This document shows positions 1-64,000 of a stretch of 64,000 nucleotides of DNA, in pieces. The DNA comes from Geovibrio ferrireducens (lineage in GTDB: Bacteria > Chrysiogenota > Deferribacteres > Deferribacterales > Geovibrionaceae). Made by a program: the position numbers and the translations under genes. Below the pieces are notes generated by a model. It did no database searches and was not told the origin of the DNA. It saw nothing but the letters and a program-made list of their open reading frames with translations. Numbering within the stretch: position 1 is the first letter of the stretch; each line of letters opens with the position of its first letter. The DNA is taken from positions 62,001 through 126,000 of the forward strand of contig NZ_JAJAPB010000001.1 in assembly GCF_026226615.1 (NCBI RefSeq), read 5' to 3'.

Positions 1-853
1 CGGAAAAAAGCTCCGCCGCCCGCCCGCTGATGCTCCCTTCCGCCGGCCACATACCGGAAGGTCTGCTGCCGAAAACATCTTCATAATATTTCACTGCCGC
101 TTCCACATGCCACTGAGGGTCACGTCCGAAATCGCCGAAGGCGGCGGGCATGGGTATCTCCGGCAGGGCTTCCTTGGCGGAATCCAGATCTATGAGCAGG
201 GGCAGTATGGGGTGGTAAAACGGAGTGGCGGAAACTTCTATGCTCCCCGCATCCTGCAGTTCCCTGTAAAGAGGGATGATCCGCTTCACCGCTTCGCACA
301 GGGTTTCCATCAGGCTGATTTTATCTTCCTGAGTGTAGCCTTTCCCTTTTGCGATAAGGTTTTCAATGAGCGGGTATTCCCTGCGGAAGAAGTTCCCTGT
401 CCAACTGAGCAGGTAAAGCACCTGCAAGTCCAGTATCTCCGCATCACTGAACAGCCTTTCCGTGTTCTCAAACATGCCGCTGCGGCTGTTTTTGCTGTAC
501 AGTTCCGCATACCTCCGGAAAGGGGCGATCATGTTGGCGAAGTTTGCCATGAAAAGCTGCGGCACAAGCCCGCATCTCTCCTCCGATGTGAGTTCGGAGG
601 GCTTTTTCAGCATGGTTCTGAAAAAAAGGTCATCAACATTTATATCTTCATAGTCCTTAAGCTGGACAAGAAGAGAGGGGACAAGGTTAAAGGTCTGCCT
701 TATCCCCTTATATTCTTTCAGGTAGGCGGGAATCTCGTAGTAATCCTTCACGGCGTGCAGGAACACCCACGGCATGTGGTATGTTCCGTCCTGCCCGTCC
801 TTGTAGAAGGGCTGGTGCATATGCCATAAAAAAGCGAGATTCAGTTTCTTCAT
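1..853 (-). CDS. Glycoside hydrolase family 57 protein (alpha-amylase-like), partial
   Basis: The open frame starts at an ATG at 853 and runs off the left edge, so only about 284 N-terminal residues are seen. It opens with MKKLNLAFLWHMHQPFY, and the HMHQP motif marks the GH57 N-terminus. Near residue 270 the segment MWPAEGS matches the region that carries the catalytic nucleophile Glu in GH57 enzymes. There is no signal peptide, so a cytoplasmic enzyme acting on alpha-glucans (glycogen or maltodextrin) is expected; the exact substrate cannot be read from sequence. The start lies two bases after the stop of the nucleotidyltransferase-phosphohexomutase fusion, so the two are probably co-transcribed. 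Confidence 0.85.
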   Translation of the reverse strand, partial: MKKLNLAFLWHMHQPFYKDGQDGTYHMPWVFLHAVKDYYEIPAYLKEYKGIRQTFNLVPSLLVQLKDYEDINVDDLFFRTMLKKPSELTSEERCGLVPQLFMANFANMIAPFRRYAELYSKNSRSGMFENTERLFSDAEILDLQVLYLLSWTGNFFRREYPLIENLIAKGKGYTQEDKISLMETLCEAVKRIIPLYRELQDAGSIEVSATPFYHPILPLLIDLDSAKEALPEIPMPAAFGDFGRDPQWHVEAAVKYYEDVFGSRPSGMWPAEGSISGRAAELFS

Positions 854-855
854 AC

Positions 856-3354
856 TCAGGCCTGTTCCTCCAGCCATGACTGAATTTTATCTATGTATTC
901 ATCCTGAAGCGCCTTGCCGTCCGCCTCGGACATGGACTCCACATACACATGCACATTTGCCGAATACTGATCAGGAACCATATGCACCCAGCCTCTCGCA
1001 CCGAGGAGTATTTTTATTCCGTCAAGGAAAGAGGCCTCCTTATCCATCGCCTCCTCGCTCATCTTGCGCATCAGGAAGCCCTTGAGTTCAAGCGGGCAGT
1101 TGATCACATTATGCACGAAGTAGTATGTGGGGATAAGCTTCATAATATCCGAAACGCTTAAGCTGACCTTCGCCAGCAGTTCAAGGATTTTGATGGAGGC
1201 AAACATCGAGTCGGTGTTGGTTCCGTTGTCGGTGAACATATAGTTATTACTGAGGTTCCCCACAAAGTCAAAGTTACGCAGATACTCGCTCTTGAGCCCT
1301 GCGATCTTTCCCCTTACTATCTCCACATTTCTGAGCTCCTTATCAAGCACAGTGGGAGCATAAGCGGGCAGGTACACCCTGTTCTTCTTCTTTGCTGTGA
1401 GATCCATAAGCTTCAGGATGAACATCAGCGCCCTGTCGGAGCGGAAGCTTTTCCCCTCGTTGGTGATTATGTTCAGCCTCTCGCCGTGCGGATATATTAC
1501 AAAGCCGAGGTCGGCCTCCATAACCTTCACAATCTCTGACACTTCCCTGATGGATGTGGCAAGCTGGTGGATGGTTTTGGAGAGCTTCTTCTCGTCCTGA
1601 TATGCGTTGAGGATTACCGAATCCGTGCCTGTTTTGTTGAGGATTTCGGGGTAGACGTTATCCGTTGTGCCGTTCATAAGATCCACAACAAGCTTGAACC
1701 TGCGGGTTTTCACAAGGGATATGTCTATGTTGCGCATGAAGCTTTCCCGGTAGAACTCCTTCACCATGGGCTGCTCGTATATTTCGCCTATCTCCTCGTG
1801 GGAGGCGCGGCGGAAGTTCTCGCGGAAGAAGACGCGCTCTATATTTTTCTCAAAGTTGGAGTCGATGGGGCTTCCGTGCTCATCAAAGAACAGAATCTCT
1901 GTGTGGGTGGAATCGGTCTGTGACTGACGGAAATACACGCCCGCAACCTCCCCGAAGGTGGAGAGCTTGTGCGTCATCACCGGTACGGGGGACATGCGCA
2001 CATCTGTTGCGTTTACCCCTGTTGAGAGCAGACCGCCGAGGAAGCAGCGCTTAAGCATGCGTGAACCTCTGTGATAGTCACGGCTGAGAAGCACACGGGA
2101 ACCCGCGGGAAGCTGACTGCCGAAGGCGGAGCCGAGTTTGGCCGCCAGTTCGGGGCTCATCTCCACATTTGTACGGGCGGAAACCTTCCCCCCTTCGAAT
2201 ATGGATTTCTTCCATTTATCACCCCAGATAAGGTTGCTGCTCACTATTGAGCTTTCCTCTATCTGCTTGTTAGGCCACACCATAACATCCTTCTCGAATA
2301 TTACGTAGTTGCCTACCTCAGTATCCTGAGCGATTATGAAGCCGCTTTCCCCCAGAACCTTTTTGCCGAGCTTTACCCCGTTGCAGAGAACGGCGTTCTT
2401 TATATTGCAGGCGTAACCTGTTTCAACATTTTCCCACAGTATGGATGACTCAACTGATGTATCGTCTCCGATGGTGCATCCTCTGCCTATTACGGTGTCC
2501 TTGATTTTGGCGTTTTTGCCTATGACGCAGCCATCACCGAGAAGAACAAGCCCCTCGAAAACCGCGCCTTCGCCCACTTCCACATCTGTGCCCATGTAGC
2601 AGATTCCGTTGTCCTGCTCATTCGGCGTTCCCGCCAGAGGCAGCTCCACTTCGCCCGCAAGAATGTCCTGCAATGCGGCACGGTAGGAATCGGGGTTGCC
2701 CACATCACGCCAGTAGCCCTTGGCGTTGTAGCCGTAAATCTTCGTTCCGCCTGCCATCAGCTTGGGGAAGAGATCCTTTGAGAAGTCGAAGTTGCTGTTC
2801 TCAGGTATGTATTTCAGAACTTCCGGCTCAAAAACATATATGCCGGTGTTTATTGTATCGCTGAAAACCTCACCCCAGCCCGGTTTTTCCAGAAAACGGA
2901 CTATCTGCCCTTCCTTGTCTGTTATCACCACGCCGAACTGGAGAGGATCGGGCACGGAGGTAAGGGTTATGGTGGCTTTGGACTCTTTGAAGTCGTGGTA
3001 GCCTATTATCTCCTGTATGCTGAAATCAGTAATGAGGTCACCGCTCATTACTATGAACCGCTCATCAAGATACGCTTCGGCCTTTTTGACCGCTCCCGCT
3101 GTTCCGTAATCATCATCCGGCTGAACATAGCGGATGTTCACCCCTTTGCTGCTGCCGTCGCCGAAATAGCTTTTGATAACTTCGGGCTTGAAATAAAGTA
3201 GGATTACAATATCCACAATCCCTGCGTTTTTCAGGGAGTCGATAATGTACTCCATCATAGGTTTGTTCATAACCGGAATCATAGGCTTCGGAACGCTGGA
3301 TGTAAGAGGCTGAATCCTTGTTCCGAATCCGCCGGCCATAACCACTGCTTTCAT
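856..3354 (-). CDS. Sugar-1-phosphate nucleotidyltransferase / degenerate phosphohexomutase fusion
   Basis: This 832-residue protein has three parts. Residues 1-235 are a nucleotidyltransferase with the pyrophosphorylase signature GGFGTRIQPLT and a KPM motif. Residues about 250-375 are left-handed beta-helix hexapeptide repeats. The remainder resembles phosphomannomutase/phosphoglucomutase. The family is usually named mannose-1-phosphate guanylyltransferase and makes activated sugars. In the mutase part the TASHNP phosphoserine loop is replaced by a stretch reading RQSQTDSTHTE, and the DGDADR metal loop by YPHGERLN, so mutase activity is unlikely. The start has an AGAGGAT ribosome site. It sits in tandem with GH57, pointing to storage-glucan or cell-surface sugar metabolism. 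Confidence 0.8.
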   Translation of the reverse strand: MKAVVMAGGFGTRIQPLTSSVPKPMIPVMNKPMMEYIIDSLKNAGIVDIVILLYFKPEVIKSYFGDGSSKGVNIRYVQPDDDYGTAGAVKKAEAYLDERFIVMSGDLITDFSIQEIIGYHDFKESKATITLTSVPDPLQFGVVITDKEGQIVRFLEKPGWGEVFSDTINTGIYVFEPEVLKYIPENSNFDFSKDLFPKLMAGGTKIYGYNAKGYWRDVGNPDSYRAALQDILAGEVELPLAGTPNEQDNGICYMGTDVEVGEGAVFEGLVLLGDGCVIGKNAKIKDTVIGRGCTIGDDTSVESSILWENVETGYACNIKNAVLCNGVKLGKKVLGESGFIIAQDTEVGNYVIFEKDVMVWPNKQIEESSIVSSNLIWGDKWKKSIFEGGKVSARTNVEMSPELAAKLGSAFGSQLPAGSRVLLSRDYHRGSRMLKRCFLGGLLSTGVNATDVRMSPVPVMTHKLSTFGEVAGVYFRQSQTDSTHTEILFFDEHGSPIDSNFEKNIERVFFRENFRRASHEEIGEIYEQPMVKEFYRESFMRNIDISLVKTRRFKLVVDLMNGTTDNVYPEILNKTGTDSVILNAYQDEKKLSKTIHQLATSIREVSEIVKVMEADLGFVIYPHGERLNIITNEGKSFRSDRALMFILKLMDLTAKKKNRVYLPAYAPTVLDKELRNVEIVRGKIAGLKSEYLRNFDFVGNLSNNYMFTDNGTNTDSMFASIKILELLAKVSLSVSDIMKLIPTYYFVHNVINCPLELKGFLMRKMSEEAMDKEASFLDGIKILLGARGWVHMVPDQYSANVHVYVESMSEADGKALQDEYIDKIQSWLEEQA

Positions 3355-3448
3355 TCTATCCTCTCGCTGTTTATGCTGTTTTTATTTCAGGGCGCAGTTT
3401 TAACGCCGCTTATTTTATATTTCAGATACAGATACGGTTCGCTAACGC

Positions 3449-3817
3449 TCAGACTTTGTTCTTCTTTATAACGGTCGAGATCTCGGTCAAAAGAGACTCC
3501 AGATCAGACGGGGACTTAACCCAGTAGCCGTCGGCCAGCCATGTGGAAAAGTCATCCTGATAGGCGCTGTAAGCCGTTGCGAGGATTGTTTTCACCGTTT
3601 TGTACTTTTTGGTGATCTCCTGGAGTATGTCTATGCCGCTTTCGCCTTTAAGCTTGATGTCAAGGAGGATAACATCGATCTTCTCCTTCTCAAGTATCTT
3701 AAAGCACTCGGCACTGTTTGAAGCTTCAAATACTTTATAGCCGCTGTCTTCAAGCTCTGTGCGGTAAAGCAGCCTGATCTCCGATTCGTCATCGACAACC
3801 AATACCGAATATGCCAT
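3449..3817 (-). CDS. Single-domain response regulator (CheY-like receiver)
   Basis: This 122-residue protein is one receiver domain with no output domain. The acidic pair D9-D10, the phospho-acceptor D53 (in LLDIKLKG), the switch residue T81 and the invariant K101 are all present, so it should be phosphorylated. The loop after T81 (SAYQDDFSTW) is unusual, and WVKSP replaces the more common YLxKP. No histidine kinase lies beside it; its partner is unknown. It lies 94 bp upstream of the nucleotidyltransferase fusion on the same strand and may share its transcript. Upstream (3818-4260) is a repeat-rich gap. Confidence 0.85.
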   Translation of the reverse strand: MAYSVLVVDDESEIRLLYRTELEDSGYKVFEASNSAECFKILEKEKIDVILLDIKLKGESGIDILQEITKKYKTVKTILATAYSAYQDDFSTWLADGYWVKSPSDLESLLTEISTVIKKNKV

Positions 3818-3837
3818 ATCTGACCTCCTACTTAATT

Positions 3838-3930
3838 ACAAAAATACCTACATGCTGTGGTATTTTTGTACACGCTCGCGCCGTGATGAACACGGCTTCG
3901 CTTCGCACGGCGTCGGCACTTCCTGTGCCT
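3838..3930 (-). repeat. Three-hairpin dispersed repeat, copy A
   Basis: Read on the plus strand this copy has hairpin 1 (3838-3848 pairing with 3859-3869, ACAAAAATACC/GGTATTTTTGT, loop TACATGCTGT), the linker ACACGCTCGC (3870-3879), hairpin 2 (GCCGTGATGAACACGGC, 3880-3896), the linker TTCGCTTCGCACGGCG, and hairpin 3 (GGCAC/GTGCC, 3915-3929). The same layout recurs at about 9.6, 14.1, 14.3, 18.0, 18.1, 62.07 and 62.2 kb. Short reading frames crossing it are not genes. Confidence 0.8.
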
Positions 3931-3936
3931 CCCGGT

Positions 3937-4026
3937 TTAATTACAAAAATACCTGCATCCGTTTTACTAATAGTTCGCAGAAACCTGCGTCCTGTAGTTT
4001 CTTCTCACTCGCAGCCTGCGGCAGGC
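3937..4026 (-). repeat. Three-hairpin repeat, truncated copy A'
   Basis: It begins with a second copy of the left arm of copy A (TTAATTACAAAAATACC, 3937-3953). Then come a separate hairpin 1 (AGAAAC 3979-3984 with GTTTCT 3997-4002, loop CTGCGTCCTGTA), a diverged linker TCACTCGC and a hairpin 2 (GCCTG/CAGGC, 4014-4026). Hairpin 3 is missing. It appears to be a decayed tandem partner of copy A. Confidence 0.6.
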
Positions 4027-4044
4027 ATTTTTTAAGACTGAAAA

Positions 4045-4072
4045 TGCCCGAATACCGAAAAAGGTTCGGGCA
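4045..4072 (-). terminator. Hairpin downstream of rpe, possible terminator
   Basis: The arms TGCCCGAA (4045-4052) and TTCGGGCA (4065-4072) pair perfectly. On the minus strand the hairpin is followed by ATTTTC, a weak U-tract. It lies about 190 bp past the rpe stop, so a terminator role is plausible but not firm. Confidence 0.4.
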
Positions 4073-4260
4073 CAGCACCATGCCGCTTATCTCCAAGACC
4101 CGTGTCCGCCATTATAGTTTCGCAGGGCTTACAAGTGAAAAAGGCGTAACACATCTTTTGTAGTAATTATACCACGGAGCGGGAATAATGGGCAACACGA
4201 TAAAGGACTGTCTTCACTTGAAAAATGTTAAAATGTGTTAAAAACTGTAAAATAAATGGA

Positions 4261-4899
4261 TTATTTAAGTGATTTTATAGCATCAGCGTATGAGGACGCG
4301 CCGAAAACGTAGCTTCCGGCAACTACTGCATTGCAGCCGGCCTCTTCAAGGGTTTTTACATTTTTATCGGTCACCCCGCCGTCAACCTCAATGATAAGCT
4401 CAGGCCTGAGAACCTTCTTCATTTCGGCGAGTTTGGCAACCTTGGCGGCAGAGCTTTCTATAAACTTCTGTCCGCCGAAACCGGGGTTTACAGACATTAT
4501 CAGCACCATATCCAGAAACGGCAGAATCTCCTCCAGAACAGAAACAGGAGTGTGGGGATTAAGAGAGACACCTGCCCTGCAGCCGTGAACTTTGATCTCG
4601 CTCACTGTTCTGTGAAGGTGTGTGCACGCTTCATAATGCACAGTGATGAGGTTTGAGCCCGCATCGGCAAAATCCCTGATGTATCTGTCCGGGTCGATGA
4701 TCATGAGATGCACGTCAAAGGGTTTTTCGGTGGTTTTGCGAAGATGCTTCACCACCGGCGCACCGAAGGTGATGTTAGGAACGAAGACACCGTCCATGAC
4801 ATCAAGGTGGATCCAGTCCGCCCCGCCTTTGTCGATGGCTTGTATCTCTTCCGCCAGTCTTGAAAAATCTGCGCTGAGTATTGAAGGTGCAACTATCAT
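4261..4899 (-). CDS. rpe: Ribulose-phosphate 3-epimerase
   Basis: The 212-residue length is typical for this TIM-barrel enzyme. It opens with APSILSADF, followed by HLDVMDG, FDVHLMI, MSVNPGFGGQKF and EVDGG, the metal- and phosphate-binding signatures of Rpe. It interconverts D-ribulose 5-phosphate and D-xylulose 5-phosphate in the cytoplasm (pentose phosphate pathway). It is transcribed away from the transglycosylase gene at 5008 and is followed by a repeat-rich gap. Confidence 0.95.
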   Translation of the reverse strand: MIVAPSILSADFSRLAEEIQAIDKGGADWIHLDVMDGVFVPNITFGAPVVKHLRKTTEKPFDVHLMIIDPDRYIRDFADAGSNLITVHYEACTHLHRTVSEIKVHGCRAGVSLNPHTPVSVLEEILPFLDMVLIMSVNPGFGGQKFIESSAAKVAKLAEMKKVLRPELIIEVDGGVTDKNVKTLEEAGCNAVVAGSYVFGASSYADAIKSLK

Positions 4900-5007
4900 C
4901 GGGCTATGATATTCATCGGTGTATGAATGTCAACAAATTAAAGGAACCACTGCGTTTTTTACAAATTTTATATAACGATCGTAATAACCGGAGCCGATAG
5001 AACATCT

Positions 5008-6000
5008 ATGAAAAAACTTATTATCACGCTGATGCTAGTGGCATTCACCGGAACCCCCTCATTTGCCGTCCCTCTCACTGACGAAGCCCTCGCATTTGCG
5101 GACAGGCTGTACTCGAAATACGGCATTGACCCGCTGAAAACTGCTCTGCTTATCCAAAGCGCCGATTATTCAGACAAGGCTCTCTCCCTCATGGACAGAC
5201 AGTTCGAGAAAAGCGGCTGGGGGATGTACCGGAAGAGCATGGTAACTGACAACCGGAGCAATAAAGGCGGCAGGTTTTACCTTGAGCACAGACCGAGCCT
5301 TGAGCTGGCATACGCACAATACGGGGTCACGCCGGAAATAATCGCCGCCATACTTGCCGTTGAAACCAACTACGGGGATTACAAGCTGCCTCACAGAGCT
5401 GTGGACGTGCTTTCCACTCTGGGTTTTTATTATCCCAGACGTGCGGACTACTTCCGCTCCGAGCTTGAAGCACTTTTAGCCTATGCGGAAAAGAACGGCA
5501 TGGATCCCTTCTCATTCATGAGTTCATACGCAGGTGCGGTGGGCATACCGCAGTTTATGCCCAGCAATATAAGCAAATATGGCATTGATTTCGGCGGAGA
5601 TAATATAGCCGATCTTGTAAACAGCAAAACGGATGCAATAGGCAGCGTCGGTAACTACCTTGCCAAATTCGGCTGGCAGAAGGATAAACCCACCGCAATA
5701 AAGCTTCGCGGCACAGGGTTTGACAGTTTTCTTGGGCAGGGGTACGACCCGAAATTCACAGTAAAAGAGCTTGAGGATGCAGGTATAATCTTTGCTCTTC
5801 CGGCAAATCAGGAGGAGAAAGTAAACGTAATACGCCTCCAGACGGATAAAGGCTTTGAACACTGGGCAATATTCAGTAATTTCAGAACAATAATGCGTTA
5901 CAACAACAGCGCCAACTATGCTCTGGCTGTTCTTCTCATAAGCAAAAACATTGAAGAGGAAAGAAAAAGGCTGGAAGCGGGAAATACGGGAGGCTCATGA
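5008..6000 (+). CDS. Lytic murein transglycosylase, MltB family
   Basis: This 330-residue protein has an N-terminal signal peptide of about 20 residues ending SFA and no lipobox, so it is probably soluble in the periplasm. The segment AVETNYGDY (about residue 115) carries the catalytic Glu of MltB/Slt35 enzymes. GFYYPRRADYF, GAVGIPQFMPSN and IGSVGNYLAKFGW are family signatures. It cleaves the MurNAc-GlcNAc bond in peptidoglycan with 1,6-anhydro product formation. The C-terminal region after the catalytic domain is short and has no recognisable peptidoglycan-binding module. It is monocistronic, convergent with the ABC operon whose last stop is 18 bp away. Confidence 0.9.
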   Translation: MKKLIITLMLVAFTGTPSFAVPLTDEALAFADRLYSKYGIDPLKTALLIQSADYSDKALSLMDRQFEKSGWGMYRKSMVTDNRSNKGGRFYLEHRPSLELAYAQYGVTPEIIAAILAVETNYGDYKLPHRAVDVLSTLGFYYPRRADYFRSELEALLAYAEKNGMDPFSFMSSYAGAVGIPQFMPSNISKYGIDFGGDNIADLVNSKTDAIGSVGNYLAKFGWQKDKPTAIKLRGTGFDSFLGQGYDPKFTVKELEDAGIIFALPANQEEKVNVIRLQTDKGFEHWAIFSNFRTIMRYNNSANYALAVLLISKNIEEERKRLEAGNTGGS

Positions 6001-6018
6001 AAGCCTCCCTGCTCCATC

Positions 6019-6744
6019 TTACAGTATCTGGCTGAGGAATTTTTTTAGCCTGTCATTCTGAGGATTGTTATAAATCTCCTCAGGAGTGTTTTCTTCGATT
6101 TTGAGCCCCTCATCCATGAAGACAACACGGTCTGACACCTCACGGGCAAAGCCCATTTCATGAGTGACCACAACCATTGTCATCCCCTCTTTGGCGAGGG
6201 TTTTTATAACATCAAGCACCTCTCCTATCATCTCAGGATCGAGCGCGCTGGTTGGTTCGTCAAAAAGCATGACCTTAGGGCGCATGGCGAGAGCTCTGGC
6301 TATCGCCACCCTCTGCTGCTGACCGCCGGAAAGCTGAGACGGGTAGCTGTCTCGCTTGTCGGCAAGGCCGACTTTAGCAAGCAGGTTTTCAGCTATCTTA
6401 ACAGCTTCATCGTGCTTCATCTTCTTCACCTTGACCGGAGCAAGAATAATATTGCCCAGCACAGTCTTATGAGGGAAAAGGTTAAAGCTCTGGAAAACCA
6501 TGCCCACATCCTCACGAAGCTTGTTTATGTTCGTTTTGGGATGCGTGAGCGAGTTTCCGTCTATCTCTATTTCTCCCGAAGTAACTTCTTCAAGGAGATT
6601 AAGTGTTCTCAGCATTGTGGATTTGCCCGAACCGGAAGGGCCGATGATAACCACCACCTCTCCCTGAGCTACATCCAGATCAACACCCTTAAGCGCCTGA
6701 ACGCCGTTGGGGTAGGTTTTTACAACATCTCTTGCTTTAATCAT
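6019..6744 (-). CDS. Polar amino-acid ABC transporter ATP-binding protein
   Basis: A 241-residue ATPase of the GlnQ/HisP type. It shows Walker [10 protein letters not shown] (35-43), a Q-loop [11 protein letters not shown], the signature [15 protein letters not shown], Walker [12 protein letters not shown] and the switch His in VVTHEMGFA. It powers uptake of a polar amino acid with the permease and binding protein immediately upstream in the operon (8735 to 6019). The start is preceded by AAAGGGAGGTG. The substrate cannot be decided from sequence alone. Confidence 0.93.
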
Positions 6745-6758
6745 CTGCGCACCTCCCT

Positions 6759-7703
6759 TTAATCACTGCTCGCCATTTTCTTTTCAAGCTTCTGCACCAG
6801 AACGGAAAGACCTGATGTGAGCACAAGATAAAGAAGCGCAACCGTGAACCATGTCTCAAACGGGCTGAAAGTGGTGGCGCTGACCTCCCTGCCGGCCTTT
6901 GTGAGGTCGGTAATGGAGATTACCGAAACAAGGGAGGAGTCTTTTATGAGTGAAATGAACTGACCCGCCATGGGAGGGAGAGTTCTTTTGACAGCCTGAG
7001 GAAGAACCACATGAATCATCGCCTTTGTATAGCTCATGCCAAGGCTTCGGGCGGCTTCCATCTGTCCTTTGTGGATTGACTGAATACCTGCGCGGACAAT
7101 CTCTGCCACATATGCGCCGGTGAACACCGCCAGAGCCGCAACGCCCGCCGTAAAGCGGTCGAGGGAAAGGACGGTTCCGATAAAGAAATAGAATATGAAT
7201 ATCTGCACCAGAAGCGGAGTGCCCCTGATAAGCTCAACATAAAGAATGGAGAGCTTCTTGAACAGCGGGTTGCGCGAAATTCTCGCAAGCCCTGCAAAAA
7301 CGCCGATGATTACGGCGAAAATTATCGAAAAGAACGATATTTGAAGTGTGGTGGCAAGCCCGATTAAAAGCGGGCCTGCCTTCCACGATTTATTCACGGC
7401 AACAGTGTGCCCTTTCAGTACCGTATCGCCGTCACCGAGTCTGCTTTCCTGCGGTTTCACTACAACGAAGGGCTCACCTCCGTCATGGGGGACAATACTG
7501 ATCTTCCCCTTCTGAACAACGGCTCTGCCGTCAAAGGGAGCCTTGACCGTCTCCTCCGCAGAGTAGATGATGAACTGGGGAATCCTGTTCCAGCGCCACT
7601 TGTAGTCAATTTCAAGCGTAGCTACATACAGGCCGCCTATCATGGCGGCAATCAGCGCATAAAACGCAATATTCCAGGCGAGGTCTTTTGCTGAACGGGA
7701 CAC
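6759..7703 (-). CDS. Polar amino-acid ABC transporter permease
   Basis: A 314-residue inner-membrane permease of the HisM/GlnP family; the EAA loop reads [21 protein letters not shown]. Compared with the usual 220-residue GlnP, it has an extra N-terminal helix followed by about 80 residues predicted outside the membrane (residues about 30-105), before the family-typical first helix [12 protein letters not shown]. That insert has a short beta-rich look and no motif I recognise. The GTG start at 7703 has a GGAG nine bases upstream. The gene sits between the binding protein and the ATPase. Confidence 0.9.
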
Positions 7704-7719
7704 TATAACCTACTCCGTA

Positions 7720-8553
7720 TTATTCCTGAACGTCTTTCAGCCAGTCGCTGGAAAGGAACCATTTGTTGTAGGTTTCTTCATAGAAACCATCGCCTTTGAC
7801 CTGAGCAAGGAAGTTGTTAAGCCAGTTCATAAAGTCGTAGTCGCCTTTTCTGATCGCCCATGCGAGGGGTTCGTAAGTGAAGGGGTCATCAAGGAAAACA
7901 AGGTTCTCGCTGTTCTGAGAGAAGAAAGACGCGTTGTAGGGAAGGTCATAAACGAAAGCATCCGCTTTGCCGTTGATAACTTCCATAACAGCTTCCTGCT
8001 CAGTTTCGAACAGTCTGATTGTGGCGTTGGGCATATATCTCTTAGTTGCATAGTCAGCAGTTACGCCGAGTTTTGTTGAGATTATGTATTTGGGGTCATT
8101 AAGATCGGTGTAGCTTTTAATAACGCCTTCATGTTTTTTGTGGATAAGTATAGTCTGGCCGATTGTGATGTAGGGGTTTGCGAAATTAACCTGAATGTTT
8201 CTTTCAGGAGTAACTGTCATGCCTGACATGATGATGTCGAACTTTTTGGTGAGAAGAGAAGGAATGATTCCATCCCATGCTGTGTTCACAAGAACAAGCT
8301 TAACACCGAGGTCTTTTGCCATTCTTTCAGCCATATCAACGTCGAAGCCCACAATATCGCCCTGTTTGTTTTTGAGTTCAAAGGGCATGTAGCCAGCTTC
8401 AAGACCGACATGAAGTTCGCCTCTTTTCACTATCTCGTCAAGCACGGAACCGGCCGCAGCGGGAGCGGAACCAGCAGTGGCTGCCTCTTTTTTTTCGGAT
8501 GAGCAGGCAAAGCTCATCAGCATTACGGCAAGAATTACCAGTAATTTTTTCAT
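7720..8553 (-). CDS. Polar amino-acid ABC transporter substrate-binding lipoprotein
   Basis: A 277-residue type-3 family solute-binding protein. The signal ends in a lipobox with Cys17 (MSFAC), then a Ser/Ala-rich linker. GELHVGLEAGYMPFE, GFDVDMAERMAKDLG, NTAWDGIIPSLLTKKFDIIMSGM and the R-E-R-N segment are the usual ligand-pocket motifs of amino-acid binding proteins. It captures the substrate in the periplasm for the permease and ATPase downstream. A strong AGGAGG ribosome site overlaps the stop of the zinc-ribbon gene, so translation of the two is probably coupled. Confidence 0.93.
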   Translation of the reverse strand: MKKLLVILAVMLMSFACSSEKKEAATAGSAPAAAGSVLDEIVKRGELHVGLEAGYMPFELKNKQGDIVGFDVDMAERMAKDLGVKLVLVNTAWDGIIPSLLTKKFDIIMSGMTVTPERNIQVNFANPYITIGQTILIHKKHEGVIKSYTDLNDPKYIISTKLGVTADYATKRYMPNATIRLFETEQEAVMEVINGKADAFVYDLPYNASFFSQNSENLVFLDDPFTYEPLAWAIRKGDYDFMNWLNNFLAQVKGDGFYEETYNKWFLSSDWLKDVQE

Positions 8554-8564
8554 ATTACTTCCTC

Positions 8565-8735
8565 CTAATAGGATTTTCCTTCTTCAAGAATTTCTGAGAT
8601 AATCATGTTGGAGCCGCATTCGGGACATTTACCGATCTGCTCTTTAGGGATATATTTGATTTGGGTAAACTCGCACTTCGGGCACTTGACTTCAACAGCC
8701 TGAACCTTATCGGAATCGGAATTTTTCCTGCTCAT
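8565..8735 (-). CDS. Small zinc-ribbon protein, first gene of the ABC operon
   Basis: I place the start at the ATG at 8735, preceded by AAGGGAG, which gives 56 residues; longer upstream extensions have no ribosome site. The sequence has two CPxC knuckles (VKCPKC and GKCPEC) spaced by about 16 residues, a rubredoxin-like zinc ribbon. Such proteins may bind metal, nucleic acid or a partner protein, and no function can be assigned. It lies directly upstream of the binding-protein gene and shares its ribosome-site region, so it belongs to the same transcript. Confidence 0.7.
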   Translation of the reverse strand: MSRKNSDSDKVQAVEVKCPKCEFTQIKYIPKEQIGKCPECGSNMIISEILEEGKSY

Positions 8736-8914
8736 CCCCGTAACTCCCTTAAATAAATTGGTCTTACCCCTGTAAAAACTGCATACTATAATAAAACTGT
8801 TAAAAAATAAAGCTAATTGTGGCATAACACCTGTTATCTGTAGCATCACACAGTTAAAGGAGCCTTAAAATAAAACTGCTTAAAAGGATTTTCTCCGCCG
8901 CAGGAAAACCCACT

Positions 8915-9541
8915 ATGGAGAAGGGTGCAGCTGCCCTTGAGGAAAAGAATTTTAATAAGGCCTACCGCATCTTCTCCGCACTTGCGGATGAAAATGTCCC
9001 TGAGGCTGTGTTCGCCCTCGGCACTATGTATGAAAACGGGTTCGGCCTCCCGCAGGATCTGAGACGTGCGCTTAAGCTGTACATAGCTTCCGCCAGAAGA
9101 GGTGTAAACGAAGGGGCATACCGCGCGGCGATGATACTTATCAAAGGAGACACCGGACACAAAGACCCGCTGCTGGCGGTGAAACTCCTTGAGGAAGCAG
9201 CGGAGAGAGGGCATGACAAATCTCAGTACAAGCTGGGGTTTTACCATCAGGCAGCAAAATATGTTATGCGGGATTATGACAAAAGCTTTGCATATTACAC
9301 AAAAGCAGCGGCTCAGGGAAATGCCGATGCGCAGAACAAACTGGGGCTCATGCACGCAGCCGGCAAGGGGACAATGAAGGATTACGAAGAGGCTGTGAAG
9401 TGGCTGACTATGGCGGCAGGTCAGCGTCATCCGGAAGCTCTGTATAACCTCGCATGCATGTATCACGAAGGGAAAGGGGTGAAGGCCGACCTGAAAAAAG
9501 CCGTGCGGCTGTTCAAGCTCGCCATGAAGGCCTACGGGTAG
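8915..9541 (+). CDS. Sel1-like repeat protein
   Basis: At least 208 residues, made of about five Sel1/TPR-like repeats (for example ALGTMYENGFGLPQDLRRALKL and NLACMYHEGKGVKADLKKAV). Proteins of this type are scaffolds for protein-protein contact. No signal peptide is evident from the ATG at 8915. A much better ribosome site, AAAGGAG (8856-8862), lies seven bases before an in-frame ATA at 8870, which would add KLLKRIFSAAGKPT; no ATG, GTG or TTG is available there. The true start is therefore uncertain. Confidence 0.75.
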   Translation: MEKGAAALEEKNFNKAYRIFSALADENVPEAVFALGTMYENGFGLPQDLRRALKLYIASARRGVNEGAYRAAMILIKGDTGHKDPLLAVKLLEEAAERGHDKSQYKLGFYHQAAKYVMRDYDKSFAYYTKAAAQGNADAQNKLGLMHAAGKGTMKDYEEAVKWLTMAAGQRHPEALYNLACMYHEGKGVKADLKKAVRLFKLAMKAYG

Positions 9542-9562
9542 GAAGGCTCCGGTCATCGGTAT

Positions 9563-9592
9563 GAGATTGCTTCACTGCGCTCGCAATGACGC
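9563..9592. repeat. Half copy of a second repeat family (GATTGCTTC..TCGCAATGAC)
   Basis: The stretch has GATTGCTTC followed by TCGCAATGAC, a motif class seen in many bacterial intergenic regions. A full nested version lies at 17,906-17,989 and a diverged one near 62,345-62,406. In all three cases it directly abuts a three-hairpin repeat. Confidence 0.5.
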
Positions 9593-9600
9593 AGAAAACA

Positions 9601-9695
9601 GGCACAGGGATGTGCCCGCGGAGCGCGTACCGCAGCGAAGGCAGGTTTAACCTGCCGCAAGCGTGTATAGCAAATTCACATGGATGGAGGATTTG
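9601..9695 (+). repeat. Three-hairpin dispersed repeat, copy B
   Basis: Opposite orientation to copy A. Hairpin 3 is GGCACA/TGTGCC (9601-9616), hairpin 2 is GGCAGGTTTAACCTGCC (9640-9656), the linker is GCAAGCGTGT, and hairpin 1 is CAAAT/ATTTG (9671-9695) with a longer loop. It lies between the convergent Sel1 and dnaA genes. Confidence 0.75.
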
Positions 9696-9698
9696 ACA

Positions 9699-11036
9699 TC
9701 ATTGGTATAAGGTTTTCTCCAGCGTGGCTATAATCTCCTGAATCTCCTTGTCGTCCTTGCATTTTTTCTCAATAGACTGGACAGAGTGAAGAACAGTTGA
9801 ATGATCCCTTCCGCCGAAGAGTTCACCCACTTCCTGCAATGAAATATTCAGCTTGTTCCTTAATATATACATGGCAACCTGTCTCGGCAGGGATATGCTT
9901 TTTGTGCGCTTCTTTGATTTAAGGTCGCTCATCTTCACATTGAAGTAGCCTGTCACAGCATCTATAATATTTTCTTCCGTGACCATTTTATCCTTACGCA
10001 CAAGGAATTTATCAAGCGATTTCCTCGCAAGGGCTATGCTCAGCGGCTCATTATGGAAAGATGCGTATGCGCTGAGGCGGACAAGAGCCCCGATGAGCTC
10101 CCTTATGTTTTCCGTCTTGATATTTTCAGCAAGGAACATCCCAAGCTCATCGGAAAGCTTAAGATTCATTATGTCCGCGCGCTTCATTATGATCGCAGCC
10201 TTCTCCTCCGTTGAGGGAGCCTGAATATCTGCGATAAGCCCCCATGCAAAGCGGCTGCGCATCCTCTCCTCAAGGTCGGGAATCTCACTGGGCGTTTTAT
10301 CACTGGTGAGAATTATCTGTTTCTGCGATTCGTACAATGTATTGAAAGTGTAGAAAAATTCCTCTGTGCTTCTCTGTTTTCCGGCCAAAAACTGAACATC
10401 ATCAAAAAGCAGCATATCTATATTGCGGTATTTGCTTCTGAATTCATCCATTTTCTTGGTTTTCAGCGACTGGATCATCTCATTGGTGAATGTCTCCGAG
10501 GTGATGTACAGAACCTTGAGCTTTGGGAACCTCTCCATAATCCTGTTGCCTGCCGCCTGCATGAGGTGCGTTTTCCCAAGACCCACACCGCCGTAAATGA
10601 AAAGCGGGTTGTACTTCTGGAAATGCCCTTCGGACACTGCAAGGCACGCTGCATGTGAAAACTGGTTTGAACTTCCAGCCACGAAGTTCTCAAAAATGTA
10701 ATCCCGGTTGAGGTTGGAAGCGGCCGGAATTTTATAGTCCGCCACTGTGGAAGAAGTCACCGGAGCCTGAGAAACGGTCTGCGCCTTGGGCGCATCGCCC
10801 GTGATGATAAGCACATCCGCATCAATGGAAAGCCCTTCATTGAATATTTTCTTCAATGTATCAAGATATTTCTCATCAACCCAGTTCTTATAGAACTTGT
10901 TCGGAGCCTGAAGAGTGATCAGATCCCCCCTCACCTCAACCATCTGCAAAGGCTTTATCCATGTGGACACCACATCGTCGGAGCAGTGTTTTTTCGCTTC
11001 TTTAAGTACTTCTTCCCAGATCTTTACGTCTTCCAT
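9699..11036 (-). CDS. dnaA: Chromosomal replication initiator protein DnaA
   Basis: I place the start at the ATG at 11036 (MEDVKIWEEVLKEA), giving 445 residues, normal for DnaA; the 52-residue extension to 11192 reads through the intergenic terminator and is not credible. Domain III has Walker A GGVGLGKTHL and Walker B LLFDDVQF; domain IV ends with the DnaA-box-binding segment GGRDHSTVLHS. It binds oriC and opens the DNA. No dnaN or cluster of DnaA boxes lies next to it, so the origin is probably not here. Neighbours are a Sel1 gene and an aminotransferase. Confidence 0.97.
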   Translation of the reverse strand: MEDVKIWEEVLKEAKKHCSDDVVSTWIKPLQMVEVRGDLITLQAPNKFYKNWVDEKYLDTLKKIFNEGLSIDADVLIITGDAPKAQTVSQAPVTSSTVADYKIPAASNLNRDYIFENFVAGSSNQFSHAACLAVSEGHFQKYNPLFIYGGVGLGKTHLMQAAGNRIMERFPKLKVLYITSETFTNEMIQSLKTKKMDEFRSKYRNIDMLLFDDVQFLAGKQRSTEEFFYTFNTLYESQKQIILTSDKTPSEIPDLEERMRSRFAWGLIADIQAPSTEEKAAIIMKRADIMNLKLSDELGMFLAENIKTENIRELIGALVRLSAYASFHNEPLSIALARKSLDKFLVRKDKMVTEENIIDAVTGYFNVKMSDLKSKKRTKSISLPRQVAMYILRNKLNISLQEVGELFGGRDHSTVLHSVQSIEKKCKDDKEIQEIIATLEKTLYQ

Positions 11037-11150
11037 AGTGCTGCAATTCCAATAAGCTGATTTTATTTTTAGCGCCGAGAATAAATCATATAAGGCATGT
11101 CTGATCAGTATATGTCTTTTTCCTCTCCGCGAAAAGGGATAATAGGCAAA

Positions 11151-11185
11151 AAAAGGCGAAGCCTTCCTTAAAAGCTTCGCCTTTT
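11151..11185 (-). terminator. Rho-independent terminator after the aminotransferase
   Basis: The arms AAAAGGCGAAGC (11151-11162) and GCTTCGCCTTTT (11174-11185) pair over 12 bases. On the minus strand the hairpin ends in a run of seven Ts, and T-rich sequence also follows on the plus strand. It separates the aminotransferase from dnaA. Confidence 0.85.
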
Positions 11186-11228
11186 TCTTCATTATTTTTT
11201 TTATTTATAGATGCTTTAGAATCGTCTC

Positions 11229-12536
11229 TTACCTTGCGGAAGACTCTACATATTCCACTATTTTTTCGGCGAGGCGGCGTACCATGAATTCGAAGCGGTC
11301 TGCATCGCGTTCAAGGAGTGTCATGCGGAAGCCGGGTTTGCTAGTGAAGAATGATGTAAGCGGTACAACGCAGATGCCTGTGGCGCCGAGGAGATAGTAA
11401 ACAAAACGCTTGTCATTCTCTATACTGGAGCCAGTTATGCTTTCCACGTAAGTTCTTACGCCATCGTCCTCGATGTGCAGTTTCTGCTTGCTGTTGAGGA
11501 CAGCCTCGTTAAACACGACAGACATATAGAACGCACCGTTTGTTCTGTTCACCACTACATAGGGGACATCGCGCAGGATGCTGTAGGCTATGTTTGAGAG
11601 TTTTTCGTAATGCTTTATTTTTTCAGCGAGATAAGGCTTATATTCAGGATGAGACATTATGCGCGGAATGGACATCTGCGGGAATGTGGTGGAGCAGACC
11701 TCGGACATTTTCTGTGTGAGGATGGCATCCACATATCTCTGGAAAGCGGGGTCTTTGTCATAGTTGTAGACCTCGATCCAGCCGCATCTCGCTCCGGGCC
11801 AGGGATACTCCTTGCTGATCCCTTTCATGCTTATTCCGGGCACATCGCCTATGATGTCGGAGAGCAGCACGGTTTTTGATCCGTTGTAGGACATATTTGC
11901 GTATATTTCATCAAACACGAGCATAAGGTCATATTCTTTGGCGATGCGCACTATCTGCCTGAGCCCTTCTTCCGTATGGACATAGCCGGTGGGGTTGTCA
12001 GGGTTGATTACCAGTATGCCCACTATGGAGCGGAAGCTTCTCACCTTGCTCTCAAGCTCATCAATATCCGGCGCCCAGTGTTTGTATGGGTTCATCTGGT
12101 ATGTGTTCGGCGGGAAGGAAGCATGGAGAACCTCCGCCAGAAGGTGCGTGGAGTATGTGGGTTCGGGCATGATGATCCTCGCATCAACCCTGATCGCGCT
12201 GTATGATCTCGCGATAGCGTCACCCAGACCGTTGAAGAAAATAATATCCTCCGCTGTGATCTGTGCTCCGCCGCGTGCGTTAACCTGTGCGGCTATGTAC
12301 TCTCTGGTTTCCAGAACGCCTTTGGTGGGCGAATAGGCGTATGCGTTGTTATCCATGATAATTTTTGCGAGTTCCTCTTTCATCCAGTCCGGAAGAATTT
12401 CGCCTTTGACAATGGGATCGCCTATGTTTTCCCAGTAAATGTCCACACCTGCCTGACTGAGTTTGGTGGCAACATTAACTATGTTGCGTATCTCATAAGT
12501 CAGGCCGTTTCCGCTTTTGGCAAGATCATACCTCAT
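11229..12536 (-). CDS. Pyridoxal-phosphate aminotransferase (class I/II, AlaA-like)
   Basis: A 435-residue fold-type I aminotransferase. NPDNPTGYVH, VFDEIYANM and the Schiff-base Lys in SMKGISKEYPWPGARCGW are visible, followed by the phosphate-binding Arg. The family exchanges amino groups between amino acids and 2-oxo acids in the cytoplasm, and alanine or aspartate aminotransferase are both possible. The gene is alone on the minus strand between two terminators, so it is probably its own transcription unit. Confidence 0.85.
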   Translation of the reverse strand: MRYDLAKSGNGLTYEIRNIVNVATKLSQAGVDIYWENIGDPIVKGEILPDWMKEELAKIIMDNNAYAYSPTKGVLETREYIAAQVNARGGAQITAEDIIFFNGLGDAIARSYSAIRVDARIIMPEPTYSTHLLAEVLHASFPPNTYQMNPYKHWAPDIDELESKVRSFRSIVGILVINPDNPTGYVHTEEGLRQIVRIAKEYDLMLVFDEIYANMSYNGSKTVLLSDIIGDVPGISMKGISKEYPWPGARCGWIEVYNYDKDPAFQRYVDAILTQKMSEVCSTTFPQMSIPRIMSHPEYKPYLAEKIKHYEKLSNIAYSILRDVPYVVVNRTNGAFYMSVVFNEAVLNSKQKLHIEDDGVRTYVESITGSSIENDKRFVYYLLGATGICVVPLTSFFTSKPGFRMTLLERDADRFEFMVRRLAEKIVEYVESSAR

Positions 12537-12696
12537 TAGTCTACCCTCGCATAATATGACCGTTGAATACCCGTTTTACGGGTAAATCATCGTTTATATA
12601 ACAATATTTATATACTTTCAATAAGCAGTTTACGTATTTTTAAAACATAACAGAAAGCTTATTTTCCGGCGTTTTTTTGACCGTGAAACAAAAAAA

Positions 12697-12727
12697 GCGC
12701 CGCTTGCCCAAAGTAGGAAAACGGCGC
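12697..12727 (-). terminator. Rho-independent terminator after der
   Basis: On the minus strand GGCGCCG and CGGCGC form the stem and are followed by seven Ts (plus coordinates 12690-12696). It lies 35 bp past the der stop. Confidence 0.85.
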
Positions 12728-12761
12728 CTGCAATTCTTCAGCCCTGTTTGATGAGAGAGGG

Positions 12762-14090
12762 TCAGCTTTCTTTCTTCTCCCCTCTCTGCCTTATGAACAG
12801 CTTTATGGGTATACCCTGAAAACCGAAGTATTCCCTTATTATGTTGATCACGAAGCGCTGGTATGAAAAGTGCACCGAATCCGGATAGTTGGCGAAGATA
12901 ACAAATTGCGGCGGGCATGCCGCCACCTGTGTCATGAAGTAAAGCTTAAGCCTTCTTCCCTTAACCACCGGAGGCTGGTGACGTTCAAGAGCGGTCTGGA
13001 GAACACGGTTAGCCTCTCCTGTGCCTACCCTTTTGGTATATTCCTTATAGAGACCCTTTGCGGCCTCGAAAATTTTATAAACGTTTTTGCCGCTCATAGC
13101 GGAAGCGAATATAACAGGGGGATTGTTAAGGAACTGTAGCTTGAATTCTATGTCCGCTCTCATTTCCTTTGCTGCCTGATCCTTGTTTTCCACAGCGTCC
13201 CACTTGTTGACAACGAGAATAACGGGCCTGCCCGCTTCCCATGCATCCGCAATAACCTTAACGTCGCGTTCGTTAAGGCCTTCAACCCCGTCAATGAGGC
13301 AGACTGCTATATCCGAGCGGGAAACTGCGTCCTCCCAGCGGTAATAGCCGTATTTTTCTATTCTGTCCTTGAACATGACGGATTTTTTTCTGATACCTGC
13401 GGTATCTATAAGCACATATTTCTCATCGCCGTATTCAAAAAGCGTGTCCACAGCATCCCTTGTCGTGCCGGGAATATCAGTGACAATGAGTCTCTCCTCA
13501 CCGAGCCAGCGGTTGATCATGCTAGATTTGCCCACATTGGGGCGGCCGGTGACGATCAGCTTAATGCGGCCGTCATAGCTGAAGTTTTCCTCTTCCTCAT
13601 CTTCCGGCAGGCGGGAGATTATCTCGTCCATCAGGTCGTCCACGTTTCGCCCGTGGGTTGCGCTTATGGGGAAAACCTTGTCAACGCCCATGGAAAAGAA
13701 GTCATAGGCGAGGTTGTCCGCAGAGGATGAATCTATCTTGTTTACAGCGACTACAAAGTCTTTCCCGCCTTCCCTCAGAAGTCCGCACACTATCTCATCC
13801 AGCGGGTGAACGCCTTCACGCCCGTCTACCATGAGAATGAAAAAGTCTGCCTCTTCAAGAGAATACATGAACTGACGCTGCATTTCCTTTTTTACAATTT
13901 CTTCTTTCAGATCGTATCCTGCGGTATCCACCACACGGAAACGTCTGCCGAGCCATTCGGCAGTAAACTCTATTCTGTCACGGGTAACGCCCGCCATATC
14001 GTCCACGATGGCGATTCTCTGCCCCGCCAGTCTGTTGAAAAGTGTGGACTTACCTACGTTCGGGCGTCCGATTATTCCGATTTTTTTCAT
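12762..14090 (-). CDS. der: Ribosome biogenesis GTPase Der (EngA)
   Basis: 442 residues with two tandem G domains, each with its own P-loop (GRPNVGKSTLF near residue 7 and GRPNVGKSSMI near residue 180), DTAG G3 motifs and NKID/NKWD G4 motifs, then a C-terminal KH-like domain ending in basic residues. Der acts in assembly of the 50S ribosomal subunit. A terminator follows it. Upstream, between der and gltX, lie two copies of the three-hairpin repeat. Confidence 0.96.
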   Translation of the reverse strand: MKKIGIIGRPNVGKSTLFNRLAGQRIAIVDDMAGVTRDRIEFTAEWLGRRFRVVDTAGYDLKEEIVKKEMQRQFMYSLEEADFFILMVDGREGVHPLDEIVCGLLREGGKDFVVAVNKIDSSSADNLAYDFFSMGVDKVFPISATHGRNVDDLMDEIISRLPEDEEEENFSYDGRIKLIVTGRPNVGKSSMINRWLGEERLIVTDIPGTTRDAVDTLFEYGDEKYVLIDTAGIRKKSVMFKDRIEKYGYYRWEDAVSRSDIAVCLIDGVEGLNERDVKVIADAWEAGRPVILVVNKWDAVENKDQAAKEMRADIEFKLQFLNNPPVIFASAMSGKNVYKIFEAAKGLYKEYTKRVGTGEANRVLQTALERHQPPVVKGRRLKLYFMTQVAACPPQFVIFANYPDSVHFSYQRFVINIIREYFGFQGIPIKLFIRQRGEKKES

Positions 14091-14114
14091 TCCATCTATC
14101 TTCCTGATAGTGCT

Positions 14115-14240
14115 AAAAAACCTGCGTCCTGCAGTTTTTTATCACTCGCAGCCTGCGGAGCAAAGCTCCTTGCTGCTCTGGTTACGTTTGCGTTCCTCGC
14201 ATACGCTGCGGTACGCACTCCACGGGCACATCCATGTGCC
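14115..14240 (-). repeat. Three-hairpin repeat, diverged copy C
   Basis: Hairpin 1 is AAAAAAC/GTTTTTT (14115-14140) with loop CTGCGTCCTGCA. The linker is diverged (TCACTCGC), the middle part is longer than usual (14150-14224), and hairpin 3 is GGCACA/TGTGCC with loop TCCA (14225-14240). It lies head-to-tail with copy D. Confidence 0.6.
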
Positions 14241-14262
14241 TGAACTTCCTTTCCTATAGTTC

Positions 14263-14352
14263 AGAAACGGTACATCCTGTCCGTTTCTTCACACGCTCGC
14301 GGCAGGCTAAACCTGCCTTCGCTGCGCACGGCGCAACTCCATCCATGGAGTT
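14263..14352 (-). repeat. Three-hairpin repeat, copy D (best preserved)
   Basis: Hairpin 1 is AGAAACGG/CCGTTTCT (14263-14288) with loop TACATCCTGT. The linker is ACACGCTCGC. Hairpin 2 is GGCAGGCTAAACCTGCC (14301-14317). The second linker is TTCGCTGCGCACGGCGC. Hairpin 3 is AACTCCA/TGGAGTT with loop TCCA (14335-14352). All three stems are perfect. It lies just downstream of the gltX stop. Confidence 0.8.
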
Positions 14353-14379
14353 GTATATGTCTCATAGGCAAAAAGTAAT

Positions 14380-15822
14380 TTAGCCTGTGATCTCCAGAGC
14401 TGCGTCAAGTCTTCTCAGCAGCTCATCCACAGGCATGAGTGTTGCCATTTTATCTATTTCAGGTCCCTTAACGGAGCCGGATATGCCTACTCTTATCGCC
14501 ATGAAAAGAGGTTTGCCCTTCACACCTGTTTCCGTCTGCACAGATTTGGGTATGTCCTTATATTCCTCTTCCTTAATATATCCGCTGAAAGCGGCTACCT
14601 TTTCCCTGAAAGCCTTAAGCACCGACGGAGTTGTTTCCAGCTTAAGGTACTCGGCGGCTTCATCGTCCGGTGTCTGATACTGGAAGTATACCTTCATAAC
14701 CTCCGGCGCGTCACCGAGAAGTTCCATCTTGCTCGCGATTGAGGCGATCATCTTAACATAAACTTCCCTTTCCAGCCTGTCCGCGGGAAGACCGGCGTCA
14801 ACAAGGAACGGCATGCAGAGATCCGCAAGCTCCTCAGGGGTTTTCATGCGGATGTACTGGCCGTTAAGCCATTTCAGCTTCCCGAAGTCGAAGACTGCGG
14901 CGCTGGTGGATATGCGCTCAAGGCTGAACGATTTTATCAGTTCTTCCTTGCTTATTATCTCCCTCTCCTGCTCATCAGACCAGCTCAGCAAAGCGAGGAA
15001 GTTGAACAGGGCATCATTCAGGTAGCCCTGTGAACGGAACTGCTCAATGCTTGTGTTGCCGTGGCGCTTGGAAAGCTTTGACCTGTCCTCGCCGAGAATC
15101 ATGGGGATGTGTATGAACTCAGGGCGGCTGAAATTCAGGGCATCAAAAATAAGCGCCTGTTTGGGGGTGTTGCTCAGGTGGTCGTCCCCTCTTATCACAT
15201 GGCTGATGTTCATCAGAGCATCGTCTATGACTACCACATAGTTGTACACAGGCACTCCGTCAGGGCGGACAATGATGAAATCGCCGAAAACTCCGGTTTC
15301 GAAATCTATCTCGCCCTTGATTCTGTCGGAAATATGCACAACCTCTTTATCAATCTTAAAACGGATAGCGTAAGGAGCATCCGAAGCTTCAAGCTCGGCC
15401 TTCTGTGCGGGGGAAAGATGTCTGCATCTGCCGCTGTAAACGGGCTGGCGGTTCTCTATACGCGCCTTTTCCCTTTCAGCATCAAGCTCTTCCTTGGTGC
15501 ACCAGCATTTGTACGCATGCCCTTTTTCAAGGAGCTCCTCAGTGTATTTTTTATATATGTCAAACCTTTCTGACTGTCTGTAGGGGCCGTGCTCCCCGCC
15601 TTTTCTGGGGCCTTCGTCCCAGTCCATGAGCAGCCATTTCATGTCCTCATAGATCAGCTCCTCGCTGGCGAGGGTGGAACGGTCAAAGTCTGTATCCTCT
15701 ATCCTCAGAATGAAAGTGCCACCGATATTGCGTGCAAAAAGATAATTAAAAAGCGCCGTTCTGGCGTTTCCTACGTGTATGTGCCCGGTGGGGCTGGGTG
15801 CGAATCTCACTCTTACTGACAT
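14380..15822 (-). CDS. gltX: Glutamyl-tRNA synthetase
   Basis: I choose the ATG at 15822, ten bases after AAAAGGAG, over the TTG at 15831 that nearly touches the ribosome site; the protein is then 480 residues. The class I signature appears as APSPTGHIHVGNART, and the KMSKS motif as DRSKLSKRHG. A Cys pair (CWC) near residue 110 with a later CRH suggests a zinc site. It charges tRNA-Glu (and perhaps tRNA-Gln, if the organism uses the amidotransferase route). It is monocistronic on the minus strand. Confidence 0.95.
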   Translation of the reverse strand: MSVRVRFAPSPTGHIHVGNARTALFNYLFARNIGGTFILRIEDTDFDRSTLASEELIYEDMKWLLMDWDEGPRKGGEHGPYRQSERFDIYKKYTEELLEKGHAYKCWCTKEELDAEREKARIENRQPVYSGRCRHLSPAQKAELEASDAPYAIRFKIDKEVVHISDRIKGEIDFETGVFGDFIIVRPDGVPVYNYVVVIDDALMNISHVIRGDDHLSNTPKQALIFDALNFSRPEFIHIPMILGEDRSKLSKRHGNTSIEQFRSQGYLNDALFNFLALLSWSDEQEREIISKEELIKSFSLERISTSAAVFDFGKLKWLNGQYIRMKTPEELADLCMPFLVDAGLPADRLEREVYVKMIASIASKMELLGDAPEVMKVYFQYQTPDDEAAEYLKLETTPSVLKAFREKVAAFSGYIKEEEYKDIPKSVQTETGVKGKPLFMAIRVGISGSVKGPEIDKMATLMPVDELLRRLDAALEITG

Positions 15823-16078
15823 AGCTGACAAACTCCTTTTGTTTGAACACGCCCTTTTCCGGTGCGCATTACCTCAAAGTACGCCACTTTATAGATTTTG
15901 TAAAATTGATCAAGCGAAATCAGGCATTTTTCCGGATAATTACTGCATCAAGCTGTCTTGACAGTAATATTTATCAACCATTATAATTTACATTATCGGA
16001 ATATCTGATCTGCATGAACACTTTATGTGTCCGCCAGCCAGCTTCATCTGAAAACCAAATAACCTTACGGGGCAGTTT

Positions 16079-17800
16079 ATGAAAATAAGCACTAAAATGA
16101 CCGTTTTCATCAATATTTTTCTCATCGCCTGCTTTTCCGTCCTCTTTATTTTTAACGCAAAGAATGCGCGCGAAAAGGCGTTTGAAGCTGAAATAGACAA
16201 AGCACGGAAAATTATCACCATGGCGGAAGGGATAAGAGAATATTCCAATTCGCTCATTCACAGCGAAACGTTGAATATAGATGAACTCAAGAAAGATACC
16301 GCAAAGCTGGTTCAGGTTATACCTGTGGTATCTGCGATCAGAGTTTCAGAGGCCAAGGCGGATCTGACCGGCATGCAGTTCAAGGTCCCCAAACTATCGC
16401 CCCGGAATCCGAAAAACACACCGGATGATGTGGATCTCACTGCACTGGAGCATCTTAAAAAAATTGACACAAAGAAAGGGGACACACCGGAGCATGTGAT
16501 ATATGACCACAGCGGAGGTATAGTCCGTTATTACAAGGCAGTGCGGCTCACTAAGGAATGTGAGTGGTGTCACGGAGATCCGGCAACGTCTATGGCGCTG
16601 TGGGGCAATGACCAAGGGCTCGACCCCACAGGGGTTAAGATGGAAAACTGGCGCGCCGGGGAGATACACGGCGCATTCGAGTTCATGATACCCATGGCGC
16701 CCATCAACGCCGCAGTCAGAGCCGTAATCATAAAAGATTTCACTGCCATGGTGCTCATTCTCCTTATTCTCAGCGTCAGCACAGTTTACATGAGCAGAAA
16801 GGTGCTGTTCACCAAGCTTAAGGTACTGGAGACAAGGCTGAAAAACATCGCAACGGGAAAAGGCGACCTAACCCGCTACATGGAACACAAAGGCAATGAC
16901 GAACTGGGAGCCATAGCCGCAAACTTCAACATGTTCATCAATTATATCAAGTCAATTGTAATAGATATTCAGGAGCAGGCCGAATATATAACCAGAGCGA
17001 CAGAAAAGCTTGATCTCAACATCGATGAAATCGGAAAGGGTGTCACTTCCCAGAAGGAGGACACGGAGCAGCTTTCCGCCGCAGTTTCCGAAATGAACGC
17101 CAGCGTGGAGAGCATCGCGGAAAACTCCCGCCTTACATACCAGAAGGCTGTTCAGACGCAGAACGCAGCGGCCAAAGGGGATAAAGCCGTTACTGAGATG
17201 ATCGCTAAAATGGAAGAGCTTACGCGCAGTATAAACGAGTCCTCAATGATGGTGGAGGATCTGAAAATTTCCACTGATAAAATTGGAGACATCATCGAAG
17301 TGATAAATGACATAGCCGATCAGACCAACCTTCTGGCGCTTAATGCTTCCATCGAGGCGGCCAGAGCAGGCGAGCAGGGGCGCGGCTTCGCTGTTGTGGC
17401 GGAAGAGGTGCGCAAGCTTGCCGAGAGGACACAGACTGCGACCAAGGAAATATCAGAGATGATAATCTCCCTGCAGAGAGAGTCGCAGAAAGCCGCTTCA
17501 AACATAGTGAACTCTGTGACCAAGGTTGAGCAGGGGAGCAAAGTTGCCCATATAGCCGGAGAAGCACTGAAAGAGATAATCAGCGATTCCCATGAATCAA
17601 CAGATATGGTGAGGCAGATTCAGTCATCCACCTCAGAGCAGACAAGCGCAATATCGCTTATTGCGGAGAATGCGGAAAAAATCAACACGGTTGCAGATAA
17701 TAATGATGAACGGCTGCATGACATAAGCGGAGAGACTGACATTCTTAATGCAAGAGCAAAGGATCTGGCGTCCAAGGTTCAGTCATTTAAAACCAAATAA
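16079..17800 (+). CDS. Methyl-accepting chemotaxis protein with periplasmic c-type heme domain
   Basis: 573 residues: TM1 about 8-25, a periplasmic domain about 26-221, TM2 about 222-238, HAMP, then a signalling domain with the hairpin tip [35 protein letters not shown]. The periplasmic part contains CEWCH at 161-165, a covalent heme-c site, in the setting of a Tll0287-like (DUF3365) domain: [10 protein letters not shown] comes before it and [13 protein letters not shown] after. Heme sensor chemoreceptors are known in Geobacter and respond to redox or gas ligands. It is expected to bias motility through CheA/CheW, none of which is in the window. It is a single gene. Confidence 0.93.
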
Positions 17801-17805
17801 GTAAT

Positions 17806-17835
17806 ATCCCCCGCCGGGACAACCTGACGGGGGAT
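17806..17835 (+). terminator. Hairpin after the chemoreceptor gene
   Basis: ATCCCCCG (17806-17813) pairs with CGGGGGAT (17828-17835). No U-tract follows, so termination is only suggested by position, five bases past the stop. Confidence 0.4.
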
Positions 17836-17905
17836 AAGCGGTATATGTTGACAACTCAAAGCAGGAGGCAAGGAGTTTTAACTGACTTCACAATACAGGG
17901 CTCAG

Positions 17906-17989
17906 GTCACTGCGAGGAAGGAGCAGCCTGACGAAGCAGTCTGTATGTATACTGAGAGACTGCTTCACCCTTTCAGGGTTCGCAGTGAC
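17906..17989. repeat. Nested palindromic repeat (second family, full copy)
   Basis: The outer arms GTCACTGCGA (17906-17915) and TCGCAGTGAC (17980-17989) and the inner arms GAAGCAGTCT (17933-17942) and AGACTGCTTC (17957-17966) both pair perfectly over ten bases. Related halves lie near 9,563 and 62,345. Confidence 0.7.
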
Positions 17990-17995
17990 GCAGTA

Positions 17996-18192
17996 ACTTC
18001 ACAATAAAAAATTCTCCCTCCATGGGAATTTTTTATACACGCTCGCGGCAGGATAAACCTGCCTTCGCCCGCACGGCGCGCCCCCATCTGACTTCACAAT
18101 AAAAAATTCTCCCTCCATGGGAATTTTTTATACACGCTCGCGGCAGGATGAACCTGCCTTCGCTCGCACGGCGCGCCCCCATCCTTGGGGGC
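17996..18192 (-). repeat. Tandem pair of three-hairpin repeats, copies E and F
   Basis: Two near-identical units start at 17996 and 18091 (period 95 bp). Each has an AT-rich hairpin 1 (AAAAAATT..AATTTTTT with TCCC/GGGA at the tip), ACACGCTCGC and hairpin 2 (GGCAGGATAAACCTGCC at 18047-18063; GGCAGGATGAACCTGCC at 18142-18158). Only copy F has a complete hairpin 3 (GCCCCCA/TTGGGGGC, 18175-18192). The one-base differences fall in the hairpin 2 loop. The pair sits just past the DAHP synthase stop. Confidence 0.8.
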
Positions 18193-18224
18193 GTGGGGGC
18201 AATATTATATCATGTTATCAAGAC

Positions 18225-19241
18225 TTACATGTATCGGCCGACGGCGAGGGCTACGGCCCTCATTTCGCCCATAAGCTGGATGAAGTGTTCAGGGCTGATG
18301 GTCTGGGCGGCATCGCTCCATGCCTTGTCAGGTTCGGGGTGAACCTCTATTATCACACCGTCCGCTCCGACTGCGATGGCTGATTTAGACAAAGCCGATA
18401 CGTACTGCCTGTGTCCGCCGGAGTGGCTGGGGTCGATGATTATCGGCAGGTGCGATTTATCCTTAACAACAGGAACGCAGCTTATATCAAGCGTGTTTCT
18501 TGTTGCTGTCTCAAACGTTCTGATACCCCTTTCGCAGAGGATGACTCTCTGGTTCCCCTCACTGAGGATGTACTCAGCGGCCATGAGGAACTCTTCTATA
18601 GTAGTGGACATGCCGCGTTTAAGCAGGACAGGCTTATCTGTCTGCCCAAGCATGGAAAGCAGCGCGAAGTTCTGTATATTGCGCGCGCCTACCTGAAACA
18701 TATCGGTGTATTTGTAAACAAGCTCAACGTTTCTGGGGTTTACCACTTCAGTGCATACGGGAAGGCCTGTCTCCTGCCTTGCGGTGGCGAGGTATTTCAG
18801 CCCCTCTTCACCGTGCCCCTGGAAAGCGTAGGGGCTTGTTCTGGGTTTAAATGCGCCGCCGCGGAGGATTTTTGCGCCCGCCGCCTTAACCATCTGAGCG
18901 GAACGAACTATCTGCTCCTCTGACTCCACAGAGCAGGGGCCTGCGATTATGGGAATTTCCCCTCCGCCGAATTTTACTCCGCATACGTCCACGATTGATG
19001 TTTCAGGCTTGACTTCTTTGCTGGCGAGTTTGTAGGGTTTACTGATGGGGACTATGTTGTCGACACCGGGCATTTCGGATATTACGCAGACACTGTCTTT
19101 CTTGACGTTAGTGCCCACAATGCCGATGACGTTGCGCTCCTTTCCGTAGATGACGTGGGGGCTGAAACCGAGTTCCTCCGCTCTTGCCACCACGTCTTTC
19201 AGGTGCTGTTCTTCCGCGTCCATTCTCATTACTACTATCAT
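18225..19241 (-). CDS. aroF: 3-deoxy-7-phosphoheptulonate synthase (DAHP synthase), type I with N-terminal regulatory domain
   Basis: 338 residues. Residues 1-70 are a ferredoxin/ACT-like domain, as in the Thermotoga-type enzyme. The TIM barrel follows with AGPCSVES, the GGAFKPRTSPYAFQG motif, LLKRGM, LCERGIRTFE and DPSHSGGHRQYV. It condenses phosphoenolpyruvate and erythrose 4-phosphate, the first step to aromatic amino acids. The start has GGAGGAAAGTT. A Phe/Tyr-rich leader peptide and a strong terminator precede it (19297-19448), so transcription attenuation by aromatic aminoacyl-tRNA supply is expected, in addition to any allosteric control by the N-terminal domain. Confidence 0.95.
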   Translation of the reverse strand: MIVVMRMDAEEQHLKDVVARAEELGFSPHVIYGKERNVIGIVGTNVKKDSVCVISEMPGVDNIVPISKPYKLASKEVKPETSIVDVCGVKFGGGEIPIIAGPCSVESEEQIVRSAQMVKAAGAKILRGGAFKPRTSPYAFQGHGEEGLKYLATARQETGLPVCTEVVNPRNVELVYKYTDMFQVGARNIQNFALLSMLGQTDKPVLLKRGMSTTIEEFLMAAEYILSEGNQRVILCERGIRTFETATRNTLDISCVPVVKDKSHLPIIIDPSHSGGHRQYVSALSKSAIAVGADGVIIEVHPEPDKAWSDAAQTISPEHFIQLMGEMRAVALAVGRYM

Positions 19242-19296
19242 AACTTTCCTCCGAAAATTTCCGGCGGCGGTGAGAGAAAAGACCCCTTATGCGGAC

Positions 19297-19333
19297 AAAA
19301 AAAAGGCCGCGGGGCTTTCTGCTGCCCGCGGCC
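19297..19333 (-). terminator. Attenuator terminator upstream of DAHP synthase
   Basis: On the minus strand GGCCGCGGG (19325-19333) pairs with CCCGCGGCC (19305-19313) around an 11-base loop and is followed by eight Ts (19297-19304), a textbook intrinsic terminator. It lies between the leader peptide stop and the gene start at 19241. The loop contains GCAGC, which can pair with GCTGC just before the leader stop (about 19375-19379), a possible antiterminator. Confidence 0.85.
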
Positions 19334-19355
19334 TTGTTATTTTATACATTTCCTG

Positions 19356-19430
19356 TATTTTAACTACACCCTAAGCAGCCTCTTCAAAGAAGAAGTAAAA
19401 ATAAAAGCCGCTAAAAAAGTAGTTAAAATA
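19356..19430 (-). promoter_or_regulatory. Inverted repeat overlapping the leader peptide (pause / control hairpin)
   Basis: On the minus strand TATTTTAACTAC (plus 19419-19430), the codons for Tyr7-Phe8-Asn9-Tyr10, pairs over all 12 bases with GTAGTTAAAATA (19356-19367), just after the leader stop. A ribosome stalled on the aromatic codons would cover one arm. This is the arrangement expected of a 1:2 hairpin in amino-acid attenuators. Confidence 0.65.
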
Positions 19431-19448
19431 TGCCTTTACATTGTTCAT
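19371..19448 (-). CDS. Phe/Tyr-rich leader peptide of DAHP synthase (attenuator peptide)
   Basis: An ATG at 19448 opens a 25-codon frame ending in TAG at 19371-19373. It holds eight Phe and four Tyr codons; residues 15-21 read FYFYFFF. The stop is 38 bases before the terminator hairpin that guards the DAHP synthase gene on the same strand. By analogy with pheA and pheST leaders, its job is to stall the ribosome when Phe- or Tyr-tRNA is scarce and so allow read-through. The ribosome site is not obvious (GGGAG is 13 bases upstream), and with the nearest promoter the mRNA would be almost leaderless. Confidence 0.8.
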   Translation of the reverse strand: MNNVKAYFNYFFSGFYFYFFFEEAA

Positions 19449-19457
19449 GGTGGCTAT

Positions 19458-19486
19458 AATGCTCCCGTGATTCACATATGTCAATA
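19458..19486 (-). promoter_or_regulatory. Promoter candidate for the leader peptide and DAHP synthase
   Basis: On the minus strand TTGACA is followed after 17 bases by CATTAT. The predicted start of transcription is only a few bases before the leader ATG at 19448. A second, weaker pair (TTTTCA, 17 bases, CATATG) lies further upstream and would leave a normal 5' UTR containing GGGAG. Confidence 0.5.
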
Positions 19487-19516
19487 TCTATTTTTATTGA
19501 AAACGTAAATTAATTG

Positions 19517-20233
19517 TCAGATCCAGATCTTCTCCACAGCGCCCTTAACGTTCCTCGTACCCAAGCCGTGGGCTATGCAGTCCGCCGCTGCTGCGAAATC
19601 CAGTATTTTTGACCCTGCCAGATGCCAGCCGGCTTCAATAAGGTGTACGGACATGGGAGTGGTCGGCCCCAGAATGATCCTGAATGCATCCTTACGGATA
19701 TGAGGCACATAGGTATGAAAGGTTTTATTGATGAATGTTACCCCCGTAATCATCACCACATCGCACTGCGGCATTATTTCCGCTGCGGCCTCCGGCTTGT
19801 ATGTTCCCTCTATGTCCTTAAGCTCAAAGATTTTAAGATCCGCCCTCGCCTCACCCATCATCTCAAGCATCGGACGGAACCAGCCGACCATGCCTACCTT
19901 TTTCCCCCTGAATGTCTCAGGACGGAGAAAATCCTCTCTCACTGAGGACTTGTTATTGAGTGCGGAGTTGATAATCGCAAGACCGATTCCCGCCTCGAAG
20001 CTGTTTGGTGAGCTGTAATACCTCTCCGCCGTTTCCAGTGCGTTTCTTCCGCGCAGATCCTCTTCCATGGTTCTGGCGGATTTGTGCATTGGCAGTTCAT
20101 TGCGGAAGGTGTAGGCCATGCCGCTTCCCGCATCGGTTTTGACTGCTGTATAGTCAAGCCCCAGAATATAATCCTGAATTATTGCATTTTCCAGAAGAGG
20201 GGCGGCCTCATCAAATATGTGGGAGTAAATCAT
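19517..20233 (-). CDS. DUF364 / DUF4213 protein (putative heavy-metal chelation family)
   Basis: A 238-residue cytoplasmic protein. The N-terminal part (LGLDYTAVKTDAGSGMAYT) matches DUF4213, and the C-terminal Rossmann-like part (GKKVGMVGWFRPML, DVVMITGVTFINKTF, ILGPTTPMSVHL) matches DUF364. The family is linked to metal or metallocofactor processes, but no reaction is established. Its first bases overlap the end of hisE by 4 nt, so it is translated with the his genes; this may be a simple transcript-sharing arrangement. It is the last gene before the DAHP synthase control region. Confidence 0.8.
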   Translation of the reverse strand: MIYSHIFDEAAPLLENAIIQDYILGLDYTAVKTDAGSGMAYTFRNELPMHKSARTMEEDLRGRNALETAERYYSSPNSFEAGIGLAIINSALNNKSSVREDFLRPETFRGKKVGMVGWFRPMLEMMGEARADLKIFELKDIEGTYKPEAAAEIMPQCDVVMITGVTFINKTFHTYVPHIRKDAFRIILGPTTPMSVHLIEAGWHLAGSKILDFAAAADCIAHGLGTRNVKGAVEKIWI

Positions 20234-20532
20234 TTTCTTATGCCGGATTTCCCGAAACGGTTTTCAAGAACACCGAGAACGGCCTCAAACTCCACTCCCC
20301 TGTATTCCAGCGCAACCACCATATGATAAATTATGTCTGCGGCTTCCCCTGCTACTGATTCATCGCTCTCTTTCAGAAAAGCCCTTATGAACTCGGCGTT
20401 TTCCTCGCCCAGCTTTTTGACAAGCTTATTTTCGCCCGCTTCCAGAAGCTTGCAGGTGTATGAGTCGTCCTGCGGGTTGCGTTTTCTTTCTCTGACAGTT
20501 TCTACCAGTTTTCCTATGATCTCGGTGTTCAT
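20230..20532 (-). CDS. hisE: Phosphoribosyl-ATP pyrophosphatase
   Basis: A 100-residue MazG-like all-alpha hydrolase with the metal-binding motifs KLGEENAEF (EExxE-type) and EAADIIYHMVVALE. It converts phosphoribosyl-ATP to phosphoribosyl-AMP, step 2 of histidine synthesis. It starts directly after the hisF stop. A separate hisE rather than a HisIE fusion is indicated; hisI is not in the window. Confidence 0.93.
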   Translation of the reverse strand: MNTEIIGKLVETVRERKRNPQDDSYTCKLLEAGENKLVKKLGEENAEFIRAFLKESDESVAGEAADIIYHMVVALEYRGVEFEAVLGVLENRFGKSGIRK

Positions 20533-21297
20533 TTATACCATCCTTACCGGAACGCCTCTTGCCGCGAGGTACTGCTTCACCTCTGCTATTGAGTATTCCT
20601 TATAGTGAAATATGCTTGCCGCCAGCACAGCGTCTGCGCCGCCCTGCGTAACCCCTTCGTACATATGCTGCGGATTTCCAGCCCCGCCGGAAGCGATGAC
20701 GGGTATCGACACGGCATCCGCCACAGCGCGGGTAAGCCTGAGGTCAAAGCCGTCCTTAACGCCGTCCTTATCCATACTGGTCAGCAGAATCTCTCCGCTG
20801 CCGTATTTTTCCATCAGCGCAGCCCACTCAACAACATCAATACCCGTGGCCTTACGTCCGCCGTGGGTATAAACCTCCCAGCCGCTGCCGTCCGCCTTCA
20901 TTTTCGCATCTATGGCTACAACTGTGCACTGTGAGCCGAACCTCAGCGCCGCCTCACTGACAAACTCCGGTCTGGCGACCGCTGCCGAGTTGATGGAAAC
21001 CTTGTCCGCGCCGGAGTTCAGCAGATTGCGTATATCATCAAGAGTCCGCACCCCGCCGCCCACGGTAACAGGCATAAACACACGCTCCGCAGTTTTTGCC
21101 ACCACGTCGAGAATGATGCTTCTGTTATCGGAACTGGCTGTTATATCAAGAAATGTCAGTTCATCAGCGCCTTGTTCATCATAAATCTGCGCCACTTCCA
21201 CAGGATCGCCCGCATCGCGCAGATTCACAAAGTTTGTCCCCTTAACAACCCTTCCGTCCTTAACATCCAGACAGGGGATAATTCTCTTCGCCAGCAT
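20533..21297 (-). CDS. hisF: Imidazole glycerol phosphate synthase cyclase subunit
   Basis: A 254-residue TIM barrel of normal length. [62 protein letters not shown] and SGGAGN are HisF signatures; the catalytic Asp residues are D11 and D130 by family analogy. It makes imidazole glycerol phosphate and AICAR using ammonia from HisH. It is followed without a gap by hisE. The upstream mutase gene ends 22 bp before, so the set may be one operon. Confidence 0.96.
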
Positions 21298-21319
21298 ATA
21301 TATTCCTTGCTCTGTATTT

Positions 21320-23134
21320 TTATAAAACCTTGTCTATTCCGAAGCCTTTCAGAAATGCCCTGACCTCCGGGTCATCCAGCCTGACTTTATCCGGTTCAGG
21401 CAGATTATAGCCCGCTTCTTTCAGGAAAAAGTCGTTCTCAGCCAGATCCATGGGCTCACTGTCGCCGTACTGCGCCTTGAAGTGGTTGTGGAGACCGAGA
21501 AGAAAACGCAGGGCACTGTTTCTTATCTCCTCCGTTGTTCCTTCCGCCATGAAGGTTAGCTTGGGGGATGTATTGGACATGCCGTACATTATGAATCCTT
21601 CCGCCCAGTCCGCCCGTATCTGACCGTCAAACTCCATGGTTTCGACACCTTTAAGCCCGCAGAAAGTATCCTTTATCACCCTGACGATTTCGTTTGTGAT
21701 ATGCTCCTTTGCCTCATTGCTCACCGAAGTTGTCCTTATCTCCTTGGTGATGAAACGAAAGGGGATTGAAGCGAAATATTCGTTCAGATTTGTTATTCCG
21801 GATTCGGTAAACACCTGCTCCAGAACAAATATATTCTCCACAGCATCATCACGGGGTATTCCGTCCTCAACATCTGTGGTGAAAAAGTGGAGCGAAGCTT
21901 CTATCTGGTAATCCCTGTAGCCTGTATCCGCAACGAATGAGGATATGCTCCCATATCCGGCAAGCTCCGCCATCTCAGCCATATTCGCCGTGATTGTCTC
22001 CTTCCAGAGGGAGTGCCCTTTTGTGTGGAAAACAGTTTTGCCGCCGAGGGATTCCACATAGCTTTTCACCCCGCTGGTGTATCGGGCATCTATATAAACT
22101 GTTTCAGCTATTTCCTTTATCCTCTCCGCCTTTTCCGCTGCCACGCCTTTTGCGGAAAGCTTTTCAAGCAGTTCAGGCACAGATTTTTTCAGTTTGTAAT
22201 CCGCAAGTATATAAGCCAGCGCATCACCGAGATAATGCCCGAATGCTCCTGCCTTAAGAGCATCAGCACCGGAGGTAACGGAGCCTCTGTCCGCGTCCAG
22301 ATCAAAGGAATGTATGCGGAAGCCTTCTGTGAGAGCTTCGGAGAATCCGGCGACTTTTTCTATCATCTCTTTTCTGGTGGGATCAGCCAGCGCCGCACCG
22401 GAATTTACATCCAGATCCGCGCCGAGGAGCAGAACATCCGCCCCGAACACTGCCCGGAAAAGTTCTGCATATTTGCAGCCTGTTCCGCCGAACAGGTTCA
22501 CGGCTATTTTGGATGTATCCTTATCCGCAAAATAGGCTTTGTATGTTTTCACCATTTTGTCAAAGTAAACGGAGTATGCCTCATCGGTTTTATCAGTGAT
22601 TTTCCCTTTTGCGGAGCCGAAGCGGACGGCGGCGTTTGTTTTCAGCGCCTCATTCATCTGCTTAAGCAGGTAGGTGTGGATTCCCTGTATTCCGATGCCG
22701 AATTTTGCGCCGTTGGTGGTTACTTCCACATGGGAGCGGGTTATCTGCACATGGGCATCCGCACCAAGCTGGTTCTGGTTCTGATAAACCTGACCGGAGC
22801 CGGAAACGCCTATGATATAAACATTCACGCCTGTTTCCGCCAGCCCATCGGCAAAGGATTCCGCCAGCGCTTTTGATGTGGGGCCGTTGTCATAACCGAT
22901 TACGCACGTATCGCCCTCATTAAGGGCAACTTTTTCACCGCTGCGGAGAGTGAAGCTCAGCCCGCCCATGAGGATGCCCGCAGTTTTTGCCGCATCCGGC
23001 GTGAAGACAGCCTTCCCGCTGAAAAAATCACCCGGTTCGCCGACATAGGCTCTTATATCATATGAGGCAGGTTTAAAAAGCTTGTCCGCATTTTTAACCA
23101 CGCTCTCAGGCGCATTGACATGTTTAAAAGGCAT
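21320..23134 (-). CDS. Alpha-D-phosphohexomutase superfamily protein (phosphomannomutase/phosphoglucomutase-like), large form
   Basis: 604 residues, longer than the usual 450-550. The probable phosphoserine lies in [16 protein letters not shown], where the Ser-His pair matches TASHNP; the metal loop is DLDADRG, and FITGK-like sugar-binding sequence is replaced by TKGHSLWK. Unlike the degenerate mutase part at 856-3354, this protein keeps its catalytic elements and may supply mannose- or glucose-1-phosphate for the polysaccharide genes. It lies 5' of hisF. A substrate cannot be chosen from sequence. Confidence 0.8.
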
Positions 23135-23262
23135 ATCTAGTCCCCCGTTAATTCCGATAAGCTTTTATAGCCCAAAACAGCAAGGCAGATCAAACATATA
23201 TTGCCCCGCACGGGCGGCAGACAGGTTATTTCAGACTTAATCAATTTTTCTTTATTTTTTTG

Positions 23263-23291
23263 TTGACAAAGAATACTCTCTTTAGTAATTT
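23263..23291 (+). promoter_or_regulatory. Promoter of tRNA-Phe
   Basis: TTGACA (23263-23268) and TAATTT (23286-23291) are separated by 17 bases. The tRNA starts 15 bases after the -10 box, as expected for a tRNA promoter. Confidence 0.8.
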
Positions 23292-23306
23292 AGCGTTCCC
23301 ACAGAT

Positions 23307-23382
23307 GCCCAGGTAGCTCAGTCGGTAGAGCAGTGGACTGAAAATCCACGTGTCGATGGTTCGATTCCGTCCCTGGGCACCA
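23307..23382 (+). tRNA. tRNA-Phe (anticodon GAA)
   Basis: The 76-base cloverleaf has acceptor arms GCCCAGG and CCTGGGC, the D-arm GCTC..GAGC, the anticodon loop CTGAAAA (GAA) between GTGGA and TCCAC, and the T-loop TTCGATT. CCA is encoded (23380-23382). AT-rich DNA with an unrecognised gene follows its 3' end, a usual position for integrated elements. Confidence 0.97.
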
Positions 23383-23389
23383 TTTCTAT

Positions 23390-23487
23390 TTCCAGCATGT
23401 TCCAATAACTTTCTAAAACCTTTATAAAGCCCTTTAGATACTGTATGTTAGAGTATATTAACGTCTATTAAATTCCAACATGTTCCA
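23390..23487. repeat. Imperfect 15-bp direct repeat after tRNA-Phe
   Basis: TTCCAGCATGTTCCA (23390-23404) and TTCCAACATGTTCCA (23473-23487) differ at one base and lie 83 bp apart, just past the tRNA. They could be remnants of recombinase arm sites; there is no integrase gene. A further similar pair, TGTTGGTAT at 23496-23504 and 24971-24979, brackets the adjacent membrane-protein gene. Confidence 0.4.
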
Positions 23488-23569
23488 GACCTTTCTGTTG
23501 GTATGTATGCCGACGTTTATTATAAAGTTAAAGACGATTTATAACAGAAAACAACTGTAGTCACCTTGC

Positions 23570-24757
23570 TTATTGAGTAATTAATTCCAAAATATTTTTA
23601 CTTATAGGTTCTACTGTGGCACATAATTCTTTATCACTATGCAATGAAACCCAGTCATATTCTTCATATGTATAACTGCTAGGCAGGATCTCCTTATTCC
23701 TGGATGCTTTGATAATATAATAACGATACTTGGCTTTTTTACCGAGCCACAGTTCATTCTTTTCGGATTCAGGGATTTTATCAACACATGCTTTGATTAT
23801 ATACTCATCTCCCATCGAAAAAAGGATAAATGCATTTTTTATTTCTCCTTCAAATCGATTATTAGAATAATCCTTCTTGCCTGTTAGTTTCATATACATT
23901 TCATATGTCTCCTTATTAACAACAATATCTGACTTATAATACCCAATATTACCTATCGAATATGGAGATATTAATATCTGCTTATGAAAAGAGTATCCAT
24001 TGACTACTTTAGGCAGGTAAAAACAAAAAAACATAATCAAACCAGCTATCATAACCGATAGCAAAGGTTTCAGTTTTGATTTGTTTCTTTTAATTGTAAG
24101 GTGACATAAAAACTGCAAAGTAAGCATTATAAACATTATAATCAGAATAAAAACTGTATCACCAATTGTTTTTATTACTGATGACCTGAAAATTACTATC
24201 AGCATAACAAAACAAAATGGTGTTGAGAACAGATATAAGAGTACAAACTGAAGGCTTAAGTTAGACTTTTTATTCTTTTTAAAAAAAGAAAGAAGAAACA
24301 AGCAATATAAAACAAGGATTATTGTATTTAAAATATATTCTCCATATGGAATAATAATCAGATATATAAGCAAATAAGGAAGTATGGCTACTCCAAACTG
24401 AACACCTATTTCATAATATTTATTTGCTAATTTGTAAAATACAATTCGAGCAAATAGATAGCATGGCATTAACATCAAAAGGAGAATTAAAGAAAGAATT
24501 AATGTCCCCAGTAATGCAATTATAATAAAAATCCATAAAGAAACACCATCTGTTGCTAATGGAAAAGCATGAATGTTTTTAAAAAAAAATAAATTCCATA
24601 GGACTGATATACACCCCGATATAAATAAAGCTAAGCCTACCAATTCACTAACTGTACTTATGCTACCTATCTTTAGCCCAAAAATATTATATGAGCTATT
24701 TTTATTTTTTATCCAATCTCTTAAAAATACTTTTCTTAGATGTCTGGAATTCATCAT
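23570..24757 (-). CDS. Multi-pass membrane protein of unknown function
   Basis: 395 residues that I do not recognise. About eight hydrophobic helices occupy residues 30-265, after which comes a polar C-terminal domain of about 130 residues that includes NKETYEMYMKLTGKKDYSNN and several Lys/Tyr-rich strands. There is no signal peptide and no catalytic motif. Codon use is strongly AT-rich (many ATA, AAA and TTT codons), unlike the genes before 23.3 kb. It is flanked by AT-rich spacers and lies between tRNA-Phe and the polysaccharide locus. It is probably acquired DNA, and any link to either neighbour is unproven. Confidence 0.7.
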   Translation of the reverse strand: MMNSRHLRKVFLRDWIKNKNSSYNIFGLKIGSISTVSELVGLALFISGCISVLWNLFFFKNIHAFPLATDGVSLWIFIIIALLGTLILSLILLLMLMPCYLFARIVFYKLANKYYEIGVQFGVAILPYLLIYLIIIPYGEYILNTIILVLYCLFLLSFFKKNKKSNLSLQFVLLYLFSTPFCFVMLIVIFRSSVIKTIGDTVFILIIMFIMLTLQFLCHLTIKRNKSKLKPLLSVMIAGLIMFFCFYLPKVVNGYSFHKQILISPYSIGNIGYYKSDIVVNKETYEMYMKLTGKKDYSNNRFEGEIKNAFILFSMGDEYIIKACVDKIPESEKNELWLGKKAKYRYYIIKASRNKEILPSSYTYEEYDWVSLHSDKELCATVEPISKNILELITQ

Positions 24758-25076
24758 TTAAATTCTCTCTTCAGTTTTAGTCACTATTATGATGAAAGTA
24801 TCTAAAATATTTGGCCAAGCTAGACATTGAAAATCCATTAAAAATATGGTCACTATATTTATATCAAAAACAGTTATTAACACCTAAGGGAATCTGAAAA
24901 AAAATAGGAGAATATGTCTAATATTATTTAGATGGTACTTTCAAGATCAAAACACCACAAGAACCTCTTTTGTTGGTATATATTAAAAATAACCAATAAC
25001 TATACTTTTATCATAAATAAGATATATAGTTTTTTTCGATTCATCCCTGCTCTATATGGTGTTTAATCAAAAATAC
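24758..25076. other. AT-rich gap without a recognisable gene
   Basis: About 320 bp upstream of the membrane-protein gene. I see no RNA gene, no repeat shared with the rest of the window except the short TGTTGGTAT at 24971, and no convincing open frame with a ribosome site. It presumably contains the promoter of the membrane-protein gene. Confidence 0.5.
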
Positions 25077-25105
25077 AAAGCCTCCCGCAGGAAAGGCTTT
25101 TTTTT
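25077..25105. terminator. Bidirectional-looking terminator after manC
   Basis: AAAGCCT (25077-25083) pairs with AGGCTTT (25094-25100), followed on the plus strand by Ts and on the minus strand by TTGTATTTTT. It lies a few bases past the manC stop and closes the polysaccharide locus. Confidence 0.7.
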
Positions 25106-25110
25106 AGTAC

Positions 25111-26526
25111 TCATCTGCCGTAAATGTCGTCTATCCTCACAATATCATCCTCGCCGACGTATTCGCCGACCTGAACTTCTATCATTGCAAGCTCCACTTT
25201 GCCTTCGTTTTCAAGGCGGTGTATCTGACCTGCGGGGATATATGTTGATTCGTTAGGGTGCACATAAAAGCGTTTATCGCCAACGGTTACTGTTGCTGTT
25301 CCGCTCACCACCACCCAATGTTCGCTGCGGTGGAAATGCTTCTGGAGAGAAAGCTTTCTGCCTGTTTTAACCACTATTCTTTTAATTTTATATCTTGAGG
25401 ATTCAAGCAGAACTTCGTATGTGCCCCACGGACGGTGAACAAGCCTGTGGGCTTCGGTGAGCTCAGGCTTACGCTTTTTTATCGCCTCTGTCACTGTCTT
25501 AACTTTCTGCGAGCTTCCTTTTTTTGATATTAAAAGCGCATCGGATGTATCCACCACGAGAAACCCTTCAATATCCACAAGGGCTATCTGCCTCCCGGAG
25601 GAGATAACAAGGTTGTCGGATGAATCCACATACACAGGCTCAGGAGAATCCTCCGAATAAGCAATTACTGAGTTCCCGTTTTCGCCCGCTTCCGCCTCGG
25701 CATCAAGAGAGTCGAAACTGCCGAGATCAGACCAGCCTATATCACAGGGAACAACCTTTACTATATCCGATTTTTCCATTACCGCGTAATCGATGCTGTC
25801 TGCGGGAATGGCGAGCATATCCTCATGCTTTATCCTGTACTGACGCTCCTGAACAACCGCTTTAGCCTTCAGTGCCGCTGCGGAGGCCTCAAAAATTGCG
25901 GGGGAATGCTTTTTTAATTCATCAAGAAACACACCTGCTTTGAAGCAGAACATGCCGGAATTCCAGAGATATTTCGGCGGGAGTTTTTTTGAGGCATGCT
26001 CTTTATTTGCGCTTATATATTCCTCTGCCTTTTCCTTTGCCGGTTTCTCTTTGAAGCTCCGCACGTCCACTCCGTCCGCCTCGATGTAGCCGTAGCCTGT
26101 TTCCAGGTAGTCCGGTGTGATACCGAAGGTTACGAGAAAGCCCTGATCCGCCAGCTTTTCTGCTGTTTTCACCGCATCCTCATAGGCGGACTGCTTTTTG
26201 ATGAGATGATCAGACGCAGTGACAAGAACAATCTCCTCCGGCTCAAGGAGCATACACGCCAAAGCAATTGCCGGAGCGGTGTTTCTGCCTACGGGTTCAA
26301 GGAGAAAAACAGCCGTTGAGGATTCGGCAAGCTGATCGGATGCCAGAAAAAACTGCTCTGCATTGGAAACCACAAGCGAGGATGAGCAAAGGCTTCTGTT
26401 CCGCTCCTCTGTCATCTGAAAAAGAGATTTATCATTAAAAATTTTAACAAACTGCTTAGGAAGACTTGTGCGGCTGAGAGGCCAGAGCCTTGTCCCTGAA
26501 CCGCCAGAAAGAATAACGTTTATCAT
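25111..26526 (-). CDS. manC: Mannose-1-phosphate guanylyltransferase / mannose-6-phosphate isomerase
   Basis: 471 residues with both domains of the bifunctional type II enzyme. The N-terminal nucleotidyltransferase has SGGSGTRLWPLSR and the FKEKP motif; the C-terminal cupin isomerase has RPWGTYE, KKxL-type HFHRSEHW and YIPAGQIHRLEN. It makes GDP-mannose from fructose or mannose 6-phosphate. It is the last gene of the polysaccharide locus on the minus strand, separated by 145 bp from the glycosyltransferase upstream, so it may have its own promoter. The window has a second guanylyltransferase-like gene at 856-3354. Confidence 0.95.
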   Translation of the reverse strand: MINVILSGGSGTRLWPLSRTSLPKQFVKIFNDKSLFQMTEERNRSLCSSSLVVSNAEQFFLASDQLAESSTAVFLLEPVGRNTAPAIALACMLLEPEEIVLVTASDHLIKKQSAYEDAVKTAEKLADQGFLVTFGITPDYLETGYGYIEADGVDVRSFKEKPAKEKAEEYISANKEHASKKLPPKYLWNSGMFCFKAGVFLDELKKHSPAIFEASAAALKAKAVVQERQYRIKHEDMLAIPADSIDYAVMEKSDIVKVVPCDIGWSDLGSFDSLDAEAEAGENGNSVIAYSEDSPEPVYVDSSDNLVISSGRQIALVDIEGFLVVDTSDALLISKKGSSQKVKTVTEAIKKRKPELTEAHRLVHRPWGTYEVLLESSRYKIKRIVVKTGRKLSLQKHFHRSEHWVVVSGTATVTVGDKRFYVHPNESTYIPAGQIHRLENEGKVELAMIEVQVGEYVGEDDIVRIDDIYGR

Positions 26527-26671
26527 GGTACCTCTGAACTGAATAAGATTAACTTTTCATGGAAAAAGAGTAAATACACAAATGACGGATTTACAAAAAA
26601 TTTGGAGCTGGTCTATATTAAGAACGATGTTACCGCTCTCCGTTCTATGGATATGTATTGCAGAAGCCGTT

Positions 26672-27793
26672 TTACACTTTGTCAGTTAATGAATTAACAG
26701 CTTCGGTGTATTTATTGATAATAATATCCTCACTAAACTGACTAATCATCTTTTCTCTGCCTTTGAGCCCCATTTCCATTCGTTGCTCTATTGGCATTAA
26801 AAATAGCTTTTCCATATAATAAACTAAATCCACAGAGTTTTTGGGATTACACAAAAAACCGCTGCTCCCGTTATCGACTGCATTTCTGCACCCCACGCTG
26901 TCGGTAGTTATTATGGGTTTTGCCATACTTGCTGCCTCAAGAAGGATTCTAGGCACGCCCTCTCTGTAATATGAAGGCAGTACCACGCAGTCAGAAGAGG
27001 CTATAAAATCCTGTACTCTGTCGCTTACCCCGTAGTATTTTATATATCCGGACTGCTCCCATGCCCGAATATCCGATATTTGGGCATATTCAGCCGAACC
27101 TTCTTCCGTAGTACCGAGCAAGATAAATTCTATATTTTTATATTTTTCTTTAAGAACAGCTGCCGCTTCCACATACTCTTTTAAGCCTTTCTCCCATAAT
27201 AGACGGGAAATGAAAGCAAAAGTAAATTCCCCTCTTTTAAGGGTATTCGTATTAGGCTTAAATAGTGTCAAGTCCACTCCTGAGCCCGGCAGTATGTCGC
27301 TTTTATCTTCAGCAGCAAGCCCCATCGAAATAAAAAGGTCGTAGTCTTCACTGTTTTGGAAAAAAACCTTTGAAGCCTTATTTAAAGAAATTTTATATAG
27401 GAGCTTGGCTATTGACGTTATTACACTCTTTTTTACGAATAAAGTACCCAAGCCTGTTATATTATTTATCGTTTTTATTTTGAGCAGCGATGCAGCAATC
27501 GTTCCGTAGATATTCGGTTTTATTGTGAAATGACAGATAACATCGGGCTTGAGAGCTTTGTATATTTTGTAAAAGTTTATCATTGTCCTGAAGTCTTTTA
27601 CGGGATTTGTTCCCTTGCCTGACAGTTCTATGGGGTAAAATTTAAACCCGGCTACTTTAATTTTTTCTGCATATTCATCATACGGAGCAACGGCGATAAC
27701 TTCCCAGCCTTGATTTTGCAGTGCTTTCATAAGGTTGAGCCTGAAGTTAAGTATGCTCCATGAAGTATTACTTGCCAGAATAATCTTTTTCAT
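26672..27793 (-). CDS. Glycosyltransferase family 4 protein (1)
   Basis: 373 residues with a GT-B fold. The N-terminal domain has HFTIKPNIYGTIAA, and the C-terminal nucleotide-sugar domain has FAFISRLLWEKGLKEYVEA and the E-x7-E motif in SYYREGVPRILLEAASMAKPII. It resembles PglA-type transferases that add a HexNAc to a lipid-linked intermediate, though donor and acceptor cannot be read. Its first 26 bases overlap the end of the upstream glycosyltransferase. The gene is AT-rich like the rest of the locus. Confidence 0.85.
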   Translation of the reverse strand: MKKIILASNTSWSILNFRLNLMKALQNQGWEVIAVAPYDEYAEKIKVAGFKFYPIELSGKGTNPVKDFRTMINFYKIYKALKPDVICHFTIKPNIYGTIAASLLKIKTINNITGLGTLFVKKSVITSIAKLLYKISLNKASKVFFQNSEDYDLFISMGLAAEDKSDILPGSGVDLTLFKPNTNTLKRGEFTFAFISRLLWEKGLKEYVEAAAVLKEKYKNIEFILLGTTEEGSAEYAQISDIRAWEQSGYIKYYGVSDRVQDFIASSDCVVLPSYYREGVPRILLEAASMAKPIITTDSVGCRNAVDNGSSGFLCNPKNSVDLVYYMEKLFLMPIEQRMEMGLKGREKMISQFSEDIIINKYTEAVNSLTDKV

Positions 27794-28931
27794 TGTTTAA
27801 AGCTCTTCGATATTTTTCTGAAATTATATTTATATCAAAATCCTTTGCTCTGCTTTGCCCTGCTTCTGCATACTTTTGGCACATATTTCTGTCGTTGAGC
27901 AGAGAACTCACGGCCTCAGCAAGCAGATCCGCCCTACCGACAGGATAAAGAACGCCGAATTCTGCATAGTCGATTTCGTCTTTGACTATAATGTTTTCAT
28001 CGGATTTCGGAGAAAGAATTTCTCTCGGTCCGCTTATACAATCTGAAGAGATTACGGGCAAGCCGCAAATCATAGCTTCGACAAGCACATTCGGAAAACC
28101 TTCCACTTCTGAACACATTACAAATAAGTTACTTCGTGCCATATACTTAAATGGATTTCCCTTTTTGCCGAGGAAGTGACATCTAGCAGATACATTCAGT
28201 TTTTCTGCAGCCGCCAGAAGCTGCTCCTTATCCCCGTCCCCAAGAAAAACGGCTTCGATATTTGCAGGGAGTGTGCTGAGAGCATTAATCAGATCTATAT
28301 TTCGCTTTTGTTTGACTAGCCTTCCGATGGAAACTATATATTGCGTATTTTCTTTAAACTCAAAATCGTTCACCTCTTCATCGGCAGATAGTTTGATGTA
28401 GCTTGTATCATATGGGTTATGTAAGATGACTATTTTATTTTTGAAGCCGAATGTATCTTCCAATTCTTTTTTCATTGCCTTTGATTTTACTATTATCAGA
28501 TCTGTCATAGGATATAGGAAGCTAATGAGTAGTTTGTTTATTTTTCCGGTTAAGCCTTCTTTGTCGTATTTGCAGATAGGAATAGTATTTACCACCTGAA
28601 CAATATGTTTTGAGAAAAATTTTGCAGCCAGAATATTTACATAATTTGCACGGAATATATGGCTTTGAATAAGTTTGATTTTTTCCTGTTTTATATATTT
28701 TTTGAGCTTAAATGCAAGAATTGGCAGATATAATAGTTTTAATAAGCCGCTCTCTCTGCCGCACCGCTCTGTTAAGTAAGTAATTTTTATATCCTTGACA
28801 GAATAGAAGTTATTTTTCTCCAGACAAATAAGCTCAATATTTTCTTGTTCAGCGACTGCCTTCAGAATGAGAGATACCACTCTTTCCGCACCGCCGCAAG
28901 TGAGGCTGTTAATAAGGATGGCTTTTTTCAT
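27768..28931 (-). CDS. Glycosyltransferase family 4 protein (2)
   Basis: 387 residues. NSLTCGGAERV near the N-terminus is the glycine-rich acceptor loop of GT4 enzymes, and VSIGRLVKQKRNIDLI with CSEVEGFPNVLVEAMICGLPVI forms the donor-binding part with the E-x7-E pair. It adds one sugar to the growing lipid-linked repeat unit on the cytoplasmic face. It overlaps the polymerase gene upstream by 23 nt and the next transferase downstream by 26 nt, so translation is coupled along the operon. Confidence 0.85.
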   Translation of the reverse strand: MKKAILINSLTCGGAERVVSLILKAVAEQENIELICLEKNNFYSVKDIKITYLTERCGRESGLLKLLYLPILAFKLKKYIKQEKIKLIQSHIFRANYVNILAAKFFSKHIVQVVNTIPICKYDKEGLTGKINKLLISFLYPMTDLIIVKSKAMKKELEDTFGFKNKIVILHNPYDTSYIKLSADEEVNDFEFKENTQYIVSIGRLVKQKRNIDLINALSTLPANIEAVFLGDGDKEQLLAAAEKLNVSARCHFLGKKGNPFKYMARSNLFVMCSEVEGFPNVLVEAMICGLPVISSDCISGPREILSPKSDENIIVKDEIDYAEFGVLYPVGRADLLAEAVSSLLNDRNMCQKYAEAGQSRAKDFDINIISEKYRRALNNEKDYSGK

Positions 28932-30012
28932 TATTGCCTCCTTTAATTTTATAATATGAGTAAACGGTAAGAATTATGAGGAATGCCAGAAAGTTTTCTC
29001 TGTATCTGATTGCGCTTCCCGGGTTTAATACGCCGAACGGGTAATGAACAAATAGAATAAAGATATAAGATATAGAAAGATAAGACAGATACTTGATATT
29101 GATACGCAGACGAGTGAGTGAATACAGCAGCATTTTTAATAAGAAATAGGACATAAAGGTCATTATAAATATGCTTTCAAAGAAAGCTATGCCTTGTACG
29201 GGTTTTTGTAATACCTCCTGCCATGTAGGTCCTAAAAAGCTTATGAACATACCGTAAGGAGCATTACGGAAAACATCGTTCTGCTCAACCCATACTGTGT
29301 TTTCTCTTGTTGAGCCTGCGTCTGCGTTGAAGTGGGCGGGAAGTACGAAGGATACTTCATTTATTTCCGTACGGAAGCTGTATAGAAATACGACGAAGCA
29401 TACAAAAACAGAAACAAGAAGAAATCCTTTGCCGTATGCTTTGAAATTCAGCCATTTGGAAAACTTGATAAAGCATATCAGCGGGAGGATGGCTGAAAGG
29501 TATTGAGGTTTGAATACAATAAGCAGATAGAATGCAAACCATTCTATCATGTTCGGCATTCTTTTTCGATCTTCGTTCAAATCAAACATAAAGCCGAGTA
29601 TTACGCCCATAAAGAAACAGCCCACTGCTTCTTTAGAGGCAATAGATGTCCAAACGCTGAACGACGGAGTACATAAAACCAGCAGAACAGCCACATAGTA
29701 TTTTTGCGGCAGTCGGCTTTTCTTCAGCGCATAGAATATGCCATATGACGCAAAGAGCATAAAGATAATATTTGCTCCGTAAACTCCCAATACCTTAGAA
29801 AAAGAGCTTGCGATTAGGCTCATCAGCGTGGTTGATTCAAAAAGAATGAGCCCTGCATTTATTTTCCCGCCTGACAGATAGCCGAAGGTATCACCTAGGC
29901 GAGTGAACTTGGAATACACCTCCAATGCAAAAAAGACATAGAAAAACCTGATGACCATAAAGGAAAACCAGTATTTATTACGCCATGTCAGCTCTCGCGG
30001 AGTGTTGTTCAT
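28909..30012 (-). CDS. Wzy-like O-unit / repeat-unit polymerase (EpsG-type membrane protein)
   Basis: 367 residues with about ten predicted membrane helices and a large polar loop around residues 215-250 (HFNADAGSTRENTVWVEQND). This is the profile of Wzy polymerases, which have little sequence conservation. No other polymerase candidate is in the locus, which holds a flippase and a chain-length regulator, so the Wzy role is inferred from context. It would polymerise undecaprenyl-linked repeat units at the periplasmic face of the inner membrane. Confidence 0.65.
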   Translation of the reverse strand: MNNTPRELTWRNKYWFSFMVIRFFYVFFALEVYSKFTRLGDTFGYLSGGKINAGLILFESTTLMSLIASSFSKVLGVYGANIIFMLFASYGIFYALKKSRLPQKYYVAVLLVLCTPSFSVWTSIASKEAVGCFFMGVILGFMFDLNEDRKRMPNMIEWFAFYLLIVFKPQYLSAILPLICFIKFSKWLNFKAYGKGFLLVSVFVCFVVFLYSFRTEINEVSFVLPAHFNADAGSTRENTVWVEQNDVFRNAPYGMFISFLGPTWQEVLQKPVQGIAFFESIFIMTFMSYFLLKMLLYSLTRLRINIKYLSYLSISYIFILFVHYPFGVLNPGSAIRYRENFLAFLIILTVYSYYKIKGGNNEKSHPY

Positions 30013-30018
30013 ATATTC

Positions 30019-31131
30019 TTAAACGCTCCCATTCAAAACTGATTCCGCTCTTTTTAACCATGTGTAGTGTTCCGAAAAGTCGTCATAAGCTTTAGCAGCT
30101 AATTTTTCTCTTAGCTGTTCATCTTTCAGCAGGGAGATTGCCTCAACCCATTCCCCGATGGAATCACACTTTACAAGTAAAGAGTTTCCCTCATTCAACA
30201 CCTCCCTCAGAACAGGCAGGTCCGAGCATATGATAGGTTTTTTGCTTGCCATGTATTCAAATATTTTGAGCGGGGACATCCATTCGGAAGTGTTTCCTTT
30301 GCCGCCGAAGACCGCTACATCTTTTTGATAAGGTGCGGCTAAAACATCAACACTGTTACGGTATTTCTGAGCCTCAGCAGGAGATACATGTCCGTAAAAG
30401 AATATGTTTGCGAGTCCTAGTTTATCACTGTAGGATTTCCAATACTGTAAATCGTTCTCGTTCCCGCCGACTATATGGAAATCTGCACGGGATATGCGTT
30501 GGGCGCACTCAACTATTATATCTATGCCTCTTCCTTGGTAGAGGTGTCCGACATAGCCTATCTTCAGAACGTCTTTTCTGCCTTTCAGCTCTATTGTTTG
30601 TGATATATCCGCTTCATCGGCTGCGTCATGGGCGACAAGGATCTCTGCTTTTTGTTTGCCTATGTAATACCTTTTCAAGGCTTCAGAAATTACTACAAGA
30701 CGATGAAAATACTTTGATTTAGCCAGAAGAGAGTAAAAAAAACGGATTACTATGCTTGAGTCATGCAAGGGAGAATGAGACTCAAAAATTGTTTCTATTC
30801 CCCTAACGGCTGCAAATGCACACGGAATAACTGCTCTGCCGTAAACAAGATCAGGTTTTTCCTGCAGGAGAGTAAGCGCACTTTTGAACCCGTGTATGAC
30901 TCCACCGTTTCTGAACGAAACATCGTCCATCTCGACTATTTTGAAAGTCTTTGGGATTCCGTAATAGGCGAATACGTCGGTGATTTCTGATTCCTTGAAT
31001 TTCTTGTTGCCGTTGGAAATTAATACGACTTCATGCCCAAGCTTGGCAAACGCATTACACATTTTCATTACATGCACGCTGTTAGCTGCTTTTGACGGGA
31101 TAAACGAGTTAGAAGCGTAAACTATTTTCAC
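30019..31131 (-). CDS. Glycosyltransferase family 4 protein (3)
   Basis: 370 residues, with a GTG start overlapping the upstream stop as GTGA. The N-terminus has YASNSFIPSKAANSVHVMKMCNAFAKLGHEV. IGYVGHLYQGRGIDII and WMSPLKIFEYMASKKPIICSD form the donor-site region, where KIFEYMASKKP replaces the commoner EGFPxxxLEA, as in GT4 enzymes that act on amino- or deoxy-sugars. The order in which the four transferases act is not deducible. Confidence 0.85.
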   Translation of the reverse strand: MKIVYASNSFIPSKAANSVHVMKMCNAFAKLGHEVVLISNGNKKFKESEITDVFAYYGIPKTFKIVEMDDVSFRNGGVIHGFKSALTLLQEKPDLVYGRAVIPCAFAAVRGIETIFESHSPLHDSSIVIRFFYSLLAKSKYFHRLVVISEALKRYYIGKQKAEILVAHDAADEADISQTIELKGRKDVLKIGYVGHLYQGRGIDIIVECAQRISRADFHIVGGNENDLQYWKSYSDKLGLANIFFYGHVSPAEAQKYRNSVDVLAAPYQKDVAVFGGKGNTSEWMSPLKIFEYMASKKPIICSDLPVLREVLNEGNSLLVKCDSIGEWVEAISLLKDEQLREKLAAKAYDDFSEHYTWLKRAESVLNGSV

Positions 31132-32336
31132 GGCTCAAATCCTGCTTTTAAGAAAATTTCAAGGGATGTCAATACAACCAGAGCATCACCATAGTTTCCT
31201 TTGCCGGTCATATGATCCGCAAAAAGTTTTTCTATATCAAGGGTATTTATGATATTGCGCGATTTTAAGTCGCATACATTATCTTTAACTAATTTTGTAA
31301 AGGCTGGTCTTTGCCTAATTTGCGTATTAAAGCATACATAGTTTATAAACGAATTTTTAGCAGGGAAAAGCGTCCGATGAATTTTTTTTGCAACTTTTGC
31401 AGCAAAAACCTGAATTTTCGGTGCACTTAGCGGTAGTCCGAGATTATTTTTTGTTTTATATGAAAACTCTTTAGGAAAAGTTTTCAGCAGCATTTTCCTA
31501 TAAAGGCTTTGATCCTTTCTATGTTTATCCTCAATGCTCAGCATAAAATCGATGAGCGGCTGATAAAGAAAAGGCGTACTATACTCATAGCCTTCCATCA
31601 AAACATGGGGAGCTACATACTTTGCTGATCTATTCGGGTACTCTATTTGTTCATCAATAGATAACCTGTCAATATCAATAGGCTCGTACTCAAGTAGGTC
31701 ATAGAAGTCATTTGATGCTGAAAGAGTACACGAGCGCACATACCGATTCTTTCTTACAAAGGATTCTTTCGCCTCTTCCAAAGATTTACTACTTATTGCC
31801 TGAACATATGAACCTGCAAATCTATCACCAAGAAACCCGCTCCAGACAAGACTGTCACCATACATTTCGTCCAGAAGGCGGACGGGCGGGTGATGGAAAA
31901 GATGTGTCTGATAATCGATCCTTTTTGCTATATCAAAAAGCTCGTCTATTGTGTAGTCATAAGCAGTTAAGTCAAAAGCAGTGTGAACAGTTCCGAGCTT
32001 TTTAGCTATATAGTTTCCTATTTCATAGTCGAGAGTATTAGGAGAACCGAAGGTATATGTTTGTATTTGTGATGCTTCAACATGCTCAAGAAGGGCCGCA
32101 AGAATCGCTCTGCTGTCCAGCCCGCCGCTTATGGGGACGAGATGCCTGCGGTTAGGAGTGGAATCTTTAGCTATGCTTTCTCTCCAGAGTCTTGCGCTTT
32201 CGTTTATTAATTCATTTTCATCTGCGCCTTTATATTTCTCTCTGTCTATTCCTGACAAATCTATATGCAGCTTTTTGTTGTCGTATTTGAAGAAGTACCC
32301 GCATGTGAGAAAGCTGTCTAAATTTTTACGATTCAT
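31128..32336 (-). CDS. Asparagine-synthase-like amidotransferase domain protein
   Basis: 402 residues. The ATP-pyrophosphatase PP-loop SGGLDSRAILAAL lies near residue 70, followed by YTFGSPNTLDYEIGNYIAKKLG and WSGFLGDRFAG. The N-terminal glutaminase domain of AsnB, with its Cys1 nucleophile, is absent. Such truncated enzymes are common in polysaccharide loci and are thought to amidate uronic acids or add amino acids, but the reaction here is not known. The neighbouring UDP-HexNAc dehydrogenase would supply a uronic acid substrate. It overlaps both neighbours by 4 nt. Confidence 0.8.
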   Translation of the reverse strand: MNRKNLDSFLTCGYFFKYDNKKLHIDLSGIDREKYKGADENELINESARLWRESIAKDSTPNRRHLVPISGGLDSRAILAALLEHVEASQIQTYTFGSPNTLDYEIGNYIAKKLGTVHTAFDLTAYDYTIDELFDIAKRIDYQTHLFHHPPVRLLDEMYGDSLVWSGFLGDRFAGSYVQAISSKSLEEAKESFVRKNRYVRSCTLSASNDFYDLLEYEPIDIDRLSIDEQIEYPNRSAKYVAPHVLMEGYEYSTPFLYQPLIDFMLSIEDKHRKDQSLYRKMLLKTFPKEFSYKTKNNLGLPLSAPKIQVFAAKVAKKIHRTLFPAKNSFINYVCFNTQIRQRPAFTKLVKDNVCDLKSRNIINTLDIEKLFADHMTGKGNYGDALVVLTSLEIFLKAGFEP

Positions 32337-33370
32337 TTTACTTTCCGTTTAACAGATTCAATATACTTATTAAATTTCCGTTTAACCTTAGCGGCAAAAG
32401 AATACTGCCCCGCCATATATTTGAAATATTCTTTTTCCCAGAAACCGTAATATCTTTTTAGCGGTGTTATCTCAAGATTAAGTTGTTCGGATCTTGTGTA
32501 CAGTTTATCAAGTGCTTCGGTTGAAAACGAGAGTCTGTTGCTTTTAGTATCAAAATATAGACCGTGTTCAACGAAATTCAGTCCGTTATTAACTTCCAAC
32601 TCCAACATTATACTGTAGTTATTTTCTTTTTTCCATTTTATACGTTGACCATTTTTGGTGTTGAAATCAGGGAAGATAAAGTTACCAAGGCTGTAGTAAA
32701 TAGGCTTGCCATTGTAGTATTCTTTCCCCTGAATTACATGCGGATGGTGACCTATTACGGCATCTGCTCCGGTGTCGATCCATCTGTAGGCAAACTGCCT
32801 TATCTCTGTTCGGGGAAAGTTGACATATTCTTTGCCTATATGCGCATAAATGATTAAAAAATCACACTCCTGTCTTAAAGATGAAACAAGGTTTTCAAGA
32901 CCTGTTTCAATACTCAATATACCTTCAAAACTATCTGAAGCGGGCTTTGACATAACCTCATAAGATTCGCTTGAAACCGCAAGCAGGTATATCTTTTTCT
33001 GATTTATATTTAGTTCAAGCGGTTTGTTCAAAGCTTCCTTATACCCCGCTCCGCAGACGGAAACCTTTTCATAGGCCGTAAGCCGTTTTCTGGTTTCCTT
33101 CACCCCTTCTTCGCCCATATCATGTATATGGTTGTTCCCTATACCAAACACACAGGATACTTTTATATCCTTAAGAAAACCTTCAACCGCAGATACAGAA
33201 GAGATAAGAATTGCATTTTTATCCTGTCTTTTTAATGCGTCCGCAGGGGGGAATACACTTTCGTAATTTGCGATAAATCCTTCTGATGAATTTATTTTAG
33301 CAGCGACATCATTATCTATAGTTATATCTTCCGTTAGGCATAAATCGCCAGCCAAAAAGATTTTACTCAT
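32333..33370 (-). CDS. CapA-like metallophosphatase-fold protein
   Basis: 345 residues of the CapA/PGA_cap family. IFLAGDLCL, GNNHIHDMGEEG, YAHIGKEYVNFP, ADAVIGHHPHVIQG and YYSLGNFIFPDF are the conserved metal-site segments of the calcineurin-like fold. CapA members act in poly-gamma-glutamate capsule export or in attaching groups to surface polymers; no glutamate-polymer genes lie here, so a role in modifying the polysaccharide is more likely. No signal peptide or TM helix is visible, unlike Bacillus CapA. Confidence 0.8.
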   Translation of the reverse strand: MSKIFLAGDLCLTEDITIDNDVAAKINSSEGFIANYESVFPPADALKRQDKNAILISSVSAVEGFLKDIKVSCVFGIGNNHIHDMGEEGVKETRKRLTAYEKVSVCGAGYKEALNKPLELNINQKKIYLLAVSSESYEVMSKPASDSFEGILSIETGLENLVSSLRQECDFLIIYAHIGKEYVNFPRTEIRQFAYRWIDTGADAVIGHHPHVIQGKEYYNGKPIYYSLGNFIFPDFNTKNGQRIKWKKENNYSIMLELEVNNGLNFVEHGLYFDTKSNRLSFSTEALDKLYTRSEQLNLEITPLKRYYGFWEKEYFKYMAGQYSFAAKVKRKFNKYIESVKRKVK

Positions 33371-34800
33371 ATTTCTCTCCTTATTTTAACTAAATTGAAG
33401 AAGATTATTCCGAGAGAACCTATCGTAAGCAAAGCTCCAAAAACTATATCATACATGTAAGCATAATAAATGGCATAAATGACAATAACGAAGATTATAA
33501 GATTCATTAAAATCCTGCCGAATTCCGCCATTGATATCTTATTGATGTAGAAATGGTACATCACAAGCAAAATAACCGTGTTCAATATACTTTTGCCGGA
33601 AAATACTATAGGGAGGCTATAAAAACCATAAATATTAAAGAAGACGACCTTCGTCACTATGCCTATAATGTGAAGTGAGGTACCCATAACTGAAACTATG
33701 CCGGTAAGACCATTAGCATAAAAAGCATTCACAAGCACAGATGATAAGCTTCCGCCCACTGCAACGCCGAGTAATGCGACTATCACCTTATATAAGCTGT
33801 CTATCTGTTCCGTTGAAATTTTCCCGCTTATGACAATCAAAGATAGAAACCATTTGCCTGAGAAGACTATAATAATGCATGCTGCTGCCGAAAGCAGAAA
33901 AACTATTTTATAAAGGCGCATAAAATACTTATGCATTCTTTCCTTATTTTCGGTCATTTCGGACATTTTTCTTAAAGAAACTATAGATATGCCTTTGCTG
34001 ATAAATGTTGAAACGACATTGGCAAAAAGTTGTCCGTAATGGAGAAGGGCTAAGCTGCCGCTTGTGAGCTGAGAGGTGAAATACCTGTCGACGACAATAT
34101 CTGTTTTGGAGAACGAGGACGAGAACAGCAGGGGGAACATTCTGCTGAAAATATATTTTATCTCGGTATTTAAAGCTATCTTCGGAGAATAGTATTTAAA
34201 CATCCCGTAAGAAAGAACAAAGAGATTCGCAGCATTATTTATGAGCAATGCTATGGGCAGGGCATACACGCCGAAATGTTTATGAAGGAAGTAGACGGCT
34301 GCACCCTGAACTATTATTGCAGCAACAGGAGACAGAACTGACTTATAGAGTTTGTTCAGAGCATAGTTAAAAGCGGTCAATATTCCTGTAAGTACAGTTA
34401 ATATTGAGATAAACGCCTGAAATATAAAAAGGTGATTCAGGACGGTTCTATCTTCTCCTTCAAATCCGGGAAAAAGCAGTCTAGTGATGGGATCAGCAAA
34501 TACTGCCTGTAAAAGCGCAAGAAACAGGAACAATAGAAAGAAGAGGTTTACCATTGTACTGGCATTTGCAGCGAAGGTTTTGAATCGCTTTTTTTTGACA
34601 TATCCCGTGAAAAAAGGTGTCAGGCTAAAGTTAAGAATACTTGTAGCAACAGTAACCAGCACATAATTCAGTGTATTTGAAGCTATAAATATATCAAGAT
34701 GTGCACCCATTCCGAATATGTTAAGAATGAACATTTGCAGTAAAAACGATATAATAAGCTGTATTATGCTTAGTAAAGAAAGATTAATATAGGTTTTCAT
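33367..34800 (-). CDS. Wzx-type flippase (MOP superfamily, MurJ-like)
   Basis: 477 residues from the ATG at 34800; an in-frame GTG at 34821 would begin inside the end of the upstream gene. About 14 hydrophobic helices cover the whole length. Segments such as FILNIFGMGAHLDIFIASNTL and GFEGEDRTVLNHLFIFQA resemble MurJ and Wzx transporters. It would flip lipid-linked repeat units across the inner membrane for the Wzy-like polymerase. It lies 10 bp after the upstream transferase and overlaps the CapA gene by 4 nt. Confidence 0.85.
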   Translation of the reverse strand: MKTYINLSLLSIIQLIISFLLQMFILNIFGMGAHLDIFIASNTLNYVLVTVATSILNFSLTPFFTGYVKKKRFKTFAANASTMVNLFFLLFLFLALLQAVFADPITRLLFPGFEGEDRTVLNHLFIFQAFISILTVLTGILTAFNYALNKLYKSVLSPVAAIIVQGAAVYFLHKHFGVYALPIALLINNAANLFVLSYGMFKYYSPKIALNTEIKYIFSRMFPLLFSSSFSKTDIVVDRYFTSQLTSGSLALLHYGQLFANVVSTFISKGISIVSLRKMSEMTENKERMHKYFMRLYKIVFLLSAAACIIIVFSGKWFLSLIVISGKISTEQIDSLYKVIVALLGVAVGGSLSSVLVNAFYANGLTGIVSVMGTSLHIIGIVTKVVFFNIYGFYSLPIVFSGKSILNTVILLVMYHFYINKISMAEFGRILMNLIIFVIVIYAIYYAYMYDIVFGALLTIGSLGIIFFNLVKIRREI

Positions 34801-34810
34801 TATAACAGCT

Positions 34811-36019
34811 TCAGCAGCCACTTAGTATGTTCGCATATTTATCAGCGTAGGACTGAACAGAAAATTCATTCTTAGCCCAAGCACTTATCTTTTCTCGTTC
34901 AATTGTTTTTTCTTTTGATTTAATAAGCTCTTCAAGTACGATTGTGTCATCTCTGAAATCGGAAAGAACTATGCCCATTTCCGCAGCTTTGACTTTCTCG
35001 CCGTAAAGCCCTATTTTTTCGGTAATAATCACTCTTAGACCCGAACAGAGATATTCCCCCACCTTACCCGGACACGCAACTTCATTCATCAGATGAGGAT
35101 CACGCAGGAGTATCCCCATATCGGCAGCGTTAAAATAAGCATTTACCTCTTTATGAGGAACATTGGTAAGCAGGTAGTCTGTCTCTCCCAGTCCCGCCTG
35201 CTCAATAAATTTCTTGGCGAGGGGTATATCCTGCGCTCTTATCAGGAGCAGAAAAAACGGATTAGGAAAAAGCTTTTTATTTTTAATGAGATTAAAGATG
35301 TCTAAGCTTCGTTTGATGTTTTGCCAGCTATAAAAAATATTTCCTGCAAATGTGAGAACAAATCTGTCGTCAATGCCTAATTTTTTTCTGTATTCGTCTC
35401 GAATAGACTTGTCATAAAAGAACAAAGCTGCATCAACTCCGGTAGGAATAACATTTATCTTTGTATGGAGATTAAGCTCAGGATAACGCTCAATGAGAAC
35501 TTTTTTGAAAAGTTCCGTAACCACAAGTACGCCATCAGACTTTTTAAGAGAATCGTACTGTTTCTCTTTCTCTGTATCAGAGGATGCGATAAAAGCCTCG
35601 TAATTACATTCAGGCGAGGGTCTTTCTTTTAAGAATTCTGCCTCGGAGACTGCGTCACCTTCTATTTCAAAAATATATTTCAGCTTTGTCGGAAACAGTT
35701 TTTTAAGAAAATCCAGAACATTAGTCTTCCTTTTTCTCACATGCACCTTAACATTTTCATATTTAAGGCATAATGCGGAGAAATACAGAGCTTCTGCAAG
35801 AGCGTTCAATACCGAAGGGAGACCTATATAAATTTTTATATTTTCATCAGAGTAACGCTTTATCAGTTTTCTTTGCGAGATATATTGTTTTAACCCCAGA
35901 AACGTTACCATCTGCATATCCAGACCCTTGCTCACGGCTGCATCAACCCAGCTTTTATATATTCCTACATGGGAACGTAAATCTCCCCGAAAATAGTAAA
36001 TATACTTTGTTTTAGTCAT
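34811..36019 (-). CDS. Glycosyltransferase, GT4-like (4)
   Basis: 402 residues with a GT-B layout. KYIYYFRGDLRSHVGIYKSW begins the acceptor domain, and LTFAGNIFYSWQNIKRSLDIF plus ADMGILLRDPHLMNEVACPGKVGEYLCSGL forms the donor domain. The usual E-x7-E pair reads E..VGEYL, so the family match is weaker than for the others. It overlaps the 2-epimerase gene upstream by 8 nt. It probably adds one residue of the repeat unit. Confidence 0.75.
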   Translation of the reverse strand: MTKTKYIYYFRGDLRSHVGIYKSWVDAAVSKGLDMQMVTFLGLKQYISQRKLIKRYSDENIKIYIGLPSVLNALAEALYFSALCLKYENVKVHVRKRKTNVLDFLKKLFPTKLKYIFEIEGDAVSEAEFLKERPSPECNYEAFIASSDTEKEKQYDSLKKSDGVLVVTELFKKVLIERYPELNLHTKINVIPTGVDAALFFYDKSIRDEYRKKLGIDDRFVLTFAGNIFYSWQNIKRSLDIFNLIKNKKLFPNPFFLLLIRAQDIPLAKKFIEQAGLGETDYLLTNVPHKEVNAYFNAADMGILLRDPHLMNEVACPGKVGEYLCSGLRVIITEKIGLYGEKVKAAEMGIVLSDFRDDTIVLEELIKSKEKTIEREKISAWAKNEFSVQSYADKYANILSGC

Positions 36020-37148
36020 TACTGTTTACCCCTGTCCATCTGTGTATCAACCCGGATAACCCTAGTATGATTTTTACAATTCTGTCAGAAGAGTTTTCCA
36101 CAAGATACTCCGCAGGGGAGGCAGGGTGCTTATCAAGACTGATCGAATAGTGAACAGCACTCAATACCCTGTCCGCTTCAAGACCCGTGATGATTATGCT
36201 GCCCGTATCCATGGCTTCGGGGCGTTCCATAGAGTTGCGTATGGTTACGGCTTTAAAGCCGCATATTGAAGATTCTTCACTGATTGTACCGCTGTCGGAT
36301 AATACGCAGAGAGCATTCTTTTGAAGGGAAACATAGTCAAAGAAGCCGAAGGGCTTCAGAAATACGATCGAAGGGCTTATATTATCATTCTTTAAGGCTT
36401 CAAGGCGTGATTTCGTTCTGGGGTGGGTAGAGACGATAACTTTTTTACCGTATTTTTCGGCAAGCTCTGTCAGAAAAACAAGAATTTTATTCAGATTGTC
36501 TTTGTTATCAACATTTTCTTCTCTATGAAAGCTTGCAAGAAAATAGTTGTTTTCCTCGATTTGCAGCTTTGCCATAATACCTGAAGAATTGATCTTACTT
36601 TCATAAAAATCCAGCACTTCCTTCATAGGCGAGCCGCATAAGTATATCTGCCTTGGGTGGCAGCCTTCATTGAGCAAATTTCTGCGGGCATGTTCAGAGT
36701 AAACAAAGTTGACATCACTTATATGGTCAATAATTTTACGGTTAATTTCTTCGGGTACGTTCAGGTCAAAACTTCTGTTGCCTGCTTCTATGTGGAAAAC
36801 AGGTATCTTCATTCTTTTTGCGATAACTGCCGCGAAGGCGCTGTTGGTATCGCCGAGAACAAGCATAGCATCGGGCTTTTCTTTTTTAAATACCGCTTCC
36901 GCCCTTGAGATAATATTGCCGAGAGTTTCACCCAGAGAATCTGCTTTTACATCAAGGAAATACTGCGGCTTTTCTATGTTCAGCTCATCAAAGAAAACCT
37001 GATTGAGTTCATAATCGTAATTCTGCCCGGTATGAACAAGGATATGATCGGTAAATTCGTTAAGCTTTTTTATAACAAGAGCAAGTCTTATAAGTTCCGG
37101 TCTGGTTCCTACAACGGTAATGACTTTGATTTTATTTGTTTTATCCAT
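36012..37148 (-). CDS. UDP-N-acetylglucosamine 2-epimerase family (non-hydrolysing), L-6-deoxyHexNAc type
   Basis: 378 residues. VVGTRPELIRLA, HTGQNYDYELNQVFF, VLGDTNSA, HIEAGNRSFD, PEEINRKIIDHISD and SDSGTISEESS are the conserved segments of the WecB family. Because it lies directly after a 4,6-dehydratase/5-epimerase gene and an RmlD-like reductase gene, I infer that it performs the last step, 2-epimerisation of a UDP-L-6-deoxy-HexNAc (as in WbjD, FnlC or WbvD), rather than making UDP-ManNAc. Overlaps of 8 nt with both neighbours support one operon. Confidence 0.85.
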   Translation of the reverse strand: MDKTNKIKVITVVGTRPELIRLALVIKKLNEFTDHILVHTGQNYDYELNQVFFDELNIEKPQYFLDVKADSLGETLGNIISRAEAVFKKEKPDAMLVLGDTNSAFAAVIAKRMKIPVFHIEAGNRSFDLNVPEEINRKIIDHISDVNFVYSEHARRNLLNEGCHPRQIYLCGSPMKEVLDFYESKINSSGIMAKLQIEENNYFLASFHREENVDNKDNLNKILVFLTELAEKYGKKVIVSTHPRTKSRLEALKNDNISPSIVFLKPFGFFDYVSLQKNALCVLSDSGTISEESSICGFKAVTIRNSMERPEAMDTGSIIITGLEADRVLSAVHYSISLDKHPASPAEYLVENSSDRIVKIILGLSGLIHRWTGVNSND

Positions 37149-38154
37149 TTTTAAGCTCGTCCTGAATATAGCTAAGCTGAAGAAGCAGTTTAATCATTCC
37201 GTCGACATCAAGTCGTTCGGTATTTTCAGATGTGTAGTCGCCCACTGAGGAAAGGGTATTATTGCCCTCTTCGTAATATTTAGAATAGTTGAGGTCTCTC
37301 GTGTCCGCAGGAACTTTATAATAATCGCCTAAATCATCGGACTTTATCATCTCTTCTCTGCTGAGGAGAGTTTCGTGCTTTTTCTCTCCGTGCCTTGTTC
37401 CTATAATATTTATATCACTTTTAGAGTTGAAAAGCTTTTTGACAGCCTCTGCCAGAGTGAGAATCGTTGCTGCGGGCGCTTTCTGCACGAAGGTATCGCC
37501 CTGACCGCTGTTCTCGAATGCGAAAAGAACAAGGTTAACGGCATCTTCAAGCGACATCATAAAGCGGGTCATATCCGGGTCAGTAATGGTGAGCGGCTTG
37601 TTCTGCTTTACCTGCTCGACGAAAAGGGGAATAACAGAACCTCTAGACGCCATAACATTCCCGTATCTCGTGTTACACAAAATGGTTCTGTCTGCGGGAA
37701 GGTTACGCGACATCGAAATCGTCACTTTTTCCATCAGAGCTTTGCTCATGCCCATTGCATTAATAGGGTAAACGGCCTTATCTGTGCTTAGTACCACGGC
37801 TCTTTTTATGTTATTGGCGATACATGCCTTAAGGGTATTTTCCGTACCGCAGACATTGGTCTTAACAGCTTCCATGGGGTAAAATTCGCAAGAGGGTACC
37901 TGCTTGAGAGCTGCGGCACTAAACACATAATCCACACCGCGCATTGCGTTATTTATTGTATCAAACTCACGAACATCACCAATATAAAATTTAATTTTAT
38001 CATTATTATAGCGAAGCCGCATGTCATGCTGCTTCTTTTCGTCTCTGCTGAATATGCGTATCTCTGCTATATCTGTTTCACAAAAACGCTTAAGAACAGC
38101 ATTACCGAAAGAACCAGTCCCTCCGGTGATTAAAAGTATTTTATTTTTAAACAT
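37141..38154 (-). CDS. UDP-GlcNAc 4,6-dehydratase / 5-epimerase (CapE/FnlA/WbjB-like)
   Basis: A 337-residue extended short-chain dehydrogenase. GGTGSFGNAVL binds NAD, LSTDKAVYPINAMGMSKALMEK holds the modified catalytic region (Met/Lys in place of Tyr/Lys, as in CapE and PseB relatives), and GNVMASRGSVIPLF with DPDMTRFMM is family-typical. It converts UDP-GlcNAc to the 4-keto-6-deoxy L-sugar. The following genes encode the reductase and 2-epimerase. It has the usual length of the family. Confidence 0.9.
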   Translation of the reverse strand: MFKNKILLITGGTGSFGNAVLKRFCETDIAEIRIFSRDEKKQHDMRLRYNNDKIKFYIGDVREFDTINNAMRGVDYVFSAAALKQVPSCEFYPMEAVKTNVCGTENTLKACIANNIKRAVVLSTDKAVYPINAMGMSKALMEKVTISMSRNLPADRTILCNTRYGNVMASRGSVIPLFVEQVKQNKPLTITDPDMTRFMMSLEDAVNLVLFAFENSGQGDTFVQKAPAATILTLAEAVKKLFNSKSDINIIGTRHGEKKHETLLSREEMIKSDDLGDYYKVPADTRDLNYSKYYEEGNNTLSSVGDYTSENTERLDVDGMIKLLLQLSYIQDELKNG

Positions 38155-38168
38155 CAGTTTCCCTGCTC

Positions 38169-39047
38169 TCAGTATTTAATATAAAGATGTTTGTTTTTGC
38201 AGTAGTCTTCATACATCTCATAAATTAATGTATCCCAATCTTTCACACTGTAACCCGTTGCCTTGATAAACCTGCTGCCGCACATACTGCGGTTAATGTC
38301 AACCCCGTCAAAAGGTAATATTTGAGTATCGGTTTTGTATACTTTATTAATCATTTCAAGAAGATGAAACTTGGAAACAGGCTGCGTTGACACATGATAC
38401 AGACCACTTAATAATGTGTTTTCAATCACATGCTCTCTGATGATTTTAGCCAGCTCCAACGTTGAAAAACCACTGAATATTGCTTTCGAGAATCCCCTGA
38501 CAGATCCTTTCTGTTTCAAGAACCAGTCAACAAGTCCCAAATGTCCACCAAGCTCATGTCCTATTATAGATGTTCTTAGCGTTACAGTGTGGGGATAGTA
38601 AACTTCTCCAAGATACTTGCTTCTTCCGTAAAGATCCTTGGCATCAGAGTCGTCATCCTCTACGTAATTTCCTTTACTGCCTGAAAAAACACAATCTGTA
38701 GATATATGAATAAGTCTTATCTTCGCAGTTTTACATATCAAAGATAAACGATGCGGAAGCTGGCTATTTATAGTAATTGAGGAAAGAGGATCATTTGCTA
38801 TAGGCAACTGTTTGATCAATCCGATACAGTTAATTACAATATCCGGCTCGATTGATGCAAGTGCTCTTGTGATGCTGTCGAAATTTAACGCATCCACATC
38901 ATGCCGGATAAACATCTTCTCACCTTTCAGCGCTTCTAACATTGAGTTGGAGCGCCTGAGTGATATATATACCTGATAGTCGTTACTGAGTATTTGCCAC
39001 AGCTTGTGCCCCAACATACCTGAACCACCAAGAATAAGAACTTTCAT
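38169..39047 (-). CDS. RmlD-like UDP-4-keto-6-deoxy-L-HexNAc reductase
   Basis: 292 residues from the ATG at 39047, six bases after AAGGAG; a GTG at 39062 overlaps that ribosome site and is rejected. LILGGSGMLGHKLW is the NAD(P) loop, HISTDCVFSGSKG and YGRSKYLGE give the catalytic Ser/Tyr/Lys. It is much closer to RmlD and WbvR in size than to the 370-residue WbjC/CapF with a cupin tail. This favours a pathway to UDP-L-RhaNAc and then UDP-L-QuiNAc over UDP-L-FucNAc. That assignment is inference. Confidence 0.8.
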   Translation of the reverse strand: MKVLILGGSGMLGHKLWQILSNDYQVYISLRRSNSMLEALKGEKMFIRHDVDALNFDSITRALASIEPDIVINCIGLIKQLPIANDPLSSITINSQLPHRLSLICKTAKIRLIHISTDCVFSGSKGNYVEDDDSDAKDLYGRSKYLGEVYYPHTVTLRTSIIGHELGGHLGLVDWFLKQKGSVRGFSKAIFSGFSTLELAKIIREHVIENTLLSGLYHVSTQPVSKFHLLEMINKVYKTDTQILPFDGVDINRSMCGSRFIKATGYSVKDWDTLIYEMYEDYCKNKHLYIKY

Positions 39048-39063
39048 AAGCGTCTCCTTCACA

Positions 39064-39957
39064 TCACTGAATATTTTTTGACAGAATATATGCCTTTTTT
39101 CTCTTTTTGAGATTATTTCCCGAAAAATGCAGAACCAGAGTGCTGAAAACAGCTAAGAATAAACTCACAAAAAACGCAGCCAGACACATCTGTGCTCTTT
39201 TGGGTCCCACTTTATCCAGAGGATCAGAAAGAGAAGGTTCGGTCATTATGCTGAATCCATAATACTCATCAGCATTGGCAAGCACCTTACTCTGAATAAG
39301 GCTCGCCACCAATTCGCTGAGTTTTGCTTTCAGAGTGAGATCCGCCGCGCGATCGATTTCAAGTTTGTAGTTTTCAATGCGCTTATCCAGATTTTCAAGC
39401 TGCTTAGTGCGGAGGACACCGCTTATATCTTTCAGGAGAAGCGTCAGAATCTCCTTTGCCAGCGCGGGATCAGTGTTGTTGTATGAGAATGTGATATACT
39501 GCGTGTTTTTGTCCTCAGCCAGTTTCAGGTCATTGTAAATCAGCTGAAAAAGATTGAATTTCTCATTCTGTTTAAACTCAGCGGTTTCAGCTATCGCAGG
39601 GTCTTTAAGAAGCTTAGGAGCTAGGTTGTTTTCTTTGATAAAGTCTGCCAGAAAATCTTTATTGCTGAGGATAACATTAATATCAGCATATACTGACCCG
39701 CCGGAGTTGATATTTATACCCGCAAAGCCCGCCAGAGTGCTGAGACCGCCGAGGCTGCTCTGAGCCGATGTCTGAGCAGTCGGCTTGAGTACGGTTCTGG
39801 ACTCATAAACATTGTCAAGAGACAGCGAATAGACAACCGCCGCAAGAGAAACCAGAAAAACAAAGCCTATTATGTATAGTTTACGTTTCCATACAATCGC
39901 AGCCAGTTCCAGAAGGTCTATCTCATCCTCGTATATCTGCCTGTTATCCTTATCCAT
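39064..39957 (-). CDS. Wzz-like chain-length determinant protein
   Basis: About 297 residues; the second of two adjacent ATGs (39957) is five bases from AGGAG and is preferred. The first TM helix lies at about 27-47 (YIIGFVFLVSLAAVVYSL) and the second at about 268-287. Between them is a periplasmic helical domain with TLLLKDISGVLRTKQLENLDK. The Pro-rich segment near TM2 (DPLDKVGPKRAQ) is typical of Wzz. It sets the length of the polymer made by the Wzy-like enzyme. No tyrosine-kinase domain is fused. Confidence 0.88.
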   Translation of the reverse strand: MDKDNRQIYEDEIDLLELAAIVWKRKLYIIGFVFLVSLAAVVYSLSLDNVYESRTVLKPTAQTSAQSSLGGLSTLAGFAGININSGGSVYADINVILSNKDFLADFIKENNLAPKLLKDPAIAETAEFKQNEKFNLFQLIYNDLKLAEDKNTQYITFSYNNTDPALAKEILTLLLKDISGVLRTKQLENLDKRIENYKLEIDRAADLTLKAKLSELVASLIQSKVLANADEYYGFSIMTEPSLSDPLDKVGPKRAQMCLAAFFVSLFLAVFSTLVLHFSGNNLKKRKKAYILSKNIQ

Positions 39958-39971
39958 CATCTCTCCTGTTT

Positions 39972-41039
39972 TCAGACCTGATAATAATTTCTGTACCAGT
40001 CTATAAACCGGCCTATACCAGTATCCACATCTGTTGACGGTTTATAACCGAGCATATTACAGAGATCGCTCACATCTGCATAGGTAGAAGGCACATCTCC
40101 TGCCTGAAGAGGCAGCATATTCTTCTCTGCCTTTCTGCCCAGCTTGTTCTCGATTGCCTCTATAAAATCCATTAAACGCACCGGGGAGGAGTTTCCTATA
40201 TTGAAGATTTTGTAAGGCGCTTTTGAAGAACCCGGATCAGGCCTGCTTCCGCTCCACAGAGGATTGCTCTCTGCCGGGCTGTCTATCACCCTTGTTATGC
40301 CGTCCACTATGTCATCGATATAGGTGAAATCGCGCTTCATCTCGCCGTAGTTGAACACGTCAATGGGCTTGCCTTCCAGAATCGCCTTTGTGAAGATAAA
40401 AAGCGCCATGTCCGGCCTTCCCCAAGGCCCGTAAACGGTAAAAAACCTCAGCCCGGTTGTGGGGAGCCCGAACAGATGGCTGTAGGTATGCGCCATGAGT
40501 TCGTTTGATTTTTTGCTGGCAGCATAAAGGCTCACAGGGTGGTCAACGTTATGGGATGTGCTGAACGGCTGGGTTTCATTAAGTCCGTAAACTGATGAGC
40601 TGCTCGCATATGAAAGAGACCTGACTCCGTGATGGCGGCAGCACTCAAGGATGTTTAAAAAACCTGTGATGTTGGAATTTATATAAGCATCCGGGTTGGT
40701 GAGGGAGTAACGCACGCCTGCCTGAGCGGCGAGGTTGCATACCTTGTCAAACTTTTCTGTCCTGAAAAGCTCTTCCAGTTCTTCTCTGTTTTCAAGATTA
40801 AGGCGGATAAACCTGTAGTTCGGATACTTTTTAGACTGGATAAGCCTGTTCCGCGAAGCGGAGTCATCATCAATATGTATTCCGGTTTCCGCCAGTCTGC
40901 CGAACTTCAGCCTGACATCATAATAATCATTTATGCTGTCCAGCCCGACAACCTCATCCCCTCTCTCAAGAAGTTTCTGTACAAGATGAAAGCCGATGAA
41001 GCCCGCCGTGCCTGTGACAAGTATTTTAGTTTTAGTCAT
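39972..41039 (-). CDS. UDP-uronate 4-epimerase family NAD-dependent epimerase
   Basis: A 355-residue extended [18 protein letters not shown] binds [19 protein letters not shown] is the hallmark of UDP-glucuronate 4-epimerases, SVYG and YAASKKSNE give the active Ser/Tyr/Lys, and [16 protein letters not shown] is conserved. Its neighbour is a UDP-HexNAc 6-dehydrogenase, so the true substrate could be UDP-GlcNAcA (giving UDP-GalNAcA, as in TviC) rather than UDP-GlcA. It lies 20 bp after the dehydrogenase. Confidence 0.88.
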
Positions 41040-41059
41040 TTAACCGCTCCGGTTGGTAT

Positions 41060-42340
41060 TTATAAGCGCCAGTACGAAAAGTTCCCGTTGCTTTCAGCGG
41101 GCAGCGCTCCTTTGACATCAATAATTATTCCGTTTTTTGTCAGCAGACTGCCAAGTGTCAGCCCGCCGTTCAGAAAACGGCTGTGCTTTACAGCAACTAT
41201 CACTGCGTTATAGTCATCAGCAGGCCGCTCTGTCATTTCAATGCCGTATTCTTCTTTGACATCAGAATGGTCTGCAACAGGATCATAAATATCAACGCAG
41301 ACTCCGTACTCCCTGAGTTCCCTGTAAATATCAATGACTCTGGTATTTCTTATATCCGGACAGTTTTCCTTGAAAGTTATACCGGCGAGCAGAACTTTCG
41401 AGTTTTTAACCGGAAAGTCCGCCGCGATCATCATCTTAATGGTCTTTTCAGCGATGAACTTACCCATTCCGTCATTAATTTTTCTGCCGGAAAGTATCAT
41501 ATTAGGGATATAGTCAAGTGACTGTGCCTTAAAGGTCAGATAGTAAGGATCAACACCGATGCAGTGTCCGCCGACCAGCCCCGGCTCAAAACGGAGGAAG
41601 TTCCATTTGGTGGAGGCCGCCTCAAGAACGCTTGCGGTGTCCACACCCATTTTATCGAAAATGAGCGCAAGCTCATTCATAAGGGCAATATTTATATCAC
41701 GCTGGGTATTTTCAATGACTTTTGCCGCTTCGGCAACTTTGATACTCGGCGCTTTGTGTGTCCCGGCGGTGATCACCGAGGAATATATGCCGTCAATAAA
41801 ATCAGCAACATCCGGGGTGCTGCCGCTGGTAACCTTAGTGATGTCCTTCACCCCCCTGCCTTTATCGCCGGGGTTGATACGCTCAGGTGAATAACCGCAG
41901 AAAAAGTCTGTGTTAAATCTAAGTCCGCTCATCTTTTCCAGCACGGGGACACAGTCCTCTTCCGTACAGCCGGGATAAACTGTTGATTCATAAACAACAA
42001 TATCCCCTTTTTTCAGGACTCTGCCGACTGTTTCAGTCGCACCGAGTATAGGGCTAAGATCCGGATTCTTATGTTGATCTATGGGGGTTGGAACCGTGAC
42101 AATAAAGACATTGCACTCTTTAATGTCTTTAACATCCGAGGTGAGCCTGATATTTGATGATTCCAATGCCTCAGACGGAACCTCGCAGGTTTTATCAAAG
42201 CCGGAGACAAGCTCGCTGATGCGTCTGCTGTTAATATCGAAACCGCAGACATAATATTTTTTTGAGAATTCAACAGCCAGAGGAAGACCAACATACCCCA
42301 GACCGAGAATGCAAATTTTGATGTCACTGTGTTTAAACAT
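41060..42340 (-). CDS. UDP-N-acetyl-hexosamine 6-dehydrogenase (TviB/WbpO-like)
   Basis: 426 residues of the UDP-sugar dehydrogenase family. ILGLGYVGLPLAVEF binds NAD, STVYPGCTEE and GYSPERINPGD are conserved, and the catalytic Cys lies in GLVGGHCIGVDPYYL. The latter sequence and the TviB/WbpO spacing favour UDP-GlcNAc or UDP-GalNAc over UDP-Glc. It oxidises C6 to the uronate. It is the first gene of the locus; a promoter must lie in 42341-42590, which is shared with the divergent mscL. Confidence 0.9.
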   Translation of the reverse strand: MFKHSDIKICILGLGYVGLPLAVEFSKKYYVCGFDINSRRISELVSGFDKTCEVPSEALESSNIRLTSDVKDIKECNVFIVTVPTPIDQHKNPDLSPILGATETVGRVLKKGDIVVYESTVYPGCTEEDCVPVLEKMSGLRFNTDFFCGYSPERINPGDKGRGVKDITKVTSGSTPDVADFIDGIYSSVITAGTHKAPSIKVAEAAKVIENTQRDINIALMNELALIFDKMGVDTASVLEAASTKWNFLRFEPGLVGGHCIGVDPYYLTFKAQSLDYIPNMILSGRKINDGMGKFIAEKTIKMMIAADFPVKNSKVLLAGITFKENCPDIRNTRVIDIYRELREYGVCVDIYDPVADHSDVKEEYGIEMTERPADDYNAVIVAVKHSRFLNGGLTLGSLLTKNGIIIDVKGALPAESNGNFSYWRL

Positions 42341-42597
42341 AAAAAAACCTCTTAACGTGTTTAGCAGAATAATCAGTTATATTCAACTCAAAGGTGTACC
42401 ATTCAGGCGCTGGAGACGCTTTGCAGACAGGGCTGCTATACACCGGAATTAATCATAAGACAGTTTCCTCTTCTGCAACTTTCCGAAGACAGACAGGGAT
42501 ATGCATACTCCTGCGTCAGGCAGGTCTGTACGCCTGTTCACATCGGTCTGTTTTATGTGCTATACTAGTAAATATTTGTCATCTTAAGGAGATACTT
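42341..42597. promoter_or_regulatory. Divergent intergenic region, polysaccharide locus / mscL
   Basis: For mscL, TATACT at 42561-42566 is a good -10 box with TTCACA at 42537-42542 as a weak -35 (18-base spacer). I see no JUMPstart/ops element for the polysaccharide side and no open frame with a ribosome site in the upstream extension of the mscL frame. Confidence 0.5.
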
Positions 42598-42999
42598 ATG
42601 GCTATAATTCATGAGTTCAAGAAATTTGCCATGCGCGGAAATGTTGCGGACATGGCGGTGGGTATCATAATCGGCGGCGCTTTCGGCAAAATAGTTTCGA
42701 GCCTTGTTGCTGATGTGCTTATGCCTCCCCTGGGTCTTCTTCTGGGCAATGTCAATTTCAGCGAGCTTGCAGTAACGCTTAAAGCAGCTTCCGGCGATGC
42801 CGCCGCTGTTACCCTCAATTACGGCAGGTTCATACAGACGGTGCTGGACTTTGTTATAATGGCGTTTGCCGTTTTCCTGCTTATCAAAGGGATGAACAGC
42901 CTGAAAAAGAAAGAGGAGGATGCCCCGGCAGCTCCGCCGGAGCCTTCAAAGGAAGAGCAGCTTCTCGGCGAGATACGCGATATTCTCAAAAACAAATAA
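42598..42999 (+). CDS. mscL: Large-conductance mechanosensitive channel
   Basis: 133 residues from the ATG at 42598, preceded by AAGGAGATACTT; upstream extension is rejected. [31 protein letters not shown] is the MscL N-terminus and first helix, and [25 protein letters not shown] the second. An acidic/Pro linker ([16 protein letters not shown]) precedes the C-terminal helix. It opens on hypo-osmotic shock to release solutes. A terminator follows directly. Confidence 0.97.
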
Positions 43000-43000
43000 C

Positions 43001-43021
43001 AGCGGGGGCTTTACCCCCGCT
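43001..43021 (+). terminator. Terminator after mscL
   Basis: AGCGGGGG pairs with CCCCCGCT around the loop CTTTA, followed by TTATAA. It begins one base after the stop codon. Confidence 0.8.
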
Positions 43022-43096
43022 TTATAACGCAGAACATCACTGATGACACGCATAGTCATTTATGCTAAGTTATTTTTATTTCACGGAGGAAAATGT

Positions 43097-43627
43097 ATGA
43101 AAACAATTCAGCGGCTTGCTCTTGTTGTAATCCTTATTTTTTCGCTCAGCGCCTGCTGGGGAACCGACGAAGAAGACGACAACAAAACCTCAGGCAACAC
43201 CCTCACAGCAATCAAGCTGGGTCAGAACAAAACCCTCAGAGGGAAGTACGAAATCTCTCAGTATATTGAAACCTATGACAACATGACTGTAGACTCCGAC
43301 AACGCAACCAGCTTCCTCGGAGAAATGGAGATTGAAACCCAGACCACCACAAAAACCATGAACTACGCTGTCACTTATGTGATTGACAGCAGAAACGGCT
43401 CCGCATCCGAGAACTTCACCCTCACAGCGGACAACTCCGGCAAATACCAGATAGACGGCACAAAAATCAATCCTGCTCCGGACACGGTGCATAACCTTGC
43501 AGTGAGCGGAAACTACTATCTTATAATCGAAATAGAAGGAATGAAAAAACTCGGCTCAGATGCAGAGTACGATCTGTATATAAAAGCAAGAAAACTTTCC
43601 GATAACCCGGACTATGTAATACCCTAA
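43097..43627 (+). CDS. Small lipoprotein of unknown function
   Basis: 176 residues from the ATG at 43097 (GGAGG seven bases upstream). The signal peptide ends in a lipobox LSAC with Cys19-20, and the mature protein begins with a very acidic stretch (EEDDN). The rest is predicted beta-rich, with TTTKTMNYAVTYVIDSRNGS and SGNYYLIIEIEG. I do not recognise the family. A bidirectional hairpin ends the gene. It lies alone between mscL and a thioesterase. Confidence 0.75.
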   Translation: MKTIQRLALVVILIFSLSACWGTDEEDDNKTSGNTLTAIKLGQNKTLRGKYEISQYIETYDNMTVDSDNATSFLGEMEIETQTTTKTMNYAVTYVIDSRNGSASENFTLTADNSGKYQIDGTKINPAPDTVHNLAVSGNYYLIIEIEGMKKLGSDAEYDLYIKARKLSDNPDYVIP

Positions 43628-43633
43628 GCGCTG

Positions 43634-43657
43634 AAAGGGCTTCCGCGGAAGCCCTTT
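43634..43657. terminator. Bidirectional terminator between convergent genes
   Basis: A perfect palindrome of 24 bp, arms AAAGGGCTTCC and GGAAGCCCTTT around GC, with Ts/As on both sides. It serves the lipoprotein gene and probably the thioesterase gene, whose stop lies at its right end. Confidence 0.85.
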
Positions 43658-44043
43658 TAAGGCACTTTTCCGCTCCGCAGCTGGATTTCCTGCGGAAGAG
43701 CCACGGGCTTTCCGTCACCGTCTATAGCCACAAACTTCACATTGGTGGAGAACACCTCCACTACCTCTTTAGCACCCGGCGCATCCGCCTCAACCGTTAC
43801 ATTGTAGCTCACAGAGGTGCGGCCTATCTTCTCCGGCAGGGTTATAAACTTGAGTATCGAACCGTTCTCCACCCTGTGCTTAAAGATAACCTTATCCATG
43901 GTAACTGTCACAAGGGAATAGCCCGGAAAGTCCAGAGAAGCGGCAAGCCATGCTATTTCGTCTATCCATTTCAGCATCATGCCGCCGAAAAGATAACCGT
44001 AGTGATTGAGATGTTCGGGTCTTACGAGCACATAGTTATCCAT
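43657..44043 (-). CDS. Acyl-CoA thioesterase, hotdog fold (YciA/acyl-CoA hydrolase type)
   Basis: 128 residues from the ATG at 44043, next to GGAGG; the longer frame has no ribosome site. HLNHYGYLFGGMMLKWIDEIAWLAA is the hotdog catalytic segment, with an Asp in WIDE, and SVSYNVTVEADAPGAKEVVEVFSTNVKFVAID follows. It hydrolyses acyl-CoA thioesters in the cytoplasm; chain-length preference is unknown. It is divergent from the Ext-type operon, 845 bp away. Confidence 0.85.
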   Translation of the reverse strand: MDNYVLVRPEHLNHYGYLFGGMMLKWIDEIAWLAASLDFPGYSLVTVTMDKVIFKHRVENGSILKFITLPEKIGRTSVSYNVTVEADAPGAKEVVEVFSTNVKFVAIDGDGKPVALPQEIQLRSGKVP

Positions 44044-44688
44044 AAAACCTCCGTATGGTAAATAATATATAACATGCAGGAGCATAACGCCGCCATAGCT
44101 TATCTGTAAAATTTTCACATCCTCACGGACAAATGAGGACAAACACCATTCGTCCGACTATTATGCCTACGATATATCGAGAAACATAATAATATAATCA
44201 CTAGCTGGCTAATATGATTTATTTGCTATTTTATAACCATTTATACGTCAAGACGCTCTACGGGAATATTTGACGGAAAAAAGGCGTACCGTTAATTCCT
44301 GCTTAACAGCTAGGATATGAATTATTACCACTGACTCAATAGGTTACATTTTCATCACATTTACAATGGCTCAGAAAAAAAGTCTTTGGGATCAAAATTT
44401 TCATCGGACAGAGACCCGCAGATCAACACACCGCGGCAGATGCGCCCTTCCAAATAAAGTCTTTTATTTACAATAATATATGCGTGATTAATGAAATAAA
44501 TTTCACCAAAAATACATGGACAGAGTTTAATACCGTATAAAAAACTTAATTTTTTTACCTAATCTTTACAAATACAAAAACGCCCCCTCAAGATAAATTG
44601 CTGTATTATAAATAAGATAGCTATATAATCAAGAATCCAAATATTCGCATTCAGCATATTAACTCTGAACTTTACCTGTGAGAATTTA
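44044..44688. other. Long AT-rich intergenic stretch upstream of the Ext-type operon
   Basis: About 645 bp with no convincing gene. The best short frame (ATG at 44366, about 37 codons) has no ribosome site. I see no tRNA, no copy of the dispersed repeats and no recognisable riboswitch. It probably holds regulator sites for the downstream operon and the thioesterase promoter. Confidence 0.4.
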
Positions 44689-44717
44689 TTGACATTTTAA
44701 CGCAAGATGCAGATAAT
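44689..44717 (+). promoter_or_regulatory. Strong promoter of the Ext-type operon
   Basis: TTGACA (44689-44694), a 17-base spacer and GATAAT (44712-44717). The predicted transcript starts near 44724, leaving a 5' UTR of about 165 bases before the first gene. Confidence 0.7.
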
Positions 44718-44735
44718 CGTTCAAGAAATGGGAAC

Positions 44736-44852
44736 GTTTTGTCATCTTTTATTTAACAAACGGACAAAACTAAGCCACAAGCAGATATTTAATTTTTAAT
44801 TGCCGTCATAGAAAATACCAATAGGAGGTCAAGCCAGCTTTCTATCCGGCAA
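44736..44852 (+). promoter_or_regulatory. Structured 5' UTR of the Ext-type operon
   Basis: Two hairpins are visible. GTTTTGTC (44736-44743) pairs with GACAAAAC (44763-44770). Further on, TTGCCG (44800-44805) pairs with CGGCAA (44847-44852) and, after a small internal loop, ATAGAAA (44808-44814) pairs with TTTCTAT (44839-44845). The 24-base apical loop contains AGGAGG with no start codon after it. No terminator follows. It does not match a riboswitch class I know. Confidence 0.5.
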
Positions 44853-44888
44853 AAATTCCTGTAAAGCAGCAAATAACGGAGGAAATTT

Positions 44889-46208
44889 ATGAAGTTCTGC
44901 AGTGTAAGGAAATTTTATTCTTTCATTCTACTTGCAACACTCACAGCTCTTTTGAGCATGACCGCAGCTTGCGGAAGCGGCGGTTCGGTCGACACATCGT
45001 ACGAAAACAACCCCCCTGCGTATTCATGGTGGAACGGTTATTACTCCAGCGAGTCGTCACTTATCCAGCCCGAAACCCTCGCAGCATGGATAGATAACGG
45101 CTTTAAAACAGCCGATGGTTCTCCCGTTGTTGTCTTCGATGTAATGACAGACTACGCATCAGCTGTAGCACCTAAGATAGCCGGTTCTGTGGCTAAAGGA
45201 GCAATAAGCTCTTTCGGCTATAACGATAACAGAGCGGAAGGCCCCCTCGACACAACCGGCTATAACAGCGGAGCCGGACACGGTGCATCCAGTGCCATGA
45301 TGATCACAGGCTCAAGGATTGATGCTATTGTTCAGGATCTCGGAATTACTGAAAAAACTGTACTTGTTCTTACCGGCACAGGCTCAGGCGCCCAGTATGA
45401 TGTGTGGAGAACCTACTGGATTTTCACTTACTGGGGCTTCTCAAAGGCAAAAATCAAGGTTCTTGACGGCGGCACAGCGGCATTCGCAGCAGCTTTCCCC
45501 GCACTTGCGCCCACAACTGTTACTGCACTTTATGACCCCGCAGACAGCACTTTCAGCGTAAAGAAACTCCCTGTACTTAAAAGCCAGGTAAGAGCTTCCA
45601 TTAAAGAAGTTATAGATGCAGTTGAAAACGGTTCTCCAGTAATATTCGCTCAGGCTACAGCAGCAGGCAGCAGAAATATAAAAACCGAGCACTCCTTCTT
45701 CCTCGGTGCAGGTTCTGTTCACGTAAACGGCAAGTTTAATGATGCCGACACCATCAAGGCGACAATAATAGCGAACATCAACGCTTCCTACGCGGCTGAC
45801 AGCAACCCTGCCACAGTGACCACATGGGACGATGTTCTTGCTCTCTTTGCCGGCAAAACAATATATGTTCACTGCGGTGCAGGCTTCTCTGCTTCTGCTC
45901 TTTATACAGCATTTGTTGATGTCCTCGGTATTCCTGTTGTTCTCTACGACGGTTCAAACAACCAGTGGAACGCATTTAAAGCAGACGGTCCTCTTCAGGG
46001 GCTTATTCCCGCTTATGACACATCTCTTTACAGCTTCAGCGTAAACGGCGGTCAGACAGCACTCGTGGGAGCTCCCGGTGTTTTTGTTGACTGGAACTAC
46101 ACAGGTACAGGCAATGAAATATACGAGGAAGACTATGAATACCACAATGCCACACCTGCCGGAAACGGTGGCGGCGGTCTTGGCGACAGCATAGGCAGCG
46201 GCTGCTAA
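44889..46208 (+). CDS. extH: Rhodanese-like lipoprotein ExtH
   Basis: 439 residues. The lipobox ends at Cys28 (SMTAAC). Two rhodanese domains follow: the first (about 70-205) has TGTGSGAQ in place of the active loop and lacks Cys, the second (about 235-390) has the loop HCGAGFSAS with Cys329. This inactive-active layout is usual for sulfurtransferases. In Geobacter, ExtH lies beside the outer-membrane channel ExtI and multiheme cytochromes; the set is tied to electron transfer and to selenite/tellurite. The tail ends in a Gly-rich stretch and a C-terminal Cys (GSGC). It is the first gene of the operon, with GGAGG upstream. Confidence 0.85.
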   Translation: MKFCSVRKFYSFILLATLTALLSMTAACGSGGSVDTSYENNPPAYSWWNGYYSSESSLIQPETLAAWIDNGFKTADGSPVVVFDVMTDYASAVAPKIAGSVAKGAISSFGYNDNRAEGPLDTTGYNSGAGHGASSAMMITGSRIDAIVQDLGITEKTVLVLTGTGSGAQYDVWRTYWIFTYWGFSKAKIKVLDGGTAAFAAAFPALAPTTVTALYDPADSTFSVKKLPVLKSQVRASIKEVIDAVENGSPVIFAQATAAGSRNIKTEHSFFLGAGSVHVNGKFNDADTIKATIIANINASYAADSNPATVTTWDDVLALFAGKTIYVHCGAGFSASALYTAFVDVLGIPVVLYDGSNNQWNAFKADGPLQGLIPAYDTSLYSFSVNGGQTALVGAPGVFVDWNYTGTGNEIYEEDYEYHNATPAGNGGGGLGDSIGSGC

Positions 46209-46230
46209 TTAATTTAAGAGGGAGATAAAC

Positions 46231-47466
46231 ATGAGAAATATAAAGTTTTTTACATTCTTTCTGGTTGTGATGCTCATGGCAAGCTCGGCTTTTGCTTTTA
46301 AGCCCATTGAGCTCGGCGAAGGCAAATACCTGAAATTCTTCTATGAAGGTCAGTTCGGCGTTACCATGAGAAACACAGGCTCAGGCGATCAGGGTGAAGA
46401 CGACACGGCAGACTTCAACTTCAGAAGAAACAGATTCGGCTTCATAGGCACTTACAATGATAAACTCAGCTTCTATCTTCAGACAGAGTATCTTGATGAC
46501 AAAGCTGTTAACCCCCTCGGCGTGAAAGACTCACTCACTGACGACGAGAAGTTCTATGTTCTTGACGCGCAGATAAGATACGCCCAGAACAACGCATTCA
46601 ACGTTACGCTCGGTAAATTTAAGCACAACCTCACAAGGGAAAACCTTGAAGGCTGCTTTACTCCCCTTAACTTCGACCGCTCACTCTTTGTCGCTGCTCC
46701 CTTCAAAACAAGCAGAGACTACGGTGTTGCAGTATGGGGCAACCTTGCCAACGACTACCTCCAGTACAGACTTGATGTAATGGAAGGCCGTGAATCCGGC
46801 GGTGAAGGCAGCGTAGGAAGCTATGTTCCCAACTCAGGATTCCGCTACACTGGCCGTCTGCACTTCACTATGTTTGACAAGGAAACAGGCTACGGCTATC
46901 AGGGTTCATACCTCGGTGAGAAAAAAATCCTTACTGTAGGCGGTTCATACCAGTATGAAGCTGATGTTGCGTTCAAGGATGCCACAAACAGAGCAGACGC
47001 TGTTGACTACAGCGCGTACTCTCTGGATTTCTTCACTGAAATACCCACTTCAGCAGGTACATTCACTCTGTCAGGCGCATACCTTGACATAGACCTTGAT
47101 GACCTTCACAAAGGCGCAGACCCTGATTCAGCCCTCACTGACAACGTTGCGGCAAGCACATTCAACGGCGCTAACGGTCAGAGAAACGGCTACTATGTGA
47201 AAGCAGGCTATATGCTCCCCATGGACATAGGCCCCGGCAAGCTCCAGTTCTTCGGCAGATATGACAGCTTTGAATACGCTTCGCTCAACGGTTACGCAGA
47301 CAACAAAGTTGACTTCTACGCTTTCGGCGCTAACTACTATCTCGCCGGCAACGACATCAAAATAGTAGGCCAGTACTCTATTACCGACTTTGATAAAGAG
47401 GTCGGAGCAGATACCAACAAGCAGGATTTCGACACCTTTGAAATGTACCTGCAGGTAAGATTCTAA
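46231..47466 (+). CDS. extI: Outer-membrane porin ExtI (OprP-like beta-barrel)
   Basis: 411 residues with a signal peptide ending AFA. The mature protein is an alternating beta-strand barrel of the phosphate-selective porin type: FNFRRNRFGFIGTYNDKLSFYLQTEY near the start, and a terminal strand ending in Phe (EMYLQVRF). The mature chain has one Cys, in LEGCFTPLNF. In the Geobacter cluster this protein is the transmembrane channel of the conduit. It lies 22 bp after extH and 20 bp before extJ, with GAGGGAG upstream. Confidence 0.85.
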   Translation: MRNIKFFTFFLVVMLMASSAFAFKPIELGEGKYLKFFYEGQFGVTMRNTGSGDQGEDDTADFNFRRNRFGFIGTYNDKLSFYLQTEYLDDKAVNPLGVKDSLTDDEKFYVLDAQIRYAQNNAFNVTLGKFKHNLTRENLEGCFTPLNFDRSLFVAAPFKTSRDYGVAVWGNLANDYLQYRLDVMEGRESGGEGSVGSYVPNSGFRYTGRLHFTMFDKETGYGYQGSYLGEKKILTVGGSYQYEADVAFKDATNRADAVDYSAYSLDFFTEIPTSAGTFTLSGAYLDIDLDDLHKGADPDSALTDNVAASTFNGANGQRNGYYVKAGYMLPMDIGPGKLQFFGRYDSFEYASLNGYADNKVDFYAFGANYYLAGNDIKIVGQYSITDFDKEVGADTNKQDFDTFEMYLQVRF

Positions 47467-47486
47467 TATTTAAGGAGGAAGAAAAG

Positions 47487-47705
47487 ATGAAAAAGAAAAT
47501 CACTGTAATTGCAATTGCACTTACTCTTGTTGTGGCTGGTGCAGCTTTCGCTGCTGTTAAACAGTCCAAAGGCAAAGTTGTTGAGAAAGACGGCACAACC
47601 ATCACAATCAAACTCGACAAAGACATCGACGTTAAAAAAGGCGACGATGTAAAAGTTGAAGCACTCGGTTCCCCCAAAGGCGGTTTCCAGCTTCAGGGCT
47701 GCTAA
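47487..47705 (+). CDS. extJ: Small secreted protein ExtJ
   Basis: 72 residues with a signal peptide ending AFA, leaving about 50 residues. The mature part (VKQSKGKVVEKDGTTITIKL, then KKGDDVKVEALG) looks like a small beta-barrel/OB-type fold. It ends in LQGC, a C-terminal Cys like that of ExtH. The name follows its position between the porin and the cytochromes. The function is unknown. It has a strong AAGGAGG ribosome site. A GC-rich hairpin without a U-tract lies after it (near 47,735-47,752). Confidence 0.75.
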   Translation: MKKKITVIAIALTLVVAGAAFAAVKQSKGKVVEKDGTTITIKLDKDIDVKKGDDVKVEALGSPKGGFQLQGC

Positions 47706-47811
47706 TCGGCTGTTCTTTAAGGTTATACTACGGCGGGGCGGCTTTGGCCGCCCTGCCTCATTCAAACCGCTTTCACTTCCCAAAAAAATAATAAAAGCTT
47801 AAGATGGATTC

Positions 47812-49668
47812 ATGCACAGAAAACTGTTTTTTCTAATTCAGATTATATTGATTATGCTTTCCGGAAATGCCTTTGCAGCCCCGAAAAATACTGTTCAGTC
47901 CTGCACCGTGACCGAGTGCCACGCAGGGATAGAGGACACTTCCGAAAACCATAAGCTGGCCTGTACCGTATGCCACGCCGGAAATCCCGGCACACGGGAT
48001 AAGGACGCAGCCCATAAGGATATGCTCGGCGGGCGAAACCCCTCTGACCCGTCCGTATGGGACAAAAGCTGCGGAACCTGCCACCAGTATCAGCATGACA
48101 GGGTCAACACCACCCTGATGTACACCAACACAGGCATTATAAAAAATGCCCAGCAGGCATGGGACGACTACAAAGGAAAACACTACAGCACCGGCGGTTC
48201 CGAAGGCTTTGATGCGGAGGGCAACAGGGTAGCTCTGCCGAAGGTCACTGAGCTTGAGGAGCTTTCCGGCGAACTGTACAGAAAGTTCTGCTCAAGCTGC
48301 CATGTGGGGTTTGACAAGCTTATAGGCTACCGCGCACACCACTCCTCCGGATGTGCTGCCTGTCATTTCAGCCACAGTGTGGACGGAGCTTACGCAGGCG
48401 GCGATAAAACTATTCTCGGAAAGAAACCCTACCCTGAAAAGCATGTGATAAACCCTCTGCCGAATGATGATGTATGCCTAACCTGCCATAACCGAAGCGG
48501 GCGAATCGCCCTCTCCTACAGAGGCGAGTACGACGGCAACAATTCCCTTGTACCCACAAACGGCGGCATACCGGGACCTGAGCTCATGGACGGCATACGC
48601 AGTATAAAGCACATGCAGGCTGACATTCATAAGGAGTTCGGCATGGAGTGCATAGACTGTCACACATCGCGGGATATGATGGGGGACGGCTACTTTTATG
48701 AAAACATGTACCAGCAGCTTGAAACCGCCTGTGAGGACTGCCACGGAACACCGGAGGCTCTGCCTAGGACGGGGAAAATAACCAAAGAGAGCGACTCTCC
48801 GCTGAGGGAGTCACAGTATTACAGGGTAAAAGCGAACTACGGCGATGAGATGGTGCTCACCTCCAAGGGGCGCATGTATTCCAATGTGAAAAAGGAAGGC
48901 GGAAAATTCATCCTCTATACCAAAAGAGAGGGGAAGCGCCTTGAGATAAAGACTGTCACTAACACGGCAGACCACGCAGTGTACGGGCATGAGCGCATGG
49001 AGTGCTACACCTGCCACTCCAAAACAGTAATCCAGTGCTATGGCTGCCACACTACCTATGACAAATCCCAGACTATGATGGACTGGGTGAAGATGGAAGA
49101 GACAAAGGGGCTTTTCAGCGAGAAAGAAGACTTCCGCTCGTTTTTTCCCTTCCCCATGGGAATAAACCAGAAAGGGAGGATAGCTCCCGTTACCCCCGGC
49201 TGCCAGACCTTCCTCACTGTGCTGGATGAAAAGGGGAAAGCGGAAATCAAAGAGCATGTCTTCAACTATAAAGGCGGCAAAAAATTCAAGTTCGCACCGT
49301 TTTACGGACACAACACAGGGAAGAAAGCCATTACCTGCCGCAAGTGCCATTCCGATCTCATGTTTGCCGGATTCGGACAGGGGCTGGTATCAATCACAAA
49401 AAAGAACATAGACAGCTCATACATGTGCGACCAGTGCGATAAGCCGCTTGATTCGCTGTATACGATGAAAAGCGGGAAAATGTCAGTCACATCAGACATT
49501 GTGCGTGACACATCGAGGGTGTTCACCCCTGCGGAGATAAGCCGGATATTCGATGCCAACCGCTGCATAATATGCCATGACAAAGGCGACAAAAAAATCT
49601 ACGGGAAAAAGATAGACTATGAAAAGATTCTTGCCGATTCTGTGCATAAGCCTCTTCTTGCTGACTAG
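47812..49668 (+). CDS. Multiheme c-type cytochrome, ExtKL-like (11 canonical CXXCH)
   Basis: 618 residues with a signal peptide (MHRKLFFLIQIILIMLSGNAFA). I count eleven CXXCH motifs (for example CTVCH, CGTCH, CSSCH, CAACH, CLTCH, CIDCH, CEDCH, CYTCH, CYGCH, CRKCH, CIICH). There is also an N-terminal CTVTECH (CX4CH) and a CDQCD that lacks the His. It is expected to carry electrons in the periplasm toward the porin ExtI. The ribosome site is weak. Its last 50 bases overlap the start of the next cytochrome gene in another frame. Confidence 0.9.
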   Translation: MHRKLFFLIQIILIMLSGNAFAAPKNTVQSCTVTECHAGIEDTSENHKLACTVCHAGNPGTRDKDAAHKDMLGGRNPSDPSVWDKSCGTCHQYQHDRVNTTLMYTNTGIIKNAQQAWDDYKGKHYSTGGSEGFDAEGNRVALPKVTELEELSGELYRKFCSSCHVGFDKLIGYRAHHSSGCAACHFSHSVDGAYAGGDKTILGKKPYPEKHVINPLPNDDVCLTCHNRSGRIALSYRGEYDGNNSLVPTNGGIPGPELMDGIRSIKHMQADIHKEFGMECIDCHTSRDMMGDGYFYENMYQQLETACEDCHGTPEALPRTGKITKESDSPLRESQYYRVKANYGDEMVLTSKGRMYSNVKKEGGKFILYTKREGKRLEIKTVTNTADHAVYGHERMECYTCHSKTVIQCYGCHTTYDKSQTMMDWVKMEETKGLFSEKEDFRSFFPFPMGINQKGRIAPVTPGCQTFLTVLDEKGKAEIKEHVFNYKGGKKFKFAPFYGHNTGKKAITCRKCHSDLMFAGFGQGLVSITKKNIDSSYMCDQCDKPLDSLYTMKSGKMSVTSDIVRDTSRVFTPAEISRIFDANRCIICHDKGDKKIYGKKIDYEKILADSVHKPLLAD

Positions 49669-50899
49669 CTCAGCATACGGCGAACAGATAGACACCAAAG
49701 GCAAAGCCTGCACGGACTGCCACAAGGTTAAGCTTACGGATGCGCATAAGAATGCCTCATGCACATCATGCCATATAAAAAACGACACCCACTACGCAAA
49801 AGCAGCAGAGTTCCGCACGGGCGCGCAGGGCTGCCTCACCTGCCATGCGGGTTATAAAAACATGCTGACGAGCCCCATGCACAAGCGTGACGCGGAGCAA
49901 AAGTTTGTCCATGAATCATACGGCAAAAAAGACCCTGCGTTCTACGCCAAAAACTGCTCATCCTGCCATGTGACCTCCTGCACTGACTGCCACAAGGGCA
50001 AGAGCGTCCACGAGACTGTTAAACCGAAAACCGATGCATGCACAACATGCCACAGCGGATACTACACCGGGAACGAATACACGGGACTAGGTGTGCGGGA
50101 CGACCACGAACGCTACGGCAGAGGCATTGAGCACAACGATGAACTCTACGCAAAAATGCTCCCCGATGTGCACCATGAAAAAGGGATGCAGTGCTCAGCA
50201 TGTCACTCCATGAAGAGTCTGGCGGAAGGGAAGCCCTTCTCCAAAACCTGCACGGACTGCCACAAGGTAAACAAAAACTCATCCGTAGAACACTCAATCC
50301 CTGAGCATATGGAAAAGATGGAATGCTGGACATGCCACTCTGCGTGGGCTTCGCAGGAATACGGCACATTCTGGATACGCTTCCGGAACACCGAATATGA
50401 CGACTACTTCCGCTGGGTGAAAACACCCAATAACGAATATGCCAAAAGCAGCCACACCAAAGACTACACCCCGCCGCCCATCGGCATAAACTCACGGGGT
50501 AAATACTCGCCCATACGGCCTCAGTACACAGCGTTCTTCACCTATGTGGTCGGTGACGGAGCCAAAGGGAAAGAGAACGAAATGCTGGCGAATAATTACA
50601 AGGCTCTTTTCCCTCATACTGTGAGGCGTGAGGTTGTAATGTGCGAAAGCTGCCACAAAAACAATAAGCGCCTTATGCGTGAAACAGAGGAAGAGCGGAT
50701 CTTCGATCTTAAAAAAGACGGGCTTGAGATCGAAAGCTTCCATAACAAAGAGGACTTCAAGGTTACAAACGGCCGCTTTATAAATGATGAGGAGTATAAA
50801 AGGATCACAGACGATGACCCGCTCTATAAGAGGCTTTCAATAAAGAAATGGAAGCAACTCAAGGATTCGGTACTGAGAAAAGGTATCAGGAAAGAATGA
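49619..50899 (+). CDS. Multiheme c-type cytochrome, ExtKL-like (10 CXXCH)
   Basis: 426 residues with a cleavable signal (ending SAYG). Ten CXXCH motifs are present: CTDCH, CTSCH, CLTCH, CSSCH, CTDCH, CTTCH, CSACH, CTDCH, CWTCH and CESCH, with additional His residues that could be distal ligands. The C-terminal 130 residues lack heme motifs. The segment PPIGINSRGKYSPIRPQYT resembles MGINQKGRIAPVTPGCQTF in the cytochrome before it, so the two are paralogues. The first 50 bases lie inside the upstream gene, so translation is coupled. Confidence 0.9.
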   Translation: MKRFLPILCISLFLLTSSAYGEQIDTKGKACTDCHKVKLTDAHKNASCTSCHIKNDTHYAKAAEFRTGAQGCLTCHAGYKNMLTSPMHKRDAEQKFVHESYGKKDPAFYAKNCSSCHVTSCTDCHKGKSVHETVKPKTDACTTCHSGYYTGNEYTGLGVRDDHERYGRGIEHNDELYAKMLPDVHHEKGMQCSACHSMKSLAEGKPFSKTCTDCHKVNKNSSVEHSIPEHMEKMECWTCHSAWASQEYGTFWIRFRNTEYDDYFRWVKTPNNEYAKSSHTKDYTPPPIGINSRGKYSPIRPQYTAFFTYVVGDGAKGKENEMLANNYKALFPHTVRREVVMCESCHKNNKRLMRETEEERIFDLKKDGLEIESFHNKEDFKVTNGRFINDEEYKRITDDDPLYKRLSIKKWKQLKDSVLRKGIRKE

Positions 50900-50979
50900 C
50901 AAAGGAACACATTAGCGTGTGAAGCATCGAAATATCGGTTATAATAACCTAATCTTATCTTTGACCCAACGGAGCCTCT

Positions 50980-53208
50980 ATGCTGCCAGTTTCAAAAAGA
51001 GTATCATTATTCGTTACTTTTTTGATTCTTGTTCTCTGTGCCTATTTTATAGGTTCTTCCCTTGTGAGAAATCATCAGGCCTTCAAACTGATGACGGAAA
51101 GGGACAGGACAAGGCTGCACGGTCTGGCGGAAGATCTTCCTAAACGCTTTCTGGAACTGCTTTTAAATTTCAATAACGATGCTCTTTCCAACGAAAAAGT
51201 GATCACCGCCTTTGCAGAGAGGGACAGAGAAAAACTGTCGCTGCTCCTTGAGCCTTATTTCGAACACCTGAAAGGGGATTTCGGCAATGTCCGCACGGTA
51301 ATGCACTTTCTGCTCACCGACGGCACATCCTTTTACCGGGCTCACGATCCGGAACAGTTCGGCGACAACCTCATTGACTCACGCCCTATGCTCAGGAAAG
51401 CACTGGAAACAGGGGAGATGCAGTCCGGTTTTGAAACAGGCAGATACGGCCTTTCTCTCAGGGTGATAAACCCGGTATATCATAACGGAAGCCTGATCGG
51501 CGCATTTGACACCGCGATTGATGCGAGCTTTATCGCCACAAGGCTCTCCAGCCTCACCTCATACTCGGCAAGCATTCTCATAAACATGCAGAGCTCATCA
51601 CACTATCAGATGAAACTGACAAACAAAGTATCCGTTAATATGTTTGAAATTTTCAATAACTCACCTGAGCTTTTTGAAAAAATATACGGAAAGCTCAAGA
51701 GCGATAAATTCCCCGATCTTATTGAGGTTGATGACAGAAACTTCCTGCTTATAAGCGATATAGCCATAACGGAGTTCAACGGCGAAAAGACGGGGGAATT
51801 TCTCTTTGTTCTGGACGTTACGGAAGAAACAAGATGGGTCAAGTCCTACCTTTATAAAAGCGCTGCCGCGGCGGCTGTTATTGTCATGCTGATTCTGTTC
51901 ATAATCAGAAAGGGGTTCATGGAGATGATAGGCGGGCTTGAAAAAAAATATGCCAGAACCATATTAACCCTTGAAAGAAAGGAAGCCCAATGCCGGGGTT
52001 ACATAGTCAACGCCCCATTGGCGGTTTTTGTGACTGATTCCGGCCTTAATCTTCTGGAAACAAACCCTGCGGCGGAGCACCTGACGGGCTACAGTGGTGC
52101 CGAGATGATGCTGATGAACTTTATCGCCCTGTTTCATTATGAAACCACGGAAACAAGGAATCAGGTGAAGCAGTCACTGTCTGAGACGGGCAGGCTCAGC
52201 GGAATGTATACTTTCAGAACAAAAGACGGAAAACGCATTCAGGTGCACGCGGAAGGCGCCTCACTCACCAGCCATAGGATGAACATTGTCTTCTGCCGGG
52301 ATGTTACGGAAGAAAACGCACTCAAAGTCAGCCTTGAAAAAGCATATGCCAAGCTTGAGGATATGAATCGCCACCTGGCCGCAAAGGTTGAGGAGGAGGT
52401 CGAGAAAAGGCAGAAAACCGAAAAGCACCTGGAAATGCAGAAGAAGTTTTCAGACATGGGGCAAATGATAAATGCCATAGCCCACCAGTGGCGTCAGCCG
52501 CTGAATGCTCTGGGGATATACATTCAGGACACGGCGGAGAGAATAAGGGATAATGCCCTTACAGAGCAGGATCTCAGCGAGTTTGAATCAGTGTCCATGC
52601 TGCTTATCTCACAGATGTCCGATACCATAGACAACTTCCGCTCCTTCTTCCTCCCCTCCAAGGAGCAGGAGCAGTTCAATGTTGCGGAGGAGACCGCATA
52701 TCTCCTGCGGATGATAAGTGCCCAGATCGCCTCAAAAAACATAGACCTCAAATACACATGCGAATGTGACGGGGAAAAGCACAACTGCATGAACGACTAC
52801 AGCATGCCGGTGTGCAGTTCCGGCTATATTGCGGCCTTCGGCTATGTGGGCGAATTCCGTCAGGCGCTTATGAATGTAGTGAGCAACGCCATTTACGCAG
52901 TGGAAGAAAAATGCATGGAGGATAAAAATTACAAAGGGACGATAAGTGTAGAATTATCCTGTTATAATGGTATCATTAAGTTAACGGTGAAGGATAACGG
53001 AACGGGAATTGCAAACGAAACATTGTCAAAAGTTTTCGATCCGTATTATACTACCAAACCTCAGGGCAGAGGGACAGGGATAGGACTGTATGTCACCAAG
53101 CTTCTCATCGAAAAGCACATGGGAGGCAAAATCCGTATCTACAACAACCCGGAGGGAGGGGCAGGAGTGGAGATTACACTTAGTCAGGATATTGCAGATG
53201 AACAATAA
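50980..53208 (+). CDS. Membrane sensor histidine kinase (periplasmic sensor, PAS, HisKA, HATPase)
   Basis: 742 residues. TM1 is about 8-28, a dCache-like periplasmic region about 29-285 (with HDPEQFGDNLIDSRPMLRKAL and LSLRVINPVYHNGSLIGAFD), TM2 about 289-308 and a PAS domain about 340-455. The phospho-acceptor is H502 in AIAHQWRQPLN. The ATP domain has NVVSNAIYA, DNGTGI and GRGTGIGL. Between the H-box and N-box is a Cys-rich insert, C594-x-C596-x6-C603-x8-C612, a possible metal or redox site. It lies 80 bp after the cytochromes and overlaps the response regulator by 11 nt, so it probably senses conditions for this module. Confidence 0.92.
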   Translation: MLPVSKRVSLFVTFLILVLCAYFIGSSLVRNHQAFKLMTERDRTRLHGLAEDLPKRFLELLLNFNNDALSNEKVITAFAERDREKLSLLLEPYFEHLKGDFGNVRTVMHFLLTDGTSFYRAHDPEQFGDNLIDSRPMLRKALETGEMQSGFETGRYGLSLRVINPVYHNGSLIGAFDTAIDASFIATRLSSLTSYSASILINMQSSSHYQMKLTNKVSVNMFEIFNNSPELFEKIYGKLKSDKFPDLIEVDDRNFLLISDIAITEFNGEKTGEFLFVLDVTEETRWVKSYLYKSAAAAAVIVMLILFIIRKGFMEMIGGLEKKYARTILTLERKEAQCRGYIVNAPLAVFVTDSGLNLLETNPAAEHLTGYSGAEMMLMNFIALFHYETTETRNQVKQSLSETGRLSGMYTFRTKDGKRIQVHAEGASLTSHRMNIVFCRDVTEENALKVSLEKAYAKLEDMNRHLAAKVEEEVEKRQKTEKHLEMQKKFSDMGQMINAIAHQWRQPLNALGIYIQDTAERIRDNALTEQDLSEFESVSMLLISQMSDTIDNFRSFFLPSKEQEQFNVAEETAYLLRMISAQIASKNIDLKYTCECDGEKHNCMNDYSMPVCSSGYIAAFGYVGEFRQALMNVVSNAIYAVEEKCMEDKNYKGTISVELSCYNGIIKLTVKDNGTGIANETLSKVFDPYYTTKPQGRGTGIGLYVTKLLIEKHMGGKIRIYNNPEGGAGVEITLSQDIADEQ

Positions 53209-53554
53209 AACCATTCTTTACGCAGAAGATGACATTATTATACAGAAAATACTGGGCAAATTTATCAGCAAGAAATACCCGGATACTCTCATTGCCAGCA
53301 ACGGTAAGGATGCGCTCTCTCTCTTTGAGACGAACAAAGTGGACGCAGTGGTTACAGATCTTTCGATGCCGGTTATGAGCGGATTCGAGCTCATAAGAAA
53401 AATCAGGGAACACAACACTGTCACCCCGATTATAGTTACCACGGCGTACCGTGATGAGGCCAAACAGCTTAATGATGCCGGAGTGACAATACTTTACAAG
53501 CCAATTGATACCAAAGAGCTTATGAAAAGCCTTGAAGCGGCTTTCGCCTGCTGA
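53198..53554 (+). CDS. Single-domain response regulator (CheY-like)
   Basis: 118 residues from the ATG at 53198, inside the last codons of the kinase gene. The acidic pair D11-D12, the phospho-acceptor D54 (VVTDLSMPVMSG), T82 and K101 (LYKPID) are intact. There is no output domain, so the signal must pass through another protein or by protein contact. As the last gene of the Ext-type region it pairs naturally with the upstream kinase. An alternative longer frame from 53090 is only kinase sequence in another frame. Confidence 0.9.
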   Translation: MNNKTILYAEDDIIIQKILGKFISKKYPDTLIASNGKDALSLFETNKVDAVVTDLSMPVMSGFELIRKIREHNTVTPIIVTTAYRDEAKQLNDAGVTILYKPIDTKELMKSLEAAFAC

Positions 53555-53573
53555 AAGCTTTGGAGAACACGCC

Positions 53574-54146
53574 TTGAAGGAAGACCTCTTTCCCGATGAA
53601 ATAACAATAACCGACTGTCCGGAATCCGCCTACATAAGCCTCCACAGAATGAGCTACACCCAGAAGGGAATAAACAAAAACTGGGATTTTATCAAAGTGC
53701 ATGACAGCGTTGCGGTTATTCTGGCGGACACCCTGCGCAGCGAGCTTATTCTCGTCCGCCAGTTCCGCCCGCCGGTTTTCCTGCGTGAAAAAACCGGAAT
53801 AACCTACGAGCTCTGCGCCGGAATCACCGACAAAGACCTGTCCCCGGAAGAAACAGTCCGCGAAGAGATTCAGGAGGAGACAGGCTACTCTGTGCGGACA
53901 GAGGATATTGAAAGGATAACATCCTTCTTCACCGCAGTGAGCTTTGCCGGAAGCAGGCAGACGCTTTATTATGCCGAAGTTGATGATTCAAAAAGAACAG
54001 GCTCAGGCGGCGGTGTCGGCACGGAAAGGCTTGAGGTAATCAGGCTGCCGTTCAGCGAAATACATTCTTTTATGATGGATGAATCAAAGCCGAAAACACC
54101 GGGGCTTCTCTTCGGGCTGATATGGTTTATACAGAATAAGCTCTAA
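53574..54146 (+). CDS. Nudix hydrolase (ADP-sugar / UDP-sugar pyrophosphatase type)
   Basis: 190 residues from a TTG at 53574, eight bases after GGAG; a TTG at 53532 lies inside the response regulator and has no ribosome site. The Nudix box reads GITDKDLSPEETVREEIQEETGY, matching GX5EX7REUXEEXGU over its catalytic core. The N-terminal part is like ADP-ribose and UDP-glucose pyrophosphatases. It hydrolyses a nucleoside-diphosphate-linked substrate in the cytoplasm. Its stop overlaps the stop of the convergent kinase gene. Confidence 0.85.
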   Translation: MKEDLFPDEITITDCPESAYISLHRMSYTQKGINKNWDFIKVHDSVAVILADTLRSELILVRQFRPPVFLREKTGITYELCAGITDKDLSPEETVREEIQEETGYSVRTEDIERITSFFTAVSFAGSRQTLYYAEVDDSKRTGSGGGVGTERLEVIRLPFSEIHSFMMDESKPKTPGLLFGLIWFIQNKL

Positions 54147-55516
54147 AATGCAGGCAGACTCACCGTTACACGGGTGAAGCCAGTGCCTGTTTCCATTGAT
54201 ATGCTGCCGCCGTGCGCCTCAGAAAGCAGCTTGGCGGAGTATGTACCTAATCCGGTTCCGGCGGCTTTCCCCATTGTCACATACTTCTCGAAGAACCTGT
54301 CCACAATCTCCTGCGGAACATCCCCCTCATTGCTGACTGAAATTATGTCCTGCTCACCGCATTTTTCGCACTCTATGGTTACAATTCCACCTTCAGGGGA
54401 GGCTTCCACTGCATTTTTCACAAGGTTGGACAGGCATGAGTAAATAAGCAGATCATCCGCATGAATAAGAAACACGCCTGAGATGCTGCCGGAAAAGATC
54501 CTCTCTATGCTCACCCTGTAGGACACGGTAAGCCCTTCAAGGTGCGAGCAGACCCTGCCCAGAAGCTCATTCAGCAGCATCCCGCGCTTGGCTACGGTGT
54601 AATCCCCCCTTTCAAGGCGGTAAAGCACCTGCGAAAGGTTTATCATCGCATTAAGCTGAAAGCATGATTCTATAACTTTTGATGCAAGAAAACGGGTTTC
54701 CTCTGATTCTGCCGAAGCTTCAAGAGTCTGTCCGAGGAGATAGATTGAATTAAGAGGGGTTTTCAGATCATGGCGCATAATCCGCTCCACATCCTCGCGG
54801 AGCAGCTCAAGCTTTTTCCTTTCGTCTATATCATGGGCTATAACAAGGCGCGCATTCCGTCCGCTGTCCCAAGGGATAAGCCTTCCTGTTTCCAGATACC
54901 ATCTTCCGCAGCGCCCGTTGAGAACTTCCTCAGAGGAGACTTTGTCAGCGGCTTCCGCCTCCATAGCACAGTGGCTGCACCTTTCATCCCGCCCGTGGAT
55001 TACCTTCCAGCATTTTTCACCGCGCCAGCCGCCACTGAAACCCAGAACATCGATAGCGTAGCTGTTTATGTAAAGGAGTGTGAAATTATCGGGATCGATC
55101 ACATAGACCATGGCGGAGAGGCTGTTGAGGACAAAAGGAACCTTCTCTGCCCTTTCTGCCAGGGGCACTTCCTCATCCGGCTGCCTTACGGAGCAGATAA
55201 TCATTCCCCGGTCCTGTTCATCATCCTCCGCAAACGGATACAGCTCCAGAATAACTCTGGCGGAACTGTCCGCTGCAAACATATGCACAGCGCCGTGGGT
55301 AATTTTTTTTCTGTAACCGCCGGAGAAAAGATTAGAAAACGAACACTCCTCAGCCGTATTCCGGCAGAGGGAGCATATCTTCACGTTTCCCGTATTCTCC
55401 TCGCACAGAGAGTAAAGCTCCGCTGCTTTCCTGTTAAAGCCGTGGACAATTCCGTCTCCGTCAAGCAGAAAAAGCGGTTTTTCGGATATTTCCGCAATCA
55501 GTCTAAAGCTTTTCAT
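54143..55516 (-). CDS. Cytoplasmic PAS-PAS sensor histidine kinase with Cys clusters
   Basis: 457 residues from the ATG at 55516. There are no TM helices. Two PAS domains (about 1-110 and 125-235) each carry a Cys cluster: CSLCRNTAEEC in the first and CWKVIHGRDERCSHC in the second, suggesting metal, Fe-S or redox sensing. The kinase core has a His in IMRHDLKTPLNSI, NLVKNAVEA, and GTGLGTYSAKLL. No response regulator is adjacent on this strand. It is monocistronic and convergent with the Nudix gene. Confidence 0.85.
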   Translation of the reverse strand: MKSFRLIAEISEKPLFLLDGDGIVHGFNRKAAELYSLCEENTGNVKICSLCRNTAEECSFSNLFSGGYRKKITHGAVHMFAADSSARVILELYPFAEDDEQDRGMIICSVRQPDEEVPLAERAEKVPFVLNSLSAMVYVIDPDNFTLLYINSYAIDVLGFSGGWRGEKCWKVIHGRDERCSHCAMEAEAADKVSSEEVLNGRCGRWYLETGRLIPWDSGRNARLVIAHDIDERKKLELLREDVERIMRHDLKTPLNSIYLLGQTLEASAESEETRFLASKVIESCFQLNAMINLSQVLYRLERGDYTVAKRGMLLNELLGRVCSHLEGLTVSYRVSIERIFSGSISGVFLIHADDLLIYSCLSNLVKNAVEASPEGGIVTIECEKCGEQDIISVSNEGDVPQEIVDRFFEKYVTMGKAAGTGLGTYSAKLLSEAHGGSISMETGTGFTRVTVSLPAF

Positions 55517-55663
55517 AGCCCGCCTTCGCACGTAATCATATTGATTTTTCACGAAAAAACAACATTTGAAGGTCACGCAGAGTTAAAATCATTATATATA
55601 ATGATCCGTTTCAAAATAAAAAAGACCTCAGTCAGGCGGCCTTTTGCAGCTTTAGTAGTGTGT

Positions 55664-56593
55664 TTACCTGCCGGACGGTGATTTCAGGTTCGTGAAGCCT
55701 GTGCCTCCCCATGCCTGCTGAGCCGTGCCTATAACCAGAAAAGCCTTGGGATCAATGGACGACACAAGAAACTTAAGGTCAGAAACCTGCGAGCGCCTCA
55801 CTGTACAGTAAAGCATGGTGCGCTCGGTATCGGAATAAGCGCCGGTCATCTGCCACATGCTCACCCCTCGCTGAAGCTCAGTCATAAGAGTGCGGCTCAT
55901 CACCTTCGGATTGTCAGTAATGATCCAGGCTATACGCACCTGACTAACACCCTCAAGCACAAAGTCGGATGCCATGCCGCAGAGCAGAAGGGTCAGCAGG
56001 GCGAGCATGGATTTCTCCCAGCTGAAAACGAACCCGGCAAGAACTATGACTATTATATCCGTGTAGAGAAAAGACTGACTGAGAGGAAAACCCGTATGCT
56101 TCTGGAGGATGCGCGCGGGAATGCTTGTTCCGCCCATGCTCCCCCCGGCGCGGTAAATTATCCCTGCTCCAAGCCCCACTGAAACGCCTGCATATATACA
56201 GTTGAGAAGCAGATCCTGAGAGATGGGATAAACCTTCATATAAAGGGGAAGAATGCGCACGAAAACATCAGAGGCCAGTGAAAAAACAACAACCGAGTTT
56301 ATGGTTGAGAGAAGAAATTTCAGCCCGCCGAGCTGATAATAACCGAGAACAAGCAGCGGTATGTTAAGAATGAGATACAGCATCCCCACTGTGAGCCCTG
56401 TGTATTCATTGATTATAATCGCAAGACCGCTTACGCCGCCCGCCGCAATCTGAAACGGAACCTGAAACACCACGTAACCGAAAGCAGCAAGCACACTGCC
56501 AAGGATTATCAGAAACTGGTTGTAGATAAATCTTAAAATAAAACTTTTTTTAGGAACCACATAAAGAGGCCCCTTAAGCTGATTCTGCTGCAT
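55664..56593 (-). CDS. YitT family membrane protein (DUF161 + DUF2179)
   Basis: 309 residues. Five to six helices occupy about 25-205, with QVPFQIAAGGVSGLAIIINE and RAGGSMGGTSIPARIL as the duplicated YitT motifs. The C-terminal soluble DUF2179 domain has VRIAWIITDNPKVMSRTLM and TMLYCTVRRSQVSDLKFLV. The function is unknown; small-molecule transport is often proposed. It is a single gene, divergent from the CNNM gene. Confidence 0.88.
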   Translation of the reverse strand: MQQNQLKGPLYVVPKKSFILRFIYNQFLIILGSVLAAFGYVVFQVPFQIAAGGVSGLAIIINEYTGLTVGMLYLILNIPLLVLGYYQLGGLKFLLSTINSVVVFSLASDVFVRILPLYMKVYPISQDLLLNCIYAGVSVGLGAGIIYRAGGSMGGTSIPARILQKHTGFPLSQSFLYTDIIVIVLAGFVFSWEKSMLALLTLLLCGMASDFVLEGVSQVRIAWIITDNPKVMSRTLMTELQRGVSMWQMTGAYSDTERTMLYCTVRRSQVSDLKFLVSSIDPKAFLVIGTAQQAWGGTGFTNLKSPSGR

Positions 56594-56835
56594 GTCTCTC
56601 CTGAGTCGGAATAGTTAATGAAACAATGCCACTAATACTACCTGACAAGGATTAATGCAAGTCAAACAGGAAGAATCGAATACTGAAAAGCTTTTAACAT
56701 TTTTTAGCTTTTTCGCGGCAAATCCGCACCTCTGCTTCTTACAAATATTAATTTTTTTACCGATTTATATGGACACGCCCCCTTCGTTTCAGTATCATTT
56801 ATAAAAAAAATTTCAGGAGTTACTTAAGCACCTGT

Positions 56836-57900
56836 ATGCTAGCCCTCTTAACCTACGTTACTGTGGCCCTCGGCCTCTCCTTCATCTGCTCCGTTATGGA
56901 AGCAGTTCTACTCAGCATGACTCCGGTTTACGCCATTCAGCTCGAACAGAAAAATCCGAAAGCCGGGAAAATATACCAGAAACTCAAAAAAGACATTGAA
57001 ATCCCTCTGGCCGCCATACTCAGCCTTAACACAATAGCACACACCATAGGTGCGGCAGGAGCAGGCGCACAGGCGACCAAAATATTCGGTGATGCATATC
57101 TGGGAGTAATCTCAGTCATACTCACCCTGCTTATACTCATACTCTCTGAAATTCTTCCCAAGACCCTCGGTGCGGTCTTCTGGAAACAGACAGCAGTTCC
57201 CATGCTGCCTGTGCTGAGGTTCACCATGTTCACCATGAAGCCTCTGGTCTTTCTCTCCAACCTGATGACAAAGGTTCTGCCGAAGAGCAAAGAGTCCAAC
57301 GTTATCAATCATGATGAATTCCTGATTCTCACCCAGCAGGGGATCAAAGGCGGCGTGTTCAGCGAACAGGAATCACTGATACTCACCAACCTCTTCATGC
57401 TGAGAAAGCTCACGGTAAAGCACATAATGACCCCCAGAACAGTCATGTTCGCCCTCAGGGAGGACACAACAGTAGGAGAGGTACTGGAAAGACACCCGGA
57501 GATGGTTTTTTCTCGCATACCCGTTTATAAAACCGCCCTTGACGACATAACCGGCTTCGTTCTGCGGAGTGACATTCTGCTTTACGCTGTCAGAGACATG
57601 AAGAACACCCCCCTTTCCGAATTCAGACGCCCGATAAGTGCCGTGCCGGAATCAATATCCATAAGCAGGCACTTCACAGGACTGATAAAAGACAGAGCCC
57701 ATATATCCCTCGTTATTGACGAATACGGCGGAACAGCAGGCATAGTGACCCTTGAGGATGTCATAGAAACCCTCATCGGAATCGAAATCGTTGACGAACA
57801 TGATAAAGTGAAAGACCTCCAAAACCTCGCCAGACAGCAGTGGAGCAACCGAATCCGCAAGATGGGACTCAACCCCGCTGACTATGACTTTGACAGATAA
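56836..57900 (+). CDS. CNNM / CorB-like transporter with CBS pair, lacking the C-terminal CorC domain
   Basis: 354 residues. The DUF21 transmembrane domain (about 1-160) has SVMEAVLLSMTP, LNTIAHTIGAAGAGAQA and SEILPKTLGA, the signature of Mg-linked CNNM proteins. Two CBS repeats follow (VKHIMTPRTVMFAL, then AHISLVIDEYGGTAGIVTLEDVIETLIG). The chain stops about 50 residues later, without the usual CorC_HlyC domain, so this is the short form. It likely handles Mg or Co ions at the inner membrane. The ribosome site is distant (CAGGAG, 16 bases), so the start is uncertain. Confidence 0.85.
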   Translation: MLALLTYVTVALGLSFICSVMEAVLLSMTPVYAIQLEQKNPKAGKIYQKLKKDIEIPLAAILSLNTIAHTIGAAGAGAQATKIFGDAYLGVISVILTLLILILSEILPKTLGAVFWKQTAVPMLPVLRFTMFTMKPLVFLSNLMTKVLPKSKESNVINHDEFLILTQQGIKGGVFSEQESLILTNLFMLRKLTVKHIMTPRTVMFALREDTTVGEVLERHPEMVFSRIPVYKTALDDITGFVLRSDILLYAVRDMKNTPLSEFRRPISAVPESISISRHFTGLIKDRAHISLVIDEYGGTAGIVTLEDVIETLIGIEIVDEHDKVKDLQNLARQQWSNRIRKMGLNPADYDFDR

Positions 57901-57918
57901 GCCCGCATCCCCGCGGGC
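57901..57918 (+). terminator. GC hairpin after the CNNM gene
   Basis: GCCCGC (57901-57906) pairs with GCGGGC (57913-57918) directly after the stop, without a clear U-tract. Confidence 0.35.
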
Positions 57919-57966
57919 CTCAGCCCTTCTCCCTGATAAAACTTTGTAAGCTCCCGAACATTCCCA

Positions 57967-57994
57967 TTGCTTTCATACCGCCGGGCATTATAAT
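57967..57994 (+). promoter_or_regulatory. Promoter of the TetR-family regulator
   Basis: TTGCTT (57967-57972), a 16-base spacer and TATAAT (57989-57994). Transcription would start inside the first operator palindrome. Confidence 0.6.
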
Positions 57995-58027
57995 GACTAT
58001 ATAGTCATCTTAATGACCATATAGTCA
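57991..58027 (+). promoter_or_regulatory. Double operator for the TetR-family regulator
   Basis: TGACTATATAGTCA (57994-58007) is a perfect palindrome, and TGACCATATAGTCA (58014-58027) differs from it at one position. Their centres are 20 bp apart, about two helical turns, so two dimers could bind on one face. The pair overlaps the predicted start of transcription and ends before the coding region, suggesting autorepression. Confidence 0.75.
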
Positions 58028-58042
58028 AAAATGAGGTTTGCC

Positions 58043-58642
58043 ATGCACAGGATAGACAGAAGGCAGATTGTTAACAAACTGATTAAAGATACGGTTTACG
58101 ACAGCGTTATGGAGATACTGCACGAATCAGGCGGTGAAAAGCTCACAATGGAAGAGGTTGCGGCAAAAGCCGGGGTGTCAAAGGGAACACTCTACAACTA
58201 TTTCAAAAATAAAGAAGATCTCATGGATTTTGTGGAACAGCAGACTCTGGAGCCGATAATTGAAGGACTGAGGGAAATACGCACCAGTAAAAAGACCGCA
58301 GCGGAAAAGCTGAAAGACACGCTGAGATTCGTGTTTGAAATATACAAAACCCGCAAGGACTATGTCAGGTATCAGAAGGAAATCACCACCTACAAGCACA
58401 ATACGGAGATTTCACGCCGGATAGGTGAAGAGCATTTCAGCACTATATGGGCGCAGGGCACGCTGGAAGGCGATTTTAAGAATGTCGATCCCCTGCTGTT
58501 CCGCGCTGTCACAGGTGGAGCCATCGCAGCCATAATGGATACATGGGTCTTTGATGAAACCGATGAGCCGGACATAGAGAAAACGATTCAGGGACTTGAA
58601 AGAATATACTCGGAAGGTTTCATTGAAAAAAGCCGTGACTAG
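58043..58642 (+). CDS. TetR/AcrR-family transcriptional regulator
   Basis: 199 residues from the ATG at 58043, six bases after GAGG; an ATG at 58031 lies four bases past the operator and has no ribosome site. The N-terminal HTH reads LTMEEVAAKAGVSKGTLYNYFKNKEDLMD, and the C-terminal ligand domain has no recognisable signature. It should repress its own promoter through the double palindrome just upstream. The nearest downstream gene (58926) lies after a strong terminator, so no target other than itself is evident. Confidence 0.9.
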   Translation: MHRIDRRQIVNKLIKDTVYDSVMEILHESGGEKLTMEEVAAKAGVSKGTLYNYFKNKEDLMDFVEQQTLEPIIEGLREIRTSKKTAAEKLKDTLRFVFEIYKTRKDYVRYQKEITTYKHNTEISRRIGEEHFSTIWAQGTLEGDFKNVDPLLFRAVTGGAIAAIMDTWVFDETDEPDIEKTIQGLERIYSEGFIEKSRD

Positions 58643-58708
58643 TAAACTTTTTTAACATTCACACGTCTTATCTGGAAAGACGGGCTGAAAAGCTCTCTTC
58701 AATAAAAG

Positions 58709-58751
58709 CCCGCAGGGGGTTTATGACCAGTTTTCCTCCTGCGGGTTTTTT
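58709..58751 (+). terminator. Terminator after the TetR gene
   Basis: CCCGCAGG (58709-58716) pairs with CCTGCGGG (58738-58745), followed by six Ts. Confidence 0.85.
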
Positions 58752-58925
58752 CGCATTTTAAGCCCGGCCGGCACTTCCGCCGCGCATGAATATCCGCTAT
58801 CCGCATTAATCCCGAAAATAATTCTGCAATGAATAGTCATTTTCAATCTGTTTGGTGGTAGGCTAAATATGACAGAACATATGTTTAGTTAACCCCCTAA
58901 GAATGATTATCAGGAGAGAGGACAG

Positions 58926-59750
58926 ATGAGAAAACTTATTACTTTTTTGACAATGATTTTATTAACAGCATCATTGACATCCCATGCGGCGGAATCACCC
59001 TTCAAGCCAAAGCTTCCTTTCAGGAGCGCAGTAATAACATATGATATAACCGGAACCGAATCAGGAAGCGAGGTTCTCTATATCAAAGAAGGCGGCGCAT
59101 ACGAAGCCAAACACCGCAAAACCGCCGTGAAAATATTCGGAATATCGAGAAAAACTGAAATACTGGATATCACAACCCCTGAATGGGTTTACAGCATCAA
59201 TGTAAACGAAAAATCAGGCACAAAAAATGTAAACCCGATTATTTATATGAATGAGGAGTACAGCAGGCTCTCCAAAAGCGACCAGAAAAAAGTAATCGCA
59301 AACGCAGAAAAATTCGGCAACGCCTACATGAAAAACCTTAACGGAGAGGTTGTCAAAAACGCTGAAACTATTCTTGGCTACAAATGTGACCTCGTGACAA
59401 TGATGGGCGTACGCGTTTACTCGATCAGCGGAACCGGAATCCCCCTCAAATCATCCTCCGAAATGATGGGCGTAAAAATGGAACAGACTGCCAAGTCGGT
59501 AGACAAAACCACCCCGCCTGATAAGGTTTTCGAAGTGCCGGCCGGAATCAAAATAACACACGACCCCAGAGGGGATGAAGCATCCAGAGATTTTGCCCGA
59601 ATAACTGTACAAAGCCTTGTTGAGGGTAAAGACCCCATGCAGGCAAACACGCAGGAAGCAATACGCAGATCAGCCGCCGAAAACGGAGAGGAAATGCCGT
59701 CCAAAGAGGAAATGGATCAGATGATGAAAATGTTCGGGGGGCAAAAATAG
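58926..59750 (+). CDS. Secreted protein of unknown function (DUF4412-like)
   Basis: 274 residues with a signal peptide ending SHAAE. The mature protein begins KPKLPFRSAVITYDITGTESGSEVLYIKEGG and continues with strands such as LDITTPEWVYSINV, as in periplasmic DUF4412-like beta-sandwich proteins. A C-terminal tail of about 60 residues is acidic and helical, with Met-rich EEMDQMMKMFGG. No catalytic motif is seen. The ribosome site is AGGAGAG. It is monocistronic with hairpins on both sides. Confidence 0.7.
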   Translation: MRKLITFLTMILLTASLTSHAAESPFKPKLPFRSAVITYDITGTESGSEVLYIKEGGAYEAKHRKTAVKIFGISRKTEILDITTPEWVYSINVNEKSGTKNVNPIIYMNEEYSRLSKSDQKKVIANAEKFGNAYMKNLNGEVVKNAETILGYKCDLVTMMGVRVYSISGTGIPLKSSSEMMGVKMEQTAKSVDKTTPPDKVFEVPAGIKITHDPRGDEASRDFARITVQSLVEGKDPMQANTQEAIRRSAAENGEEMPSKEEMDQMMKMFGGQK

Positions 59751-59768
59751 TGCGGGGGCAGCCCCGCA
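59751..59768 (+). terminator. Terminator after the secreted protein
   Basis: TGCGGGG pairs with CCCCGCA around GCAG, followed by a short T run (TTTCCC). Confidence 0.6.
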
Positions 59769-59771
59769 TTT

Positions 59772-60139
59772 CCCTCACGTGGTTTTTATTGCAGTTATAA
59801 CATCTTTTACATATATTATCAGTAACTAAGCCAAAACATAGCCATCCGCAGTCTTACGCGTATATCTCCATATTAAAAAATAAAATAATATTTAAAAAAT
59901 CACCGCCTATACTGTCTGTTTTTCAGGAAAAAATATAAAAACAGCTAAAAAAACACTAACTCCGTTTAGAGCCGGAGCCCCGAATCTGCTATTTATGTAA
60001 AACCTGACTTTTTTCTGAAACTTTTCAAGCCCATGCCGGATAAGCGTTTTCGAGGCTTTCGCATATAATTTCATTGACACTTCCCCCTTTTTTTCGTAAA
60101 TAAACCTGTTTTTACCATTTTAAGGAGGCCTTTGGTTAG
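59772..60139 (+). promoter_or_regulatory. Intergenic region with the speA promoter candidate
   Basis: TTGACA (60074-60079), 17 bases and TAAATA (60097-60102) would start transcription near 60109, leaving a short UTR with AAGGAGG. A TATAAT at 60064-60069 is an alternative -10. The left 250 bp are AT-rich, with no gene I can support. Confidence 0.5.
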
Positions 60140-62065
60140 ATGTGGCGAAATCCTGAGCTGATCAAGAACTGGACTATTTCAAATGCCGAGGAACTGTACG
60201 GCATAAACAAGTGGGGCGCTGACTATTTCTCCATTAACAAAAAAGGGCATGTGGTTGTCACCCCTTTCGGCAAGGAGAACGGGCCGCAGATAAGCCTGCA
60301 CGAAGTTGTGAAAGAGGTGGAGGACAGAGGCCTTGCCATGCCTGTTATCCTCCGCATTGAGAATATTCTCGGTTCGCAGATAAAGCTTCTGCACAACACT
60401 TTCAGGGACGTTATAAAGGCCACCGGCTATCAGAACGAGTACAAAGGGGTTTTCCCCATCAAGGTAAACCAGCAGGAGCAGGTGATTGAAGCCATCGCCG
60501 AATTCGGCAAGGATTTCAACCACGGTCTTGAGGCGGGCAGCAAGCCTGAGCTCATCGCCGCCATATCCATGCTGCAGAACAGGGACGCATGCCTTATCTG
60601 CAACGGGTACAAGGATGAGGAATTCATAGACCTCGGCCTGTATGCCGTGAAAATGGGCTTCAAATGCTTCTTCGTTATAGAAGTTCCCGGCGAGCTTGAA
60701 CTGATCCTCGAAAGAGCTAAAAAGCTCAAGGTACGCCCTTATCTTGGCGTGCGCATAAAGCTCTCCACACATGCGGAAGGCCAGTGGAGCGAATCCAGCG
60801 GGGATTCCAGCGTTTTCGGGCTGAACATCAGTCAGGTGATAGATGTTATTGACAGGCTCAAACAGTCCGACATGCTGGACTGCCTCCAACTGCTCCACTA
60901 TCACATCGGCTCTCAGATCCCCAACATCCGCGACATCCGCGCGGGTGCGTTTGAAGCATGCCGCATCTATCAGGAGCTGGTTAACGAAGGCGCAAAGATG
61001 GGTTATATCGACTTCGGCGGGGGTCTCGCCGTGGATTATGACGGCTCAAACACCAACTATCACTCAAGCCGCAACTACTCTGTTGAGGAATACTGCTACG
61101 ACATAGTGGAATCCATCATAGCGGTGCTGGACAAGCAGAACATCCCCCACCCTGTCATCATCACCGAATCCGGCAGGGTGACTGTTGCCTACTACTCCGT
61201 TCTGCTGTTTAACATACTGGATGTATCATCCTTCCACCCCAGCCCGCTGCCGAAGGATATTAAGGATAACCAGAGCGAACTGATCCAGAACCTGCTCAGC
61301 ACATACGACATGATCTCCCCCAAGGCGATACAGGAGTGCTGCAACGATGCGCTGTACTACCGCAACCAGGCAAGGCAGCTTTTCAAGCACGGGCAGACAA
61401 ACCTGCGTGACCGCGCACTGGCGGAGAACCTTGTGCGGCATATACTGATAAAAATCTCCAAGGTAGGCGCGGAGCTTAAGCATGTCCCGAAAGATGTGCA
61501 GGATATAGACAGGCTGCTTTATGATATATATTACGGAAACTTCAGCCTGTTCCAGTCGCTGCCGGATGTCTGGGCTATAAACCAGATTTTCCCCGTTATG
61601 CCCATACACAGGCTCAGCGAAGCACCGACGCATCCGGCAATTATCTCCGACATAACCTGCGACTGTGACGGAAAGATAGACAACTTCCCCGACTACTCGC
61701 ACGATAAAAACGCGCTGATGCTCCACGAACTTAAGGACGGCGAGGAATACTACCTCGGCGTATTCCTTGTGGGTGCATATCAGGAGACACTGGGCGACCT
61801 GCACAACCTCTTCGGCGATACCAACGTAGCTACGATCCATGTGAACGATGACGGCAGCTACCAGGTCATTAAAGAACTGGAGGGTGACTCCGTTGCGGAT
61901 GTTCTCTCATACGTTGAGTATGACGTGAAGGCCATTAAGAAAAGCCTCAAGCAGCTTGCCGAGGACTCCATAAACAAAGGCTTCATAACCCCCAAGGAAC
62001 GCAAGCAGATCCTCGAAGGCTTCGAGGAGGGCTTGAGAGGCTACACTTACTTCGAAAGGGAATAA
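60140..62065 (+). CDS. speA: Biosynthetic arginine decarboxylase
   Basis: 641 residues, the normal size for SpeA. K108 in VFPIKVNQQ is the PLP-binding Lys, GLEAGSKPELIAAI, LGVRIKL, LLHYHIGSQIPNIRD and DFGGGLAVDYDGS follow, and ITESGRVTVAYYSVLLFNILD is conserved. It makes agmatine from arginine, the entry to putrescine. The last codons (encoding RGYTYFERE and the stop) are repeated twice more downstream as part of a tandem repeat. It precedes the carboxynorspermidine genes by about 450 bp. Confidence 0.96.
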   Translation: MWRNPELIKNWTISNAEELYGINKWGADYFSINKKGHVVVTPFGKENGPQISLHEVVKEVEDRGLAMPVILRIENILGSQIKLLHNTFRDVIKATGYQNEYKGVFPIKVNQQEQVIEAIAEFGKDFNHGLEAGSKPELIAAISMLQNRDACLICNGYKDEEFIDLGLYAVKMGFKCFFVIEVPGELELILERAKKLKVRPYLGVRIKLSTHAEGQWSESSGDSSVFGLNISQVIDVIDRLKQSDMLDCLQLLHYHIGSQIPNIRDIRAGAFEACRIYQELVNEGAKMGYIDFGGGLAVDYDGSNTNYHSSRNYSVEEYCYDIVESIIAVLDKQNIPHPVIITESGRVTVAYYSVLLFNILDVSSFHPSPLPKDIKDNQSELIQNLLSTYDMISPKAIQECCNDALYYRNQARQLFKHGQTNLRDRALAENLVRHILIKISKVGAELKHVPKDVQDIDRLLYDIYYGNFSLFQSLPDVWAINQIFPVMPIHRLSEAPTHPAIISDITCDCDGKIDNFPDYSHDKNALMLHELKDGEEYYLGVFLVGAYQETLGDLHNLFGDTNVATIHVNDDGSYQVIKELEGDSVADVLSYVEYDVKAIKKSLKQLAEDSINKGFITPKERKQILEGFEEGLRGYTYFERE

Positions 62066-62066
62066 C

Positions 62067-62160
62067 AGGCACATGGATGTGCCTGCGCCGTGCGAAGCGA
62101 AGCCGCTTTTTAAGCGGCGCGAGCGTGTGCCTTAATCAGACAGGATGTACTGATTAAGGC
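62067..62160 (+). repeat. Three-hairpin repeat, copy G
   Basis: Hairpin 3 is AGGCACA/TGTGCCT (62067-62084), hairpin 2 is GCCGCTTTTTAAGCGGC (62102-62118), the linker is GCGAGCGTGT, and hairpin 1 is GCCTTAATCAG/CTGATTAAGGC (62129-62160) with loop ACAGGATGTA. All stems are perfect. Hairpin 2 differs from copy H in stem sequence but not in layout. Confidence 0.85.
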
Positions 62161-62200
62161 AGGAAAGACAGAGGCTACACTTACTTCGAAAGGGAATAAC

Positions 62201-62294
62201 AGGCACAGGGATGTGCCTACGCCGTGCGGAGCGAAGCCGTGTTCATCACGGTGCGAGCGTGTGCCTTAATCAGGCAGAATGCACTGATTAAGGC
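62201..62294 (+). repeat. Three-hairpin repeat, copy H
   Basis: Hairpin 3 is AGGCACA/TGTGCCT (62201-62218, one G shifted), hairpin 2 is CCGTG/CACGG (62237-62251) with loop TTCAT, and hairpin 1 is GCCTTAATCAG/CTGATTAAGGC (62263-62294). The hairpin 2 stem equals that of copy A at 3.9 kb, although the flanking hairpins differ. Confidence 0.85.
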
Positions 62295-62344
62295 TGGAAA
62301 TAAGAGGTTATACATACTTCGAAAGAGAATAACAGGCTGCGGAG

Positions 62345-62406
62345 TGAAGGTTTTCATGCGTCACCTGCATAGTGAAGAGATTCTTCGGCTTTGCCTCAGA
62401 ATGACG
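62345..62406. repeat. Diverged copy of the GATTGCTTC..CAATGAC repeat
   Basis: GAAGAGATTCTTCGGC followed by TCAGAATGACG resembles the 9,563 and 17,906 elements. It abuts the third, partial speA-end unit. Confidence 0.35.
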
Positions 62407-62518
62407 TAAAAATTTCAAGAAAGGTTCAGGAAAGCTTTTTACAAAAAGTTTTCCCGGAAAGAACAATAACCCAATAAAATTGAAATAAGAATAATAAAAA
62501 AATATAAGGAGTTTGCGA

Positions 62519-63736
62519 ATGTCAAAAGTGCTCATAATCGGTGCGGGCGGCGTAGGAAATGTTGTTGTGAAGAAGTGCGCTCAGCATCCTGAAGTTTTTA
62601 AGGAAATTTTTCTTGCCAGCAGAACTAAGGAAAAGTGCGATGCCATAGCCGCAGAGGTTAAGAAGATGTACGGCGTTGATGTGAAAACCTATGCCGTGGA
62701 TGCTGATATTGTCAGCGATATAGTTCGTGTCATCAACGACTGCAAGCCTGAGCTTGTGCTTAACGTTGCCCTCCCCTATCAGGATCTGGCTATCATGGAC
62801 GCGTGCCTCGAAACGGGGGTAAACTACCTCGACACCGCCAACTATGAGCCTAAAGACGAAGCGAAGTTCGAATACTCATGGCAGTGGTCATATCAGGATA
62901 AGTTCAAAGAGAAAGGGCTCATGGCTGTTCTCGGCTGCGGGTTTGACCCCGGTGTGACAAACATCTTCTGCGCCTATGCCCAGAAGCACCTGTACGACAG
63001 CATCCGCACAATCGATATTCTCGACTGCAATGCGGGTGACCACGGGCATCCGTTTGCCACCAACTTCAACCCTGAGATAAACATCCGCGAGGTGACTCAG
63101 GTTGTGCGCCACTGGAAGGACGGAGAATGGATCGAAACTCCTGCGATACTTGACGACAGCTGCGTTCACTTCAGCTTCGATTACCCTGAGGCGGGGCCGA
63201 AGGAGAGCTACCTTCTCTTCCATGAGGAGATGGAATCGCTGGTCAAGAACATAAAAGGGCTTGAGAGAATCCGTTTCTGGATGACATTCTCACAGAACTA
63301 CATCACACACCTTAAGGTGCTTGAGAACGTGGGCATGACCCGCATAGACGAAGTGGACTTCAACGGCTGCAAGATAATCCCCCTCCAGTTCCTTAAGGCG
63401 CTCCTCCCCGATCCGGGCAGCCTCGGCACAAACTACAAGGGGCTTGCCGTTATCGGCTGCGTTTTTGACGGCGAAAAGGACGGCAGGAAAATCAAAAAAT
63501 ACATATACAACGCCTGCGACCACGCAGAAGCCTACAGAGAGGTTCAGGCGCAGGCTGTTTCATACACCACAGGCGTTCCCGCAATGATCGGCGCGATGAT
63601 GATGCTGAAAGGGGTATGGAAGGATACAGGCGTTTTCAACGTGGAGCAGCTTGACCCCGACATGTTCATGGATGAGCTTAACAAATGCGGCCTGCCGTGG
63701 CAGGTTGTTGACTTTGAAGGTCAGCTCCCCGAATGA
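62519..63736 (+). CDS. Carboxynorspermidine / carboxyspermidine dehydrogenase (saccharopine dehydrogenase family)
   Basis: 405 residues from the ATG at 62519, seven bases after AAGGAG; a TTG at 62513 is rejected. The Rossmann motif reads IIGAGGVGNVVVKKC, followed by NVALPYQDLAIMDACLETGVNYLDTANYE and GFDPGVTNIFCAYA. It condenses aspartate semialdehyde with a diamine (putrescine or 1,3-diaminopropane). Its stop overlaps the nspC start as ATGA. With speA upstream, spermidine via carboxyspermidine is the likely product. Confidence 0.93.
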   Translation: MSKVLIIGAGGVGNVVVKKCAQHPEVFKEIFLASRTKEKCDAIAAEVKKMYGVDVKTYAVDADIVSDIVRVINDCKPELVLNVALPYQDLAIMDACLETGVNYLDTANYEPKDEAKFEYSWQWSYQDKFKEKGLMAVLGCGFDPGVTNIFCAYAQKHLYDSIRTIDILDCNAGDHGHPFATNFNPEINIREVTQVVRHWKDGEWIETPAILDDSCVHFSFDYPEAGPKESYLLFHEEMESLVKNIKGLERIRFWMTFSQNYITHLKVLENVGMTRIDEVDFNGCKIIPLQFLKALLPDPGSLGTNYKGLAVIGCVFDGEKDGRKIKKYIYNACDHAEAYREVQAQAVSYTTGVPAMIGAMMMLKGVWKDTGVFNVEQLDPDMFMDELNKCGLPWQVVDFEGQLPE

Positions 63737-64000
63737 AAAATATCTACGCTCAGGCGCTGAAAGATTTTCCGAAGGAAATAACGGACAGGGCGGAAACGCC
63801 CTGCTACCTTATCAGCGAGGACGTTATCAGACGCAACTGCGAAACCCTCGACTCGGTGCAGAAACGCACAGGGGCAAAGATTATGCTCGCCCTCAAGGCA
63901 TTTGCCCTGCCGAAGGTGTTTCCCCTCATATCCTCATACCTGCACGGCGTATGCGCCAGCGGCCCCATCGAGGCTCAGCTTGGGTCTGAGGAATTTAAAA
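63733..64000 (+). CDS. nspC: Carboxynorspermidine decarboxylase, partial (N-terminus)
   Basis: Only the first 89 codons are in the window. ETPCYLISEDVIRRNCETL and MLALKAFALPKVFPLI match the start of the PLP alanine-racemase-fold decarboxylase; K55 in LALKAF is the expected Schiff-base Lys. It decarboxylates carboxy(nor)spermidine, the final step to (nor)spermidine. The 4-nt overlap with the dehydrogenase shows one operon. Confidence 0.9.
   Translation, partial: MKNIYAQALKDFPKEITDRAETPCYLISEDVIRRNCETLDSVQKRTGAKIMLALKAFALPKVFPLISSYLHGVCASGPIEAQLGSEEFK

Follow-up and report, generated by a model that had tools for sequence, protein, structure and literature searches.

The DNA analysed here, referred to as the window, is a stretch of 64,000 nucleotides from the Geovibrio ferrireducens genome (RefSeq contig NZ_JAJAPB010000001.1; positions 62,001 to 126,000). 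It carries aroF, a gene for a type I DAHP synthase with a ferredoxin-like regulatory domain (Table 1); DAHP synthase catalyses the first step in making the aromatic amino acids. The product was assigned to Pfam domains PF00793 and PF18152, the latter being the ferredoxin-like regulatory domain, and to NCBIfam families PRK08673 and TIGR01361, and its nearest PDB entries were 4grs and 1rzm. The aroF start codon is preceded by a GGAGG Shine-Dalgarno sequence. The gene located 3' of aroF, a chemoreceptor gene as judged from its sequence, is on the plus strand. As this gene is convergent with aroF, the candidate attenuator described below appears to serve aroF alone. Between these two genes, a segment of ~95-100 bp is present in near-exact tandem repeat (17987-18184), with a short hairpin and a T-run on the minus strand. 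A paralogue, aroF2, was found elsewhere in the same genome, inside a pheA-hisC-aroF2-tyrA-aroA operon, and no leader was found before either aroF2 or pheA of that operon.

On the other side of aroF is a DUF364 gene (19517-20233), and between the two, on the strand of aroF, lies a short open reading frame with clustered codons for end products of the pathway. Phe occupies eight positions (residues 8, 11, 12, 15, 17, 19, 20 and 21) and Tyr four (residues 7, 10, 16 and 18), such that 12 of the 25 codons are for Phe or Tyr and residues 15-21 read FYFYFFF. The placement and composition of this frame had been reported in a first-pass annotation, and both were confirmed by the coordinates, the sequence and the list of open reading frames. 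When the 400-nt upstream region was shuffled 500 times with its dinucleotide composition preserved, the density of 10 aromatic residues in 12 codons was never reached. An intrinsic terminator is located between the frame and aroF, consisting of a GC-rich hairpin of about -21 kcal/mol with arms GGCCGCGGG and CCCGCGGCC, followed by the eight Ts that had also been pointed out in the first-pass annotation.

Upstream of the frame, a sigma-70-like promoter was identified that, by standard promoter geometry, predicts transcription start at ~19450-19448, at or within ~2 nt of the leader AUG. A strict TTGACA-N17-TATAAT-AUG pattern had no matches in the genome and a looser pattern had three, thus leaderless starts from consensus promoters are not common in this genome.

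Table 1. Location of aroF and of the predicted elements of its leader region in the window
Feature	Coordinates	Strand	Basis
aroF, type I DAHP synthase with ferredoxin-like regulatory domain; putative gene under control	18225..19241	-	Pfam, NCBIfam, PDB relatives
Intrinsic terminator: GC-rich hairpin (19333-19305) and T8 (19304-19297)	19297..19333	-	Sequence, fold, covariation
Antiterminator 3' arm, the same as the terminator 5' arm (GGCCGCGGGCAGCA)	19320..19333	-	Duplex prediction, folding, covariation
Protector stem 3' arm (GTAGTTAAAATA), begins 3 nt past the stop	19356..19367	-	Sequence; L001 minimum-energy fold
Antiterminator 5' arm (GGCTGCTTAGGGTG): last two sense codons, stop, next 4 nt	19367..19380	-	Duplex prediction, compensatory changes in relatives
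Predicted leader peptide gene (MNNVKAYFNYFFSGFYFYFFFEEAA), 25 codons and stop (ATG at 19448, stop at 19371)	19371..19448	-	Sequence, ORF list, conservation in 23/23 loci
Protector stem 5' arm (TATTTTAACTAC), 12 bp, codons 7-10 (Tyr-Phe-Asn-Tyr)	19419..19430	-	Sequence; in g1 and g3 only
Sigma-70-like promoter: -35 TTGACA (19484-19479), 17-nt spacer, -10 CATTAT (19461-19456)	19456..19484	-	Consensus scan, 10/12

Conservation of the leader region

When 51 genomes of the phylum were searched, 26 orthologous aroF loci were found, which belong to families f1-f5 and f10. All 23 of the f1-f5 loci have a Phe/Tyr-rich frame with its end 79-234 nt upstream of aroF and, past this frame, a hairpin with a T-run. 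Pooled, these leaders comprise 715 residues that include 194 Phe, 62 Tyr and a single Trp (36% Phe+Tyr). Their aromatic density was reached in 0-0.4% of shuffles in 22 of the 23 loci and in 3% for the remaining one (L019). Between genera, the aromatic content and the AUG start are kept and little else is, with no invariant column among 18 sequences. The terminator stem covaries, with both sides changed at six of ten consensus pairs. DUF364 was detected beside the element in only three of the 26 loci. The genes on the upstream side vary from genome to genome, whereas the element remains at aroF, and it therefore belongs to aroF and not to the upstream gene.

The promoter spacing is also shared. 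In 18 of the 23 f1-f5 loci, the leader AUG is preceded by TTGAC[A/T] at a distance of exactly 35 or 36 nt, counted from the first T. This spacing would place the transcription start at the AUG or within ~2 nt of it, and it was found at only ~7 of the 3074 ATGs of these loci that are not leader starts (25 in total with the 18). The spacing makes it probable that translation of the leader peptide begins on a leaderless mRNA. The five exceptions (L017 and L020-L023) all belong to one genus, g4, and have the motif at 50-63 nt together with a Shine-Dalgarno sequence.

A covariance model (R1) built from 22 of the f1-f5 sequences and run on the 51 genomes found one strong site per genome, located at aroF, in 24 of 24 f1-f5 genomes. 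G009 and the f8 genomes G049 and G050 were entirely unknown to the model, and the element was found in all three of them. The G009 leader ends with SYFFFFFYFFFFGGYRLR and has TTGACT 35 nt before its AUG. Those of G049 and G050 include NYFFGWY and NYFFYGWY, respectively, before a DAHP synthase gene, with TTGCAA 35 nt before the leader AUG in G049. The conservation in 23/23 orthologues, the covariation and the held-out genomes strongly support the earlier proposal that a Phe/Tyr leader and a terminator control aroF.

The f8 DAHP synthases (L151, L152 and L162, in G049 and G050) have a short N terminus from which, on reading of the sequence, the ferredoxin-like domain is apparently absent; their leaders are kept despite this apparent loss and now include a Trp codon. 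In the three genomes with f10 loci (L024-L026), FWQ(Y/F)YF frames with uncertain start codons precede the DAHP synthase gene, with apparently two terminators in a row, and a convincing antiterminator was seen only in L025. In the f7 genomes that were read (L027-L030 and L116), the best match was a paralogue of 50% identity, and no such aromatic leader was found at these paralogous loci. An aromatic leader was also absent from the close homologues L033 and L035 (~72-73% identity).

Predicted antiterminator pairing and ribosome dependence

In every f1-f5 relative, a duplex was predicted between the end of the leader (its last codons and stop) and the terminator's 5' arm, with an energy of -16.5 kcal/mol at the window locus. 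In a hand-anchored alignment, five adjacent pairs of this antiterminator hold in 20-23 of the 23 loci. Covariation was counted on the 22 distinct rows of this alignment. Antiterminator cells were paired in 85.8% of cases, compared with 79.8 +/- 1.6 in shuffles (1/500 as high), and the covariation score was 0.331 against 0.238 (2/500). Shifting the alignment to any slid register gave a lower score. Compensatory changes include C-G to U-A in g1/g3, G-C to A-U within g2 and A-U to U-A between g2/g4 and g5-g8. An arm-swap test at genus level, with one sequence per genus, is suggestive only (P ~0.09). As most terminators share a common GGCGG-like motif, arm-swap energies hardly discriminate between genera and the covariation count is the better test. 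The antiterminator of the window's genus is among the weaker ones, with seven core pairs of which two are G-U, and its value relative to shuffles (6/100) is not extreme.

The perfect 12-bp inverted repeat described in the first-pass annotation is present exactly and forms a stem in the minimum-energy fold of the full-length RNA of L001 with no ribosome. It was conserved only in the window's genus (g1) and the sister genus g3, and is not a conserved part of the switch. It was rejected as the antiterminator, having no overlap with the terminator and not being kept outside g1/g3. As it encloses the antiterminator arm, it would act as an optional protector stem. The alignment of the upstream region across the phylum that had been proposed with the first-pass annotation therefore upholds the Phe/Tyr richness and the covarying terminator, and confines the 12-bp stem to g1/g3. 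The accompanying statement that the full set of attenuation parts is present holds for the leader and the terminator, which are conserved and recur in the held-out genomes, but the antiterminator and the promoter had been missed.

Folding was modelled on the nascent RNA ahead of the ribosome footprint (A-site + 9 nt), before the 3' arm of the terminator is made. With a ribosome in the middle of the aromatic cluster, 9.9-19.8 antiterminator pairs were expected in all 23 f1-f5 loci, and with a ribosome at the stop codon the expected number was 0-2.1. With no ribosome, the antiterminator was nearly absent in L003, L017, L018, L020, L022 and L023 and present in other loci. Mutual exclusion of antiterminator and terminator, dependent on the position of the ribosome, is thus indicated by prediction and covariation. 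In the full-length RNA at equilibrium, the terminator was favoured in all states, even with a stalled ribosome. As the complete terminator is the more stable structure in every state, the ON state would have to be kinetic, with the antiterminator forming first. The choice of the ON state is likewise kinetic in classical attenuators.

Judging from the conserved sequence features and this folding model, the element very likely controls aroF by ribosome-mediated transcription attenuation, with Phe-tRNA and Tyr-tRNA as the sensed signals. Transcription would begin at or within ~2 nt of the leader AUG, and ribosomes would initiate directly on the 5' end of the RNA. When charged Phe- or Tyr-tRNA is scarce, the ribosome would stall in the cluster of aromatic codons, leaving the last codons of the leader and the stop available for pairing with the terminator's 5' arm, and the resulting antiterminator would permit transcription of aroF. 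With charged tRNAs available, a ribosome reaching the stop would cover the 5' arm of the antiterminator, the terminator would form and transcription would end before aroF. In the window's genus, in the absence of a ribosome, the stem between codons 7-10 and the bases past the stop could sequester the antiterminator arm. On this reading, the enzyme is very probably made only when ribosomes are short of Phe or Tyr.

As Phe codons are T-rich, AT-rich intergenic DNA can yield Phe-rich frames, and the hairpin could then be the terminator of the upstream DUF364 gene lying next to a frame that merely resembles a leader peptide. Such a coincidence is extremely improbable, as shuffled DNA of the same region rarely attains the observed aromatic density, the element is constant at aroF while its upstream neighbours change, and the frame, AUG, promoter spacing and antiterminator are concordant across relatives. 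Control that is independent of translation, with a riboswitch or an RNA-binding protein acting on the terminator and the aromatic frame encoding a small functional peptide, is very unlikely. Riboswitches also employ two-state terminator/antiterminator structures, though this resemblance is not direct support, and the window matched no T-box or known riboswitch model of Rfam at gathering thresholds, only a tRNA being found. A functional peptide is also difficult to reconcile with the conservation of little beyond aromatic content between genera. In every relative, a ribosome terminating on the leader would have the antiterminator arm, located at the stop codon or just before it, inside its footprint.

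The manner in which the leader is translated was considered separately. The attenuator could be the same with its leader read from a normal 5' UTR, the transcription start being further upstream and GGGAGC serving as the Shine-Dalgarno sequence. In the window's genus, a GGGAG/GAGGAG motif does precede the AUG by ~14 nt, and the five g4 leaders have a longer 5' UTR with a Shine-Dalgarno sequence. However, 14 nt is an excessive distance for a good Shine-Dalgarno sequence, the motif sits upstream of the -10 hexamer, and 15 of the 18 loci with the 35/36-nt spacing have no motif of this kind. A normal 5' UTR is thus unlikely, and an attenuator with a leaderless leader mRNA is the preferred reading.

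Aromatic leaders at other loci

Weaker matches to R1 were found at two further sites. In G024 (L153; C7:83900-85500), a match at 84421-84548 corresponds to a second leader, with Phe and Trp codons (MIENNVNTLFSGFFFSFFFCFWHSDCHE), whose AUG is preceded by TTGACA at 36 nt. The leader has a hairpin with a T-run and precedes a gene for a LivJ-like periplasmic binding protein (PF13458). This arrangement suggests an aromatic amino acid transporter under attenuation. In G032 (contig C25; L155/L161), an aromatic leader (MNLSWSAFFYFFYFSKFLRLRLASG) with a terminator and antiterminator of the same design precedes an operon that opens with an archaeal-type ADH synthase gene (TIGR01949, 365 bits against a cut-off of 299), followed by genes for an apparent AroB', a CM-prephenate dehydratase and AroA. 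As the G032 assembly is fragmented, this element is possibly a contamination.

Many Phycisphaerae DAHP synthase genes were also found to have leaders with Phe, Tyr and Trp codons, for example SFFFGYFWF (L042, L044, L053, L054, L059, L060, L067, L068, L074, L082 and several of L118-L148). The distance from TTGAC to the start codon is mostly 34-39 nt. The leaders that were examined for terminators had them, and in the ones that were folded, the same kind of antiterminator/terminator overlap was predicted. In the other phyla represented among the 80 named homologues (betaproteobacteria, cyanobacteria, Spirochaetes, Elusimicrobia and others), no convincing aromatic leader was found except in Phycisphaerae.

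There is about an even chance that attenuation by aromatic leaders, often leaderless, is a standing control of the first step of aromatic synthesis in several phyla that tracks the function and not the enzyme. In Deferribacterota, it would act on DAHP synthase with Phe/Tyr codons (and Trp in some families), on an ADH synthase operon in one genome and on a LivJ-like transporter in another, and in Phycisphaerae on DAHP synthase with Phe/Tyr/Trp codons. The composition of the leader (Phe/Tyr or Phe/Tyr/Trp) predicts which amino acids are sensed at the first aromatic step in each lineage. As the promoter-to-AUG spacing is conserved, the 18 leaderless loci and the five Shine-Dalgarno loci of one genus offer a natural comparison of versions of one attenuator.

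Comparison with known systems

Among the open-licence papers searched, none was found to describe attenuation in the phylum of the window, where the element is a probable switch that regulates entry into aromatic synthesis. The first-pass annotation had put forward such a leader as undescribed for a type I DAHP synthase with a Thermotoga-like regulatory domain in this phylum. It is new for the phylum and in its geometry but not in kind: the literature on Corynebacterium glutamicum describes a leader attenuator with Phe-Tyr-Phe, aroR, before the DAHP synthase gene aroF (Neshat et al. 2014 via PMC11802643; PMC4046766). In C. glutamicum, transcription of aroF is reported to rise on Phe limitation, and Tyr availability to be without effect (PMC4046766, PMC11802643). 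Compared by description alone, with no homology of the leaders claimed, in both systems a DAHP synthase gene is preceded by a leader that has Phe and Tyr codons, but they belong to different phyla, and the three aromatic codons described there compare with eight Phe and four Tyr codons here.

The pheA and pheST attenuators of Proteobacteria (Rfam RF01859, Phe_leader) similarly have a Phe-rich leader and an antiterminator/terminator switch, and RF01859 was the best Rfam match of the region. As the score of 31.2 bits (E 0.0015) is below the gathering score of 55, the element is not a member of Phe_leader. It differs in that aroF is the putative controlled gene, Tyr codons are added and there is no well-placed Shine-Dalgarno sequence.

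Leaderless leader peptides are known from C. glutamicum ilvB (PMC11857589) and Sinorhizobium meliloti trpL (PMC7298713), in which the transcription start coincides with the leader AUG or is one nucleotide away from it. The predicted start in the window resembles these, although it is deduced from promoter spacing, and the amino acids, genes and phyla are different. The idea itself is known. New are the phylum, the conserved leaderless geometry, and the similar elements in Phycisphaerae and ahead of a first-step enzyme of archaeal type.
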